Shown here: piece by piece, positions 1 to 64,000 of the stretch
Numbering within the stretch: position 1 is the first letter of the stretch
Layout: every line of letters begins with the position of its first letter
Position numbers and translations under genes: made by a program
Assembly: GCA_021018995.1 (NCBI GenBank)
Contig: CM037584.1
Span: forward strand, 174,300,317 to 174,364,316
Origin: Chloranthus sessilifolius
Lineage: Eukaryota; Streptophyta; Magnoliopsida; Chloranthales; Chloranthaceae
DNA length: 64,000 bases
Reading direction: 5' to 3'
The notes under the pieces: generated by a model
What the model was told of the DNA's origin: nothing
The model's database searches: none
What the model saw: only the letters and a program-made list of their open reading frames with translations

Positions 1-1205
1 CTTTTTTTTTTTCAGTCTTTAGTTTTGGGTCCCAACCGGTTTTCGGTTTTAGCTCATGGCCCAGGCTGATTGGGAATCGGTTAAGTTCTTTCCGATTTTA
101 TGTCCCAATTGGGATTTTCCGATTTTGGCCACTCAAAACTGAAAGCAAACCGATTAGGAATCGGTTCGGTTCTTTTTGCCTTTTGGCTGGTTTCAGTCCA
201 GTTTGGCGGGCCAGATTTTTGGTCAGTTTTCTATATAAATTATGTAAAAAATTATGCTAATTATGTGTTGAAATTATGTTGGAATCATGGTATCAAGGCA
301 CATACATATCATATGTATCAGACAAGATCTCCGTCAATCGATGCTAACTCGGTTTTGAGGCGTCCAACCGACATCGACTCACTTTTCAAGATGGAAATCA
401 AAATCTAACCATGTGATTGTATGTTCATGATCTAAAGATCAATTAGATCAAAGATAGGTGCGAAAAACAAACTGATAGTAAAATTAGATTGGTCCCCCCC
501 TACAAGTCAGACCAGTCCACTATGAGATTGATCGGTCACTTGTGGGGAATTTTCACCTAACATAAAACCGATCAATCTTATATAAGAACGAAGTATCATA
601 TGAAACCTAAGGAAATTTTCATCTAACCCATTTTTTCAATTAAATTAAATTTCAACATATGTCAAAAATTTAGACCCTGTTTGCTTATGCTTAATAAAAG
701 AAATGAAAAAGTTCAAGGTCCAGGACCCTATTAGATAATAAGAAAATGTTGAACACTGTTGATAAAAAGTAAAGATCAACTTGTGGACTTCTTGGATTCA
801 TACGATAGAGATCCTTTTTCACCCCTAATCTTCCACACAATGGATCTTGAGACCATGAGCTTACCATAATTCAATCTTCTTGTTTTCTAATCTTTTGGGT
901 TGTTGAAATTTTGTTTGTTGTTGTCAGAAACTCGGTTTTGGGTTGTTTCTATATTTTAGGAAAATGATAATGGCGATAGTTTTAAAAAATGGGCAAAATG
1001 ACATGTATATATCGTGTTAGGCCCGATCTAGTACGATATGAAGCCCGACTAAATATGAGTATACAAGTCACTATACCGGCTCATATTATCTTGGTTCAAA
1101 TAAGCCATTATCATATATGGGCACCTATCACTTGTGCTTTTTCTCTCTAAAACTTCAAATTTTTTCCTTCATTATTGTGATTTTTCCTTCATTTAGTTTT
1201 GTAGA
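1..1205. other. Repeat debris, no gene
   Basis: I see no supported gene here. Positions 1-200 hold degenerate repeats of CGGTT/CCGATT words, like the low-complexity cores of several MITE-like repeats elsewhere in the window. Positions about 410-860 hold words such as 'cacaatggatcttgaga' that recur in the foldback family at 42.3 and 51.2 kb. No CACTA-type terminus could be found upstream of the transposase at 1206. Confidence 0.5.
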
Positions 1206-4200
1206 ATGTCTTCAACAATCCCAAGTAAAGAGTGGATGACGGCAAATCATACAACTGTGGAATATATCGAAGGTCTTCATTCATTTATCAAATTCGCAAA
1301 AGAAAATGTAGAAGATCCTAATTGGTGTTGTTGTCCTTGTGTCAACTGTCGAAATCTTAAAAAGCATAGCCTCGTGATTATTATGGAACATTTATTTTGT
1401 GATGGTATAGATAAGTCTTACACGATATGAAAGCACCATGGAGAATCATTTTCTAATAGTCATACCAATTTGGGGACTAGTACATCGACTTCTAACCCAA
1501 ATGAAGATAGGTTTCCAAGAATGGAAGATATGTTGAATAACACATTCAGAGGTGTTCGTACTGAAGATTTAGATGCTTGCTTAAATGATGCTTATGATGA
1601 AGATGACGAGCAACGTCCACATGATTTACATGATGATGCGGGGTATAGTAACTTGATGGAATGTGCATTAGAACCTTTGTATCCGTCATGTAAAAATGAG
1701 CACAGAAAATTGTCAGTCACGATTGAGTTGTTGAGCATGAAAGCTAGGCATCAGTGGTCTGATAAAAGCTTCACAGAGCTATTGAAAATGATAAAAAACA
1801 TACTTCCTGAAGAAAATACTTTGCCAGATACCACATACAATGCGAAAAAGTTGATCAAGTCTTTACGTATGAAATATGAGATTATTCATGCATGCCCCAA
1901 TGATTGCATATTATATTGGAGAGATCATGCAAATAAGGATACTTGTCCTACGTGTGGTACGAGCAGATGGAAGCCACCAAATGCTTCAAAGCCGAGGGCT
2001 AAGCCATTGCCATGGAAGAAATTAAGATACTTTCCATTAACTCCGAGGCTACAAAGAATGTATAGTGTACCGTGGATTGCTGAGAAAATGACATGGCAAA
2101 TAGGTCACATGCGCCATCCCGTAGATTCTTCTTGTTGGAAATCAATTAATGTTCAGTGGAACGAGTTTGGTTTAGAGAAACGTAATGTTCGTCTAGGACT
2201 TGCCACAGATGGATTCAATCCTTTTGGCAATAAGAATAACTCTTATAGTTGTTGGCCTGTTATGATTGTTCCCTACAATCTCCCTCCATCATTGTGCATG
2301 CGCAAGGAGTTTACAATGTTGACCATATTGATTTCCGGGCCCAATGGTCCTGGACATGACATTGATGTTTACTTGCAGCCATTGCTTGTAGAATTAAATG
2401 AATTGTGGTCCACTGGAGCAATAACATATGATTCCTATACAAAAACTAGGTTTAACATGAAAGGAATTTTATTATGGGCTATACATGATTTTCCAGCATA
2501 TGGTCATCTTTCGGGTTGTAGGACAGCAGGAAGATATGGTTGTCCTATTTGTAGTGAAGAGGTTGACTCCGTATGGTTATATCACGGAAAGAAATTTGCT
2601 TACATGGGCCACCGAAAGTTCCTTACAGATTTAAATCATCCTTTCAGAACTCAGAAATCCCAATTTAATGGTAAGGAAGAACATAGGAAACATCCACGCC
2701 GTATGAGCGGTTCAGAAGTTTTAAGCAAAATGGAAACAATTCAGACCACGTTCGGAAAGGCAGCAGGAAAGAAGAGGAAAAGCCCATGAATGAAGAGAGT
2801 TATGCATGGTCAAAGCGATCAATCCTATTTGACTTACCATATTGGAAGGTGATAAAATTTTCCTTTCATTTTATTATGTGATCTCCAATAAACTTTGTTT
2901 GAATACTAATTTTTTACTTTATAAATGTAGGATCTTCCCGTTCGTCATAATTTGGATGTAATGCACGTGGAAAAGAATGTTACGAAAAATTTAATTGCAA
3001 CGATTATGGATACAAAGGGTAAAAGTAAGGATGGAATTGAGGCCCGATATGATCTTAAAGATATGAAGATAAAGAAAAATTTATGGATTGTGCAGAAAAA
3101 TGACAAGGTGTATTGCCCTAAAGCTCCATTTGTCTTATCTCGAGATGAAAGAAAACTAATTTGTGAAACATTGTATAATTTGAAAGTTCCCATTGGATAC
3201 AGTGCAAATTGGAAGTATAACGTAAGTTTGGAGGATTTTCAACTGAAAGGCCTGAAGTCACATGACTATCATATCCTCATGCAACAACTACTACCTGTGT
3301 TGTTGATGCATGCATTCAAGAAAGAAAAGCCATTGAGAGCATGACTATCAGGCAAATGTCAATATTTTTTAATGTCCTATGTTCCAAAGTTATAGATCGG
3401 GTTGAGCTTATAAACATGAGGAGACGCATGATCGAAGCACTGTGCGTGTTTGAAAAGTACTTCCCGCCTTCATTTTTTGTTTCTATGATACACCTTGTTG
3501 TTCACTTGGCGGATGAGGTGCTAACATGTGGTCCTGTTCGATATCGATGGATGTATCCATTCGAAAGGTAAACCTTCATAATATGACTTTTAAAGTATTT
3601 CTTTTTACTAGTATTATTGATATCTAATTGAAGAAAATTGTATAGGATGTTGAAGACTTACAAGCATTATGTAAAAATCGGACTTATCCAGAGGGGTCTA
3701 TTACAGAGCAATATCTAATGGAAGAATGCATGAGGTACTGTATGGAGTATATGCCAAATGATAATGCAGGAGGGCATAAGCGAGGATATATAATATTCAT
3801 GGATTATGATGTTACACGTGGTTTCCCTCTCGATAAAAAAGGAAAAGTCTATTACCTTCAAAACTTGCAATACCAACAAGCGCGTAAATGAATTCTCACA
3901 CATTCTCCAGGAAATGTTGAATGGGAGATGTAAGTAATATTTATAAATATCGTCATTATTTTTCCTCAATTAATATTAAAATACTTTATCTAATTAACAC
4001 TTAACATTTATAGGAAGTACCAATCTAACCTCCAAGGCCACAAGTCACGTGATAAACATCTGAGGGGCAACTACATTCCTTGGTTAAGACAACAATTAGA
4101 AAAAGAAGAGTCTTCTACCTTGAAGAGTCTTGCTGATGGTCCAGACTTCAAAGCCATATCGTATAATTCTTACGTGGTTAATGGATATCTTTTTTGTACG

Positions 4201-4694
4201 ACGGAGTCAGAAATGAGTATAAGCACGCAGAATAGTGGAGTCTCCATGAAGGCTTTAACTAATTTTAGGGCTAGTGTCAAAGATAAGAACCTTGTGGAAG
4301 AAGAAGTCACTTATTATGGCATCCTTAAACAAATACTTGAATTGAATTATGGTAACTTTAAAAGCAGGTCTTTTATTGTGATTGGGTGCATATAGAAGAT
4401 AAAACAAATGGATGTGTTGTTGATCCAGAAACAGGCTTAATTTTTGTTAATCTTGGGAGGCTTATGAGGAGTTCACATGAAGATGACGAGCCGTTTATTC
4501 TTGCCTCCCAAGCCACCCAAGTCTTCTATTGCAAAGATCAAACTAGAGCTGATTGGTATGTGGTCTTAGATGCTCCAAAGAGATTGACTCGAGATGTAGA
4601 TGCTTATGAAGATCCATTAGTATTTGAGGCAAGAATTAATGCAGATACTTTAGCATCGCCATTGCTCGATGTTGTGGAAGATGATGAATACTAA
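1206..4694 (+). pseudogene. CACTA (En/Spm) TnpD-like transposase, decayed
   Basis: This is the transposase gene of a CACTA DNA transposon; the protein would cut the element ends. Parts in order: a transposase-associated domain at 1206-1430 (begins MSSTIPSKEWM, with a Cys cluster WCCCPCVNC); the tnp2 transposase domain at about 1470-2850 and 2930-3344 (CPTCGTSRW, GCPICSEE, HNLDVMHVEKNV); a DUF4218-like part at 3341-3571 (PPSFFVSMIHLVVHL, RYRWMYPFER); then a DUF4216-like part at about 4120-4694. Introns with GT..AG borders fit at about 2850-2929 and 3570-3645. The gene is inactive. An in-frame TGA replaces a Trp codon at 1428, so 1206-2789 is otherwise one frame; a frameshift near 2775 precedes the intron; further shifts separate the later blocks. 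The next gene downstream is the matching TnpA-like gene. Family identity is confident from order and motifs. Confidence 0.9.
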
Positions 4695-4940
4695 AATATA
4701 TTTCTCATTTTTTTGTAATTACCATTGGAAGATGATGAATACTAAAATACAATTCTCTTTTTTTATAATTCCCTCTACATGCCTTTGAAAAACTCATGTG
4801 GTCCACTCTATGTTCTCTACATGCTTGTAATTACCATTGGAAGATGTACTCTATTTTACTAATAAACATGGTTTTGACATGTCTTGATACATTATATGGT
4901 CTTGGCAAATACTATTTACTTATTTTCGAAAGAATTGAGC

Positions 4941-6673
4941 ATGGAAACATATGAACCTCAATCAAGTCGTTTAGAACAAAGCGAGGCACGAGAAAGGTTT
5001 GTTCAATCTTTTTTAATCTATTCTTTTTTAATAATCATTGTTTAGATATATTGCTAATAACATATATTTTGTCTAGGCATGGAAACAAGTTAAGTTTAAT
5101 GAACATGGGCCAATTGGAACATATTCATCGAGTTTGTCGTTAATAGGTCGTGGCAAGGACACATTGTCCACCTACATACATGACATGGCATGACGTGCCA
5201 AAAAATGTGAAGGATAAGATATGGAGCACTATCTTGGTGAGTACATATATTATTTACTTATATTATTTTTGGGCTGATTTCCTCCATGATTTTATCTTAT
5301 CTTTATATTATTATAGGATGAATATGATATTGAAATTCAACACAAAGCTATAGTATTATCGAAAGCTAACGGATGTTGGAAGCAATGGAAGCATGAGCTT
5401 CGAAAAAAATATGATGAATATGAGACGGATGCAGGCGGAAAAACATCAACCAAAATGTGTGAAGTTGGAAGATTGGAAGACATTTATTCACATATGTTCT
5501 ACCAAAGAATATGCATACGTCGAGAAAGGGAGAAGTTCTAGAGAAAAGATGACAAACCCACACACCACTGGTCGGCGGGGAGCAGCTAAGATGGCAGAGG
5601 AGTTGGTAATCTCACTAAAATATTACTTTAATATAATTTTCTAAAGAAATAATTCTTACTTATGATCATTGAATTGTACAGAAAATGCAAAATCCTAATG
5701 ATGTAGTTACCAGGACAGAACTGTTTATAGCCACACATACTAAGAAAGACGGGACATGCCCTTCACAATTTATGATTGAAAAATTGGTGTGCTCCTATAT
5801 GTTATTGTTCATTTCATAAACTTCAATAGTTATAAAGGAGTGTGAGACTTTATCATTATAATATTTTATCATTATTTATTTTTTACAGGATGAAATTAAG
5901 AAAATGGTTGAAGATAATCCGGTTGAAGGAGAAGCAATTTTAGATGATGACCTACATGTAAATGCCTACCTCTCAAATTAGATGATTGAATTATTGCTCT
6001 TTAAATCAATATCGTAAATATGAATAAAATTGTATCCTAGGTTTTTGGTCGTGATAGAAGAGGTTATGTACGAGGTATGGGTAGAGGTATATCAAAGACA
6101 ACTTTTTCCTCATCAGCTCCTTCTAGGGAAATAGCTTCACGAGAGAAGAGAGCACGTGAAAGTGTGGAGTCAAACTATGAAACAATTATGCGACGACTTG
6201 ATGAGGAGTCTAAGGCACGTAAGGTGCTTGAGGAGAAATTCAATACATTACCAAGATATGATAGCTCTCATGGATCACATATGAATCGTTCGAGTGATCA
6301 ATTGAGTTCTACTTATCAGGTAAAAATTTATTTGTCCAATCAAAATTTACAATTTACCTCATATCATTATTGAATATCAATCATTTCATTTATTTTTCCT
6401 ATATTTCTGTAGGAAAGGAGACAATCATCGGTTCATCTTGGCAGTCCCATAGAACAACTACCCTCTCAGTGCATATTAAAGAACTTCAAAAATAAGAATG
6501 TTGCCATGGGACGTGTCGATAGAAAAGCAAGTCAATCAAACTTATCATATACAATCATAGTAGATGACATATATGATATCACTGCAGAATTGTATGCTCG
6601 TGATGGAACCTTGGGAGATATTACACCGGGTGATATAATTACGTGGCCCAAAAGTCTTGTTCATTTTAGTTGA
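4941..6673 (+). pseudogene. CACTA TnpA-like (Ptta/En/Spm, transposase_24 type) gene, decayed
   Basis: Second gene of the CACTA element, of the plant transposase family that binds subterminal repeats. I place exons at about 4941-4996 (METYEPQSSRLEQSEARER), 5077-5236, 5317-5605, 5682-5787, 5890-5959, 6041-6319 and 6413-6673, most with GT..AG borders. Typical motifs are THCPPTYMTWHDVP near 5155, RTELFIATHTKKDG near 5715, a coiled-coil-like stretch near 6150-6240, and the C-terminal DGTLGDITPGDIITWP ending in a stop at 6671-6673. There is a frameshift near 5155, where the frame entering the exon does not match the conserved motif. Length and exon pattern match such second genes of plant CACTA elements. 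It sits 250 bp after the TnpD-like gene on the same strand. Confidence 0.82.
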
Positions 6674-9600
6674 TTGTTCTTAGAAGTATATGATACTTTT
6701 TTATGTGGTCTTTATTCAAATGCATCTATAGAATTATGGATTACTTATATGGTTCTTAGAGGTATATGGTTTCACATTTTGGTGGTTCTGGTTTATCTGT
6801 AGAATTATGGACTAATTGTATGGTTCTTAGAGGTATATGGTTCCACATTTTGGTGGTTCTGATTTATTTTGGGAGAGTATGCTTGAGGAATTTCTAGCTT
6901 TTAAAGGGTCTTATTTGAATTGGGTGTCATATATTTTATGGTCGGATGAAGGTGAGGCCTCATAAATGTCTTTGGTTATGAAAGTTGTCAATCCTTTGGG
7001 TATTGCTTACATTCATAATAGTTGATCTTAGTGCTTGGTGCTCTGTGTAGATTGATTTGGGTGTTAGAGATTTATGTTGGTTTGTTTTGTAGCATGTTAT
7101 TGTGCACTTTCATTGTGTTGATGCTTGATTCATTAGATAACCGTTGTAGCCGTGTATGTGTGGTTCTTTGATGGAATTGTTGATGGAGACACTAGCTAAG
7201 TTTAACAAGGTAATTTACATTAGTTTTTAACTTGAACTCAAAATTTTAAAGTATGAAATTGATATGTGAATTTGTTTTTGTACACATTTGAGTGTACTGT
7301 ACATAATCGCCTTCCGTGTAGATTTCAAAAGGCCTTTTGGCTTCTCGTGTAGATTTCAAAAGCCTTTTGGAGACACTAACTTAGGTTCTTGAGTGATTAA
7401 CATACACGAATTTGACTTCTTTGAACAACCTTCATTACAAACTTGCGGATTCTTTGAATATCGAAGGGATCCATCAACACCTAGGAGGATCACTGATACG
7501 ATCAGTGTAGCTTCTTTTTTCAATATTTTATGTTGGTAAAAAATACTTGATTGTTCTTAGAGCAGAGGCATCTTTGTACCATATATTTGAGTTCTTGTTA
7601 TCAATGAAAGAAGCCTTTGAAAGAACTCGAACTAATGTCGCAATAATTGCAAAAGCAAAGTTGTTGATATTGATGAAGCTATGGCCGTTGACGAGGAGAA
7701 AATGATGTAAGTTAACAACACACTTCATTTCTGAAATAGGTTACTCATAGTTTGGCTAGTCGTACATAATGACTAGTTTCTGATTGCTAAGTTGATACTA
7801 CTCTATGCTACATTTGTTTTCAATAGGAGGAAGAAGATAGCGATGTTGAGCGGGAGTCCGAAGTTGATGGGAAGATTACATGCAACTGGAGTGTTTTGAT
7901 GGGGTGTTCTTAAATATTCTAATTTCGTCGGACTTCCTTTTAAAGGGGCAATATCTCGGTATAGGCGGTGAAACAACCGAGTACTAGCAAAGAGAGGTGA
8001 GGTTAGTAATTCCTCGCAAGGGATCTCGAAGAAAGGTTCGGTTAGAGAGAGATTCAAAAAGAGAACCCAAATGCTGAGATTATTTTATTGGAGATTGATT
8101 TGAGTTCATTTTCCTCCATCAAGAGATTCTGCTCTGATTTATTAGCTCTGGGATTACCACTTAATATCCTCATGTAAGTTACCCCATGTGACCAATGATC
8201 TCAGTTTCTTTATACTAATGCACATGCAATTTTTTTATAACATAAAATTATTTATTGTTTTATAAATTTCAAATTCGTTACCATATATGCGAAATAATTT
8301 GAAAATAATCTGTCAAATTAGAGTTTTAAAGACAAATTTGAGATGAGCTTTGCTACAAATTACTTAGGTAATTCTTTTATTTGTATGAGAGCTATCTTCA
8401 TTTAATATTTTTGTACTGATCAGAATTTAGTGTTTTTGAGAGCAGATGCTGTTTGTTAAGTTCTACAGCAACATTGAATGCCGTTTTCTATCAAGTATAA
8501 TTCAGTACTTGAGAATTATGTACATCTTGAAATGTAATGATAATTTTATCCGAATTTTCCTAGTAGGCAAATTCTTGAGTTAAGCTACATTGTTCATTTT
8601 CATTGATATTTTCTCATGCTTTTTTTCTCCTATTAATCTCTGCAGATGGAAATTCTTGATACAGACATCCAAGTAGTCTCATTTGCATTAAAGGTTGATC
8701 GGGGAGTGGAGGCCTATGAGGTCACGTAGCGTGATCCTTCCTTGATTATCGTTTCTTTAGAATGGGTTTCAATAACAAATAGATAAAGATGAATGAAAAT
8801 TTGTTACGGAGGCATGGTTTTCCATTCTTGAATGGCTTTTTTGATTTCTTCTATAATTTGTATGGGCAATTAGAAAAGCGTAGTCAGATGTGGGCTTTGT
8901 ATGCAGATCCTTGAGAAGGTTAAGATTGCATGACCTACGATAGTGATGTGCATGAAACCGGTCTGTAATTTTTTGTTTTCCGATTAATACAAAATCAGCC
9001 CATTCTAGTATTTTCTATTTTCTAAACATGATTGGTTGTGAAAATAATTAGCTTTACTTTAGATGATAATCTATTCTAGGCTTTTAGATGATTATTACAA
9101 CCGATGTTTGGCTCATACAATTTTTGTTAGAACAGTCCCACATTGCCTGTGGACTTGAATGTCTTGGGCTATATATAAACTGGGCAATCCTCACCTTATA
9201 TAAACTGGACATTAGAAACAGGAATGCCAACTGTTCTGGCACATGGAGGGGATACATAAACATATTCTTTGCGCACTATATTTTGGAAAATAAATAGTTT
9301 TTTCCTTCTTTGAATCAACGTATTATATGTCCACTATTGTCCAAATTTATGGAGATCATTGAGCTACAGATGTCTAAATGCTGTTCTTACAAATTTGATT
9401 TTCATTTGGATGTAGAAAGATGCATAATCTGGGACATATCAAGGGGTTATTACCCCCTAGTATTGACTGAGGCTTTTAACCCTGCTGCCAGTTGTTGTTA
9501 AGTCACAGATCATTATATTTTCAAGGCTTCTCATCCTCATGTTTGCTGCTATATCATCAGTCTATTGAGACTGCTGTACAGTTGATCTAGTTGTCTAGTT

Positions 9601-9833
9601 GGTGATTAAAAAGATTTGTTGAATAACTTCTTTGTTGATTATGATCATTAATTTTTTGCAATTGGGCTTATTAGCTCATTAACAAAATTATGGCTTGCAC
9701 TGATCAAAGAATAAACTGAAGCACATTGACACTGTAATCTGCGTATACATAATTATTCTAAGTACACCAATTTATCTGTTGTCCATCTGTATGTGTTCAC
9801 TATCTTAGAGCCTACAAATTATATGTATTTTGA
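6674..9833. other. AT-rich region after the CACTA genes; short tandem repeat; exon-like scraps
   Basis: No gene can be supported. A 71-bp unit is present twice in tandem at 6729-6799 and 6800-6870 (contains ggttcttagaggtatatgg). Short open stretches with splice-like borders occur, for example 7645-7708 (reads VVDIDEAMAVDEEKMM before a GTAAG) and 8641-8729 after a TGCAG. They may be exon scraps of a host gene, but I recognise no family. Confidence 0.4.
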
Positions 9834-10055
9834 ATGGATTCGTTTCTATCTGATGAGTTGGCTGATTTTTGGCGAAAAGATCTTTCCGAAGAAGTTGAAA
9901 GGCTTCGCAAACTTGTGCCACAGAAACTGAGTGATGGCACTAAGAATAGGACCAATGAAAATGAGCAGCTAAAATCTCCTTCCATGAGTTCTCAAATTGG
10001 ATCAACAGAATTATTCAGAAGGTCATCCGAATGGAAAGCACCAAGGCTGTACTAA
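9834..10055 (+). pseudogene. Possible host gene exon scrap, charged coiled-coil-like
   Basis: A 73-codon open frame with a charged, helix-like composition (KDLSEEVERLRKLVPQKL, then NENEQLKSP). It resembles, from memory, a plant coiled-coil protein of unknown function, and the piece at 10403-10536 could belong to the same gene. No promoter, full exon chain or clear start is visible, and the ATG may not be a real start. It could be a scrap carried by the CACTA element or a decayed resident gene. I do not assign a function. Confidence 0.3.
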
Positions 10056-10402
10056 GCGGATCGAGGTTCTTATAGCGAGAATCTGGAGTTGTTTCATATT
10101 CCGTGTGTCATGAGGAGTATGTTGTCATAAGCGAACAAGCGGTGATCGAATGGCACACCATCAAAATCATCTCAAAAGCATTCAATGTATTTTTCCAAGA
10201 TCTACATATAGAAAATTGTAAAATGCAATTAGTACTATTTTGGTCTTTTCCTTTCTACATTGACCATGTGAGTGTAAGTTTCGGACAAAGCTGCAGAGAG
10301 GAAACACTGCTAGTTCGGTATGTATGGAGCTTTAAGTTGTTGTCGTTCTATTTTGCCTTTCTATCAGGTTATGTAATTGACCGGTAAAATCAAATTTTCT
10401 AG

Positions 10403-10536
10403 GTGGAGTTGATGGCAGCCATGACAATTGCTTGTTTCAAACTCTTGTGGAGTCCTTAGTCATGAAGTTTTCAATTGCTAATCGGAATCGATGGGCTATG
10501 TCTCTCGATCTGCATGATTCAAGTGGTAATTGTTAA
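10403..10536 (+). pseudogene. Possible host gene exon scrap following a splice acceptor
   Basis: After a pyrimidine-rich tract ending in AG at 10402 there is an open stretch reading GVDGSHDNCLFQTLVESLV then MKFSIANRNRW and a stop at 10534-10536. The acceptor-like border and protein-like composition suggest an exon. The 'LV..MKFS' core recalls the C-terminal region of a plant coiled-coil family, but I cannot confirm this. It lies 350 bp after the charged scrap at 9834 on the same strand, which supports a common origin. Confidence 0.3.
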
Positions 10537-13500
10537 GTCCTTGATGCCATTCTCATTTCTCACTTTTGGCACATTTTAGAATACTTAATCATTAAGGTCC
10601 CATTTGGATAGAGCCAATGAGGCATTCTTGTTCTTGCAAACTAAATTTTTTAAAAAATTAGTTTTTTTCAAAAACAATTGTATCCAAATTTTAATATTAA
10701 AATGTTGATAGAACCATCTAATTTAATGTTTATTGTTGTCCAAATGCATTAATTGATAAAAGTAAATTGTGACATTTGAAAAATGGAGCAATCCACATTA
10801 TATGGTACTGTCTAAACTAGGCCCTAAAGTATTGGTTGACTGTATTTTTGTAAGTTTTGCCACTAGGATTGTTAAACATAACTTCCTGATGCATATTACA
10901 TAATTGCCTTTGTTATTTGAACTAACTTTACGGGATGCCTACATGTGAGAAGGCGTCTGCTTTTATTATCATTGTGCACTTGATTGGTGAAAAATAACCC
11001 CAAGAAGTTGTAATGGCTGATATGGATAATTGACATAAGATGTAGGACTGATTTGGAAGTATTGAGGCTTGTAACACCTGTTTTTGGTTGGCTGGTTGGA
11101 TGATTTTGGTGTACCAAGTGTTTGACTCTAGGTCTAAAGGATAAATTATACTCATTGAACTCTAACGCTCATGTCCATGTCTAAGTTACATAGGCGTCAT
11201 TCAAAAGGGTGTTAATAATAGAATAATCCTAATGCATACAAGCAATTCATCGGTTCTAGTACCAAGCCTTGATATTCTCAATAGACTATTGTTTCTAGGA
11301 GGCTTATCTGAAAAGAAAATCCAGATGGGGCTCTTATAATCAACGATGACCGTAGGAGGAGCTCAACTTATGCATTATGATTAGGCCAGTTGTGTTGATG
11401 GTGGATAATCCTCAACCAGCATCATTATGCCAAATGGATCTCCATCTATATGATGGAATAGCAAGTGTGATGTTGAAGGTGAAGTTAATTATATTAAAGA
11501 GAATTTTGGAGAGATTTTTTCCTGCTCCTCTCCGATTAAGGTGTTTTAAAGCTATCTACAACACATTTAATGGTGACAATATAAGTGCTGTTATGATTGC
11601 TCAAAATCTATGTTTCCAAGAAGAGTTCTCTTAGTTTATATTAGGACTGTAATTTCACTTCAAACATGTGCATGACAAATAAAACATAGACAAAATCCTA
11701 TATAAAACCAGAAAGTCGGACAGTAATTTCACTTCCACTCGTCTCTTTGATCTATCTATTGCTTTGATCTATCTATTGCTTATTCAAGGATTCTGAATTA
11801 TTTCCTTTTTTGTTGGATAGGTAAGCGGGGCTCGAACCTACAATGGATTCTGCATTACATCGTTGAAGAGAGCTTGCTAGATAGAAAAGCCAACATGCAG
11901 CAGTCTGCCGCCTCTTTAAGCATCTATATGGTAAGTAATAATCAACACTTTGAATGGAACAAAACAGAAGAGAAAGATTAGCATTCCATTTTACCAGCTC
12001 TTCTTATTTGCAGACTACATGAATGTCTTGATGATTGTGCACACAGTTAAGCTCTTGCTAATGGGCTTGCTATGGGTCCATAAACCATTTTCATTCTCTT
12101 CAAAATCTTCTGAATTCTTATGAGCTTCATGATTCATCATCATTTTTATACTGATGCAGTACGCACCTCATGACCATACCAACAAAAATATCTTTTTTTT
12201 GCCCTTTTCTTAATAAGTCACATTTATATTCCGATTTCTTTCCCAAATCCCCTTTCAGTAAACAAAGAGGATTGAGTCTTTTATGTGTAAGATAGCCTTA
12301 GGCCTACTACATGTCCATAAATCATTTTGATTCTTTTCAAGATTTTACTTTGTTGGGCCGATTGCATAAAATAAAGGGCTCGAGCCCATCCTTTTTTCTT
12401 TTCCTTTTTTTTTTTTGTGACAGGGGTCTTTGACCTATTAAATTGAAAGTGGGCACCGGGTCCGATTTAGAGCCCATATTTAAACACCTTTTATCTTGCA
12501 CTAACATGGGCACTGGGTCCCATTTACTAAAAAATTAGCATATTTTTCATCTTTTTTTCCAAATTTATGATTAAATGATAAATTTTACATCTTAATCACA
12601 GTTTTTCATCAAGTATAATGCTAATTATTAGTTAACTTTTGTAACCTTTATAACCCTCTAATTTAAACTGTTTTTTTGTTTTTAGTTATAAATCCAACTA
12701 AATATAAGTGAATCTAAAAAATAAAATTCTAAGTTCCATAATTTTCTAATATCTCTTTTTTGATTTTTCTCGGAATTTTGTCCCTTTTATTCTCCAAATT
12801 ACAACTTTTTGTCCGCACAAAAAACTTTTTGAATACAAATTTTTTCATCAATTTTTTTTTCTTTTTTCACTTTATCACTAATTTCTGTCCTTCCAAATAA
12901 TACACAATTCCCCAACTTAGCGAGTATGATCAAGGTAAATTAGACTACTCAATTAGCCTTACAATTAATTTAATTCAATTGCTTTATTTTATAATTTACA
13001 AACAAATTGTGGTTCTCATTCTTAGTGATTTCAATTGTAGCTTGATATTTGGCTGTGTTGCATTTCTCTCGTTGTTATTTATTTATTTATTTGTTTTCCC
13101 ATTCACACTCTGTTTAAGTTTCCGAAATTAGAAAGGAATGAAAAAGGGGTTAGGCCTATAGCTCAACTAAAGGTTGATAATAATACACAAAGGGTATCTA
13201 AGTAGGGAAAATCGGTCAAAGTCGGCAATAAACCGTTTTCTTGAACACGCATGCAAACTTTGAGTATCATTTTATTATGAAATTTATTAATGTGACTGAG
13301 TTTATTTTTATGGCAGGAAAACTCGTGGTATGAGAGCTAGGTGCAAGCTGAAAACACACAAGAAGTGGGCAGATAAATCATAAAAGAAAAGTCATCTCGA
13401 CAACGAGTTGAAATGTGCTCAATCAAAGGTGTCAACCAATGAGACATTAAAATTCTACCATTGGGCTTATTAGCAATTCGAGACATGCTCTAAGGCGCTG

Positions 13501-13756
13501 TTGAATGTATTTATAGGATATTGTTGAATATATTAATATAATATCTTTGAATATTTTAATGAGATGGTGTTGAATGTATTAATACGATGTTAATTTTATT
13601 TTTGGCTTATTATTTTTTCATTTAGTTGAATGGATTATGAATTTTGTCCCTTGTAGAGTGATATGTGGTTGATACAATATTTGTAATAGGTAAAATGGCT
13701 CTCATTACAATAAAAAAAAATAAAAAATTTTTAATTTTTAAAAAAAATAATAATAA
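10537..13756. other. AT-rich, gene-poor stretch
   Basis: No supported gene. Open frames at 10896-11155 (minus) and 11377-11634 (plus) lack motifs, flanking signals or codon structure I could trust. About 12360-13100 is very AT-rich with T-tracts. A short Lys/Arg-rich open stretch at about 13316-13400 (RARCKLKTHKKWADKS) follows an AG and may be another transposon exon scrap. Confidence 0.4.
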
Positions 13757-14205
13757 TAAAAACAACGGTCCATACTAGTTATTTTCATATACCACTGATT
13801 TAGACCGTGGTTTCGGAATAAAAAAAAAACAACCCTTTCCCATTAGGAACAACGGCTTAATATTGTTGTTATTTTACAACAGCCATAAACAACGGCCCAT
13901 AACCGTTGTTTCTCAGAGGAAATTAACAAAGGTTTGTCACCGTTGTTTACATATACCACTGATTTAGACCGTGGTTTCAGAAGAAAAATAACAACCTTTT
14001 TTCCGTTAAAACAACGGCTTAAAACTGTTGTTATTTTGCAACGGACATGGACCGTGGTTTATCTGGTGAATAGACCACGGTTTTGGACCGTTGTATATGA
14101 AAACCACTGCTCTATAAACAACGGCCCTGGCAACGGCTTAAAACCGTTGCTTATGACATTTACAACGGTTTTGAGCCGTTGTTTTTTGTCGATTTTCACG
14201 TAATG
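13757..14205 (+). mobile_element. CACTA element 3' end: subterminal repeats plus degenerate TIR
   Basis: About 430 bp of interleaved direct and inverted copies of ACAACGGCTTAAAACCGTTG-type and TAGACCGTGGTT-type units, ending in GATTTTCACGTAATG at 14191-14205. Reversed, that end reads CATTACGTGAAAATC, close to the usual plant CACTA terminus CACTACAAGAAAATC. Dense subterminal repeats next to such an end are the hallmark of CACTA elements. It may be the 3' end of the element whose genes lie at 1206-6673, giving an element over 13 kb, or of a separate non-autonomous copy. The 5' partner end is not visible. Confidence 0.72.
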
Positions 14206-14323
14206 TACGGACTCAAAAGATTTCATGAAGTCGCCATTGCATCAAAAAGTTGTTTCATTTACTTGCAAAATATTTCTATTACATTCAAATTTTTTCACTT
14301 ATAATTAAAAAAGAAAAGAAAAG

Positions 14324-14611
14324 TTAGGAAGAAGGATGAAGAGCAGGTGGTGGATGGGGTGGAGAGCCGGGTGGTTCCGTCTTAAGTTTCTTTTTCTTTT
14401 CTTCCTTCTTCTTTTTCTTTTCTTCCTTCCTCTTTTTCTTTTCTTCCTTCCTCTTCTTCTTCATTTCTTCCTTCGCCAAAATCTCCATTACTATCTTTTC
14501 CCCATGTGAACCGCAGAGGATCTGGTTACGTGGTGGTGGTGGTGGGTCCTCCCATATCTGAGGATAGAACTTTATTGGGTTATAGAAGGTTTTTCTTCGT
14601 CGTTTAGACAT
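14324..14611 (-). repeat. GAA/AAG-rich low-complexity tract
   Basis: Plus-strand TTC/CTT-rich repeats at about 14386-14480 give a Lys/Glu-rich open frame on the minus strand. The composition explains the open frame; I see no domain. Confidence 0.5.
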
Positions 14612-14975
14612 TGGGAAAAATATGGGTGCTAGGGATGATAGGTGGTTTGCTAAGGTCGAACTAAACTTTGTATTTAAAGCTCCTAGATTGTGGAATCTGA
14701 ATTGTTGTATTAAATTTTCTCATTCTCTTGCCATATAATGGTTTTACAAAAGGGTAGTTGGCAATAAATTGAACGTCGATTGAGATAAATATAAAACCTC
14801 GTATGATTTATTATGGCATCGAGGTAATAACTATAGGAAATTATTTCAAATGATGGGTATTAATTATATTCATAGAGAGTCGATATCGATTTGTTATAGA
14901 TTAAATCTATCCAGTTTATATAGTCGATTACGACTACATATATAATCGTTATCGACTCTAAATGTAATCGAGAAC

Positions 14976-15083
14976 GTTTTCCCATATGTAATCGGTAACG
15001 ATTACATATATAATTGATATCGATTACATATATAGTCGTAATCGATTACATATGTAATCGTTACCGATTACATATGGGAAAAC
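14976..15083. repeat. 108-bp palindrome with 34-bp perfect inverted arms
   Basis: The arm starting GTTTTCCCATATGTAATCGG at 14976 is repeated exactly in inverse orientation up to 15083. The loop and flanks (about 14900-15080) are further degenerate ATTACATATGTAATCG units. It lies between the CACTA end and the membrane-protein gene. It could be the core of a MITE or a local palindromic amplification. Confidence 0.8.
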
Positions 15084-15781
15084 CTAAAAAAAATATGTCA
15101 AAATATGCAACAAAGAGAGGAGAAATAAAAAATCTATAGCGATGGAAGCTAATTTTAATTCTAACTTACAGATTTGGTAGCTTGAAGGTTGTAGTTTTGA
15201 ACGCGATCGTCCACGAAGCGTAAACGATTCTCCACCGACTTCGAACGAAAAAGTAAATTCAAAACAGTAAATGATTTGAAAAGACGGCGGCTATTTATTA
15301 CTGTGGGGGTAGTTTGGGTATTTCCTACAGGCGTGCCTCAGCTCGGCTTGGAGCTGATTTGTCTGGGTAAAAGTGAAACTATAGGGCTTCTGACGTAAAA
15401 GGCGTATCTGACAAAATTTCCCTATTTTTTAATAATGGATATAAAAAATTGAGAGTATAATGGTACGCCCATTTATTCAATACGCACGTCACTCCACATC
15501 AGCAGCATGCAGTGTCTGTCCTACGTTTATAATTTTCCGTGTCCTTCCTTGCCATCAAGTCCTCAACCGCTCCTTTTCTTCAAAAGGGAACCTTCTTCTT
15601 TTTTTCTCCATAGGCAATAGGTAAGCAATGGAGTTGACTGACTTCCTTTTCTATATTTGTCGGCCGTTCTACTCTTCCAATCCATCTTCCTCTCCTCTGC
15701 TGGCTGCCCATCTAAACCAGTAGCTTCTCCCATTTCCTCTAAATTTATAACCATATTAAAAATCCAAATAAGAAGCAAAGC
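15084..15781 (+). promoter_or_regulatory. Upstream region of the membrane-protein gene
   Basis: The last about 105 bp before the ATG (from about 15675) are repeated almost exactly before the second copy (from about 18905), so the duplication includes 5' leader sequence. A TATA-like GATATAAAAAATTG lies at about 15438. The promoter assignment is inference only. Confidence 0.3.
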
Positions 15782-17899
15782 ATGGTGAAAGCTGTGTGTG
15801 TGAATGGAGATCTCGACACTGCCAAGTATGGTTCCCCAATGTCCATGATTGGTACCTATATAGCTTTGGCTACTTTGGTATGTTTCCTCTCCATCTCTTT
15901 TGATATCTTCCATGGGTTTCGTCGTAGAACTCCATGGTTACCCTGTAAGCTCTTCTCTCTAAATTCATTTACATTGACTGTAGTGTCAGTTGCTGCAAAA
16001 CTGCCAGTCGATCTTAGCACCCCAATGCCGAGAGCAGCAGATCAGCTCTCCAAGATAACTGGCAGTGCCCTTCTTTGTATTTCTATGGGGGTTTTCATGC
16101 CTTCTCTTGGATCTATGAGGACATCTGAATGCTTGGCCAACATGGCCGCCTTAACTGTTCTGATTATAACTGTTGTAGTCAATATACGTATACAAATTGC
16201 CACAGGTGTGATCTTCACTTTCATCCCAGAACATATAATACTCATGGTCTGCATGTTTGTATTTCTTGTGGCTCTGTGGTCTTCTACTTTAACCCTTTAT
16301 TTACCAAAAAAATTCTGCAATTCAGATTATAGAGAGGCAGCAGAGGATTACCCAACTGAATGGAGTTTAGAGAGTATGAGAAAGCAATTAATGAAGCTCT
16401 ATGGACTTAGTTACTGTTGTAGCCCTCAATTGTTCTGTTGTGAAACCTTGAACTGTATATTTGTGGGCATTCCAAGTGTTGTTTGTGCAGCGATTGCGTC
16501 CGAAACTGTAATTCGATCTTTCTTTGTTAAAGACATCACGTTCTGCAATGGGGTTTCTGATTACAAGTGGTCGGTGTGGGGGGTGTTTGTGATTCAGATC
16601 CTTTGTATCGTAATGGGTAGTTTTACGGTGCTATTTAGATGGTTCACCATTGTTGCTCACATGAGCATCTCTAATTTCAGTAGTGTACAGTACTCATCTT
16701 CAGGTCGAGATTTTGATGAAGATGTGATATTTATGATTTCGAAATTTCTATTGCGGCTAAATTATGAATTTTCTTGCAAGAGTCTCAGAATGATATCTTA
16801 CGTGTTAGGATTTATTGTTCTGGTGATACTATTTGTACTGCATAAAATGGTGGAAATAGTGGGCAAGCTGGTTGTACTCTCTTGCTTGAAGGTGAGGAAC
16901 TTATGTGCATTGATGATGATGGGAAAATGCAGAGAGAGTGCAAAAAAGCAAATGAGTTCCGCTCCTAATGAGGGTTTGCAAAACAAAGAAATCACTCTCT
17001 ACGATGACCCTAGGATGACGGAGTGGAAATTGAGAATGCTTGCCAATGATACACAGAGATCGATAGAAGCTAATAAAAGGGGCGCCCCAACTCATTTAAT
17101 TTCTCTCTTGTCTAAATCCTTAACTCCTCAACAACGCTCTTACTCCCTCTTTAGAAGAATCAAAGATAAACTCCTGAGGCATAACGACAGAGTGTCGAGT
17201 GGTACACTAGTTTGCTTAGCAATTCTCAATGTTTTAATATCATCTCCACGAGCTGAATATTTGATGAACTGCTTGAGGGAATCCATGGAACTCATTTTTT
17301 TTATAGAAGAGAAAATGAACATGAAAGATGCAAATGATATATTGACATTAGAGTGGTTTCAAAGAGTGTGGGCAGGCATGGATCTTTTCACTTGCTGGAT
17401 GAAAAGTGAAGTAAATCATGAGTTAAGGGCTGCTAGTGAACCGCCGGGGGAGGAGGAACTAGGCCAAACACTAGGAATAATCCAGATTGTAAGAGATAAG
17501 AGTCAAATTCTGAGTGGAATACATCGTCAGATCGTTTGTGATTCCATTATGGAAGGCAGCTATAAATCAATCGACGAGCTGTACCAATGCCTAGAAGTAA
17601 CTTTTGTAGACATGTTGAGCATGTTACTTGCTGATCTTCCATGTGCGATTTTTAAGGAGTATCACGAAAATTACGCAATTGAAGAAAGTGAAGAAAGAGT
17701 AATAAATGCCATGAAATTTTTTCTAAAAGCTGAGCTATTGGGTGACAAGGTCAATTGGTCTTGGCCTACCCCAAAAGCTGTTACTCAAGTTGTTGCAAAT
17801 ATGGATGCTAGTTCGCAGGAAGAAGGTGGCCAAGGTATCAATGGAGACAACGAAAATGATGGAGAAGTTCAAGAGATAGGACCAGAAGACCATGTTTGA
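15782..17899 (+). CDS. Multi-spanning membrane protein of unknown function (copy A, intact)
   Basis: A single-exon open frame of 705 codons. The N-terminus (MVKAVCVNGDLDTAKYG) is followed by about eight hydrophobic segments at roughly residues 22-40, 57-75, 94-110, 121-146, 150-174, 222-246, 263-290 and 337-362. A soluble C-terminal half follows, ending in an acidic tail rich in Glu, Asp and Asn. It resembles a plant family of uncharacterised membrane proteins that share the CVNG.LDTA..G.PM..IG.YIA start; I know no assigned function. The start is supported because the same ATG and N-terminus are kept in copy B and in the relic at 43360, and the leader before it is also conserved. Its neighbour is a tandem copy 1.1 kb downstream. 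No transposase or retroelement motif is present, so I take it as a host gene. The membrane topology is inferred from hydrophobicity. Confidence 0.85.
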   Translation: MVKAVCVNGDLDTAKYGSPMSMIGTYIALATLVCFLSISFDIFHGFRRRTPWLPCKLFSLNSFTLTVVSVAAKLPVDLSTPMPRAADQLSKITGSALLCISMGVFMPSLGSMRTSECLANMAALTVLIITVVVNIRIQIATGVIFTFIPEHIILMVCMFVFLVALWSSTLTLYLPKKFCNSDYREAAEDYPTEWSLESMRKQLMKLYGLSYCCSPQLFCCETLNCIFVGIPSVVCAAIASETVIRSFFVKDITFCNGVSDYKWSVWGVFVIQILCIVMGSFTVLFRWFTIVAHMSISNFSSVQYSSSGRDFDEDVIFMISKFLLRLNYEFSCKSLRMISYVLGFIVLVILFVLHKMVEIVGKLVVLSCLKVRNLCALMMMGKCRESAKKQMSSAPNEGLQNKEITLYDDPRMTEWKLRMLANDTQRSIEANKRGAPTHLISLLSKSLTPQQRSYSLFRRIKDKLLRHNDRVSSGTLVCLAILNVLISSPRAEYLMNCLRESMELIFFIEEKMNMKDANDILTLEWFQRVWAGMDLFTCWMKSEVNHELRAASEPPGEEELGQTLGIIQIVRDKSQILSGIHRQIVCDSIMEGSYKSIDELYQCLEVTFVDMLSMLLADLPCAIFKEYHENYAIEESEERVINAMKFFLKAELLGDKVNWSWPTPKAVTQVVANMDASSQEEGGQGINGDNENDGEVQEIGPEDHV

Positions 17900-18271
17900 T
17901 TGTAGGGGGAAGAAGAAAGTTATCTCCGCTGATCTCAATGTTGTTGTGAACCATTTGATAGCCATTATGTCTCTTTTACCTTTTCTTTTTGTATCAATAG
18001 TCAACAAAAAGCCATCCGCGTCAACATCTTTATCGCATTATACAATGAACCTTGCTACGCTCTTATAATGTATGAGTTTTTATTATGAGATTAGTCGATC
18101 TTGTTCTTTCTCAAGGGGAGTCGTGCATCATTTAAATAAAAAGGATTCCAATTAACATGTGTTAGCAGCTGGATAACTATTATATGGATGTTTGTCTTTA
18201 TCTTTACAATAAATTCAAAGTATTTCTCCAAAGAAATACAAGATATGAGCAGGTTATCCTAGTGAAAATTA
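17900..18271. other. 3' flank of copy A
   Basis: AT-rich sequence with no gene. It probably contains the 3' untranslated region of the upstream gene, which shares similarity with the segment after copy B (for example the 'gaagaaagt.atctcc.ctgatc' stretch soon after each stop). Confidence 0.4.
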
Positions 18272-18280
18272 GTGATTACC

Positions 18281-18495
18281 ATGGATCAAAATTTCGTTCG
18301 ATACCGATATGTATCGGATGATACGTATCGGTATCAGACATGAACGATACGGTACATTGAATGTACCGTATCGGTCATTCTAATACATTATACCGAACGA
18401 TACATTGAATGTATCGTTCGGTATCGTCCGGTATCGATACGTATCGGTTTTGAGCTCGGACGATATGTATCGGGAAACAGAAATTTTGATCCTTG
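18281..18495. mobile_element. MULE-type MITE with 9-bp target duplication
   Basis: The 215-bp element has inverted ends GGATCAAAATTTC and GAAATTTTGATCC, flanked by the identical 9-mer GTGATTACC at 18272-18280 and 18496-18504. A 9-bp duplication is typical of Mutator-like elements. The interior is made of degenerate inverted GATACGTATCGG/CCGATACGTATC words. It sits in the spacer between the two tandem genes, so it inserted at or after the duplication, or in the ancestral flank. Confidence 0.85.
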
Positions 18496-18504
18496 GTGAT
18501 TACC

Positions 18505-18904
18505 GCTTGAAGGTTGGTTCGTCCCACCTAGATCGTTATCACGCTTCCTCAAGCGAATCGGGGTCGCTAGATCATAATTCACAATCTAAATACAAGACCC
18601 AAAATTTATCACGACCTGAAATTTTCAAGGCGAACGATATAGAAATACCGGGTTGCTAGATCATAATTCACAATCTAAATACAAGATTTCTTTGGTATCA
18701 ATAGAGATCAAACCATTATAACTGAATTAAATGTTTCAATGTTTATAATGAAAAATGCAAAACCAAAGAGTGCCAACGGTGACGGCTTTACGTCACTCAA
18801 ACAATGGAACTTACATCAATATCTAAAACGATAAGTCATTGTGACGACCCGACTTTTCCAATCCCTTAAGTATAGGATATCGGGTCAATCCTGTGAACTA
18901 GCAT
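18505..18904. repeat. Probable gypsy LTR fragment in the tandem-gene spacer
   Basis: It contains TGTGACGACCCGAC near 18840 and GATATCGGGTC near 18877, words also seen at the edge of the large gypsy LTRs at 30953 and 38694. It also contains a direct repeat of about 32 bp ('gctagatcataattcacaat') at about 18567 and 18655. I read it as an old LTR piece, with no coding content. Confidence 0.35.
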
Positions 18905-19015
18905 CCTCTTCCAATCCATCTTCCTCTCCTCTGCTGGCTGCCCATCTAAACCAGTAGCTTCTCCCATTTCCTCTAAATTTATAACCATATTAAAAATCCA
19001 AATAAGAAGCAAAGC

Positions 19016-21142
19016 ATGGTGAAAGCTGCGTGTGTGAATGGAGATCTCGACACTGCCAAGTATGGTTCCCCAATGCCCATGATTGGTACCTATATAGCTT
19101 TGGCCACTTTGGTATGTTTTCTCTCCATCTCTTTTGATATCTTCCATGGGTTTCGTCGTAGAACTCCATGGTTACCCTGTAAGCTCTTCTCTCTAAATTC
19201 ATTTACATTGACTGTAGTATCAGTGGCTGCAAAACTGCCGGTCGATCTTAGCACCCCGATGCAAAGGTCAGTAGATCAGCTCTCCAAGATAACTGGCAGT
19301 GCCCTTCTTTGTATTTCTATGGGGGTTTTCATGCCTTCTCTTGGATCTATGAGGACATCTGAATGCTTGGCCAACATGGCCGCCTTAACTGTTCTGATTA
19401 TAACTGTTATAGTGAATATACGTATACAAATCTCCACAGGTGTGATCTTCACTTTCATCCCAGAACATATAATACTCATGGTCTGCATGTCGGTATTACT
19501 TGTGGCTTTGTGGTCTTGTGCTTTAACCCTTTATCTACCAAAAAAGTTCTTCAATTCACATTATCGAGAGGCAGCAGCAGATTACCCATCTGAATGGAGC
19601 TTGAAGAGTATGAGAAAACAACTAATGAAGCTCTATGGACTTAGTTATTGCTGGAACCCTCAATTGCTGTGTTGTGAAACCATGAGTTATATTTTGGTGG
19701 GCATTCTATGTGTTGTTTGTGCAGCAATTGCATCTGAAGCTGTAATTCGATCTCTCTTTGTCGAGGACTTCACATTCTGCAACGGGGTTTCTGATTACAA
19801 GTGGTCGGTGTGGTGGGTGTCTGTGATTCAGATCCTATGAATCGTAATGGGTGGTTTCACAGTGATATGTAGATGGCTCAGTATGGTTGGCCACATGGCT
19901 CTCACTAATTTTAAAATTCCAGCGCACATGTTTAGAGCTAAAGAATTTTCTGTTAATGAGGTTTTCCCGATTGCTAAATTTCTATTCAACCTATACCTAT
20001 ACGTTGAGTTCCCTTGCAAATGTCTCAGTGTAATTTCTTATGTGTTAGTTTATTATATGATCGCACTGCTCTTTGGATTGCATAAAGTTGTGGAAACGGT
20101 GGGCATGTTGGTTGCATTCTCTAGTTTGAAGGTGAGGAACTTATTTACACTGATGATAGTAAAATACACAGAGAATGTGCAGAGGCAAATGTGTTCAGCT
20201 CCAAAAGAGGGTTTGCAAAACAAAGAAATCACTCTCTACAAAGACCCAGGGATGATGGAATGGAAATTGGGAATGCTTGCCGATGATACAGCGCGATGGC
20301 TGGAAAACAACAAACGGGGTGCTCCAACTCATCTAATTTCACTCTTGTCTAAGCCCTTCACTCCTCAACAATGCTCTTACTCCCTCCTTAGTAGAATCCA
20401 AAATGCACTACTAAAGTACGAAGATAAAGTGTCAAGTGGTACACTGGTTTCCTTAGTAATTATTAGTTTTTTAATATCATCTCCGCGAACTGAATATTTG
20501 ATGCCATGCTTGAGAGAATCTATGGAACTCATTTTTTTCGTGGAAGAGAAGATGAACACGAAAGATGAATATGGTTTAAGAACATTCGACTGGTTTCAAC
20601 GTGTGTGGGCTGCTCGAGAATATTTTTTTTACCCAATGAAGAGCCAAATAAAAAGTGAATTGAAGGCTGCTAGTGTACCACTAGAGGAGGAGGAAGAATC
20701 AGTTCTAGACCATACACTTCGAATAGTCCAGATTATAGTAACGGAAAAACTATATTTGGGAATAGATGGAAGAATTATTTGTGACTCCATTATGGATACC
20801 AGATATGAATCAATTGACGAGTTATATGACTGTCTAGAAGTAACAGTTGTAAACATGTTGAGCATGTTACTAGCTGATCTTCCACGCGCGATATTTAATG
20901 AGTATCATGATGGTTATGCCATTGAAGAACGTGAACAACGGATAGGAAATGCCATGAAATTTTTTGTAAAACTTGAGCTATTGAGTGATAAGGTCAAGTG
21001 GTCATGGCCTACTCCAAAAAATGTTACTCAAGTTGCTACTTATATTGATAATAGTGCACAGGAAGAAGGTAGCCCAGGTGTTGATGCAGACAACGAAAAT
21101 GATGGAGAAATTCAAGACATAGGACCAGAATTGCAGGTTTGA
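19016..21142 (+). pseudogene. Tandem copy B of the membrane-protein gene, one nonsense codon
   Basis: Copy B aligns with copy A from about 110 bp before the ATG through the acidic C-terminus. It is open from 19016 to a TGA at 19838-19840, then open again in the same frame to the stop at 21140-21142. Copy A has TGT (Cys) in the matching codon, so one point change separates copy B from an open frame of 708 codons. The first 274 codons keep the early membrane segments; the rest keeps the later segments, the soluble half and the acidic tail. Similarity is highest at the 5' end and lower in the 3' half. It may be a young pseudogene, an allele-specific loss, a sequencing error at one base, or a gene making a short membrane-only product. 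Confidence 0.8.
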
Positions 21143-21372
21143 TCACAATGAGAGGAAGAAAGTGATCTCCACTGATCGCCACATCATTGTGAACCGCTTC
21201 ATAGCCATTAGGTCTCTCTTTTTAACTTTTTAAGCAGTTCCTACATATATGTCATTAAGCTGTTGGGTCTCTTTTTCTTCTCTCTGTTTCAGGAGTCGAC
21301 ATAAAGCGATTATCGTCATATATATATACACGTCATAAGGTATGAGTTGCCAAGTTGGTATTAGATCCCGGA

Positions 21373-21411
<39 letters not shown>

Positions 21412-21540
21412 CACCTCATAAGGTATGAGTTGCCAAGTTGGTATTAGATCCCAGACCCATTCACAAGGTTCAGCAGGGTCAATGTGCACAATTATTGTGG
21501 AAAATGTTGGAATCAAGTACCTGACCAGAGTACAATCTCT
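21143..21540. repeat. Flank with AT microsatellite and 38-bp direct repeat
   Basis: An (AT)n run at about 21371-21412 lies between two copies of 'cataaggtatgagttgccaa' and the following bases (about 21334 and 21417). No gene is visible. Confidence 0.6.
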
Positions 21541-21550
21541 TTCTAAACAA

Positions 21551-21818
21551 GGTATAATTAGAGAATCATGTCTCAAAAACAAACTGTTTAGCAAAAAAGA
21601 CGCGACTTCAAACGTTTTAGAAAAATCGTGCTTTTACGGATTTTAGAACTTCAGAAAATTATGAAAGTACTTTTTTTTTTAAATGAATGTAAAAAACCGT
21701 GCTTTTACGGTTTTATGAAGTTCTAAAATCTGAGAAAGCACCATTTTTCTAAAACGTTTGAAGTCGGGTCTTTTTTGCTAAAAAGTTTATTTTTGAGGCA
21801 TTGTTTTCTAAAGTGCCC
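21551..21818. mobile_element. Hairpin MITE, MULE-like family A, copy 1
   Basis: 268 bp made of two long inverted arms (left has GTCTCAAAAACAAACTGTTT; right has TTTATTTTTGAGGCATTG), each containing the core CGTTTTAGAAAAATCG or its complement. The flanks are TTCTAAACAA on the left and TTCTAACAA on the right, a near-match 9-bp target duplication with one extra A. It is the same family as 23615-23854 and related to the arms of the gene-carrying element at 49454-50616. Confidence 0.8.
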
Positions 21819-21827
21819 TTCTAACAA

Positions 21828-23605
21828 CTTAGGGATGCCATGATACTGCTGAGCAGCAAATCAGTGGAGGGTTAAAAGTGTAGGTTCACTGATTTGCGTG
21901 CTCTTAAATAACTTGACTCTTCCCGAGGTTTGACCATTTGATAAGGAGATTGATCCGAGACTGGCACTCAGGTCGAGTTCCTAATACCACTGTCACAAAA
22001 TTCTGCAAACTTTTTCAAATATTTGGTAAAATTCACCGAATTGACTAGTATCCGAATAATTGAGGATTCAGTGAATTGCCGTAGAAATGTGAAATCGGAC
22101 AACTATTATCCATTCGCTGATTTGGGGGGATTGATAAATGTCGTCTTTCTATTATTTATTTTTTTTGATCGATTAAATGTCCGTCTTTCTTCTATGAGTA
22201 ATTTCGTAGAAAATTCATCAAGCGTATAACACTTATAATATTTTCTTTTCTGATTCTTTGCAGTCTGAGATGAGAAAATTCCAGACAGCTTAGTGCAGAG
22301 ACAAAATGGTGCATATGCAGCTTCAAACCAATATCGTTTTGGGACAATCCCTAGCCGAATGTCTCGCTCATAACATCGAAAAAAGGATAACAATTGAAAA
22401 TCTCAAAAAAATCATTGTAAATGTAAACTTGTAGCCTCTTTTTCACCAAAAAAAGTAATGATTACAGACAGACTAAAAAGTAGTAATAATCATGATTTTA
22501 AATATCGGCCATATCCAATACATATCGGCCAATATGTATTGGGTTTTGCCCCACCAGCTATGGATATGCATCCTGATATTATATGGAATCAAATATTGGG
22601 TCAAACAAGTCAAATTTCGGGCTATATCGGGTCATGTCCGGTCATACCGGCCCGATCATATCAGCCAATATGTATTGTATATGAGTAGGACAAAATCTCA
22701 AATATACCCTTCTTTGCAAAAAAAATTATATTAAAATAATTTTCTACTATTTAAAAATTAAAAAAATGGCTTTTAACTATCGGTTGAGTTGGCGGATACG
22801 TATCGGCGTGGGACCCAACCGATATGCAAATATAGTGTTATCCCAATACTAAATGTCGGTCAATAGCCTTTATCTCATTTTTATATAAGGCAAAGGGTAG
22901 TATGTGCCCAGGCAGCACACCGGTCATCTTTGCACTTAGGTGCTAGATCACATGCCGGCCACGTGGCATGATCAACCCTAAACAACTCCCGTTTTTGGTT
23001 GATGGGATATGTGATTTAAAAAAAAATTATTTTTTTGACCTATGCTTGATACGTAGAAAATAAGATAACTCCCCAAAAATTTGGTGCATTGATTTTCTTT
23101 AACTTTGATCACATTTTTAACAGTAGAAAAGTCATAAGAATCATTTATTTTTTTCGAATGGGATCTGATCGACCTTGCCTAATTTTCTATGACAACTGAA
23201 CCTTATGATAGATGCCACATGATGCCCAACTGATGGTGGGTGTATAATCCCGGGCCTCATTATCAAATTGATATCATATTAACCAAACAATCCTAATCAG
23301 AGCCAACATATGAATGTTGAAATTAATATTGAACCCGTTCATTATTAGTGTGAAAAAAAAGTGATCAGATGCTATAAAAATATTTTATAGATACTCATTC
23401 CCTGAGAATGCTATCATGCCATTTGTGTGGTATAGATGACTGTTACACCATTTTGGCTGATTGGGCAGAGCATACAATACCATCTTTTCCTTGAAAGAAT
23501 GGCTTAGAGAACAATATGCTTACCACAAGGACATGGGTAATTTTCTTTGGAGAATTTTATATAGGGTAACTTACCCGTTTCCAATCTAGCTAGATTATGA
23601 CCTGG
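21828..23605. other. Gene-free interval with degenerate repeats
   Basis: No gene is supported. 22490-22860 is a run of degenerate ATCGGCC/GATATGTATTGG words like the core of the MITE at 18281. About 21940-22010 holds LTR-edge-like words (CTAATACCACTGTCACA), perhaps an old LTR remnant. Confidence 0.4.
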
Positions 23606-23614
23606 TTACTACTT

Positions 23615-23854
23615 GGGATAATTAGTGAAACATGCCTCAAAAATAAACTTTTTAGCAAAAAAGGCCCGACTTCAAATGTTTTAGAAAAACCGTACTTTCA
23701 CGGATTTTAGAACTTCAGAAAACTGTGAAAAACCATTCACAGTTTTCTGAAGTTCCAAAATCAATCCGTGAAAGTATGATTTTTCTAATACGTTTGAAGT
23801 CAGGTCTTTTTTGCTAAAAAGTTTATTTTTGAGGCATTGTTTTCTAAAGTGGCC
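23615..23854. mobile_element. Hairpin MITE, MULE-like family A, copy 2, perfect 9-bp target duplication
   Basis: 240 bp, almost entirely two inverted arms (GCCTCAAAAATAAACTTTTT on the left, its complement on the right) able to form a hairpin of about 100 bp per arm. It is flanked by TTACTACTT at 23606-23614 and 23855-23863. The outer ends read GGGATAATTAGTGAAAC and, reversed, GGCCACTTTAGAAAAC. Confidence 0.9.
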
Positions 23855-23863
23855 TTACTACTT

Positions 23864-25163
23864 TTAGGCAGTGGCACTATTTTCATAAGTGGGCCACCTG
23901 ATGAGAACCCGGTGTGAAGATCTAGTCCGTCAAAGATTGAATAAAAGAAACACATCTCCATTGTGTCATTCAAAGCAGTCAAAGTGTCTTTAAAATTAAC
24001 CGTGTTAATTGATTTTAAAGATTTACTCAACTGTTCATTTAAAAAATGTGTTGCATCAGGCTACATTTATATACAATATGAGATTTTATTTCTCAACTTG
24101 GGTTATACATGCTAAAGCCGTTGACTGCTTTCAATCAAATGTTAGAGATTGTTTTTTATCTTAATATTTCAAACAATAGATCTTGAGATCTTACCCGTAC
24201 CATCAAATGGTCAAATATTGATTCCAGGTTGTATACATCCTAAAACAAACCATTTGATAGTACGCTTATGGTCACCACATTAATTGTGTCGAAGATCTAG
24301 GCAAAAAAGATCTCTATTGTCTGATTCGAAGCTTAAGGTCTCAACATTTATTGTGTTGAAGAACTGGGCGAAAAACGATCTACATAATTTGATTTAAAGC
24401 AGTCAATGGTTTCGAGGCGTTTCAATTGTTGGCACTTTTAGAAATCGCATTGGCGCGAATAGAGTTACCCTTAAAAAAAATAAAAAAAAATTTAAGGAGC
24501 AAGGGTTGACTTACTCCGCTCTTAAATTTATCCTTAAGCCACCCGCCGGCCAGCCAATACAGATCAAAGGTAGAGCAAAGGTTGACTTACTCCTGAATTT
24601 GGGTACTTGTATTTACAACTCATGATCCTTGCTTCTCAACAATAGTTTAGGTGCTTGAACAAATCACTACTTTGAATCAGACAATCGAGATCTTTTTGTC
24701 ACCGCACAACGGATCTTGGCATCATCTGCCTACAATCAAATGTAAGATTTTGATCCTATGTGGCACATATCCCAAAAAGAGAACATAATCATTTCATAGA
24801 TCAAACTGATTCTTAGATCCCTCTACGAGATTAGTGGCATGGAATAAAAATCTGACCTCCCCCCTCCCCGATCTCAAATTGTGTCAAAATTGGGGCGAAA
24901 AATGATATGCATCGTCCAATTCAAAGATCATCACATAACTAGGATCCGATGAAAAAAAATAAGTGTGTATGCAAAGAGAAAACTAGTACACTTTCAATAG
25001 TGTACAAGCCTAATACCTTTTATAAATTATAATATTTTTAATGTTGCATCTCGGAACAATTCACACCTCAATGTCGTCTAGCTAAGGGCCAAGACGTCAA
25101 ATGTCTCACCCCAGAAATCTCGTCTCGAGCAAGATTTCAAACCATGTTTGTTCGAGCCCGATG
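23864..25163. other. Gene-free interval with foldback-family fragments
   Basis: No gene. Several stretches (23930-24000, 24180-24470, 24640-24920) repeat words of the foldback family seen at 42.3 and 51.2 kb, such as GATCTTGAGATC, 'gattcgaagc' and 'gcgaatagagttaccc'. They look like decayed copies. Confidence 0.4.
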
Positions 25164-26633
25164 TGATTTTAAAAGTGTAATACTCATAAATGTACGAGTC
25201 GTACCGTTATAAGCGGGTACAAAGTACGAGGTCGTTCCCACAAGAAATTTAAATAGATTTTTAAAAAGAAATAATTATCAATCACAGAATTTCCTAGAAT
25301 TATCATAATATTAATCTAACCTAACAAGTTTGATGAATGTAAATGAAAAATAAACTAAACAAGATAATATTAATCAAAGAAAAACATGCGATGTTTCAGA
25401 TTCTAAATCCTCTCATCCTTGATTATCATTCAAGAGTTCAGATATAAAGGGTGAATATTAGAGACGAAGATGCATAAAGATTAAAATCAATTAAAACTTT
25501 ATAGAAGATAAAGGCAATTAAATCGGTATAAAAATCTAAGGTAATACTTTTTCAAATCTACGAATGAAAAGAACCAAAACATTCGACGTATTAAACAAAA
25601 TCTAATTACAATGAATTAATGAATCTAATTTTTGCATTCAAAACAAGATTAGGACACCTAATCATAGATCTAAGATCAGGGGAAAAGCATGACTATTTCT
25701 CATATCCCGGAATGATGATTAAATTCCAAAAATGATAAAAGCATATAGGCGCAAAAATCATAAAGACATCTACTAACATTCCAATCACATATCTAACTTT
25801 ATGGATGAATCCCTAGGATGAGATTCATTAAATACTAAATCTCTAAGAAAATAGCCACACAGTTCAATAAGAACAATGCAAATAAATAAAAAAATGAAAT
25901 AAATTTCATTATAATACCAGAATTTATCGTCAAAACGAATCCAACAATGACATTTATCAACCTGCTACAGTCTTCCTCCCTAAAAATAACCACTACTTTA
26001 TGTTCTAGATCTAGAGAACTCATAAAAAAAGGTTATAAAACTCAAAGAAGATGGCTAGAAAACTCAAGAAAAGACCTAGAAATGTAGAGACGACTAAGAA
26101 AAATAAAGACCTCAAAACTAATGTATGAAAAGATAGAGCTCCTTAACCCTAACTCTAACATTACCTTTTATAAGGCTTTTTTTTGAAATTCTAATTTTTT
26201 TTTTCTTAAGTTTGACTAATTTCGGACCTTAAAAATATAAAAATTCAGTCCAAATTTTCCTGAAATTTGATCCAACTCTTCAATAGACACGACCTTGGTA
26301 TTTTTGTCATAACTTTTTATTCCGAACGCGGATTGACACGATTCTTGCGACATTGGAAAGAAGACAACGAATTTTACAACTTATGATTGAAATAACAATT
26401 TTAAAAATCTGATATTTTAATGATCAAATTGACCTGTAAGTCGGGAAAAGTTCTAGATTATCCACGATTGCACAGATTTAACGTTATTTTCTAAACTCTT
26501 GAGCTATTTTATGCTCAACTTATCTTCAGATTTGTAAATCACTAAAATTACATAAAATATTTTAAATAACTTTCATCGGATAATAATCTCTAAGTTTAAG
26601 GGATAAAAAATTAACGTTTTTCAACACTTATCA
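25164..26633 (-). repeat. 3' LTR (full length) of the Athila/Tat-like element
   Basis: About 1470 bp, TG...CA in element sense. Its outer 270 bp match 29988-30255 in direct orientation ('acgagtcgtacc', 'cctaacaagtttgatgaatg'). Its inner about 430 bp (26219-26633) are homologous to part of the gypsy LTRs described at 30953 and 38694. Confidence 0.8.
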
Positions 26634-26643
26634 CACCCCAAAC
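26634..26643 (-). other. Polypurine tract of the Athila/Tat-like element
   Basis: GTTTGGGGTG in element sense, directly before the LTR start TGATAAGTG. Position and composition fit a plus-strand primer. Confidence 0.6.
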
Positions 26644-28979
26644 CTACATTTTGCTAGTCATCGAACAAAAACAAGAAAAAATATAGCAAAAAAAAAACTA
26701 ACATTCTAAAAGACAAAATTAAAGGCCACGCTCATAGGGAACACGATTGCATTTAGCGTATGCAGCAAGTCTTTAAATTCCTAGGTGATCCCTAGTGGAG
26801 GAGTTGTATCTCCTGAGGGTTTACAGTGAAGCTACTCACAAACTTCCAAAATTTTCAAATCATCGGTAAAATTGTGTTTTCAAAAAATAATTTTCATATA
26901 TATTTAACTTCAAAGCACAAAATCATTAATTAATTTAATATGCAAATTCTCAATTTCAAATATCAATGTCATATCAATCATACTAGTATCCATTCAAATT
27001 AATCTAATATTCTAATTTTTAGATAAGTCATCCATTCATGCCTAAACATGTGGTGTGTGCATAACAAAGTCATGATTCATTTATCTCGTAACCAATCCAA
27101 ACAATAAACTATCGGATCTCATGTCTCGACTAAATTCTCACAATAGATATACTCTTAAATATAGAAACACCCCGATGATGGATAAATTTTTACACACATA
27201 TGAGAGAACAATACAAAACAAATGAGAAGGTCTCACACGATAAAGAAATCACGATGCAATCAATGAACAAATGAGAATCTCATGAAAATGATACTTGCAT
27301 ATTCTAAACATGTCACATCAAGTACCATATATGTAGTATATTTACTCTTTCCAAGACAGTTAGCAAAGCAAGATCGGATTATGAGGGTCTTTTCTCAGGT
27401 AATAATGGGGCTTAAGTAAGGGGTATGAAAGAAAAGAAGTTGAGATTCAAAACTTCTAAGAAATTAAAAAAGGAACTAATTTGATTTTTCTTTTTCACTT
27501 CTTTTTCTTTTCTAACTTCTCCTGAATATTCTTTTCCAATACTCTTCTTAATTTAAACTTTTTTTTTCTCACACCATTCTTTCTTCTTTTCATCCTTTTG
27601 ATATACCTCATATTTTTTAACTCTTTTTCTCCCTTATCACTCATTTTCATTGTTATATACTCTCAGTAAATACCACCTCTATTTATCTTTTGTGTATTCG
27701 ATCTCATCTCTCATTCCTAATTTCTCAAAAATAAGAGGGCAAGGCTGATTTTTCAGGGTTGTGTAACGATAGAGGTTTATGTGACTTATCAAAGAATATA
27801 GAAAGACACATGTCCAATGGGCTCAAACGGGTATTAGAAGGGTGAATTTATATAAGCTTGGGTATTTTAAACACAAACAAGTCAAAGATGACCTTCAATC
27901 ATGTCCTCAAAAGATGGTAACTTAACCTATTAGTTTTGAGCAATCGTAAAATATGTTTTAGTTAATGTGATGTAAATTTACTTTCATGCAAAGTCACAGG
28001 TTAAAGCACAAAATATAAGATTATGGAAGAATTAAAATTGAATTCAAATAACACCCCGAATTTATGTAATCACTCATCAAGGACAGCGATATCGCTCTAA
28101 AGCTCACAGGGTTCAGTCTCCACTAAGATCCTAAGATTCAAGATTCAAAAGGGTGTCTTGACTTCTAATTCCTAGCATGGTATAAGTGTTAAAAGAATCT
28201 AGGCATAAATTTCAAAATTATTCTCGAATGTTTACATTAAATTTCATAATCCTAGACATAAGCAATCAAGACAAGGTATTAACATTCTTTAAATAAATTC
28301 ACATGAATCAACAATTAAAGTTTAAAAACTACGAAAAAGTTGCATATAATGGTTCAAATTTTTTTAAAACAGTGGTATATTATAATAAAGTAACAGCCTA
28401 CAAAAGATGCAAATATTTAAAATAATGACTGCAAAATAGTACCACAAAAATAACACCCTCAAACATAAATTGAACAATGTCCTTATTGTTGACAATAGAC
28501 AAAATATTCGATTAAGGTGAGAAAACATACCTGGAGTAATGATTTGAGGCTCGCGGTAGCACATGAAAAGGGGAGAGATAAAAAAATCCTCCCAAAACTT
28601 ACATAAAAATATACTAGTATAAAATAACCTGCCCATCGAACAATATATGTATATTCAAGCATCTTCACCACTATTATAGTCATAATCATAATTAATCATA
28701 AAAACATGTGTATCTAAGCATTTTTTTATTTTTTATTTCTTTATATTTTTATTTATTTATATTTTTTTTGAAGAGAAAAATACGAAACTAATAAATAAGG
28801 TGTAATAACATTTGGAGTCCACCAGGATCCCAAATTTGAATAAAAATTTTTCTGAGAAGGATCAATGGCTTATTTAATAGTTCCTACATTTCTCTGATCA
28901 GAGACAATTGGTTACACCCTCATGTTGTGCCCAAGTTTCACCAATATGGTCCATCTCTAACTGTCCAATCTCTACCTTT

Positions 28980-29850
28980 TACTTCACATCCACAGGATCG
29001 CACTCCTGATTCAAACCCATTAACATTTTCTCTAGTCTCTGCTGATTATTTGCATATTCAATAAATGGACAACAGACTAGAAATTCATCTTTCTCCCCCA
29101 AACCTAATTCACATTCATCAGAAAAAGTAATAACTCCCTTATCAGGTGTTGTAAGGGTGTCTTTTTTTTTTCTCTCTCGACTCAATTTGATTCTCAATTC
29201 TCTACTCGATATCAGTATCGCTCCATTCAATTTCCTCTTTTCCCTACACTCGCACTACCTCAATATTCGCTGTACCAGCCTCGAGTGTAGTGACTAATTG
29301 GTCATGCCCATATTCCTGGATGAAATCAGAGAGGTCCTCTTGAATGTGTTTTTCATTCAGATCAGTGTCAATAAAAGACTCCTCTATTTCATCCTCATTT
29401 TGCAAGCGCTTGGCCAACTGACTAACTTGAGATTCTAACCTAGAAAGTGTTTGATTTATGGTGTCCTTACAACTTTTTAAATATTCTTCGGTGGAAGAAG
29501 AAGTTTGGGCTGGTGCATATGATTCTATATCCCGAAAGTATTGAGTTTGCTGTGAAAATTCATAAGGAAAGTTGTTGGAGTAAGAACTCTAATCAAGGCA
29601 ATATATCACACATTGGAGGTTGATTAAACTCTCATATGTCATTGGGTTGACTCTGCTAGTCACAAATATTTCAAATAGGATTTGGGTGGACATGTTCAGG
29701 GTAATAATTTGGGTTGTTCAAGGGATACATAGGTATAATGAGTATCGGGTTTCCACAAATAGCACATGATTATGGTTGAATCCATGCATTGATATGATTT
29801 TATCGATAGTTCCAACAAATTTATTTATTTTTAAAAATATTTTATTTTAT
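28980..29850 (-). pseudogene. gag-like relic of the Athila/Tat-like element
   Basis: On the minus strand the segment reads pieces typical of plant gag proteins: a CAICGN zinc-knuckle-like start near 29750 and a coiled-coil-like stretch (LSRLESQVSQLAKRLQ) near 29430, then acidic sequence. It is broken and I see no protease or polymerase after it. Identification rests on motif style and position after the PBS. Confidence 0.5.
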
Positions 29851-29954
29851 TTTTATTATTTTTAATTTTTTTAATTTTTTAAAGACTAGGAGAAAAATTG
29901 ATTTAAATCTAGAAAGTTCTTAAGAATGATTTTTCATCCAAAATTTTTTTATTT

Positions 29955-29976
29955 GCAATCCCCGGCAACGGCGCCA
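29955..29976 (-). other. Primer binding site, Athila/Tat type
   Basis: In element sense it begins TGGCGCCGTTGCCGGGGA, 11 bp inside the 5' LTR end. This primer site is characteristic of Athila/Tat-group plant elements. Confidence 0.85.
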
Positions 29977-29987
29977 AAAAGTTGATA

Positions 29988-30255
29988 TGATTTTAAAAGT
30001 GTAATACTCGCAAGTACACGAGTCGTACCATAGTAAACAGGTGCAGAGTACGAGGTCATTCCCACAATAATTTTAAAATTGAATAACTATCAATCACAAA
30101 ATTTCCTAAAATTATCACAATATTTATCTAACCTAACAAGTTTGATGAATGCAAAAGAAAAATAAACTAAACAAGATAATATTAATCAAAGAAAAACAGG
30201 CGATGTTTAGAATACTAAATCCTCCCATCCTTGTTATCATCCATGAAGTCAGATC
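29988..30255 (-). repeat. Truncated 5' LTR of the Athila/Tat-like element
   Basis: About 268 bp matching the outer part of 25164-26633; similarity ends shortly before a (TA)n microsatellite at about 30283-30316. Because the far LTR edge is lost, no target duplication can be read. Confidence 0.75.
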
Positions 30256-30280
30256 CATCATAATAAATATATTTACGCCG

Positions 30281-30323
<43 letters not shown>

Positions 30324-30947
30324 CAAAATTAGATTTTTTTTTTAATATTTAATTATATATATTTTGGTACTCCCCAAAATTTTTTTGAATTTTTTTTGGA
30401 TTTTTGCCAAAACTTATCCGAATAAACCGAAAGGATCCCAACTAAAATATTGCCAGAAATGAAATTTGTCACTATGGTCTATGCATGTGATTTAAAAACT
30501 AATAGATTATTAAATATTAAGACAAAAAAAATATTTCTATCATATGATTCAAAGGAGTCAATCAATGACTTATTGTTGAAGTTTTGAGAGTGATGAAAAA
30601 TTTATCTAAATTTTGACCCAAATCCATGTTGATCTTGATTTGGGTCAAGACCCAAACCGAGTTTTTGATCCTTGGGTGTACCCTTAATAGCTACTCGTTG
30701 TCTTCACAACCCATTTGCCCTTGACCGTCTACAACTTGCGTGAAGTCGCTGGCCATCCAACCACAAAATGTTGTACTAATATATTATTAAAAAATATTAT
30801 TTAGGTAGTTTTTATAAATTACTTTTCTCTTTTTCTTAATTTTTTCTGGTCATGATTAAATTAAATTGAATAATTGTACCTATGGAACAATCTCCACCGT
30901 CTGATCAAGAGCCTAGGCTGAGCAATCTCCACCCCAAAAGTGACCTG
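30256..30947. other. AT microsatellite and gene-free flank of the gypsy element
   Basis: (TA)n at about 30283-30316, then AT-rich sequence with a GGGTCAAGACCC-like palindromic stretch near 30645. No gene is visible. It is the left flank of the insertion whose right flank resumes at 41555. Confidence 0.5.
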
Positions 30948-30952
30948 CTTAC

Positions 30953-33858
30953 TGTCACGACCCAGAATCCTTACCCGATATCGAGGGCCTAGAATTCCGT
31001 GTTATGACACCGCATGCTGGTTAAGGCAATAAGCGGACATACACATAATCTATAAATTGACTTAGCATATGGATTGAGGCATGTAAGATAGCATTAAAAA
31101 TAATTGACTCATAAATTAACAGCGGGAATTATAAAAGACAATAAAAAGATAAATCCTAACCATGCATCTAAGATAGGAAAAAAATAAGTTTTACGTAGGA
31201 TAAAATGGTCCTAAACATGAACTCACAAAAATATCAAAATAACTAGAATATGTCTCTCAAAGAATAAAGTCTAAAGCAAAGGACTCTTAAGGCTCGTAAA
31301 AAATCATTGGATCTACGCTCTCCTGGGATGATAGCCAACATCTCCATCTACGTAAGTCAGCCTCCTAACAATGACTCTCAAATCATCAAGGACGGGATAA
31401 GCGTAATTTTCACAAATCGTTAGATTTTGGGAGGGGTGAGTTTACTCAATCACAGAACTCTGGTTGCACAATCGATCCACCATAACTTACACAGGTGGGC
31501 GTGTGTGCAATCGCTTGAATGCTGCATTTTAAAATATAACCAACATCTTAAATAAATGAAATAAACTTATCCATAATTCATAGACTATCATAATCAAGAA
31601 AAAATACTAATATAACATGAAGAGTGCATGATGCTTCTATTTTCTTATCTCTTTTCCTATTTGTCTCATCACGTAGCATATATCGTAAGTCTTATTAATT
31701 ACTCCATACGCCTACACAACGCATTTGCATCTTATCTTATTTAAACGATCATGCGCTGATCGTTGCCGAGCCTACCACGCGAGGTCCACGTGTAGATAAC
31801 CACCTAACCTCCATATCATAACATAAACCACCATCGACCGGATGAGGTTGCCGGCATAGTAACCACGATGTCCCTTAGTTCGAGACAAGGCTATAATGTC
31901 CTTAAGACCCGCCTTGTCAGTAGAGCGTTAAGCCCTTACGGTGGCTCGTAAGGTATGGCACGTGTAGAAACTTAATTTATATTTAGGCCTTCACACAGTA
32001 TCTTAACATATCATAACATTATTTTTACGGCTTAGGTCCACGATTTTATATTTCGTGGGCTTAAGTCCCCACTTTCTTAACATACATGTGTCTTAACATA
32101 TTCTTTTCTCATTTTTCTTAAAACTTAGTTAGAATAGGCCACGGTGCGATAGGCTTCACTAAACCACATTTTCCAAGGGACGGGTTCCGTAGTAACCTAG
32201 ATGTACTTCGTGTGGTATCCCATACTACCATAGAGGGGTTGCATCCGTACATGGATGCCTACATTCCAAGTTCCACGTGACCGTGAAAGAAACCCCACCG
32301 TGACGAAGGCTTAAGTCATGTGTCATATTTTATTCTTAACTTATATGCGTATGCCCTATCGTAATTTTTTATATGATGAATGTCATATGATAATGGTGAA
32401 CATATATAAGAATGAATTATAACATAAACCTTAAACATTTCATATTTTTGAAGAAAATTAATAAAAAGCATAACATATGAAATATTAAAGTAAAACAGAA
32501 AATAAGAAATATTTAACTATATTTATTTTACAATAGTGTTGAAACTATACTTCATTAAGGTTAATTATATTCATGAAATTTTGTGATTGACTGGTATAGC
32601 GATCCAACCTATTTTAAAATTCTAAAGGAGCGCATGTGTCAATTCAAGAATTGTATGAGCCTTAGAGGAGATAATAGAATGGTAAGTATTGAAAAACGTC
32701 CATATTTGACCCCTTAAACTTATAGATTGTTATTCGATGCAAGCTATTTAATGTATTTTATTTAATCTTAGCGATTTATAAGTCTAGAAATAAGTTTAGC
32801 ATAAAGTAGTCAAAGAGTTAAAAAAATAATGTCAAACCCGTGTAACCTTGGATCATCTAAAACGTATCCCGACTTGCAGCTCAATTTTGACCTTAAAAAT
32901 ATTAAATTCGTGAAATTGCTATTTCAGACAAAGTTGTAGATCTCGTTGTCTTCTTTCCAATGCCGCAAGAATCACGTCAATCCGAGTTCAGGATAAAAAG
33001 TTATGGCCAAAATACCGAGGCTGTGTCTGTTGAAGAGTTTGGCCGAATTTCACGAAAATCTGGGAAAAACGATCCTATCGAATTTGGGCCTAATTTCTAT
33101 ATTTTTAAGACCCGAAATTTATCAAAATTTAAGAAAAAATTAGGGTTTTCTTTTTAAGAAATGACTAAATAATTTAAGATGGATTTAGAGGCACCCACCT
33201 GTTGAAGCGTGTTTCGAATCCTACGATGATTTGGGTTGATGGAGATCGGATTCGAGAGACGATATGCCCGAGTCTTTTCGTGAGAATTCCTTTCTTACGA
33301 TAAATTGGTGTGACGATGAGAAACTTTGATGGTGTAAGATTCTACGATAAGATCGAAAATCGCGAGAATTATGAAAGATGGCGTAGCTTTTGCAGAGAAG
33401 AGGGAATAAAGAAAGACAACTGAGAGAAGAAGTAAATATATATCTAATTCCCTGTATAGGTTAACTCTAATTAAGACTTTCCGTATAAGATTTAATAAAA
33501 TAGTAGTTTTTCTACGCAAGTAGAATTCATACGTGACTTGAAAAGCTTGAGAAGAGGTTTTGCTCCAGCGCTTTGTGTAAGCACCAAGGTAAATGGTGAT
33601 TCAAATTTATAGTTGTGCCTTTAACCCGCTTCACTCTTCAAACGGGCATAACTTTTTATATTCTTATCGAAAATCGACAAATTATATATCGTTGGAATCG
33701 AGACGAAAGTACTCCGCATTGAGTCTAATATTGATATATAAAAAAAAATCAGACTATTTCTAAAGTAAGTATATTCCGGTGTGGAGCGTTAGCACCACGC
33801 ACTGTGTGGTATATCATCTAATACCATTAAATAAAATTCAAAAATCTGGGTTATTACA
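30953..33858 (-). repeat. 3' LTR of the large gypsy element
   Basis: 2906 bp, TGTCACGACCC at its left edge and GGGTTATTACA at its right edge on the plus strand (TG...CA in element sense). It is near-identical to 38694-41549 over long stretches. This LTR is unusually long; part of its length (about 32690-33130) is homologous to the Athila/Tat-like LTR at 26219-26633. Confidence 0.92.
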
Positions 33859-33871
33859 TTCTCTCCCCCTT
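33859..33871 (-). other. Polypurine tract of the large gypsy element
   Basis: AAGGGGGAGAGAA in element sense, directly before the 3' LTR. Confidence 0.8.
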
Positions 33872-33949
33872 ATAATATTTTCGTCCCCGAAAATTACGTA
33901 CCGATTATTCAAAAAGCTCAGGATGGTTTTCTTTGATGTCGTCTTCATT

Positions 33950-36900
33950 TTCCCAGGTCGCTTCTTTTGGCGTGTGATGTTGTCATTGGACCAACACTAA
34001 TCTCATAGTTTTGTTTTTGAAGACTTGAACTTTGTGGTCAAGGATCTTGATCGGTCTTGCTATGGTAGTGAGATCCTCCTTTATATCGACGGGTTCGATC
34101 TCCACTATGTGTGATGGGTCATAGATGTATCTCCTCAAAGATTGAGACATGAAACACGTCATGGATTCCTGTATATTGTGGTGGTAGAACGACTTTATAC
34201 GCAACCTCGCCCACACGTTTTGTGACCTCGAAAGGCCCTACATATCTGGGGCTCAGCTTCCCGCGCTTTCCAAAGCGCATGACTCCCTTAGTCGGAGAGA
34301 CGCGAATGAATACTCGTTCGCCAACCTGTTAAACAAAATTTTGTGTTTAATCACGAATACAATTGCAATGAAATTTAAAGTTTAAAATTTTCAATGTGTT
34401 ACCTCGAATTCTAAATTACGACGGTGAGAGTTGGCGATTTCTCCGACGATCCCGGGCTATCTTAAGTCGTTCACAGATCGGTTTTGACTTTCTCAAATGT
34501 AGTTTGACTAATTCGGGTCGAAGCATCTTCCTAACTCCAACTTGGTCCCAACACAATGGCGTTCTGGAACTTGTGCCATATAAAGGTTCGAAAGGGGACA
34601 TTCCTATCCTTGCCTGGTAGCTATTATTGTAAGAGAACTCGATCACGGAGGTGATCGTCAGCTTCCTCGAAGTCGAAAGCATACACGCCAGAATATATCT
34701 TCAACTACTTGATCGTGGGTGAAAGCGACTAAAATCTAATCGAGTACCCGAGCTTTTTGGAAGGTCGTCAAGATTTTGAAGTAAATTTGGAGTCTCGATC
34801 GAGACAATCTTGTTGGGACCCCATGTAGTTTGACAATCTCTTTCAAATATGTTTCGCAAGTTTGTTCCCATCTGTGGTAGTCTTGAATGGTAAGAAATGA
34901 GTGACTTGGTCAATCATCAACGATAACTCAGACAGATCATTCTTCTTCATCGCCTTTGGTAGACCTACGATGAAGTCCATAGATATGTTTTCCCACTTCC
35001 ATTCCGGGATGGGTAGGGTTGTATAAGTCCGCCAATTTTGATGTTCGCCTTGACTTGTTGACACACTAAACATCTACACGATTCGCTATTTCCGTTCATA
35101 TTCGGCCACCAATACCAATTTCTCGATTTCGATACATCTTCGATCGCTCGGATGTACGGAGTATCCCGATTGTGACCTTCATCAAGTATCTCCTTTTTCA
35201 CTTGAGGGTCATTGGTACGCATACGCTTTGTCCAAGAGTAACATCCCATCCGCCTTAGGCTGAAATCGGGTTTCAATCCTATAGTCGCAATGATTTTTAG
35301 GATCTCGGGTCTCAGACGTTGTATTTCCGATTTTGTCTAAAATGAACGGACTCATCACAATTCGTGCCAAATATACACCATCACAATCTCTTGGAGGTAA
35401 ATGTCTTCTTTGGCGAGTTCATTGAAGGGCTTCCAAATTTTTAATCGCTAATAATGTCAAGATTTTCTACTAAGTGCATCGATTTACATTTGCTTTTCCG
35501 GTGGTAATTTATGGAGCATGTAATCTTTCATGTATTCCATCCATCTACGTTGTCTCAAATTCGGTCCTTTTGTGAGAAAAGGTACTTGAGACTTTTGTGA
35601 TCCATAAATCTTGAACGCTCGTAGAGAGGTAGTGGCGCCATAGTTTGAGGGCGAAGATAATGCACCAGGTTCAAGTCATGAACCGGATAGTTCTTTTCAT
35701 GAGGTTTGAGCTGTCTTGACCCATAAGTTTACAACTTTCTTACTTTGTTCAAGCACCCAACCAAGTCCCTGGCGAGATGCATCTGTGAATATTTCAAATT
35801 CACTAGTGCTGGAAGTGGAAGGTAGGGTGAGGATTGGTGCAGTAGTAAGCCTCTTCTTCAGTTCTAGAAAACTTGATTCACATTCATCGGTCCACACAAA
35901 TTTGACATTCTTCTGGGAGGCAGGTGAGTGGTAGAGCAATGCGTGAAAATCCTTCAATAAAGCTGACGATAGTAACCCGCCAATCCGAGAAACTCCTAAC
36001 TTCGGTAACACTCGCTGCTTTCCACTTTGTAATTGCTTTGATCTTAGAAGGATCGACTCCACTCCTTCTGCTGATACCACGTGTCCCAGAAAGGTTACTT
36101 GTTTAAGCCAAAACTCACACTTACTGAGTTTGGCATACAACTGGTGATCTCGGAGTGTCTGAAGTGCTAGACGCAGGTGTTTCTCATGCTCTTCCTCTGA
36201 TCGTGAGTAGATGAGGATGTCATCTATGAATACAATGATAAATTTATCAAGATATCAAATTTCGAACACCCGATTCATTAGGTCCATGAATACAGGGGCA
36301 TTTGTTAGTCCGAAGGCATGACTAAGAATTCGTACAACCCATTCTTGCAAGCGAAAGCCGCTTTTAACATCTTCTTCTCTCACTTTCACCGGTGATAACC
36401 CGATCTAAGATCAATCTTAGAAAACACTTGGCACCTTGGAGATGATCGAATAAATCATCGATACGTGGGAGAGGGTATCGATTCGATGGTTACACTATTC
36501 AATCGGCGATAATCGATGCATAGCCTCATCGAACCATCTTTTTCTTTACGAAGAGGACTGGGCTCTCCATGGTGATCGACTTCGATGAATTTCTTATCTG
36601 ACAGTTCCTTGAGTTGTATTTCCAATTCCTTTAATTCTGCAGGGGCCATTCAGTATGGTGCCTTGGCAATTGCTGTGGTCCCTGGGATCAGATCGATTTT
36701 ACACTCAATTCCTCGGCCGGGTGGTACACCGGGTAAGACCTCAGGAAATACGTCGACAAAATCTCTGACGACTGGGATTTTTGTAGGATCGACTGTCTTG
36801 TCTTGCTCCTCGCTTAATCCTCGCCAATAAAGGTACTCCTTTCTTTAATTCCCAAATCTGAATGGAGGTTCTCCGAGTGGTTGGAAGGTGACCACTTTTG

Positions 36901-37295
36901 AGAAGCAGTCAACCGTGGCATGCTATGTGGCTAGCCAGTCCATGCCCAAACTGATATCGGAATCCTGAAATTCCAGCACGATGTGACCTACCTAAGATCA
37001 TGGCCTTTAATATTTATTATCGTGTCTCGACAGATTAAAGTAGCCATCATGGTGTTTCCGGACGGTGTCAAGATAGTCAATCTCCTTTCTAAGGGTACGG
37101 GACTAGCTTGAATTTCTGACATAAACCCTGGACTGATGAAAGAATGCGTAGACCCTGAGTCTATAAGAACAAAAGCTAAGTGTTTAATGTTGCACTTATG
37201 CTGATAAACGGAGAGATTACCTGTTAGCATATGGCGTGTTAAAGTATTTTCAAGTGCAACAATTTGATTTACAGTTTTATTGAATTTATACAAGA
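33950..37295 (-). pseudogene. pol region of the large gypsy element, fossil
   Basis: Recognisable protein motifs in element order: protease (LIDSGSTHSF) near 37160, reverse transcriptase (RLCIDYRRLN) near 36520, RNase H/connection ([20 protein letters not shown]) near 35800, integrase core and zinc-finger region near 34850-35280, and a chromodomain-like end near 34000-34200. The order protease-RT-RNase H-integrase places it in Ty3/gypsy. It is broken. Confidence 0.85.
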
Positions 37296-37299
37296 AATT

Positions 37300-38605
37300 T
37301 TATAAAACAAGGTTTATGAAAATAATCACTTGAAATACATAAAGAAAAATAACTGGATTTGTAGTAAAGGTACCTTGAATAACTTCGTCGCTAGCCATAG
37401 TGTCCTGCTGCGACATTGCAAAGACGCGGCCTTGGCTCGTAGGATTCGCTTGAGTACTGTATTGAGAGCCTAATATCGGAGCTCTCTCGGGGCAGTCCTT
37501 AACCATGTGTCCTTTTCCACACCTGAAACATTTTCCAGTGCCTTGCATGCATACTCCAGGCCTGTGTCTCCTGCCACATCTTGCGCAAGGTTCGTAAGGT
37601 CTGAACTCTCGTTGTGGCTGATGTGGCTGTGGAACGACATTTCCTCCTGGGAAAGTGGAACCCACTTGTGTCTGTGGTGTGAGGCGTGGGCTTTTATTTT
37701 CGTACTGAGCCTGAGGAAATGGCGTTCTTTGGGCGAAAGTTGGGCTTGGTCTCTGTGGGACAAAAGAGCCCCCTTGAATAGCTTTGCCCTTCTGAACCTC
37801 AAATTGGGCATTCCTTCTGTTAAGCATTTCACCTGATTCTCTTTCTTGGATCTGTGCACGATCTACAAGTTCTCCGTATGATTCTATCTTCATCGCGACC
37901 AATTTCTCGCGAAAGAATGGTCGCAAGCCATTCTGAAATGCGAAGAGTTTATCGCCGTCATCTGCGATCAGATTCCCAAAGAACTGGATAGTCGGTCAAA
38001 CTTGGCCTCGTTCCCACCGCCATGTTCCCTTGCCGAGGTCCATGAATTCTTTCTTCTTCGCATACGGTGGTCGAGAAATACTTTTGAAGTAGACTTCTCG
38101 AATCGCCGCCAAGTCCACTCTTCTTCGTTGTTTCGACCGCGGCTCTCTTGGCTGCCTTCCACCAATTCTCTGCTTCCTGATCCAGATAAAACGCTGCCCA
38201 CTTCACTTTTTCATGTTCTGCAGGCGAGGAGATCCCGAAGAATTTTTCGATAGTACTTATCCAATCTTCAGCAGCGACTGGGTCAAGCTGACCATGGAAA
38301 TAGGGAGGTCGAGCTCTGCTGAATACTTGAAATCCGACAGGGGTATATGGTGGGTTCTCGTGTTGAGGTGTAGGTTGGCGTTGATTAACCAACTCTTGGA
38401 CCGCTTCTCTTTGTTGTTCTCTTTGTACCTCCATTTCGCGAGTCGAGTCCTTTCTTGTTGGTGCGATCTACCGAAGCCATTTGTCGATCGAATGTGGTCG
38501 CCATCTCACGTAATAGGCGCATCGCTTCAGATTCTTGAGGACCTTCATGTGATGAGGCCTCATTCACCTGAGAGCTATTTGCTTCCCTGCGTCGTGGAGC
38601 CATAA
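37300..38605 (-). pseudogene. gag region of the large gypsy element, fossil
   Basis: It starts with an ATG near 38603 (MAPRRREANSS) and includes a retrotransposon-gag domain (RARPPYFHGQLDPVAAEDW near 38320) and CCHC zinc knuckles (CARCGRRHRPGVC and CFRCGKGHMVKDC near 37500-37590). It is broken. It directly follows the primer binding site. Confidence 0.85.
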
Positions 38606-38677
38606 ATTCCTGATTTCACAAAACGTTGTGTGTTAGTGCTATCGTATGACTTAGTCCCTAAAGGAAGTAAAGCCAAA

Positions 38678-38689
38678 GCTCTGATACCA
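38678..38689 (-). other. Primer binding site, initiator tRNA-Met type
   Basis: TGGTATCAGAGC in element sense, just inside the 5' LTR; it matches the 3' end of plant initiator tRNA-Met, the usual primer of this group. Confidence 0.9.
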
Positions 38690-38693
38690 TCTC

Positions 38694-41549
38694 TGTCACG
38701 ACCCAGAATCCTTACCCGATATCGAGGGCCTAGAATTCCGTGTTATGACACCGCATGCTGGTTAAGGCAATAAGCGGACATACACATAATCTATAAATTG
38801 ACTTAGCATATGGATTGAGGCATGTAAGATAGCATTAAAAATAATTGACTCATAAATTAACAGCGGGAATTATAAAAGACAATAAAAAGATAAATCCTAA
38901 CCATGCATCTAAGATAGGAAAAAAATAAGTTTTACGTAGGATAAAATGGTCCTAAACATGAACTCACAAAAATATCAAAATAACTAGAATATGTCTCTCA
39001 AAGAATAAAGTCTAAAGCAAAGGACTCTTAAGGCTCGTAAAAATCTGTTGGATCTACGCTCTCCTCCGGATGATAGCCAACATCTCCATCTACGTAAGCC
39101 TCCTAAACAACAACTCTCAAATCATCAAGGACGGATAAGCGAATTTTCACCGAAATCATTAGATTTTGGGAGGGGTGAGTTTACTCAATCACAGAAACTC
39201 GTGGGTTGCACAATCGATCCACCATAACTTACTCTGGGCGTGTGCAATCGCTTGAATTCCGATGCATTTTAAAAATATAACCAACATCTTAAATAAATGA
39301 AATAAACTTATCCATAATTCATAGACTATCATAATCAAGACTGAAAAATATACTAATATAACATGAAGAGTGCATGATGCTTCTATTTTCTTATCTCTTT
39401 TCCTATTTGTCTCATCAACTTAGCATACGTGATATATCGTAAGTCTTATTAATTACTCCATACGCCTACACAACGTACTTCGCATCTTATCTTATTTAAA
39501 CGATCATGCGGGATCGCCGAGCCTACCACGCGAGGTCCACGGTAGATAACCACCTAACCTCCATATCATAACATAAACCACCATCCAGCCAGATGAGGTT
39601 GCCGGCATAGTAACCACGATGTCCCCTTAGTTCGAGACAAGGCTATAATGTCCTTAAGACCCGTCTTGGCTGCAGACGTTAAGCCCTTACGGTGGCTCGT
39701 AAGGTATGGTAAGAAACTTAATTTATATTTAGGCCTTCACAACGTATCTTAACATATCATAACATTATTCGGTTACGGGCTTAGGTCCCCGCCCGATTTT
39801 ATATTTCGTGCGGCTTAAGTCCCACTTTCTTAATATATATGTGTCTTAACATATTCTTTTCTCATTTTTTCTTAAAACTTAGTTAGAATAGGCCACTGCG
39901 ATGACAGGCTTCACTAAACCACATTTTCCAAGGGACGGGTTCGTAGTAACCTAGATGTGCCGTGTGGTATCCCATACTACCATAGAGGTTGCATCCGTAC
40001 ATGGATGCCTACATTCCAAGTTCCACGTGACAGTGAAAGAAACCCCACCGTGAGAAGGCTTAAGTCATGTCATATTTTTATTCTTTATACTTATGTCGTA
40101 TGCCCTATCGTAATTTTTTATATGATGAATGTCATATGATAATGGTGAAATATATAAGAATGAATTATAACATAAACCTTAAACATTTCATATTTTGAAG
40201 AAAATTAATAAAAAGCATAACATATGAAATATTAAAGTAAAACAGAAAATAAGAAATATTTAACTATATTTATTTTACAATAGTGTTGAAACTATACTTC
40301 ATTAAGGTTAATTATATTCATGAAATTTTGTGATTGACTGGTATAGCGATCCAACCTATTTTAAAATTCTAAAGGAGCGCATGTGTCAATTCAAGAATTG
40401 TATGAGCCTTAGAGGAGATAATAGAATGGTAAGTATTGAAAAACGTCCATATTTGACCCCTTAAACTTATAGATTGTTATTCGATGCAAGCTATTTAATG
40501 TATTTTATTTAATCTTAGCGATTTATAAGTCTAGAGATAAGTTTAGCATAAAGTAGTCAAAGAGTTAAAAAAATAATGTCAAACCCGTGTAACCTTGGAT
40601 CATCTAAAACGTATCCCGACTTGCAGCTCAATTTTGACCTTAAAAATATTAAATTCGTGAAATTGCTATTTCAGACAAAGTTGTAGATCTCGTTGTCTTC
40701 TTTCCAATGCCGCAAGAATCACGTCAATCCGAGTTCGGGATAAAAAGTTATGGCCAAAATACCGAGGCTGTGTCTGTTGAAGAGTTTGGCCGAATTTCAC
40801 GAAAATCTGGGAAAAACGATCCTATCGAATTTGGGCCTAATTTCTATATTTTTAAGACCCGAAATTTATCAAAATTTAAGAAAAAATTAGGGTTTTCTTT
40901 TTAAGAAATAACTAAATAATTTAAGATGGATTTAGAGGCACCCACCTGTTGAAGCGTGTTTCGAATCCTACGATGATTTGGGTTGATGGAGATCGGATTC
41001 GAGAGACGATATGCCCGAGTCTTTTCGTGAGAATTCCTTTCTTACGATAAATTGGTCGCGACGATGAGAAACTTTGATGGTGTAAGATTCTCTGATAAGA
41101 TCGAAAATCGATGGAGATCCGACGAGGAATTATGAAAGATGGCACTGTCAGAGCTTTTGCAGAGAATATAAGATTTAATAAAATAGTAGTTTTTCTACGC
41201 AAGTAGAATTCATACGTGACTTGAAAAGCTTGAGAAGAGGTTTTGCTCCAGCGCTTTGTGTAAGCACCAAGGTAAATGGTGATTCTCTCCCAAATTTATA
41301 GTTGTGCCCTTTAACCCGCTTCACTCTTCAAACGGGCATAACTTTTTATATTCTTATCGAAAATCGACAAATTATATATCGTTGGAATCGTATCGACGAG
41401 TACTCCGCATTGAGTCTAATATTGATATATAAAAAAAAATCAGACTATTTCTAAAGTGAGTATATTCCGGTGTGGAGCGTTAGCACCACGCACTGTGTGG
41501 TATATCATCTAATACCATTAAATAAAATTCAAAAATCTGGGTTATTACA
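38694..41549 (-). repeat. 5' LTR of the large gypsy element
   Basis: 2856 bp, the pair of 30953-33858. Its first about 310 bp and its stretch at about 40190-41040 are almost identical to the partner, while the part between differs by many short insertions and deletions. Confidence 0.92.
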
Positions 41550-41554
41550 CTTAC

Positions 41555-42264
41555 CATCTAGTTTGGGATCAGGAAAGATGTCCTATACCATCTCATATTT
41601 TCAAGGTATAAAGCTAGTAGGTACAGACTCACAATTTTAGGATTGCCAACCCAAGACTGAGCGCGACCGGGGCTCTTTATCGGGTAAGGCACAAACTTTT
41701 TCATTGGGTTAGGTCATGCATGAAGCATCTGTCTCAACCTTTGGGTTGGGATGCTCTAAAGGTCGGATCGAGGAAAAATCAGGTTGGGGTCAGGTCCGCC
41801 CGACCTAATATTTTATATATAAAGTATAGGAAATAGGGTGTATTTAACCGGGGTTTACCGGTTTGGCATTGGGTTAGATTGGGTTTCTAGGTTCAGTTAG
41901 GCATTTACCCTTGACCCGTTGCGTCCGGTCAGGTCGGGCAAATGCCAATATCCTATTAGCAAAATTTTTTAGCCCCACCCACCTCAAACAGTTGCACCCT
42001 TTTTCTACATCTACTTTAATTTGAGGAAGTTTCTCATCACATGCATCACAAGGTAATGGAGCACCTTTTAGCTACTAAATCTTATTAAATCGAATTTTAC
42101 TTGTTTAAACAGTTGAATGCTTGAATAAGAAGAGAAAGATTGCCTTTTTGTCTCAATCTTTGACATAGTAGATATTGTGATCATAATCCTAACATAGAAG
42201 GGCCGAATTTTATTTCTTGTGACATACATCTTAAAAGGTGATTTTAATGTATCTTATGATTAAA
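41555..42264. other. Right flank of the gypsy insertion, no gene
   Basis: Contains GGGTT(A/G)GGTC-type degenerate words (about 41690-41950), similar in style to those at 30650 left of the insertion and at 47690-47950. Nothing coding is seen. Confidence 0.4.
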
Positions 42265-42267
42265 AGT

Positions 42268-42712
42268 GGGGTATTTCTGTTCGCGCTCACGCATTCTCTG
42301 AAAGCGCCTACATCTTAGACCCCTTGAAAGGCGTCGATCGCTTCAAATTAGATTGGAGATCGTGTTTCATCTAAAGCTTCCACACAATGGATCTGAAGAT
42401 CATGATGCATCTATTAGATGGTCAATTTTTGATTCCATGTGGCACAAATCCCAAAAATTAGATCTTAAATTATATGGCACACATCACGCTCAAACGTGAT
42501 TTTAGGAGTTTTTTTTTTGGGATTTGTGACACATGGACTAAAACACTGACCATTTATTAGGTGCACCATGATCTCTAAATCCATTGTGTGGAAAATCTAG
42601 GTGAAACACGATCTCTATCATCTGATCCGAAGATACCAATGTTTTTCAATGGGTCTGAGATATAGGTGCTTCCATAGAACGTGTGGGGGCGAACAGAGGT
42701 ACCCTTAACAGT
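42268..42712. mobile_element. Foldback element, family B, copy 1
   Basis: The arm beginning near 42268 (TTTCTGTTCGCGCTCACGC, then ATCGTGTTTCATCTAAAGC, CCACACAATGGATC) is repeated inverted up to about 42712 (GGATC-like, CCATTGTGTGG, GGTGAAACACGATC, GGGGGCGAACAGAGGTACCC). Each arm is about 200 bp and diverged. No target duplication could be fixed. Family B also appears at about 51190-51602 and as fragments at 0.4-0.9 and 24 kb. Confidence 0.7.
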
Positions 42713-43310
42713 GTCCTTTAAGAGTGGATAGGGATTATAAGGCGGTGATAGAAAGGAGCATTCTTATTAGTTTGAAAAAACTAATGCCTTCATCTCATGG
42801 CCTCACTTGCCCAACTCTGCTTTCTCGCATTATAATAGTAAAGAAATAGTGAAGATTTCTGCTTCTCGGAGCTCCTTACCTCTGTACTTTTGATGAGGAG
42901 TTTAATAACATTTTTTGGGAATTGTGACACATGGACTAAAACACTGACCATCTATTAGGTGCGTCATGATCTCCAGATCCATTGTGTGGAAAATCTACAT
43001 GAAACACGATCTCTATCATCCGATTCGAAGCAATCAACATTTTTCAATGGGTCTGAGACCTAGGCGCTTTCATAGAACGTGTGGGGGCGATCAAAGGTAC
43101 CCTTAAAAGTGCCCTTTAAGAGTGGATAGGGATTATAAGGCGGTGGTAGAAAGGAGCATTCTTATTAGTTTGAAAAAACTAATGCCTTCATCTCATGGCC
43201 TCACTTGCCCAACTCTACCTTCTCGCATTATAATAGTAAAGAAATAGCGAAAATTTCTGCTTCTCAGAGCTCCTTACCTCTGTACTTACGAGGAGTTTAA
43301 TAACCTTTTT
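42519..43310 (+). repeat. Tandem duplication, two units of about 398 bp
   Basis: 42519-42916 and 42917 to about 43310 are direct copies (begin GGGATTTGTGACACATGG / GGGAATTGTGACACATGG; both contain CTAATGCCTTCATCTCATGG). The unit takes in one arm of the foldback element and ends just before the membrane-protein relic. Confidence 0.85.
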
Positions 43311-43359
43311 TCTAGGGGTTTACCATCCAAAGAAGAAGAAAAAAAAAAACAAAAACAAT

Positions 43360-44796
43360 ATGGTTAAAATGTGTGTGAACGGAAATCTCGACACTGCTGG
43401 ATATGGTACTCCAATGCCTATGATTGGCACCTATATAGCTTTGGCCACTTTGGTATATTTTTTCTTCAATGGATTTTGTAGCAAAATTTACATTGACGGT
43501 AGTAGCAGTGGCTGCGAAACTCCAATCTGCCGCCCGTGGAGTACCATATCTTAGCAAAATTGATCTGCTTTTCAATCTTAGCACCCCCATGCCAAGGGCG
43601 GCAGATCAATTTCCCAATTGCTAACATGCAGTGTCCTTTGCATTTCTATGAGGGTTTTCATGCCTTCTCTTGTATATATGGGAACATCTGAATGCTTGAC
43701 TAATATGGCCGCCTTAACTGTTTTGATTATAACTGTCATTGTAAATGTATGTATACAAATCGTTACAGTTTCAGTTTCATCCCAGAACATATAACACTCA
43801 TGGTCTGTATGTTGGTATTGCTTGTGGTTTTGTAGTCTTCTATATATCAAAATATATAGACGCAGCAGAGGATTACCCATCTGTTAGATCTGATTATCAC
43901 GATCTATGATAATCTAGTAGTTTACTCCTATATATGTTGCAAAACATAACCATACTCATTTCTAAATCCTATGAATTTTTATTGGGTTATACTTATTCAC
44001 AGGTGTTTTAGTTTTAAGAAGAACCGTTTATAAGAGTTGTAATGCTTTTGATGATTGATCACGTTTCTTTCTGTGGTTAATTACCTTTGCTATCGTGGTT
44101 GACCACAACTAAAGTGAAGGTCAACTATGAGATTGGTTCCGTAAAGATTTTTCTATATTTCTTTTTACGATTATAAGTAATATAAATAGTCTCTTAAGGA
44201 CTTCTAAGTTTTTTAGCTCTCTCCTCTTTATTGATAAATCATCTTTGTAAGACAAAAACCTTTTGGCCTTTGAAAATTTTGATCGGATCTCTTGGTTACT
44301 CAAAGACTCTTGTGTGTTTCTATGTGATAAAGAAAATCACGCTTGAAGTTTCGAGCGTGTCTAGGCTCGTGGAATCGAGTGAGTATAGTTGACTCCAGGG
44401 CATTGCTGTAACTCGTCTAAACACAAGTGGACTATCGTGCGACTCGGTAGTTGAAGGCGACAAATCGAGAAATTATGGAGACGCGTAATGGATTCAAGTG
44501 TTGCGGTTTGGAAATGTTTGATAAGACTAGAGAGTTTGTATTCATTCGGTACTTTCTGTAACCATTTAACTCATACTGTATTTGTTTCCTTGGATCATGT
44601 GTAGATTCCATGTTTTTTTTCCTTTTGGCTTTTCACGTTAAAATCTTGTGTGCAGTGGTGATTGATTTGTTTTATATTATTTATTTTCAATATCATCGCT
44701 AGAAAAATCTAGAATATTGAAATTTCACCATCTGAATGAAGTTTAGAGAGTTTGAGAAAACAATTAATGAATCTCTATAGACTTAGTTATTGCCAA
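43360..44796 (+). pseudogene. Relic C of the membrane-protein gene, split by a solo LTR
   Basis: It starts MVKMCVNGNLDTAGYGTPMP and keeps the YIALATLVYF segment, then becomes scrambled. It has lost most of the early coding region, with recognisable matches near 43578-43880 (region around residues 80-190 of copy A, including GMKT../TSECL and the IITV membrane segment). After the solo LTR it resumes at 44733-44796, matching residues near 192-212 of copy A (EWSLESMRKQLMKLYGLSY). Many base changes and deletions. This copy arose separately from the tandem A/B pair, since it is more diverged and lies 22 kb away. It cannot encode the protein. Confidence 0.75.
43882..44727. mobile_element. Solo LTR with CCATC target duplication
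   Basis: 846 bp beginning TGTTAGATCTG and ending GAAATTTCA, flanked by CCATC at 43877-43881 and 44728-44732. Without it the flanking gene sequence reads on collinearly with copy B (TTACCCATCTGAATG...). No coding sequence lies inside. It is the product of LTR-LTR recombination. The family is probably Ty1/copia by its TGTTAG edge and size, but this is a guess. Confidence 0.85.
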
Positions 44797-44967
44797 GGAT
44801 TAAAATTTGGGCCGAAATGACTAAAATTTTGGCCGAAATTATCAGTTTCGGTCCCCACCAAAATGATAATTTAGGACCGAAATTTCCGTCAGATTTTATA
44901 TGGGGTTGAAATTTTCGGCTGATATATATCAATATATGGGGTTGAAATTTAGGACTAAAAAATACAC
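44797..44967. repeat. Degenerate GGCCGAAATT repeat block
   Basis: It begins CCAAGGATTAAAATTTGGGC, like the TIR of the MITE at 18281 (GGATCAAAATTTC), then degenerate GGCCGAAA/TTTCGGTCC words. Likely a related MITE without a readable target duplication. Confidence 0.45.
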
Positions 44968-45047
44968 GCTAATAAGGGGTTGCACACCCTTTTTCCCTTA
45001 ATATTATGCTAATAAGGGGTTGCACACCCTTTTTCCCTTAATATTAT
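44968..45047 (+). repeat. Exact 40-bp tandem duplication
   Basis: GCTAATAAGGGGTTGCACAC plus the next 20 bp occurs twice head to tail with no visible mismatch. Confidence 0.9.
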
Positions 45048-45187
45048 GCTTAGCGTCTATACGCCTGTATTAGAGACGCTAGCCATTTAGCATTTATAAT
45101 TCAGTCGCCTAATAATTACTGACGGTAGTACGGATCCAACTAGGAACCTGCACCTCATTTGTTATTTTCCTTAACTTGCTGGCTTCT

Positions 45188-46297
45188 AAGAGCATCTCCA
45201 GCAGACACGCCATCCAATCTGCAGTTATTGGATGACCTTCAGAGCTCACCAAATTCCTCATTTGCTTGTTTCTGCTTTTTTGCAGTAGTTTTTTTCACTT
45301 CAATAGGCTTTAGTGATCAAGATCTTACCAATCACACATTCTTTTTTGGTTCAAAGTTTTAATTTTTATGGTTTGTTTTCTTGTTTAAGTTAATGGATTT
45401 TGGTTGGAGCTCATAGATTTAGCTCTTTCTTCATGGAATGTTGGATAGAGAAGGCTAAGGATTAAAGTTTGGGAATGGTTTCAAAGAACATCAAATTGAG
45501 GAATTATTTCTAAGACTTGTTGCGGGAAAGACTTCAGCCCTTTTCTCTAGAACAAAGAGTAAGATTTTGAAAATTAGGCCCGAAATACAAAACTTGCTAC
45601 ATTATTAATATTAATAATAATAGCAACAAAGGTCTTTCTTTCACATTATTTGTAGAATAAAGGCTAAGATTTTGAAAATAGTTAACAAAGTCCATCAAAT
45701 AGAATTGCATAAAAACCCCACGTTTTGGCATTCTAGAAACAAAACAAAAAAAACCATTTCTTAACTAGAGTCTTAGACCATGAAAACTTTGTTCATTAAA
45801 AAATACAAATAAAAAAAATATATATATAGCGATCTCAAAATCCAAATGCAGAGAACATTGAACATTAAACTTCAAAAAGTAGAAAACTTAAACTTCAAAA
45901 ATCCGCTGCTACCGATACACATCAGTATCCAACTTGATATCGGCCGATACGTCTCGGTTTCGACCAAGACTTGTATTTTTTTATTTTTTTGAATAATTGG
46001 CCGATACGTATCGGTATCAGGGGCATATTGATACTCAAGACCGATACCGATTTGACACCTTGCATTCAAAAATATGACCGTTATAAAAATATTGCCGTTA
46101 GAGAATTTAAATTTTTAAATGTTGAGTGTTGGTAGTAAAATATAATAAAATAAGAATGAAAAATAATATTTTAAAGAGTAGAGTAGCTAAAATAGTCACT
46201 GCTGAAGTGATTTTTACTGTAGCAGTAACTAAAATATTGTAGCGGTAGCTAAATTTGTGTTTCTACTCAAATTTAGCTCTCCTTGCTGGAAATGCTC
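45188..46297. mobile_element. TIR element with AGAGCATCTCCAGCAG-type ends
   Basis: The left end AGAGCATCTCCAGCAG at 45188 and the right end TTGCTGGAAATGCTCT ending at 46297 are inverted and match a very common plant MITE terminus (PIF/Harbinger or hAT groups). The interior of about 1.1 kb has no gene. It includes a GATACGTATCGG-word block at about 45895-46065. No clean target duplication was found. Confidence 0.5.
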
Positions 46298-47079
46298 TAT
46301 TCCTTACCTGATCAATCCAAATTATTACCAAATTATCCCTTTTAGTTTCTTTGAAGCCTATTCCCGCTTGTGGGCCTCATCCAATCAATTTTACATTCAA
46401 AATTTTAAATCCACCATCTCCATTCAAAACTCAATTTAACTCCAGTTATCTTCGCGAAAGCTACCGAATTAGTGAATCCTAATTTTTTTAGCAATCCCAG
46501 TAACCCTAGTTCATAGGAGTCGACCATGCTCCCTCCCTCCCACTTACCATTCTATTTCCTTTTAGCCACTTTCCAAAATTATTCTCGAGGAGAAGCACAA
46601 TCCATGTGCTCTATTAAGAGTCAAACTTAGCATTTATCTTCACACTTTTCAAACCTACATTGACTTCTCATTTTCTTCTAGAATAAGTTTTGGATGGGAG
46701 AGATTTGTCACATCCAAGGGTTATTTTTAAGAGAAACTAACACAAATTCTTATGCTCTTATAGGCCCAATAGGGGCTTCCCAATTGTCTAACATTTGACA
46801 AGCTTCGATTATCTCATCTTTTCAAATAGCACAACTCTTGGATGAAGGACATTTGTCACATCCAAGGGTTTTCCTTAAGAGAAAAGAAATACAAATCCTT
46901 GTACTCTTGAATGGGCCAATAATAGTTTGACATTGGGATCACCTGCTCTTATTGTCTCATTTCTCTATAAATTGAGGCCACCTTTTCCTCAAAAAGCGTA
47001 AAATTTTGACAACCTTTACCCTAATTTCCCTCTTCATCTGCTAATTCTTTCTAAGAAGAAGAATTTCTAGGTCATGATA
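46298..47079. repeat. Gene-free, with diverged tandem repeat
   Basis: A unit of about 152 bp containing TTTGTCACATCCAAGGGTT and 'cttaagagaaa' occurs at about 46690 and 46842 with divergence. Otherwise AT-rich; no gene. Confidence 0.5.
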
Positions 47080-47265
47080 AATGATAGTGTGAAGACATTG
47101 GAGTATTATTTGTCCATTACGAAAATCACTATGAATGAGTCGACAAACCATATCAATGCCATATGAACGCCTAAAAATAATGTTCCAAGATATGTTGACC
47201 ATGTTACTTGTTGAATGCCTAAAAATAATGTTCCAGACATGCTGAGCATGCTGTTGATCTTATGT
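47080..47265 (+). pseudogene. C-terminal relic of the membrane-protein family
   Basis: The stretch from about 47088 (TATTATTTGTCCATTACG, GAATGAGTCGAC) to about 47260 follows copy B at about 20775-20885 in order. It matches the IICDSIMD...ESIDELYDCLEV region and MLSMLLADLP, the last present twice as ATGTTGACCATGTTACTTG and ATGCTGAGCATGCTG. It is heavily decayed, with a local duplication. It may be the far end of relic C (43360), separated by later insertions. Confidence 0.55.
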
Positions 47266-48580
47266 CTCCTCTTCTAATCGATTGTTCATTTCCCTGCTTA
47301 AGCCTATGTCTAGATCTACTCCGGGTATTCGTAAATTAGCTACATCAATCAAAGCGGAAATTAGCTACATCAATAAAGCGGCGAATCCGTGAATCCGTGC
47401 TTCCTTCAAATAAAGGAAGGAGGTTCCGGTCGAAACCAGACGGGTGATAAGTTTACGGAACTGTATCTTATGTGCCCAATACTCACTCATAGCTTGCCTA
47501 AAAATAATATCTCACTCATAGCTTGCCTAAAAATAATTTCTAAAGAGTATTAATACTAATGTTTTTATTTTTTCGTAAGTCATCGCTCTCTTTTATTTTC
47601 TTGTTTATATCTTTTTTTTTGAAATCCGTTATACGTATATTTATATTTTATTAAATCATAGCATAAATTTTGTTTTCGGCAATATTTCGGCTTAAATAAA
47701 AAGCCTGAGTCGAAAAACACCCGGGCCATGGTTTTATATCCGAGCCAAGTTGGACCTAAGTTTTAAGTAAAAAATATCGGCTCAGCCAAAATCAGCCCAA
47801 ACTCATTTTAACGAGGCCAAACTCAATTATATGAAGGGAAAAGGCCCGGCCCCATCCTGAATCACTGGGCTTAAGTAAAAAGCCTGAGTTCGAATAATCG
47901 AGCTTATTAAAAACTCAACCCAAACCCGGCGCAGCCCGTCGACATCCCTCGTATTAGAGGTGCTAGATCCAACACGTATAGGGTTCTTTAACAAGGTTCA
48001 ATCTCCATCCAACAATTTGGGGAATGCGCATAAATAGTCTTGGAAAATGGGTCATTTTTTTTTTCAGTTTATCAAGAATGCAATGTGATTTGAAAACTAC
48101 ATCTAAAGATGATATTGTCAAAGAGTGAGATGGGAAAAACCTTTAAACGCAAGGGGCTATTACTAATGTTAGGTAGTACTTTATAAAAGCGTTTTGCCGC
48201 TGTAAATTATGAAAATATTTTTTCATCTCAACATAAATCTCATGTGCAATTAGTCGATACGTTCGGGAAATTTAGGTGAAAGATGATCTCCTTTAATGAT
48301 TTATCAAAAACAGATAAATTTTCACCTTCATTTTCAACAAAATAAATCTTGAGATCACGACGTACGATCAAAGCATTGTATGAAATCTCGGCCGATCTCG
48401 TATCCAATAGGCTGCTCTAGATTGGTTTTGGCCCAAGGAGACCAATGCCCAGAATCAGTTTAGGATTGGCTGGATTGATCTAGATCTGCAGATCCACCCG
48501 AGTCTTAGCTGGGATCGGCCAATCCAGCCGCTAAAATGCCCCAAATCACCTCAACACCATGCATTCTCGCTCCCTCAAGA
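47266..48580. other. Gene-free interval
   Basis: Holds a small direct repeat (CTCATAGCTTGCCTAAAAAT near 47488 and 47517) and a GGCCCGGCCC/AGCCTGAGT-type degenerate repeat at 47690-47950. About 47330-47460 is of different, less AT-rich style and might be organelle-derived. No gene. Confidence 0.4.
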
Positions 48581-48589
48581 GGCCACAGA

Positions 48590-49420
48590 TCTCTAAGATT
48601 GCGAAGATGTATTTACCTATTCAAGGGTGTTGTGCAAAAATCCGTAGAAAGCCTTTGCACTTCTAATCTTGTTAATAACTTTCACGTACGAAGACGAGAA
48701 TCAATAAACCAAATAACAAATATCACAAGAAGGTAGAAAGAGAAAGAGATCACACCACAAACAAAAATAAGATTTACATAATTCGGCCTAAGCCTATGTC
48801 CACGGATAGTCAAACAAAGTGTTTCCACCATCAAGAAGAAGATGCTCAATAGTTACAAACAATGGAGATCGTATTCTCCAATCTTACCCAACAAGAGAAC
48901 CACAAAGATCTAAGCACAAATATAAAACCCCAAATTCAAAACAAACACAAGGTTTTCCCAAAAATATACCCAAGTGCACCATCACTAAAACCCAACAAGA
49001 GAGTCACACAACCAAAACAAATCTTAAGTTCTCTCTATAAGAGAGACCCAAAATACCCTAAATGGATTTTCCAAAGGATTTTACAAAACCAATACTAAAA
49101 GCCCTTTTTCCAAAACTCTCATATTCAATCCAAGATTCAAGCTCTCTTAATTTGAACAAGTTTTTCTCTCACACTAAAAAGCCTAAAGAAAACCCATGTT
49201 CCAAAAATACTCACACTTTTCAATTTAGTTTGGACTCCTATCTTTCAATCCTATTTAATAGGGTCCTGTATTAGACAATAATACTAAGTTTCTAAAATAG
49301 GCAACTTTCCTCAAACAAAAGCAAACTAATATGGGCTCCTTTTACAATCGACCAAAGCAAGTTCCAATAGATAACTCTAGTTGCAACTGTAAATCAAGCC
49401 AAAACCCTTCTGCAGTATGA
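48590..49420. repeat. Possible solo LTR or LTR remnant
   Basis: It contains 'aagatttacataattcggc' followed by CCTAAGCCTATGTCCACGG (48769-48802), a motif pair I know from many plant LTRs. There is no coding region. Boundaries and target duplication were not found, so extent is approximate. Confidence 0.35.
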
Positions 49421-49729
49421 ACGAACGAGATTTGGTTGGAGAGATTAAGGTCTGGGTTTGATTTAGAAAAACAACCTTAAAATACAAATGTTTTAGCCCA
49501 AAATTTAGAACTTAAACGTTTTAAACACGAGGTTTCACAATTTTTTGAAGTTATGAAATCCGTGAAATCTCAAATACTTAATTTTTCCTTGGTTGTCTTC
49601 TCCACTCAAACCACTCAAAACCACCGACGGCTGCAGCAAGTTCACTCCGACGAAACCAGCTCCGACGGCTTACAGTGAGCCATTTGCGGATGTCCCCGCA
49701 GCCCACTAGTAGATCAAAGCCCCCCAAAA

Positions 49730-50220
49730 CCCCATGGCCTCCACACTGCCCCTCCTCTCTCTCTCCCCCCTCCCGACCCCAAAAAGCCCCCTCCCCGCCC
49801 CTAGTCCCACCTAGAAATGGTCCACCTGATCCAATCCTACCAAGAAAAATGGTACTTCCTGAAGCGCGGCCAACTCAAAGCCAGCCAATGGGAAGGAGTC
49901 TCGGTCACCGTCGCCGCCCACTGTGGCTTCGACAAGCCTTCCAAGACCACCACCCAATGCCGCGACAAGATCAAAAAGCTTCGTAAACGGTACCGTCATC
50001 GCAAAATCATTGATTTCCCACCGTCAGAGCATCGGAAACTGATTCCAAATCGGTCAATCAGAAATTCCCACACCAAATGAACTCCAAGTGGATGGTCGGC
50101 ATGGCTCTTCGCCGCCACAGGCGATGCTCTCGACGGCTGGACTCCTCACTGTGTTGACACCTTCGAGAAGCTCGCAAATTCCTCGCTACGCCGACACCTT
50201 CGAGAAGGTCGCGAAGGTAG
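49730..50220 (+). pseudogene. Captured trihelix (SIP1/ASIL-like) transcription-factor fragment
   Basis: The frame holding 49817 reads HLEMVHLIQSYQEKWYFLKR, then GQLKASQWEGVSVTVAAHCG and TTTQCRDKIKKLRKRYR: the Myb/SANT-like trihelix DNA-binding domain of the SIP1/ASIL group, in which the spaced tryptophans hold the helices. The first domain tryptophan is changed to TAG just before the conserved SHLEM, so the ATG at 49817 is internal. A Pro-rich segment precedes it, as in such factors. After RYR the frame runs into unrelated residues and stops at 50078-50080; the later coding part is missing or scrambled (50081-50220 remains GC-rich). It lies wholly inside the inverted arms at 49454-50616, so it was most likely copied there by the transposon. 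It is not a working gene. Confidence 0.75.
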
Positions 50221-50305
50221 TCGAGAAGTCGGAACCCTAATCTTTACCGACGGTTGGTTTTGTTGGGGGTAGTTTGAGTGGAGAAGACAACCAAGGGGCA
50301 GATTG

Positions 50306-50451
50306 CACTACAAAAAATAAGACTATTAGCGGGTTTTTTGCAGCAAAAAACTGCCGCTATTAACAAAAAAACTATTAAGACTATTAGCGGCAATATTTTT
50401 GTTAGTAGCAGCAGTTTATGGCTGCCGCTAATAGTCTTACTTTTTGTAGTG
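50306..50451. mobile_element. 146-bp CACTA-type MITE with TTG target duplication
   Basis: Ends CACTACAAAAAATAAGAC and GTCTTACTTTTTGTAGTG are inverted, and the inversion extends into CTATTAGCGG / CCGCTAATAG. It is flanked by TTG at 50303-50305 and 50452-50454, the 3-bp duplication expected of CACTA elements. It is inserted into the right arm of the gene-carrying element. Confidence 0.92.
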
Positions 50452-50832
50452 TTGGGGCAGATTTGTAAACTCACTAATCCACTTAAATGAGAATTTGAGA
50501 TCTCATGGATCTCTAAACTTCAAAAAATCGTGAAATCTGTTTTTTTTAAAACGTTTAAGTTCTGGTGGTTTTTGGCTAAAACATTTGCTTTTCAAGGTTG
50601 TTTTTCTAATTTTCCCTTGATTTGTTGGGGATTTGAGAGGAAATGAGTTTGGAATTGGTGCGTTTAGACTTTGGAGGAGAGAGGATGACTTGCCTTCTCA
50701 TCTTCTCCCTGGTTTTTTTATAAAAAGGAGAGAGAGATACCCTAATTAGATTGACAGAAAGTGAGAGGTTAGAGGGTTGTTAAGTATGGAGCTGAAACTA
50801 TGAACATGGAAGAAGATGTAAATGGTAGTTCT

Positions 50833-50882
<50 letters not shown>

Positions 50883-51189
50883 TTTTTGCATATACCCCCG
50901 AGTTATGCTAATATTATAAGAAATCCGAGTTATGGGTATTTATTCTAAAGCCCTTACTTTTGTATTTGTGTTTCATATAACCCTTGTCGCTAACTAGCCG
51001 TTAGTTTATGGATAGAAGGACTATTTTGCCCTTAATGAAACCAATATTCTAAAAATACCACCATTCTAAAAGGCCCTTCATTCATCTATATTTACAAGTC
51101 ATGTCATTAAAGTTTACCACCATTCTAAAAGGCCCTTTATTCATCTTTATTTATAAGTCATGCTATTATAATTTACTACCATTCTAAAA

Positions 51190-51602
51190 GGAGTACCTTT
51201 AAATCCACCCACAAACTCTTTGAGTTCACCCATGAAATACATCGACTATATTGAATCAGACGATAGAGATTGTTTATCGTCCCAATCTTTTATGAGATCG
51301 ATCTTTAGATCATGGGTGTACCATCAGACGGTCAATTTTTTATTTCATGCGGTACACACCATAAAAGTAACCTTAAAATCAATTTTAAACGTGCACGTGA
51401 TGCTACGGTCACTTTACTGAGATGTGTACCACGTGAAATAAAACACTGGCCGTCTGATGGTATGCTGATAATCTCAAGATCCATTGTGTGAAATATTGGG
51501 AGGATAAATGATCTCCATCGTCCAATTCAATTCAATTCAATTAACGTGTTTCAACGTGGGGGAACTTAAAGATTTAGTGGGTGGAAGCACATTAATGGGT
51601 AC
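51190..51602. mobile_element. Foldback element, family B, copy 2, nested in the MULE
   Basis: Two inverted arms of about 190 bp: left has GTACCATCAGACGGTCAA and ATTTCATGCGGTACACA, right has TGTGTACCACGTGAAATAAA and GGCCGTCTGATGGTAT. Outer parts (AGTACCTTTAAATCCACCCA / GTGGGTGGAAGCACATTAAT) are also inverted. Same family as 42268-42712. Confidence 0.75.
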
Positions 51603-51726
51603 ACATTAATTAGTTCTTCTCAAGATCAATTGTATAACCAGTGATTCATGTGCTTTAAATTTTATTTCTATCTTGATTTTAGTGGGTGGAAGCACATTAA
51701 TTAGTTCTTCTGGTTCCTCTTGTTAT

Positions 51727-51947
51727 TCATCTTTCTATCTTGATCCATTGGAAGCCTGAAGAAGTCCCCCGTTTCACCTTCCTTATACCTTGAGAAGCAA
51801 CGGTTTGGTCTTTTCGAATCCATCTCCCACCTTCTTACCATATTTGGTTTTTCCACCTCCCATCTTCTTCTTCGTTGGTATAGGGTCTGGGTTGCTATAA
51901 TCCCACTGATCAGCCCACGATTTCTCAAATGGGCTATTGTGTTCCAT
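51727..51947 (-). pseudogene. Captured fragment of a small conserved plant protein of unknown function
   Basis: It reads MEHNSPFEKSWADQWDYSNP, then KKKMGGGKTKYGKKVGDGFEKTK. After a one-base shift at the TK codon it reads VASQGIRKVKRGTSSGFQWI to a stop at 51727. From memory, plants have a family of roughly 70-residue proteins with W.DQWDY.PDP, K.KYG.KV..G..KTK.VAS.G.KKVK.GTS.GF.WIK; no function is known to me. Both halves of that pattern are present here, so it is a nearly full-length copy broken by one frameshift. It lies inside the MULE at 50880-54828, in opposite orientation to the neighbouring TPX2 fragment, so the two come from different sources or captures. Confidence 0.6.
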
Positions 51948-52203
51948 CAAAAGATTTTCCAAAAAACAGATAGCTGACAGACCAAAAGAGCTGATTATAC
52001 AAAATGTAAAAAGCCTTGAACCCAAAATACACATGTAATGAATTGATTAACAAAGGTATTCTCTACCTTTTTCTTATTGCTAAGCTATTTGAATATCCTG
52101 TAGCATGCACCTTATATATAAGGATTTAACTTATGCAAAATGATTATCTTATTTCACTACATGTATTACTATATAACAGTGAAAATGGTTTAAAGATAAA
52201 GAA

Positions 52204-52690
52204 AGTTGGTTCTCTCCCTCAACTTGCATCTGACAAGAGTGAATCCAAAGGACCCCAATCGGCAAACAGGTTTATGATCATCATCAAAATTGCAAAAACT
52301 CCCTCCTTCATAATTCTTAGATTTGACCTTCTAATCAAAATCCAATCATGCAGGTCTAAGAGGATTGTGAATTCCATTAAGACAGACTTGAAGCCAAGTG
52401 GTGCGATTTTCACTTTCAAGACTGATGAAAGAGTAGAAAGGAGGAAAGAGGCAACCAATCACTTGGTTCTTGTTGTTTCAAATTTGTTTCAATTACAATA
52501 GTACCCAAACTCATGTTTGTTATTCATCTAATTCAGTTCTACATGAGGTTTGAAGAAAAGCTCCATGCTAAAGAGGCTGAGATGAACCAGATCCAAGCAA
52601 AAACTCAAATATGAAGAATGATCCCACTTGTAAATTTAGATATTCAATTTTTTTCTTTGAAGCATCACCCATGCCTTCTTTCCATCTTGA
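52204..52690 (+). pseudogene. Captured TPX2-family (WVD2-like) gene fragment with introns retained
   Basis: Exon-like pieces: about 52204-52269 (VGSLPQLASDKSESKGPQSA), 52354-52450 (SKRIVNSIKTDLKPSG, FTFKTDERVERRKE), 52537-52609 (FYMRFEEKLHAKEAEMNQIQ) and 52657-52690 (FEASPMPSF). The F.FK.DERAERRKEFY.KLEEK and KA.PMPSFY signatures belong to the TPX2 C-terminal domain of plant microtubule-associated proteins. The intron 52270-52353 has GT..AG borders and joins in phase (AG|G = Arg). The next has AG at 52536 but GC instead of GT at 52451. The segment between 'QAKTQ' and 'EASPM' is mostly lost. Retained introns mean genomic DNA was copied, not mRNA. It is a non-coding fossil of a host gene. Confidence 0.75.
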
Positions 52691-53014
52691 ACTTCGGCTA
52701 TAAACAAAAAATACAAATATACGCAATCAGCCATCACCCTATTGAAAGACCAATTGGCTATAAGTGTACTAAAGTTGATGAAATCAGGCCATCTTCTTCA
52801 AAAGATAAAAAAATATAAAACCAAAATAAAAGCAATATAACAAAATCAAAAAACACAAAAATGGTCATGCTAGGGCAACACTGAAATTTTCTTGATCAAA
52901 GCGTCTATCCTTGAGATATAAAAGTGCATCAGTTAACAACATGCTCAAAGCACCCAAAGATACACCATACCATAGTCTAGGTGAAAATTTGAGCGTTAAG
53001 TCCAGTATGGAAAT

Positions 53015-53440
53015 TTAAACAGGTCCATGTCCATAGCTGCCTGAAGCGTGTCCACGTCCACGCTCGGAGCTGATCAAACCTAGTCCACGTCTAGAGCTGC
53101 TAGAAGTTGTGCCACATCCCGAGCTGCCTAAAGCTGAGTCACGACCATAGCTGCTTGAAGTCCCACCGCATCCACGTCCCGAGCTGCTTGAACCCCCATC
53201 GCGTCCACATCCCGAGCTGCTTGAAGTTGAGCCACGTCTATAGATGTTTGACAGTCCTTCATCATTTTGGAGGTTCTTTGCAACACCTCCGATTATGCCC
53301 ACCCAACCCACAATTAGAGCACTTTTTCAAAGACTGTACTCTCATTTGACTAGAGGGTTGTTCATCTTCATCTTTAACTCTATTTTTTTTGGTCGACCAG
53401 GGAGTCGACGGGCAGGTGGTGGGTTACAGATAATATCCAA
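53015..53440 (-). pseudogene. C-terminal tail of a MULE (MuDR-like) transposase
   Basis: On the minus strand from about 53428: PPPARRLPGRPKK, then NRVKDEDEQPSSQMRVQSLK and CSNCGLGGHNRRCCKEPPK, followed by stops. GRPKKNR and a CX2CX4HX4C knuckle are the usual end of MULE transposases, after the SWIM domain. An A-run after GRPKK holds a one-base frameshift. A Ser/Gly/Arg-rich segment (53020-53250), which is a minisatellite of a CCGAGCTGCTTGAA-type unit, follows and matches the tails of such proteins. The catalytic DDE and SWIM parts are not seen, so the gene is a remnant. It marks the surrounding 50880-54828 element as a MULE. Confidence 0.75.
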
Positions 53441-53643
53441 AGGAGGCCAAAAAGTACAAATAACCCAGAAAAAAGGGTTTAAGATAGAAAAAAAAAATAA
53501 TTTTACAAATTAGAATCAGGTTTCTTGGCCCTTGCCCTATACATCTTAGATTTGAAAATACGATTTTAAAAAATAAGAAAAGATTGATTGGCCCAACAAG
53601 AGAAGAGGTCGACTGTACCTCAAGCAATGAGAAAAATAGAAAA

Positions 53644-53911
53644 CCACAATCATCACATTATATGCAACCACATTTCTCTCGGGCATTTCTACAAACACTT
53701 GTTTTGCAGCTCCCAAATCACCAATCTTCGCATAAAAATCCAGCAACCTAGTTTGCAAAAAGAGATCAATTTCAAACCCACTTTCAAAATCTGGCAATGA
53801 ACAGCTTGGCCCACCCCAGCTGCCACCAAAACCGCACACACCGAGAATCATAGAGAAAGTGGTGTTATCCGGCACGACATTTTCACAAAGCATTTTGTTA
53901 TAACAACCCAC
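53644..53911 (-). pseudogene. Captured PPR protein fragment
   Basis: It reads NKMLCENVVPDNTTFSMIL, then LQTRLLDFYAKIGDLGAAKQ and VFVEMPERNVVAYNVMI. These are pentatricopeptide motifs of the PLS class (LLDFYAK.GDL..A..VF.EMP.RNVV.YN.MI), which in full-length proteins bind organelle RNA. Only about two repeats remain of a protein that normally has ten or more. It lies just upstream (in minus sense) of the MULE transposase tail inside the same inverted ends, so it is a captured fragment, not a resident gene. Confidence 0.75.
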
Positions 53912-54660
53912 AAATTCTCAACCAAAACCAAATTCGATAGAAACCAGAATCAACAAATTCCATATAGACGCGTTCGGTTTCGGTAGATTTTGTAAGCAAA
54001 TCAAAGCATAATCGAGCTTAATAACCCAGAAAATACAAATAAACCTTAAAAATTAACTGAAAAATAACCCTAACAAATAACCCATAAACTCCCCCTACTT
54101 TAAGGCCACCCCAGGGTTTTATATCCTATGCTGATCCGACATGTGCTGAATTTGGGGTGCGCATGTGCCCCGGGATTAGGTGCTCTAAGAGGCTCGGATA
54201 TCCAGGTTATCAAAAAATAATAATAATAAATAAAAATAAAATAAAAAAAAAAAAACAAATAACCCATAAAAAGTTTCCAAAAAATAACTCAAAAAACATA
54301 AAAAATAACCCAAAAAAAGATTTGAAAAAAAAAACCCTCAAGTATATAGATCTGGCAAAAAATTAATTCGATTTTACCTGAAGAAAATTTGAGAGCGAAT
54401 AGGTTGTTGAGGTGCTTCACACGTCCAAAGCTTGAGGGTTGCAGAGATGTGCCGAAACGTTTCGAAGTGGTTAGTCTTCACCTTCCTCGAGACGCTTCGG
54501 AGCTTGAGGGTTGCAGAGCTTCGACCAGAGCTTGAGGTTCTACCTTGGGTTTTTTCTCCCTGAAGGATGTTTGTAATCTTGGGTTTGCGGGAGAAAGATG
54601 TTAAAGAGAAGCCATTCGGTTTAAATTTTGCGATGGGGGTAGTTTCGGTTTTTTCTCAAT
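53912..54660. other. Right interior of the MULE, no gene recognised
   Basis: A-rich sequence with repeated 'aaataacc' words (54010-54350) and, at 54410-54540, a duplicated GAGCTTGAGGGTTGCAGAG. The latter might be a leader for minus-strand transcription, but nothing shows it directly. Confidence 0.4.
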
Positions 54661-54828
54661 TTATACCTTGGATTTATCCTTAACCTTGATTTTAACTGAA
54701 GCTAATTCTAACGTCGGGGGATTATATGAAACACAAAAACAAAAGTAGGGGCTCCAGAATAAATACCCATAATTTAGGAGGTTTCTTATAATATTAGCAT
54801 AACTTGGGATTATATGCAAAAAAACCCA

Positions 54829-55364
54829 TATATATATTATTTTCTTTATGTTTTACTTTTTCGATGATGTCATACGGCATGGAATAACTTATATAGTGTC
54901 TGTGCCATGGTTTCATCCGGATCCGGATCAGCCGATTCGGATCGGTTTTGACCCAAACGATCTCAAACCCTTGGGTTGGATCATTTGAACGTGGGTATCG
55001 GACCTGGATCGGTCGGATCGCTCTGAATCGACCGATATCGAACGATATTTAGGTTGGATCGCCGATCCATCGATCCTGGAAACTTATACACATAAAAAAT
55101 ATATTAAACCCTACACCGAATATAAATTACAAAATAATGCAATTATACTAATCTTCACCCAAAATAACTAAACTTTCTAAAATCCCTAGCGTCTATTGCT
55201 AGGTCTCTTCAGTTTTCCTCTTGCATTGGGCTCTTTTTTCTGAATCTGGAAGGTCTTTGGGTGGTTCACGACTTCATGCAATGGGATGTTGAGCATGGCT
55301 TTTCTGATATGCCAGTATTTTTTGTGATTTTTCGCAAGGTTTTTGTTGACATTAGTAATGTATG

Positions 55365-55404
<40 letters not shown>

Positions 55405-55519
55405 TTATTTATTTATAAAAATCTTATTTATTATGTAAAAAAAACATTGAGTGCTTTAAATCAAGTGATGTAAATTATTTCTTGCCCAAATCTTCTACAC
55501 AAGGGATCTTGAGATCATG
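54829..55519. repeat. Degenerate GGATCGG/CGATCC repeat block and microsatellites
   Basis: 54900-55085 is built of GGATCGG, CCGATCC and related words starting near CCATGGTTTCATCC, another member of the degenerate-core repeat type. (CT)n(AT)n runs at about 55366-55405. No gene. Confidence 0.5.
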
Positions 55520-57815
55520 TGTAACGTCCCGGAAAATTTTGTGCTTTTATTGTGCACCTCGAGAAGCGGACCGCCTGGTCAAGCGTTTGACCGAGTCAAC
55601 ATTGACCCGGTTGACGTAATCGGACGGGTAAAAGCGATGTAGTCAAGGCAATGATGAGTGGTGGGTTGTATGTGTACGTACACTTAATCAGTGTATGTGC
55701 TTTACACCCGATTATAAAAGCTATAATATAAGATAATAGAAAAAAGAAAGAAAATGGGTATTTATTGCTTGATTTAGGGTTGTTGAGAGAGAGAGAGAGA
55801 GAGAGGGAGTAAATGCTAAGAAATCGGGTGATTGAATCAAAAGAGGAGGATATTAAATGTAGATCGTCGATTTTGGCTCACGAGGTCCAACGGATCGAGC
55901 TCGGGATCAAGAAGAAGTTTGGTTTGGGGGTTTGTGGAACCCTAAGGAGTTAAAAACTAGGATCAAAAGAATCGGATCGAAAGAGGTATGCTCGCTTTGC
56001 ATGAAATTATAGCAAAACATGGTATTTATTGTTTTAGGAAAATGAGAAATGGGGTTGTTGAGGATGGTGATGGAGTTGATGAGTTCATGGAGAGATGAAC
56101 TCGATCCTCACCGAGATAAGGAGTTTCGTTGAACGAAATGAGATTTCGCTTGAACGAAATTGGTCAGTCAAGCAAAAAACATAAGGAGATTTGATGAACG
56201 AAATTATTTCGTTCGAACGAAATTGCAAATTCGTTCGAACGAAATTGAATTTCGTTCATTCGAAATGGGCTGCCTTTAGGCTTGGGGCCTATTTGGGCAT
56301 GGAATAAATTGTGTTTGAGCCTAAAATTTTTGGCCCAAGGTTTATACTGGTGATGATGATCTTCATGCGTTGATCATGCCTAGGTGGTCGCGGATCATCG
56401 AATCTCTTGGTCGGAACGAGTAATGGATCAAAAGGTTTTTTGACGCATGTGAGGTAGGGGAACATCTAAACTAGTACACTGTATTACGAGCACATACGTA
56501 GTGATAGTTTATGATGCATGTCTCTTTAAAAGTTGTTTGATCTATGGCTAAATGTAAAGACTAGTGTTTTGCGAAATGCAAAGATTAGTGTCTCGTTAAG
56601 TGCAAAGGAATAGTGTTAAACGATAATGGTGTATGGTCACACAAATCATGAGGAAATTGTTAAGTAAGAAGCAATCATCCCAGGGATGTGAGAACACAAA
56701 GGCATCGCAGAGGTGCAACAGATAAAGTGACATCCCAGGGATGTGTTGTGGATGTAAGGATCCACGTTAAGAAATAAACAGAAATTAAGAATGCACGGGC
56801 TGGGTTTTAATATCTATTAGCACAAATTCACGGTGAACAACTATATGTATTGCACAGTTGATTTAAGGTTCAGAGAATACCCAACCGACGCGGCGGTATA
56901 CCCGTGACTGACGCGGCAGGATATCCGTGGCCAGATGCGGCTGGCGAATCCAGATACTAGCGTAGACATCGAGGATGTATAGTAGCAGTATAGTCGTCAC
57001 CTACGAGATAGGGGCGTGGGCAGTGAAATGAAAATAGTCTGATTAGACGGCGATGGAGGGTATTCCATCGGGGCTCGATGCTATATTGCTCGAGGATTAT
57101 TTAAGTTAAGATTTAAGTGTAGTCTCAGCCTGGTTGCAACTAAAAGGAAGTGAACATCATCTTGAACTTAAATGAGTAAAGTAATAATTGTAGTCAAGTG
57201 TTATCGCATTTTCAGTTTACATTTCAAGAAAAGATTATTGTTGATTCATGTTTTATTTCTGTCATTAAATGTATGTTTGTAAGATGGTTATACTCATTGT
57301 GATATTGCCCTACTGAGCTAGGATGTAGCTCACCCTTGACTATATGTCACAGATGATGATTTAGGCGTGGCGACCGACGTGTTGGATCCCGAGGACCCGA
57401 GATGCGTCTGGGGAGGAGTCGAGCCCTTCAGAGAAATTCTTCTAGGAGATTCGCTGCGTATTTTGAGAGTTTTGGTGAGAAAGTGCTTTCGGCTTGGTAC
57501 GTCCAGCCACAAATTTTTGTAAAAAATTAAAGATACATGTAATAGCATTTTGTCGAACCGTTGAGGTGTCCGTGAAGTTCTGACACTAATGGTTCGGGTT
57601 GGTTCTCTTGTTCATGTTGCATGAGTTGAGAACTATCTTTTGGATTTTGTGTTATGAGTTAACAAATAGTAGAAATGGAGATTTGCTTTATTTTATCTTT
57701 CTATGGTTTCTTTTGGGATGGTTGTACCAAGTGTCCCACATTAAATCTTGGGGCACGGCCTCAAGGGCTGTGCCGATGGCACGGGTTTCGAGGTAGCGAA
57801 ACCCGGGCTGTCACA
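55520..57815 (+). repeat. 5' LTR of the second gypsy element
   Basis: 2296 bp from TGTAACGTCCCGG to CGGGCTGTCACA, directly followed by the primer site. It contains a (GA)n run at about 55782-55806 and a cluster of TTCGTTCGAACGAA palindromes at about 56120-56270. Confidence 0.75.
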
Positions 57816-57817
57816 GT

Positions 57818-57829
57818 TGGTATCAAAGC
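57818..57829 (+). other. Primer binding site, initiator tRNA-Met type
   Basis: TGGTATCAAAGC, two bases inside the LTR end; one mismatch to the usual TGGTATCAGAGC. Confidence 0.85.
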
Positions 57830-57856
57830 AGGTTTCTTTTGAATGTCTGACATATC

Positions 57857-59180
57857 TTGGATTTTGTCAGAGTGAAGGGACCTTCTGCTAATGAGACTTT
57901 GATTTCACGTGCAGAACGCGATGTCTTCTGGAAGAAGGGTCGACGTAGGGGTAGACAGAGTAGAAGCCAAAGGGGTGAAGAAGAGATTCGCCCAGAGTCC
58001 AGTAGAGGCAGAGAAGACCTTAATGAAAGAGATGGAAGAAGGGGTGATGCGACTGATCGCATTTCAGTAGCCATGGAGGCTATGGTCTATATGAACAATG
58101 ATGACCGCAATTTTGGTAGCAAACGACGTTGATGGCGACTAACAATTCCAATAGTCATCCGCCACCACCACCCCTCCAAAGACCTTTGTTACCCTCGTCA
58201 TTTTCGTCGACTTTAGAAGATCGAGGCCTCCTAGCTTCTATGGGCGTGACGATTGGAAGCGGAGAGATGGTTAAATCAAATCAAGAAGCTCCTAGACGAT
58301 TCTGAGTACGAGAAAATGAGAAGGTGGATGGGCCTCCTTTCAGTTAGAGCGAGATGCCGATCCTTGGTGGAAGTCAGTGCTAAGAAAAAGGGAAGTTGAG
58401 GACCCTCACCGTCCGTGGACTTAGGCGGAGTTTGTGAGTGAGTTTAATCGGGAGTATTTTCCAGCGTACGAGTCCAAATGAGAAGGATTTTGCAAACTTA
58501 CAACAAAGGGGCATGTCGGTGCGAGAATACGGTGTGGAATTTACGATTATCTCGTCGAGAATTGGTAGCTCTTGAGAGCATGAAGGCGGATAAGTTTGAA
58601 GAAGGGTTGAGACCAAACATCCATGACAGTATCAATCTTTGAACTTGAACGTTATGCGGACGTAATGGGAAAAGCATTAGTGGCCGAAAGAGATATTTAT
58701 GGAGTTTATAAAAGACGGGATCAACATGATGGAAACCGAATAGTTCAAGGGGGAACAAGTGAGTATGACTCGGGAAACAAAAAGCCGAGGTTTACTACGC
58801 CAGCTCCACCCCGTAGACAAATCACGTATTCAAATTCCTCGAGGCCACCTACATCCACAATGGCAAAACCGATACGGTATGAGAACTCCACCGCCACTAT
58901 GGGGGTGTCCGCTAGTCAAGCCTCCTCACGAGCACCCTCTGTTACAACAAGGGAAACCTGTGCAAAATGTGGCAAGCCTCACAGAACGGTTGATTGTAGG
59001 CGGGGAATGCAAGGCTGCTATCGATGTGGAAAGTTGGGACACGTCATCAAAGATTGTCCGGAAACGAACAAGGGACGGACGGCTTACATTCGCACCAAGG
59101 CATTTCAAGCTAAAGGATTGTACAAGGAAGGGTTTATGCAATCACGCGGAGGATGCTGTAATTCCACCGATATCATCTGA
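57857..59180 (+). pseudogene. gag region of the second gypsy element, fossil
   Basis: Basic N-terminal segment (RRGRQSRSQRGEEE) and, near 58960-59070, two CCHC knuckles: CAKCGKPHRTVDC and CYRCGKLGHVIKDC. It is broken, with the retrotransposon-gag core only partly recognisable. Confidence 0.8.
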
Positions 59181-59366
59181 GGTGAGTCTTCATTAAGATT
59201 GAAATTGCTCATGATATTGATCAAATATTTTGAAATGCATTTAGTAGAGAAGTGGTATCTGTGTAGGTTAAATAATTGCTTCGATTTTTTTTGTTGAATT
59301 GTATGAAATCATGAATAAGTCCGAGACACTAGTGGAATACTAAAATGTGCATCCACTATAGGTACT

Positions 59367-62300
59367 GTGCACGTGTATGGGAAAGAGAGTCGTGGGGCGT
59401 GTGAGGCTAGGGCACTAATTGACCCAGGGTCTACGCATTCATTTGTTACACCTCGGTTCGTAAAGAGAATGAAAGTCAAGCCAAATGCATTAGATTTCGT
59501 TCTAGCGGTGACTATCCCAACAGGACGAGCAGTTGACGCAGAATTGGTCTGTAAAGCGGTGACTATAGCCATTGAAGATGGGGAGGTGTATGAATTGTCC
59601 GCGAATTTAATTCTTTTAGACATGCAGGGATTCGACGTGATCCTTGGCATGGACTGGTTGTCACAACATTGTGCAACGGTTGATTGCAAAAACAAAATCG
59701 TCATCTTTAGGCCGACTTCAAGCAGATCATTCCGATTCAAGGGAGTGAGGACAAAGTTCCTACCACATGTGTCCGCCATCAAGGCCGAACGCCTAATTCG
59801 AAATGGATGCAGTGGTTACTTGGCCTTCCTGAAGGATGACAAGAAAGAAAAGAATGTTATTACCGAGATTGCAGTGGTATGTGAGTTTGATGATGTTTTT
59901 CCAGAGGAGTTGCCAGGATTACCTCCGGATCGAGAAGTGGAGTTTGCTATCGACTTGGCACCTGGAACGGAGCCGATCTCTAAAGCACCATATAGGATGG
60001 CACCGGCCGAGTTGAAAGAGTTAAAAGAGCAACTGCAAGAACTCCTCGACAAGGGCTTTGTGAGACCGAGTGTATCTCCTTGGGGTGCGCCGATTTTATT
60101 TGTTAAGAAAAAGGACGGGTCACTGAGGTTGTGCATTGACTACCGTCAACTAAACAAACTCACTATAAAGAACAAGTACCCGTTGCCAAGAATAGATGAC
60201 TTGTTTGACCAATTACAAGGGGCGAGATACTTTTCTAAGATCGATCTACGATCTGGATATCACCAACTTCGAGTTAAGCGTAAGATATTCAAGGCGCTTT
60301 GGACGAGATCGGACACTATGAGTTTTAGTGATGCCGCTCGGGTTGACGATACGTCGTCCGCTTATGGATCTCATGAATCGGGTATTTAAGCCACACCGGA
60401 CTCTTTTGTCGTTGTATTTGTCGATGATATCCTCATTTATTCTAAGTCAAAGCAAGCGATGAAGAACACTTGAAAATAGCCTTACAAACGTTATGAACAC
60501 CAACTATCGCCAAGCTCAATAAATGCGAGTTCGGTTAGAAGAAGTTAGCTTTTGGGACATGTCGTCTCAAAGGATGGTGTCACAGTAGATCCTACTAAGA
60601 TTAAGGCTGTCGTGCAATGGGAACAACCAAAGACGGTCACCGAAGTACGCAGTTTCCTTGGGTTAGCTGGGTATTATAGACGTTTTGTGGAAGGGTTTTC
60701 CAAATTATCGGGGCCACTGACTAGACTTACACGCAAAGATGTGCGATTCGAATGGACCGATGCATGTGAAGCAAGCTTTCAAGAACTTAAGACGCGGCTT
60801 ATCGCTTTTGCGCAATTCCTTCAGTGTGGAGGTTTTGCGATTATATGACGCTTCTCATAATGGTTTAGGGCTGTGCTAAACCAACATAAAAAGGTCATTG
60901 CTTATGGATCGAGACAATTGAAGGACCACGAGAAAAATTACCCAACGCATGACCTCGAGCTCGCAGCGGTCATCTTCGCATTGAAGATATGGAGACATTA
61001 TTTATATGGGGAGACCTTCGAGATCTTCACTGACCATAAAAGCCTCCGATACTTATTTACACAGAAGGAACTGAACATGAGGCAGCGAAGGTGGATGGAG
61101 TTTCTCAAAGATTATGACTGCTCCATTCAATACCACCCAGGCAAGGCCAATGTTGTTGCAGATGCTTTAAGTCGTAAGAACCCGGCTCAGTTAGCGAACC
61201 TTGTGATGGGAATGTACAGGTGGAAATTGTTTGAAGACCTGTCATTGTATGATGCTAGGATCGAAGTGCAAGCTTCTGGGGCTCTGTTGGCTAATATCTC
61301 AGTGAGGCCGATCATTTTCGAACACATACACGAGCTGCAGATGAAAGACCCTGAACTGGTAAAGATTCGGAAAGAGGTAGTGGAAGGTACTAGACCGAAT
61401 TTTTCGATAAGGGAGGACGGTTCCTTGCTATTCCGGGGACGTCTTTGTATTCCTGTTGATGCCGATCTGCGGCAAACTATTCTAGATGAATCCCACAAAT
61501 CTAAGTACGTAATCCATCCGGGTAGCACTAAGATGTATCAAGATATGCGTACGAGCTCGGTGGAGAGGTCTCAAACACTGACGTAGTGAGTATGTGTCAA
61601 AATGTTTAACATGTCAACAAGTGAAGGTGGACCATCGACACCTATGCTTACTACAACCTCTACCTATACCGGAATGGAAATGGGACTCTATCTCCATGGA
61701 TTTCGTTGTCGGGTTGCCTTGACGGCGAAGAGGCACAACGCTATCCGGGTAGTTGTGGATAGTGACGGTTCCGCTCACTTCTTGCCCTACAACTCTATGT
61801 ATAAGCGCAGCAAACTCATGGAGCTCTATATGAAGGAGATAGTGCGCACACGGCATTCCAAGTAGTATTGTATCGATCGCGACCCACTATACACTTCAAA
61901 GTTTTGGAGAAATTTCAAGAGGGTATGGGTACTGATTAGATTTCGATTCAGCGCTCCATCCACAAACCGATGGATGCAGTAACGGTAAACCAAGTAATTG
62001 AAGATATGCTCGTATGTGTATGCTCGAACTACGGGGATCATGGGATCAACACCTTCCTTTGATCGAATTTGCATACAACAATAGTTTTCGTGCAAGCATC
62101 GGAATGGCGCCGTATGAAGTTTTCTCTGAGTGGCGATGTAGATCGCCCATCAACCGGAAGAAACAGGAGAAAAATTTGTGCTTGGTCCAGGAAGTTCTTG
62201 AAGAAAATGCCAAGTTGGTACGTATGATAAGGGAACGACTCTGCAGTGAACAAAAGAGCTATGCGATGTCAAGCGAACGAGCCTAGATTTCGCCATTGGC

Positions 62301-62706
62301 GATCATGTGTTTAGAAAGTGTCACCCATGAAGGGTGTGATGCGTGAAGGAAGGGAAAGTTAAGTCCTCGTTATATCGGGCCCTTCGAAGTCTTGGGTCGA
62401 GTTGGCGAGGTAGCCTATCGCATCGGGTTGCCTCCGTTGTTTGATAGGATACACAATGTTTTCCATATTTCTATGCTCCGAAAATACGTAAGGGACCCTA
62501 CTCATATTTTGACTGATCAACCGGTGCAACTTCAAGAGGACTTGACTATGATTGAAGACGCCACTCAAATTCTAATCAAGGAGCAAATTCTACGCACTAG
62601 GGTCATCCCATTAGTGCTAGTCAAGTGGGGAAACCACCCTGTTGAAGAAGCAACTTGGGAGAGAGAAACGGAAATTCGGGACTTGTATCCCCATTTGTTT
62701 GAGTGA
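59367..62706 (+). pseudogene. pol region of the second gypsy element, fossil
   Basis: Motifs in order: protease ([16 protein letters not shown]) near 59415, reverse transcriptase ([13 protein letters not shown] near 60125; [15 protein letters not shown] near 60235), connection ([16 protein letters not shown] near 60655), RNase H ([13 protein letters not shown] near 61020; [14 protein letters not shown] near 61140), integrase pieces to about 62250, and a chromodomain-like end (VLVKWGNHPVEEATWE near 62620). The order is that of Ty3/gypsy and the end is that of chromoviruses. It is broken. Confidence 0.88.
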
Positions 62707-63590
62707 TTGACTGTGTGCTTGGTTAAAATGGAACTAATTGTGGAATTTTTATTTTGTGCCGAGTTTTACGTTTCCACCGTATCCCTATGAAATGGGTACA
62801 CAAGGTTAGTATTGGGAAAGCACAAATGATCCTTGTAAAATTTTTATATACTATGCGGAGTTACAACTTTTGAACTCTTTCATCTATATTTTAAAATTTT
62901 GATCTTATGTTATTTTATTTTATTTTATTCTTGCACCTAGCTCACACACTTCGTTATCGCTTGCGTGTGTGATTCGGGATTCTGTGAGGTATGATCAATT
63001 CTTTGATTTAATGCGCCGATCGATGCGATCGATGCACTGCATAGGTGAGCGGTGATCGTTCACGTTGTTGTTGGAACGCGTGTTTGTGGTGAAGGCTGGC
63101 TACTCCATGGGAGGGCCGAATGGTTGGCTTTTGGTGTAGCCAGAAATCGTTCAAACGAAATTATTTCGTTCGAACGATTTCAGTATGGCAGTGGGCACAA
63201 ATGTGTGCCAAGGAAATTCGAACGAACGAAAATCAATTCGTTCGAACGATTTTTAAACCCAATGCCCCGGCCACCATTTTCGTTTGAACGAAATTAATTC
63301 GTTCGAACGAATTCCCCTATTTATGCCATAGAGGGTTGGTTCCAACCCATTTCGTGCGAACGAAACCCTTCCCCTTCCTCCATTCTCCTCCTTCCTAGCT
63401 TGCAAGGGTTCAACGGATTCGCCGGATTTCGCCGATTCCGGTCATCTTCAACCTTGGAACCACTTGAACTCAACCATTTGGGTCGTCTAGAGGTAATCTC
63501 CAACCTCTATTTTGCATTACATCACCATTTGCTTTGATCTTCTTTCTTTTTGGGGGCAAACCCTTGATCCCCAAATTTGAAATTCTCATC
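62707..63590. repeat. Interval with clustered TTCGTTCGAACGAA palindromes
   Basis: No LTR matching 55520-57815 is recognisable. Palindromic CGTTCGAACG words cluster at about 63140-63350, as in the 5' LTR near 56200. The rest is AT-rich and probably belongs to the leader of the element that starts at 63591. Confidence 0.5.
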
Positions 63591-64000
63591 ATGCCACCTA
63601 AGACCCGTCAAGCTACGGCTAGCGCGACATCGAAGAAACCCACTACGGGTTCTTCTTCTCAACAAACACCGAAGAAACCGCCCACGGGTTCTTCATGGCA
63701 CCTGAGCACAAGCGCCACCCCCACCACCCGTTCGTGAACGCCCAAATGAGTGGTGGTCCGATAAAGATTTTGAACCCGAATGGATCATCGATCCTAAAAC
63801 TTTTGCCGATCGTGATGAAACACATTGGGCCTTTGACTACGTCTCTACCGCGGGCTTGACCGGTATCCTTCGCCCATGCAAGGACAGTTACTACCCTCGA
63901 ATAGTGCGTCTATTCTATCAAAATATGGAACTCATTGACGACCCGACCATTCTAAAAACAAAGATTGACGGTCGGCCATACACATTCACTTTTGATGATG
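63591..64000 (+). pseudogene. Start of a gag-like / putative plant transposon protein region, cut by window end
   Basis: An ATG at 63591 begins a Ser/Thr/Lys-rich N-terminus (MPPKTRQATASATSKKP). Further on the sequence encodes WWSDKDFEPEW and YYPRIVRLFYQNM, then GRPYTFTFDD, which resembles the 'putative plant transposon protein' domain found in gag-like proteins of Athila/Tat-type and related elements. It is broken and continues past the window, so family and length stay open. Confidence 0.5.

Follow-up and report, generated by a model that had tools for sequence, protein, structure and literature searches.

The segment at positions 50880–54827 of the window, by which we mean the whole 64-kb stretch of DNA that was analysed, is quite probably a decayed, non-autonomous Mutator-like element (MULE) of a plant genome that holds several gene fragments. 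With a span of about 4 kb, it is most likely a broken Mutator-type plant transposon that carries parts of a number of ordinary plant genes. The anatomy is best explained by a MULE-like element with several gene fragments: the inverted ends are long, the fragments lie on both strands, introns have been kept, and the genes are truncated or frameshifted. The contents include two confirmed gene-family fragments (TPX2 and PPR), a probable third fragment and a probable transposase remnant. The present version of the element would have been mobile in the past.

The inverted ends enclosing this segment (50880–54828 in the original prediction) are real. Aligned with each other by blastn and followed out to the AT run at their flanks, they define the left terminal inverted repeat at positions 50880–50983 of the plus strand, with weaker similarity continuing to about 51006, and the right one at positions 54718–54827 of the minus strand. 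Positions 50882–50983 and 54718–54823 form an inverted match of 106 columns with 87.7% identity. In a gapped alignment, which reaches into the AT flank as far as 50864 and 54840, the two ends score 89; dinucleotide shuffling (500 pairs) yielded at most 25 and on average 15.7. A chance origin of the ends is thus ruled out. Their similarity fades inward and halts at the AT run on each outer side; past the AT run the outer flanks have nothing notable in common (best local score 9). No third copy of the end sequence was found within the 64-kb window. The repeats are 104 and 110 bp long, while MULE terminal inverted repeats are typically 100–500 bp, and the target-site duplication 9–11 bp, according to the passages compared in PMC3310237. 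Putative 10-bp target-site duplications, (AT)5 in exactly matching copies, lie at 50870–50879, where the left copy ends an AT microsatellite of about 45 bp, and at 54828–54837; since many offsets match inside an AT repeat, their identity is compatible with a MULE, uninformative and non-diagnostic. Inverted matches of at least 80 columns with E ≤ 1e-10 make up 14 rows across the window after mirror rows are dropped, namely seven self-palindromes and seven two-armed pairs, one of the latter being the ends of the element. The inverted ends are therefore far from chance, yet inverted pairs are not rare in the window, and the pair alone is no proof of a single element.

All 34 stop-to-stop frames of at least 50 aa in the segment were scanned against Pfam. 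Only the PPR fragment exceeded a curated cut-off in an unaltered frame, and neither the MULE domain nor the SWIM domain was found in any of the 34 frames. Given that the catalytic MULE domain and SWIM are absent, the segment does not qualify as an autonomous MULE. As these domains would equally be missing from a deletion derivative, the designation "MULE-like" stays compatible with the segment.

The TPX2-family fragment of the plus strand could be confirmed only once it was spliced. It spans 52193–52608 and consists of exons at 52193–52269, 52354–52450 and 52537–52608 (PF06886), the start of the first being picked by eye. The gaps between the exons are 84 and 86 bp long and have GT–AG and GC–AG borders. 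Spliced in order, exons 2 and 3 score 36.0 bits against PF06886 (E = 6.9e-9, cut-off 25); the match covers 38 residues and profile positions 1–38 of 77, where it stops. Exon 3 alone scores 14.8 bits and the peptide of all three exons 34.9 bits; exon 2 alone has no Pfam match. Joined in reversed order, exons 2 and 3 still reach 20.7 bits (E = 0.0004), a score that falls short of the cut-off (25) without vanishing, because each exon holds part of the domain. The intron-like gaps have been kept and the profile fits only when the exons are spliced in order, which points to a copy made at the DNA level; the gaps rule out a retrocopy.

The PPR fragment, also anticipated on the minus strand, stands in its unaltered frame and is decayed. 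It is PLS-like and occupies positions 53549–53917, scoring 35.4 bits against PF13041 (PPR_2, cut-off 30) and 27.0 bits against PPR_3 (cut-off 25). The neighbouring frame at 53692–53847 has no Pfam match of its own and, by eye, resembles the stretch missing from the PPR repeat, which suggests that the fragment carries two compensating frame changes. The hand-joined query retrieved 30 PDB sequences at E ≤ 1, the best being a synthetic PPR-DYW protein and PLS9-PPR. Both the TPX2 and the PPR fragments would be host-derived copies.

The probable third fragment encodes a small protein, MEHNSPFEKSWADQWDY...GFQWIK, obtained by six-frame reading of the minus strand at 51730–51947. It begins as MEHNSPFEKSWADQWDYSNPDPIP... 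with an ATG at 51945–51947 and, after a frame change, runs to GFQWIK at 51730. The frame with SWADQWDY is indeed present, as in the original prediction of a small protein of the "WADQWDY" type; no search puts a name on it. The protein has no match among Pfam families, the "WADQWD" motif was not found in a literature search, and no relative was detected in viral_contigs, a collection where plant sequence is not expected. We take it to be a fragment of a plant gene.

The putative 3' tail of a MULE transposase lies on the minus strand at 53018–53423. In more than one frame the six-frame reading contains RRLPGRPKK, a CCHC zinc knuckle (CSNCGLGGHNRRCC, 53289–53321) and a stretch of S/G/R-rich repeats. 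The motifs of such a tail are visible, but every Pfam score is below threshold: the best match of the tail is zf-CCHC_4 with 12.9 bits (cut-off 27), and the zinc knuckle of the hand-joined tail scores 9.5 bits. No relatives of the tail were found in viral_contigs or genome_contigs, in neither of which one would expect plant sequence. Literature searches for "GRPKKNR" together with transposase and for Mutator-like elements with SWIM and a zinc knuckle returned no match. The order of the motifs resembles that of plant MULE transposases, and the tail probably belongs to this family. Irregular repeat units at 53026–53251 encode the S/G/R-rich part; one family of units is spaced at 27, 27 and 93 bp, another at 114 and 33 bp.

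The minus-strand region 54378–54690 (the start is approximate) is a candidate leader exon for a gene belonging to the element itself. Its end, CAG|GTAAAA, is of the kind that a leader exon would have, the donor site being at 54369–54390; the frame at 54377–54655 in this region has no Pfam match. If the leader exon and the tail belong to one gene, the PPR fragment sits in the place expected for the body of the transposase.

Two further repeats were observed inside the element. A 59-bp sub-terminal unit occurs as two tandem copies on the plus strand at 51056–51191 (units at 51056–51173), which are 88% alike over the unit; the extended match aligns 51056–51132 to 51115–51191. A nested palindromic MITE-like repeat, recognized from its aligned arms, lies approximately at 51184–51613. 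It has partial relatives in the window at 802–867 and 24878–24924, and no target duplication was found for it. Several weaker candidates were set aside. Among 24 further frames of at least 50 aa none exceeded its Pfam cut-off, and four gave sub-threshold matches to unrelated families (12.3–14.9 bits, best E = 0.031) that were taken as chance. The same applies to a PH_22 match on the plus strand at 52130–52498 (16.7 bits, cut-off 27). Possible extra fragments on the minus strand at 52571–52797 and 52868–53014 have no Pfam match; the single match of the latter in a PDB search (E = 0.45) was also attributed to chance. A tRNA scan and an Rfam scan at the gathering threshold yielded nothing.

By its contents, we read the window as plant-like nuclear DNA. 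Its G+C content is 37.3%. A CACTA-type transposase (Transposase_21, 289.9 bits) is located at 1470–2789, and pieces of retroelement protease, reverse transcriptase and RNase H are found within 59367–61586. Another pair of inverted repeats, which match at 81.7% over 120 columns, lies at 49463–50609, 270 bp to the left of the element. It contains a Myb/SANT-like fragment (PF13837, 33.5 bits, cut-off 27, plus frame 49805–50077), presumably of the trihelix type. The pair could represent an additional Pack-type element; a search for its target duplication gave nothing clear, only two off-register 8-bp matches with one mismatch. Its right arm harbours a short element at 50306–50451 with inverted CACTACAAAAAA...TTTTTGTAGTG ends that are 96% complementary over 27 bp, which we assume to be a CACTA-like MITE. 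Elsewhere in the window, two related genes stand in tandem at 15782–17899 and 19016–21142. The second is broken up into two frames, whose matches to the first reach 88.7% over 274 columns and 60.7% over 433 columns, and neither gene has a Pfam family at E ≤ 0.001. A repeat of about 385 bp has copies at 26250–26633, 32680–33063 and 40427–40810 that are about 81% identical; one of the three is oriented opposite to the remaining two.

The anatomy of the element suggests the following origin. The transposase gene would have run on the minus strand, starting from the right end. Its 3' tail and possibly its leader exon would survive, while the DNA-binding, catalytic and SWIM parts would be gone, with the PPR fragment in their place. 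The TPX2 fragment with its introns and the small-protein gene would be further genomic fragments that separate the transposase tail from the left end. Most likely, breaks or gaps inside the element were repaired by copying ectopic genomic templates in at least two steps; mutation and the nested MITE insertion would have followed. Both the capture by template switching and this order of events are proposed on the basis of the present arrangement. Gap-filling and template-switching models are described, as studied in animals, in passages of PMC8277862.

The number of captures might be smaller. The small-protein gene, which starts at 51947 on the minus strand, and the TPX2 fragment, which runs from 52193 on the plus strand, stand head to head, 245 bp apart, and a head-to-head spacing of about 245 bp is common for divergent genes. 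They may have been divergent neighbours copied as one piece, in which case one or two events, not three, would be needed. However, the visible part of TPX2 looks internal and unlike a gene start, so that the loss of its first exons would have to be assumed. We consider this variant of the best explanation, with which it is compatible, possible though doubtful. A different reading denies that the segment is one element: a dispersed repeat, present in two independent and oppositely oriented copies, would by chance bracket old gene debris. The seven two-armed inverted pairs in the window are of similar strength, two of them share an arm, as dispersed repeats do, and both outer limits lie in AT runs, so that a shared sharp end is unreadable to the base. 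Against this, the similarity halts at the AT run on both sides and fades inward as it does in terminal repeats, the outer flanks scoring only 9, and a third copy of the end sequence is absent from the window; such bracketing is unlikely. The element could also be a composite, formed by fusion of two neighbouring insertions that lost their inner ends and mobilised the intervening DNA. A fusion model has been published for Pack-TYPE elements (in the passages compared from PMC8903248), and the tandem sub-terminal units on the left agree with it, but no remnants of inner terminal repeats were found, the end sequence being limited to the two outer copies within the window, and we regard a composite as quite unlikely. 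A functional role was considered as well for the single MULE-like element that we prefer. A putative chimeric transcript of the minus strand, made now or formerly from the right end and joining the leader exon, the PPR piece and the transposase tail, would run antisense through the TPX2 fragment. Such expression, with an exon-shuffled new gene or regulatory RNA against TPX2 or PPR genes as its outcome, seems very improbable.

That MULEs and other DNA transposons capture genes has already been published (see the passages compared in PMC2528002 and PMC8903248). Pack-MULEs (Jiang et al. 2004, as cited in the passages compared from PMC9168764 and PMC13317346) have long inverted ends around several host-gene fragments, like the present segment, which differs from them in the additional probable transposase tail. 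As to the host gene fragments that enter the Pack-MULE definition, the spliced TPX2 and the PPR exceed curated cut-offs. The classification of Pack-MULEs also involves no transposase match (PMC8903248, passages compared); tail-like motifs are present here, all below Pfam cut-offs. According to the same passages, Pack-TYPE elements can hold genic material from multiple loci, as reported earlier for rice Pack-MULEs and Arabidopsis Pack-CACTAs. Such multi-locus elements are frequent in maize, whereas in rice they constitute a significant number (19%) only for Pack-Mariners. The width of Pack-TYPE elements correlates with the number of loci, and small transposase fragments may persist in some maize elements, as PMC8903248 suggests there. 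The passages compared from PMC3310237 also describe a decayed MULE that shows similarity to transposase and has, in addition, a solo terminal repeat.

In grapevine, according to the passages compared from PMC2528002, ULP sequences are located downstream of the transposase in MULEs, exons as well as introns of a cellulose synthase occur in one Mutator family, and a CACTA element includes a PPR fragment. Our segment resembles the grapevine MULEs with transduplicated genes, as well as KI-MULE and its ULP protease, in that transposase and host gene sequence occur together. In these elements, according to the same passages, ULP lies downstream of the transposase reading frame; our segment has the tail only, along with TPX2, PPR and the small protein. 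The grapevine CACTA family Cactavine-5 shares with it a PPR sequence aboard a DNA transposon. It belongs to another superfamily, and its PPR is downstream of the transposase in the opposite orientation (likewise in those passages of PMC2528002), whereas here the PPR is at the expected place of the transposase body, on the same strand as the tail.

The original prediction considered several captures together with a transposase remnant uncommon. This is unsupported, as multi-locus elements, elements with both transposase and host genes, and a transposon-borne PPR fragment are all published (passages compared in PMC8903248 and PMC2528002). Hence rarity was dropped as a point of interest. The exact combination, a MULE with at least three fragments and a transposase remnant, may be scarce; the passages compared in PMC8903248 and PMC2528002 give no frequency for it, and those from PMC1852403 contain no figure for multiple captures. 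All kinds of parts seen in the segment are already known, and it is one more case of a well-described class. An element that keeps both edges of the transposase gene with foreign fragments between them could reveal, at the level of single bases, how MULEs acquire genes, if the donors and sibling copies are found.
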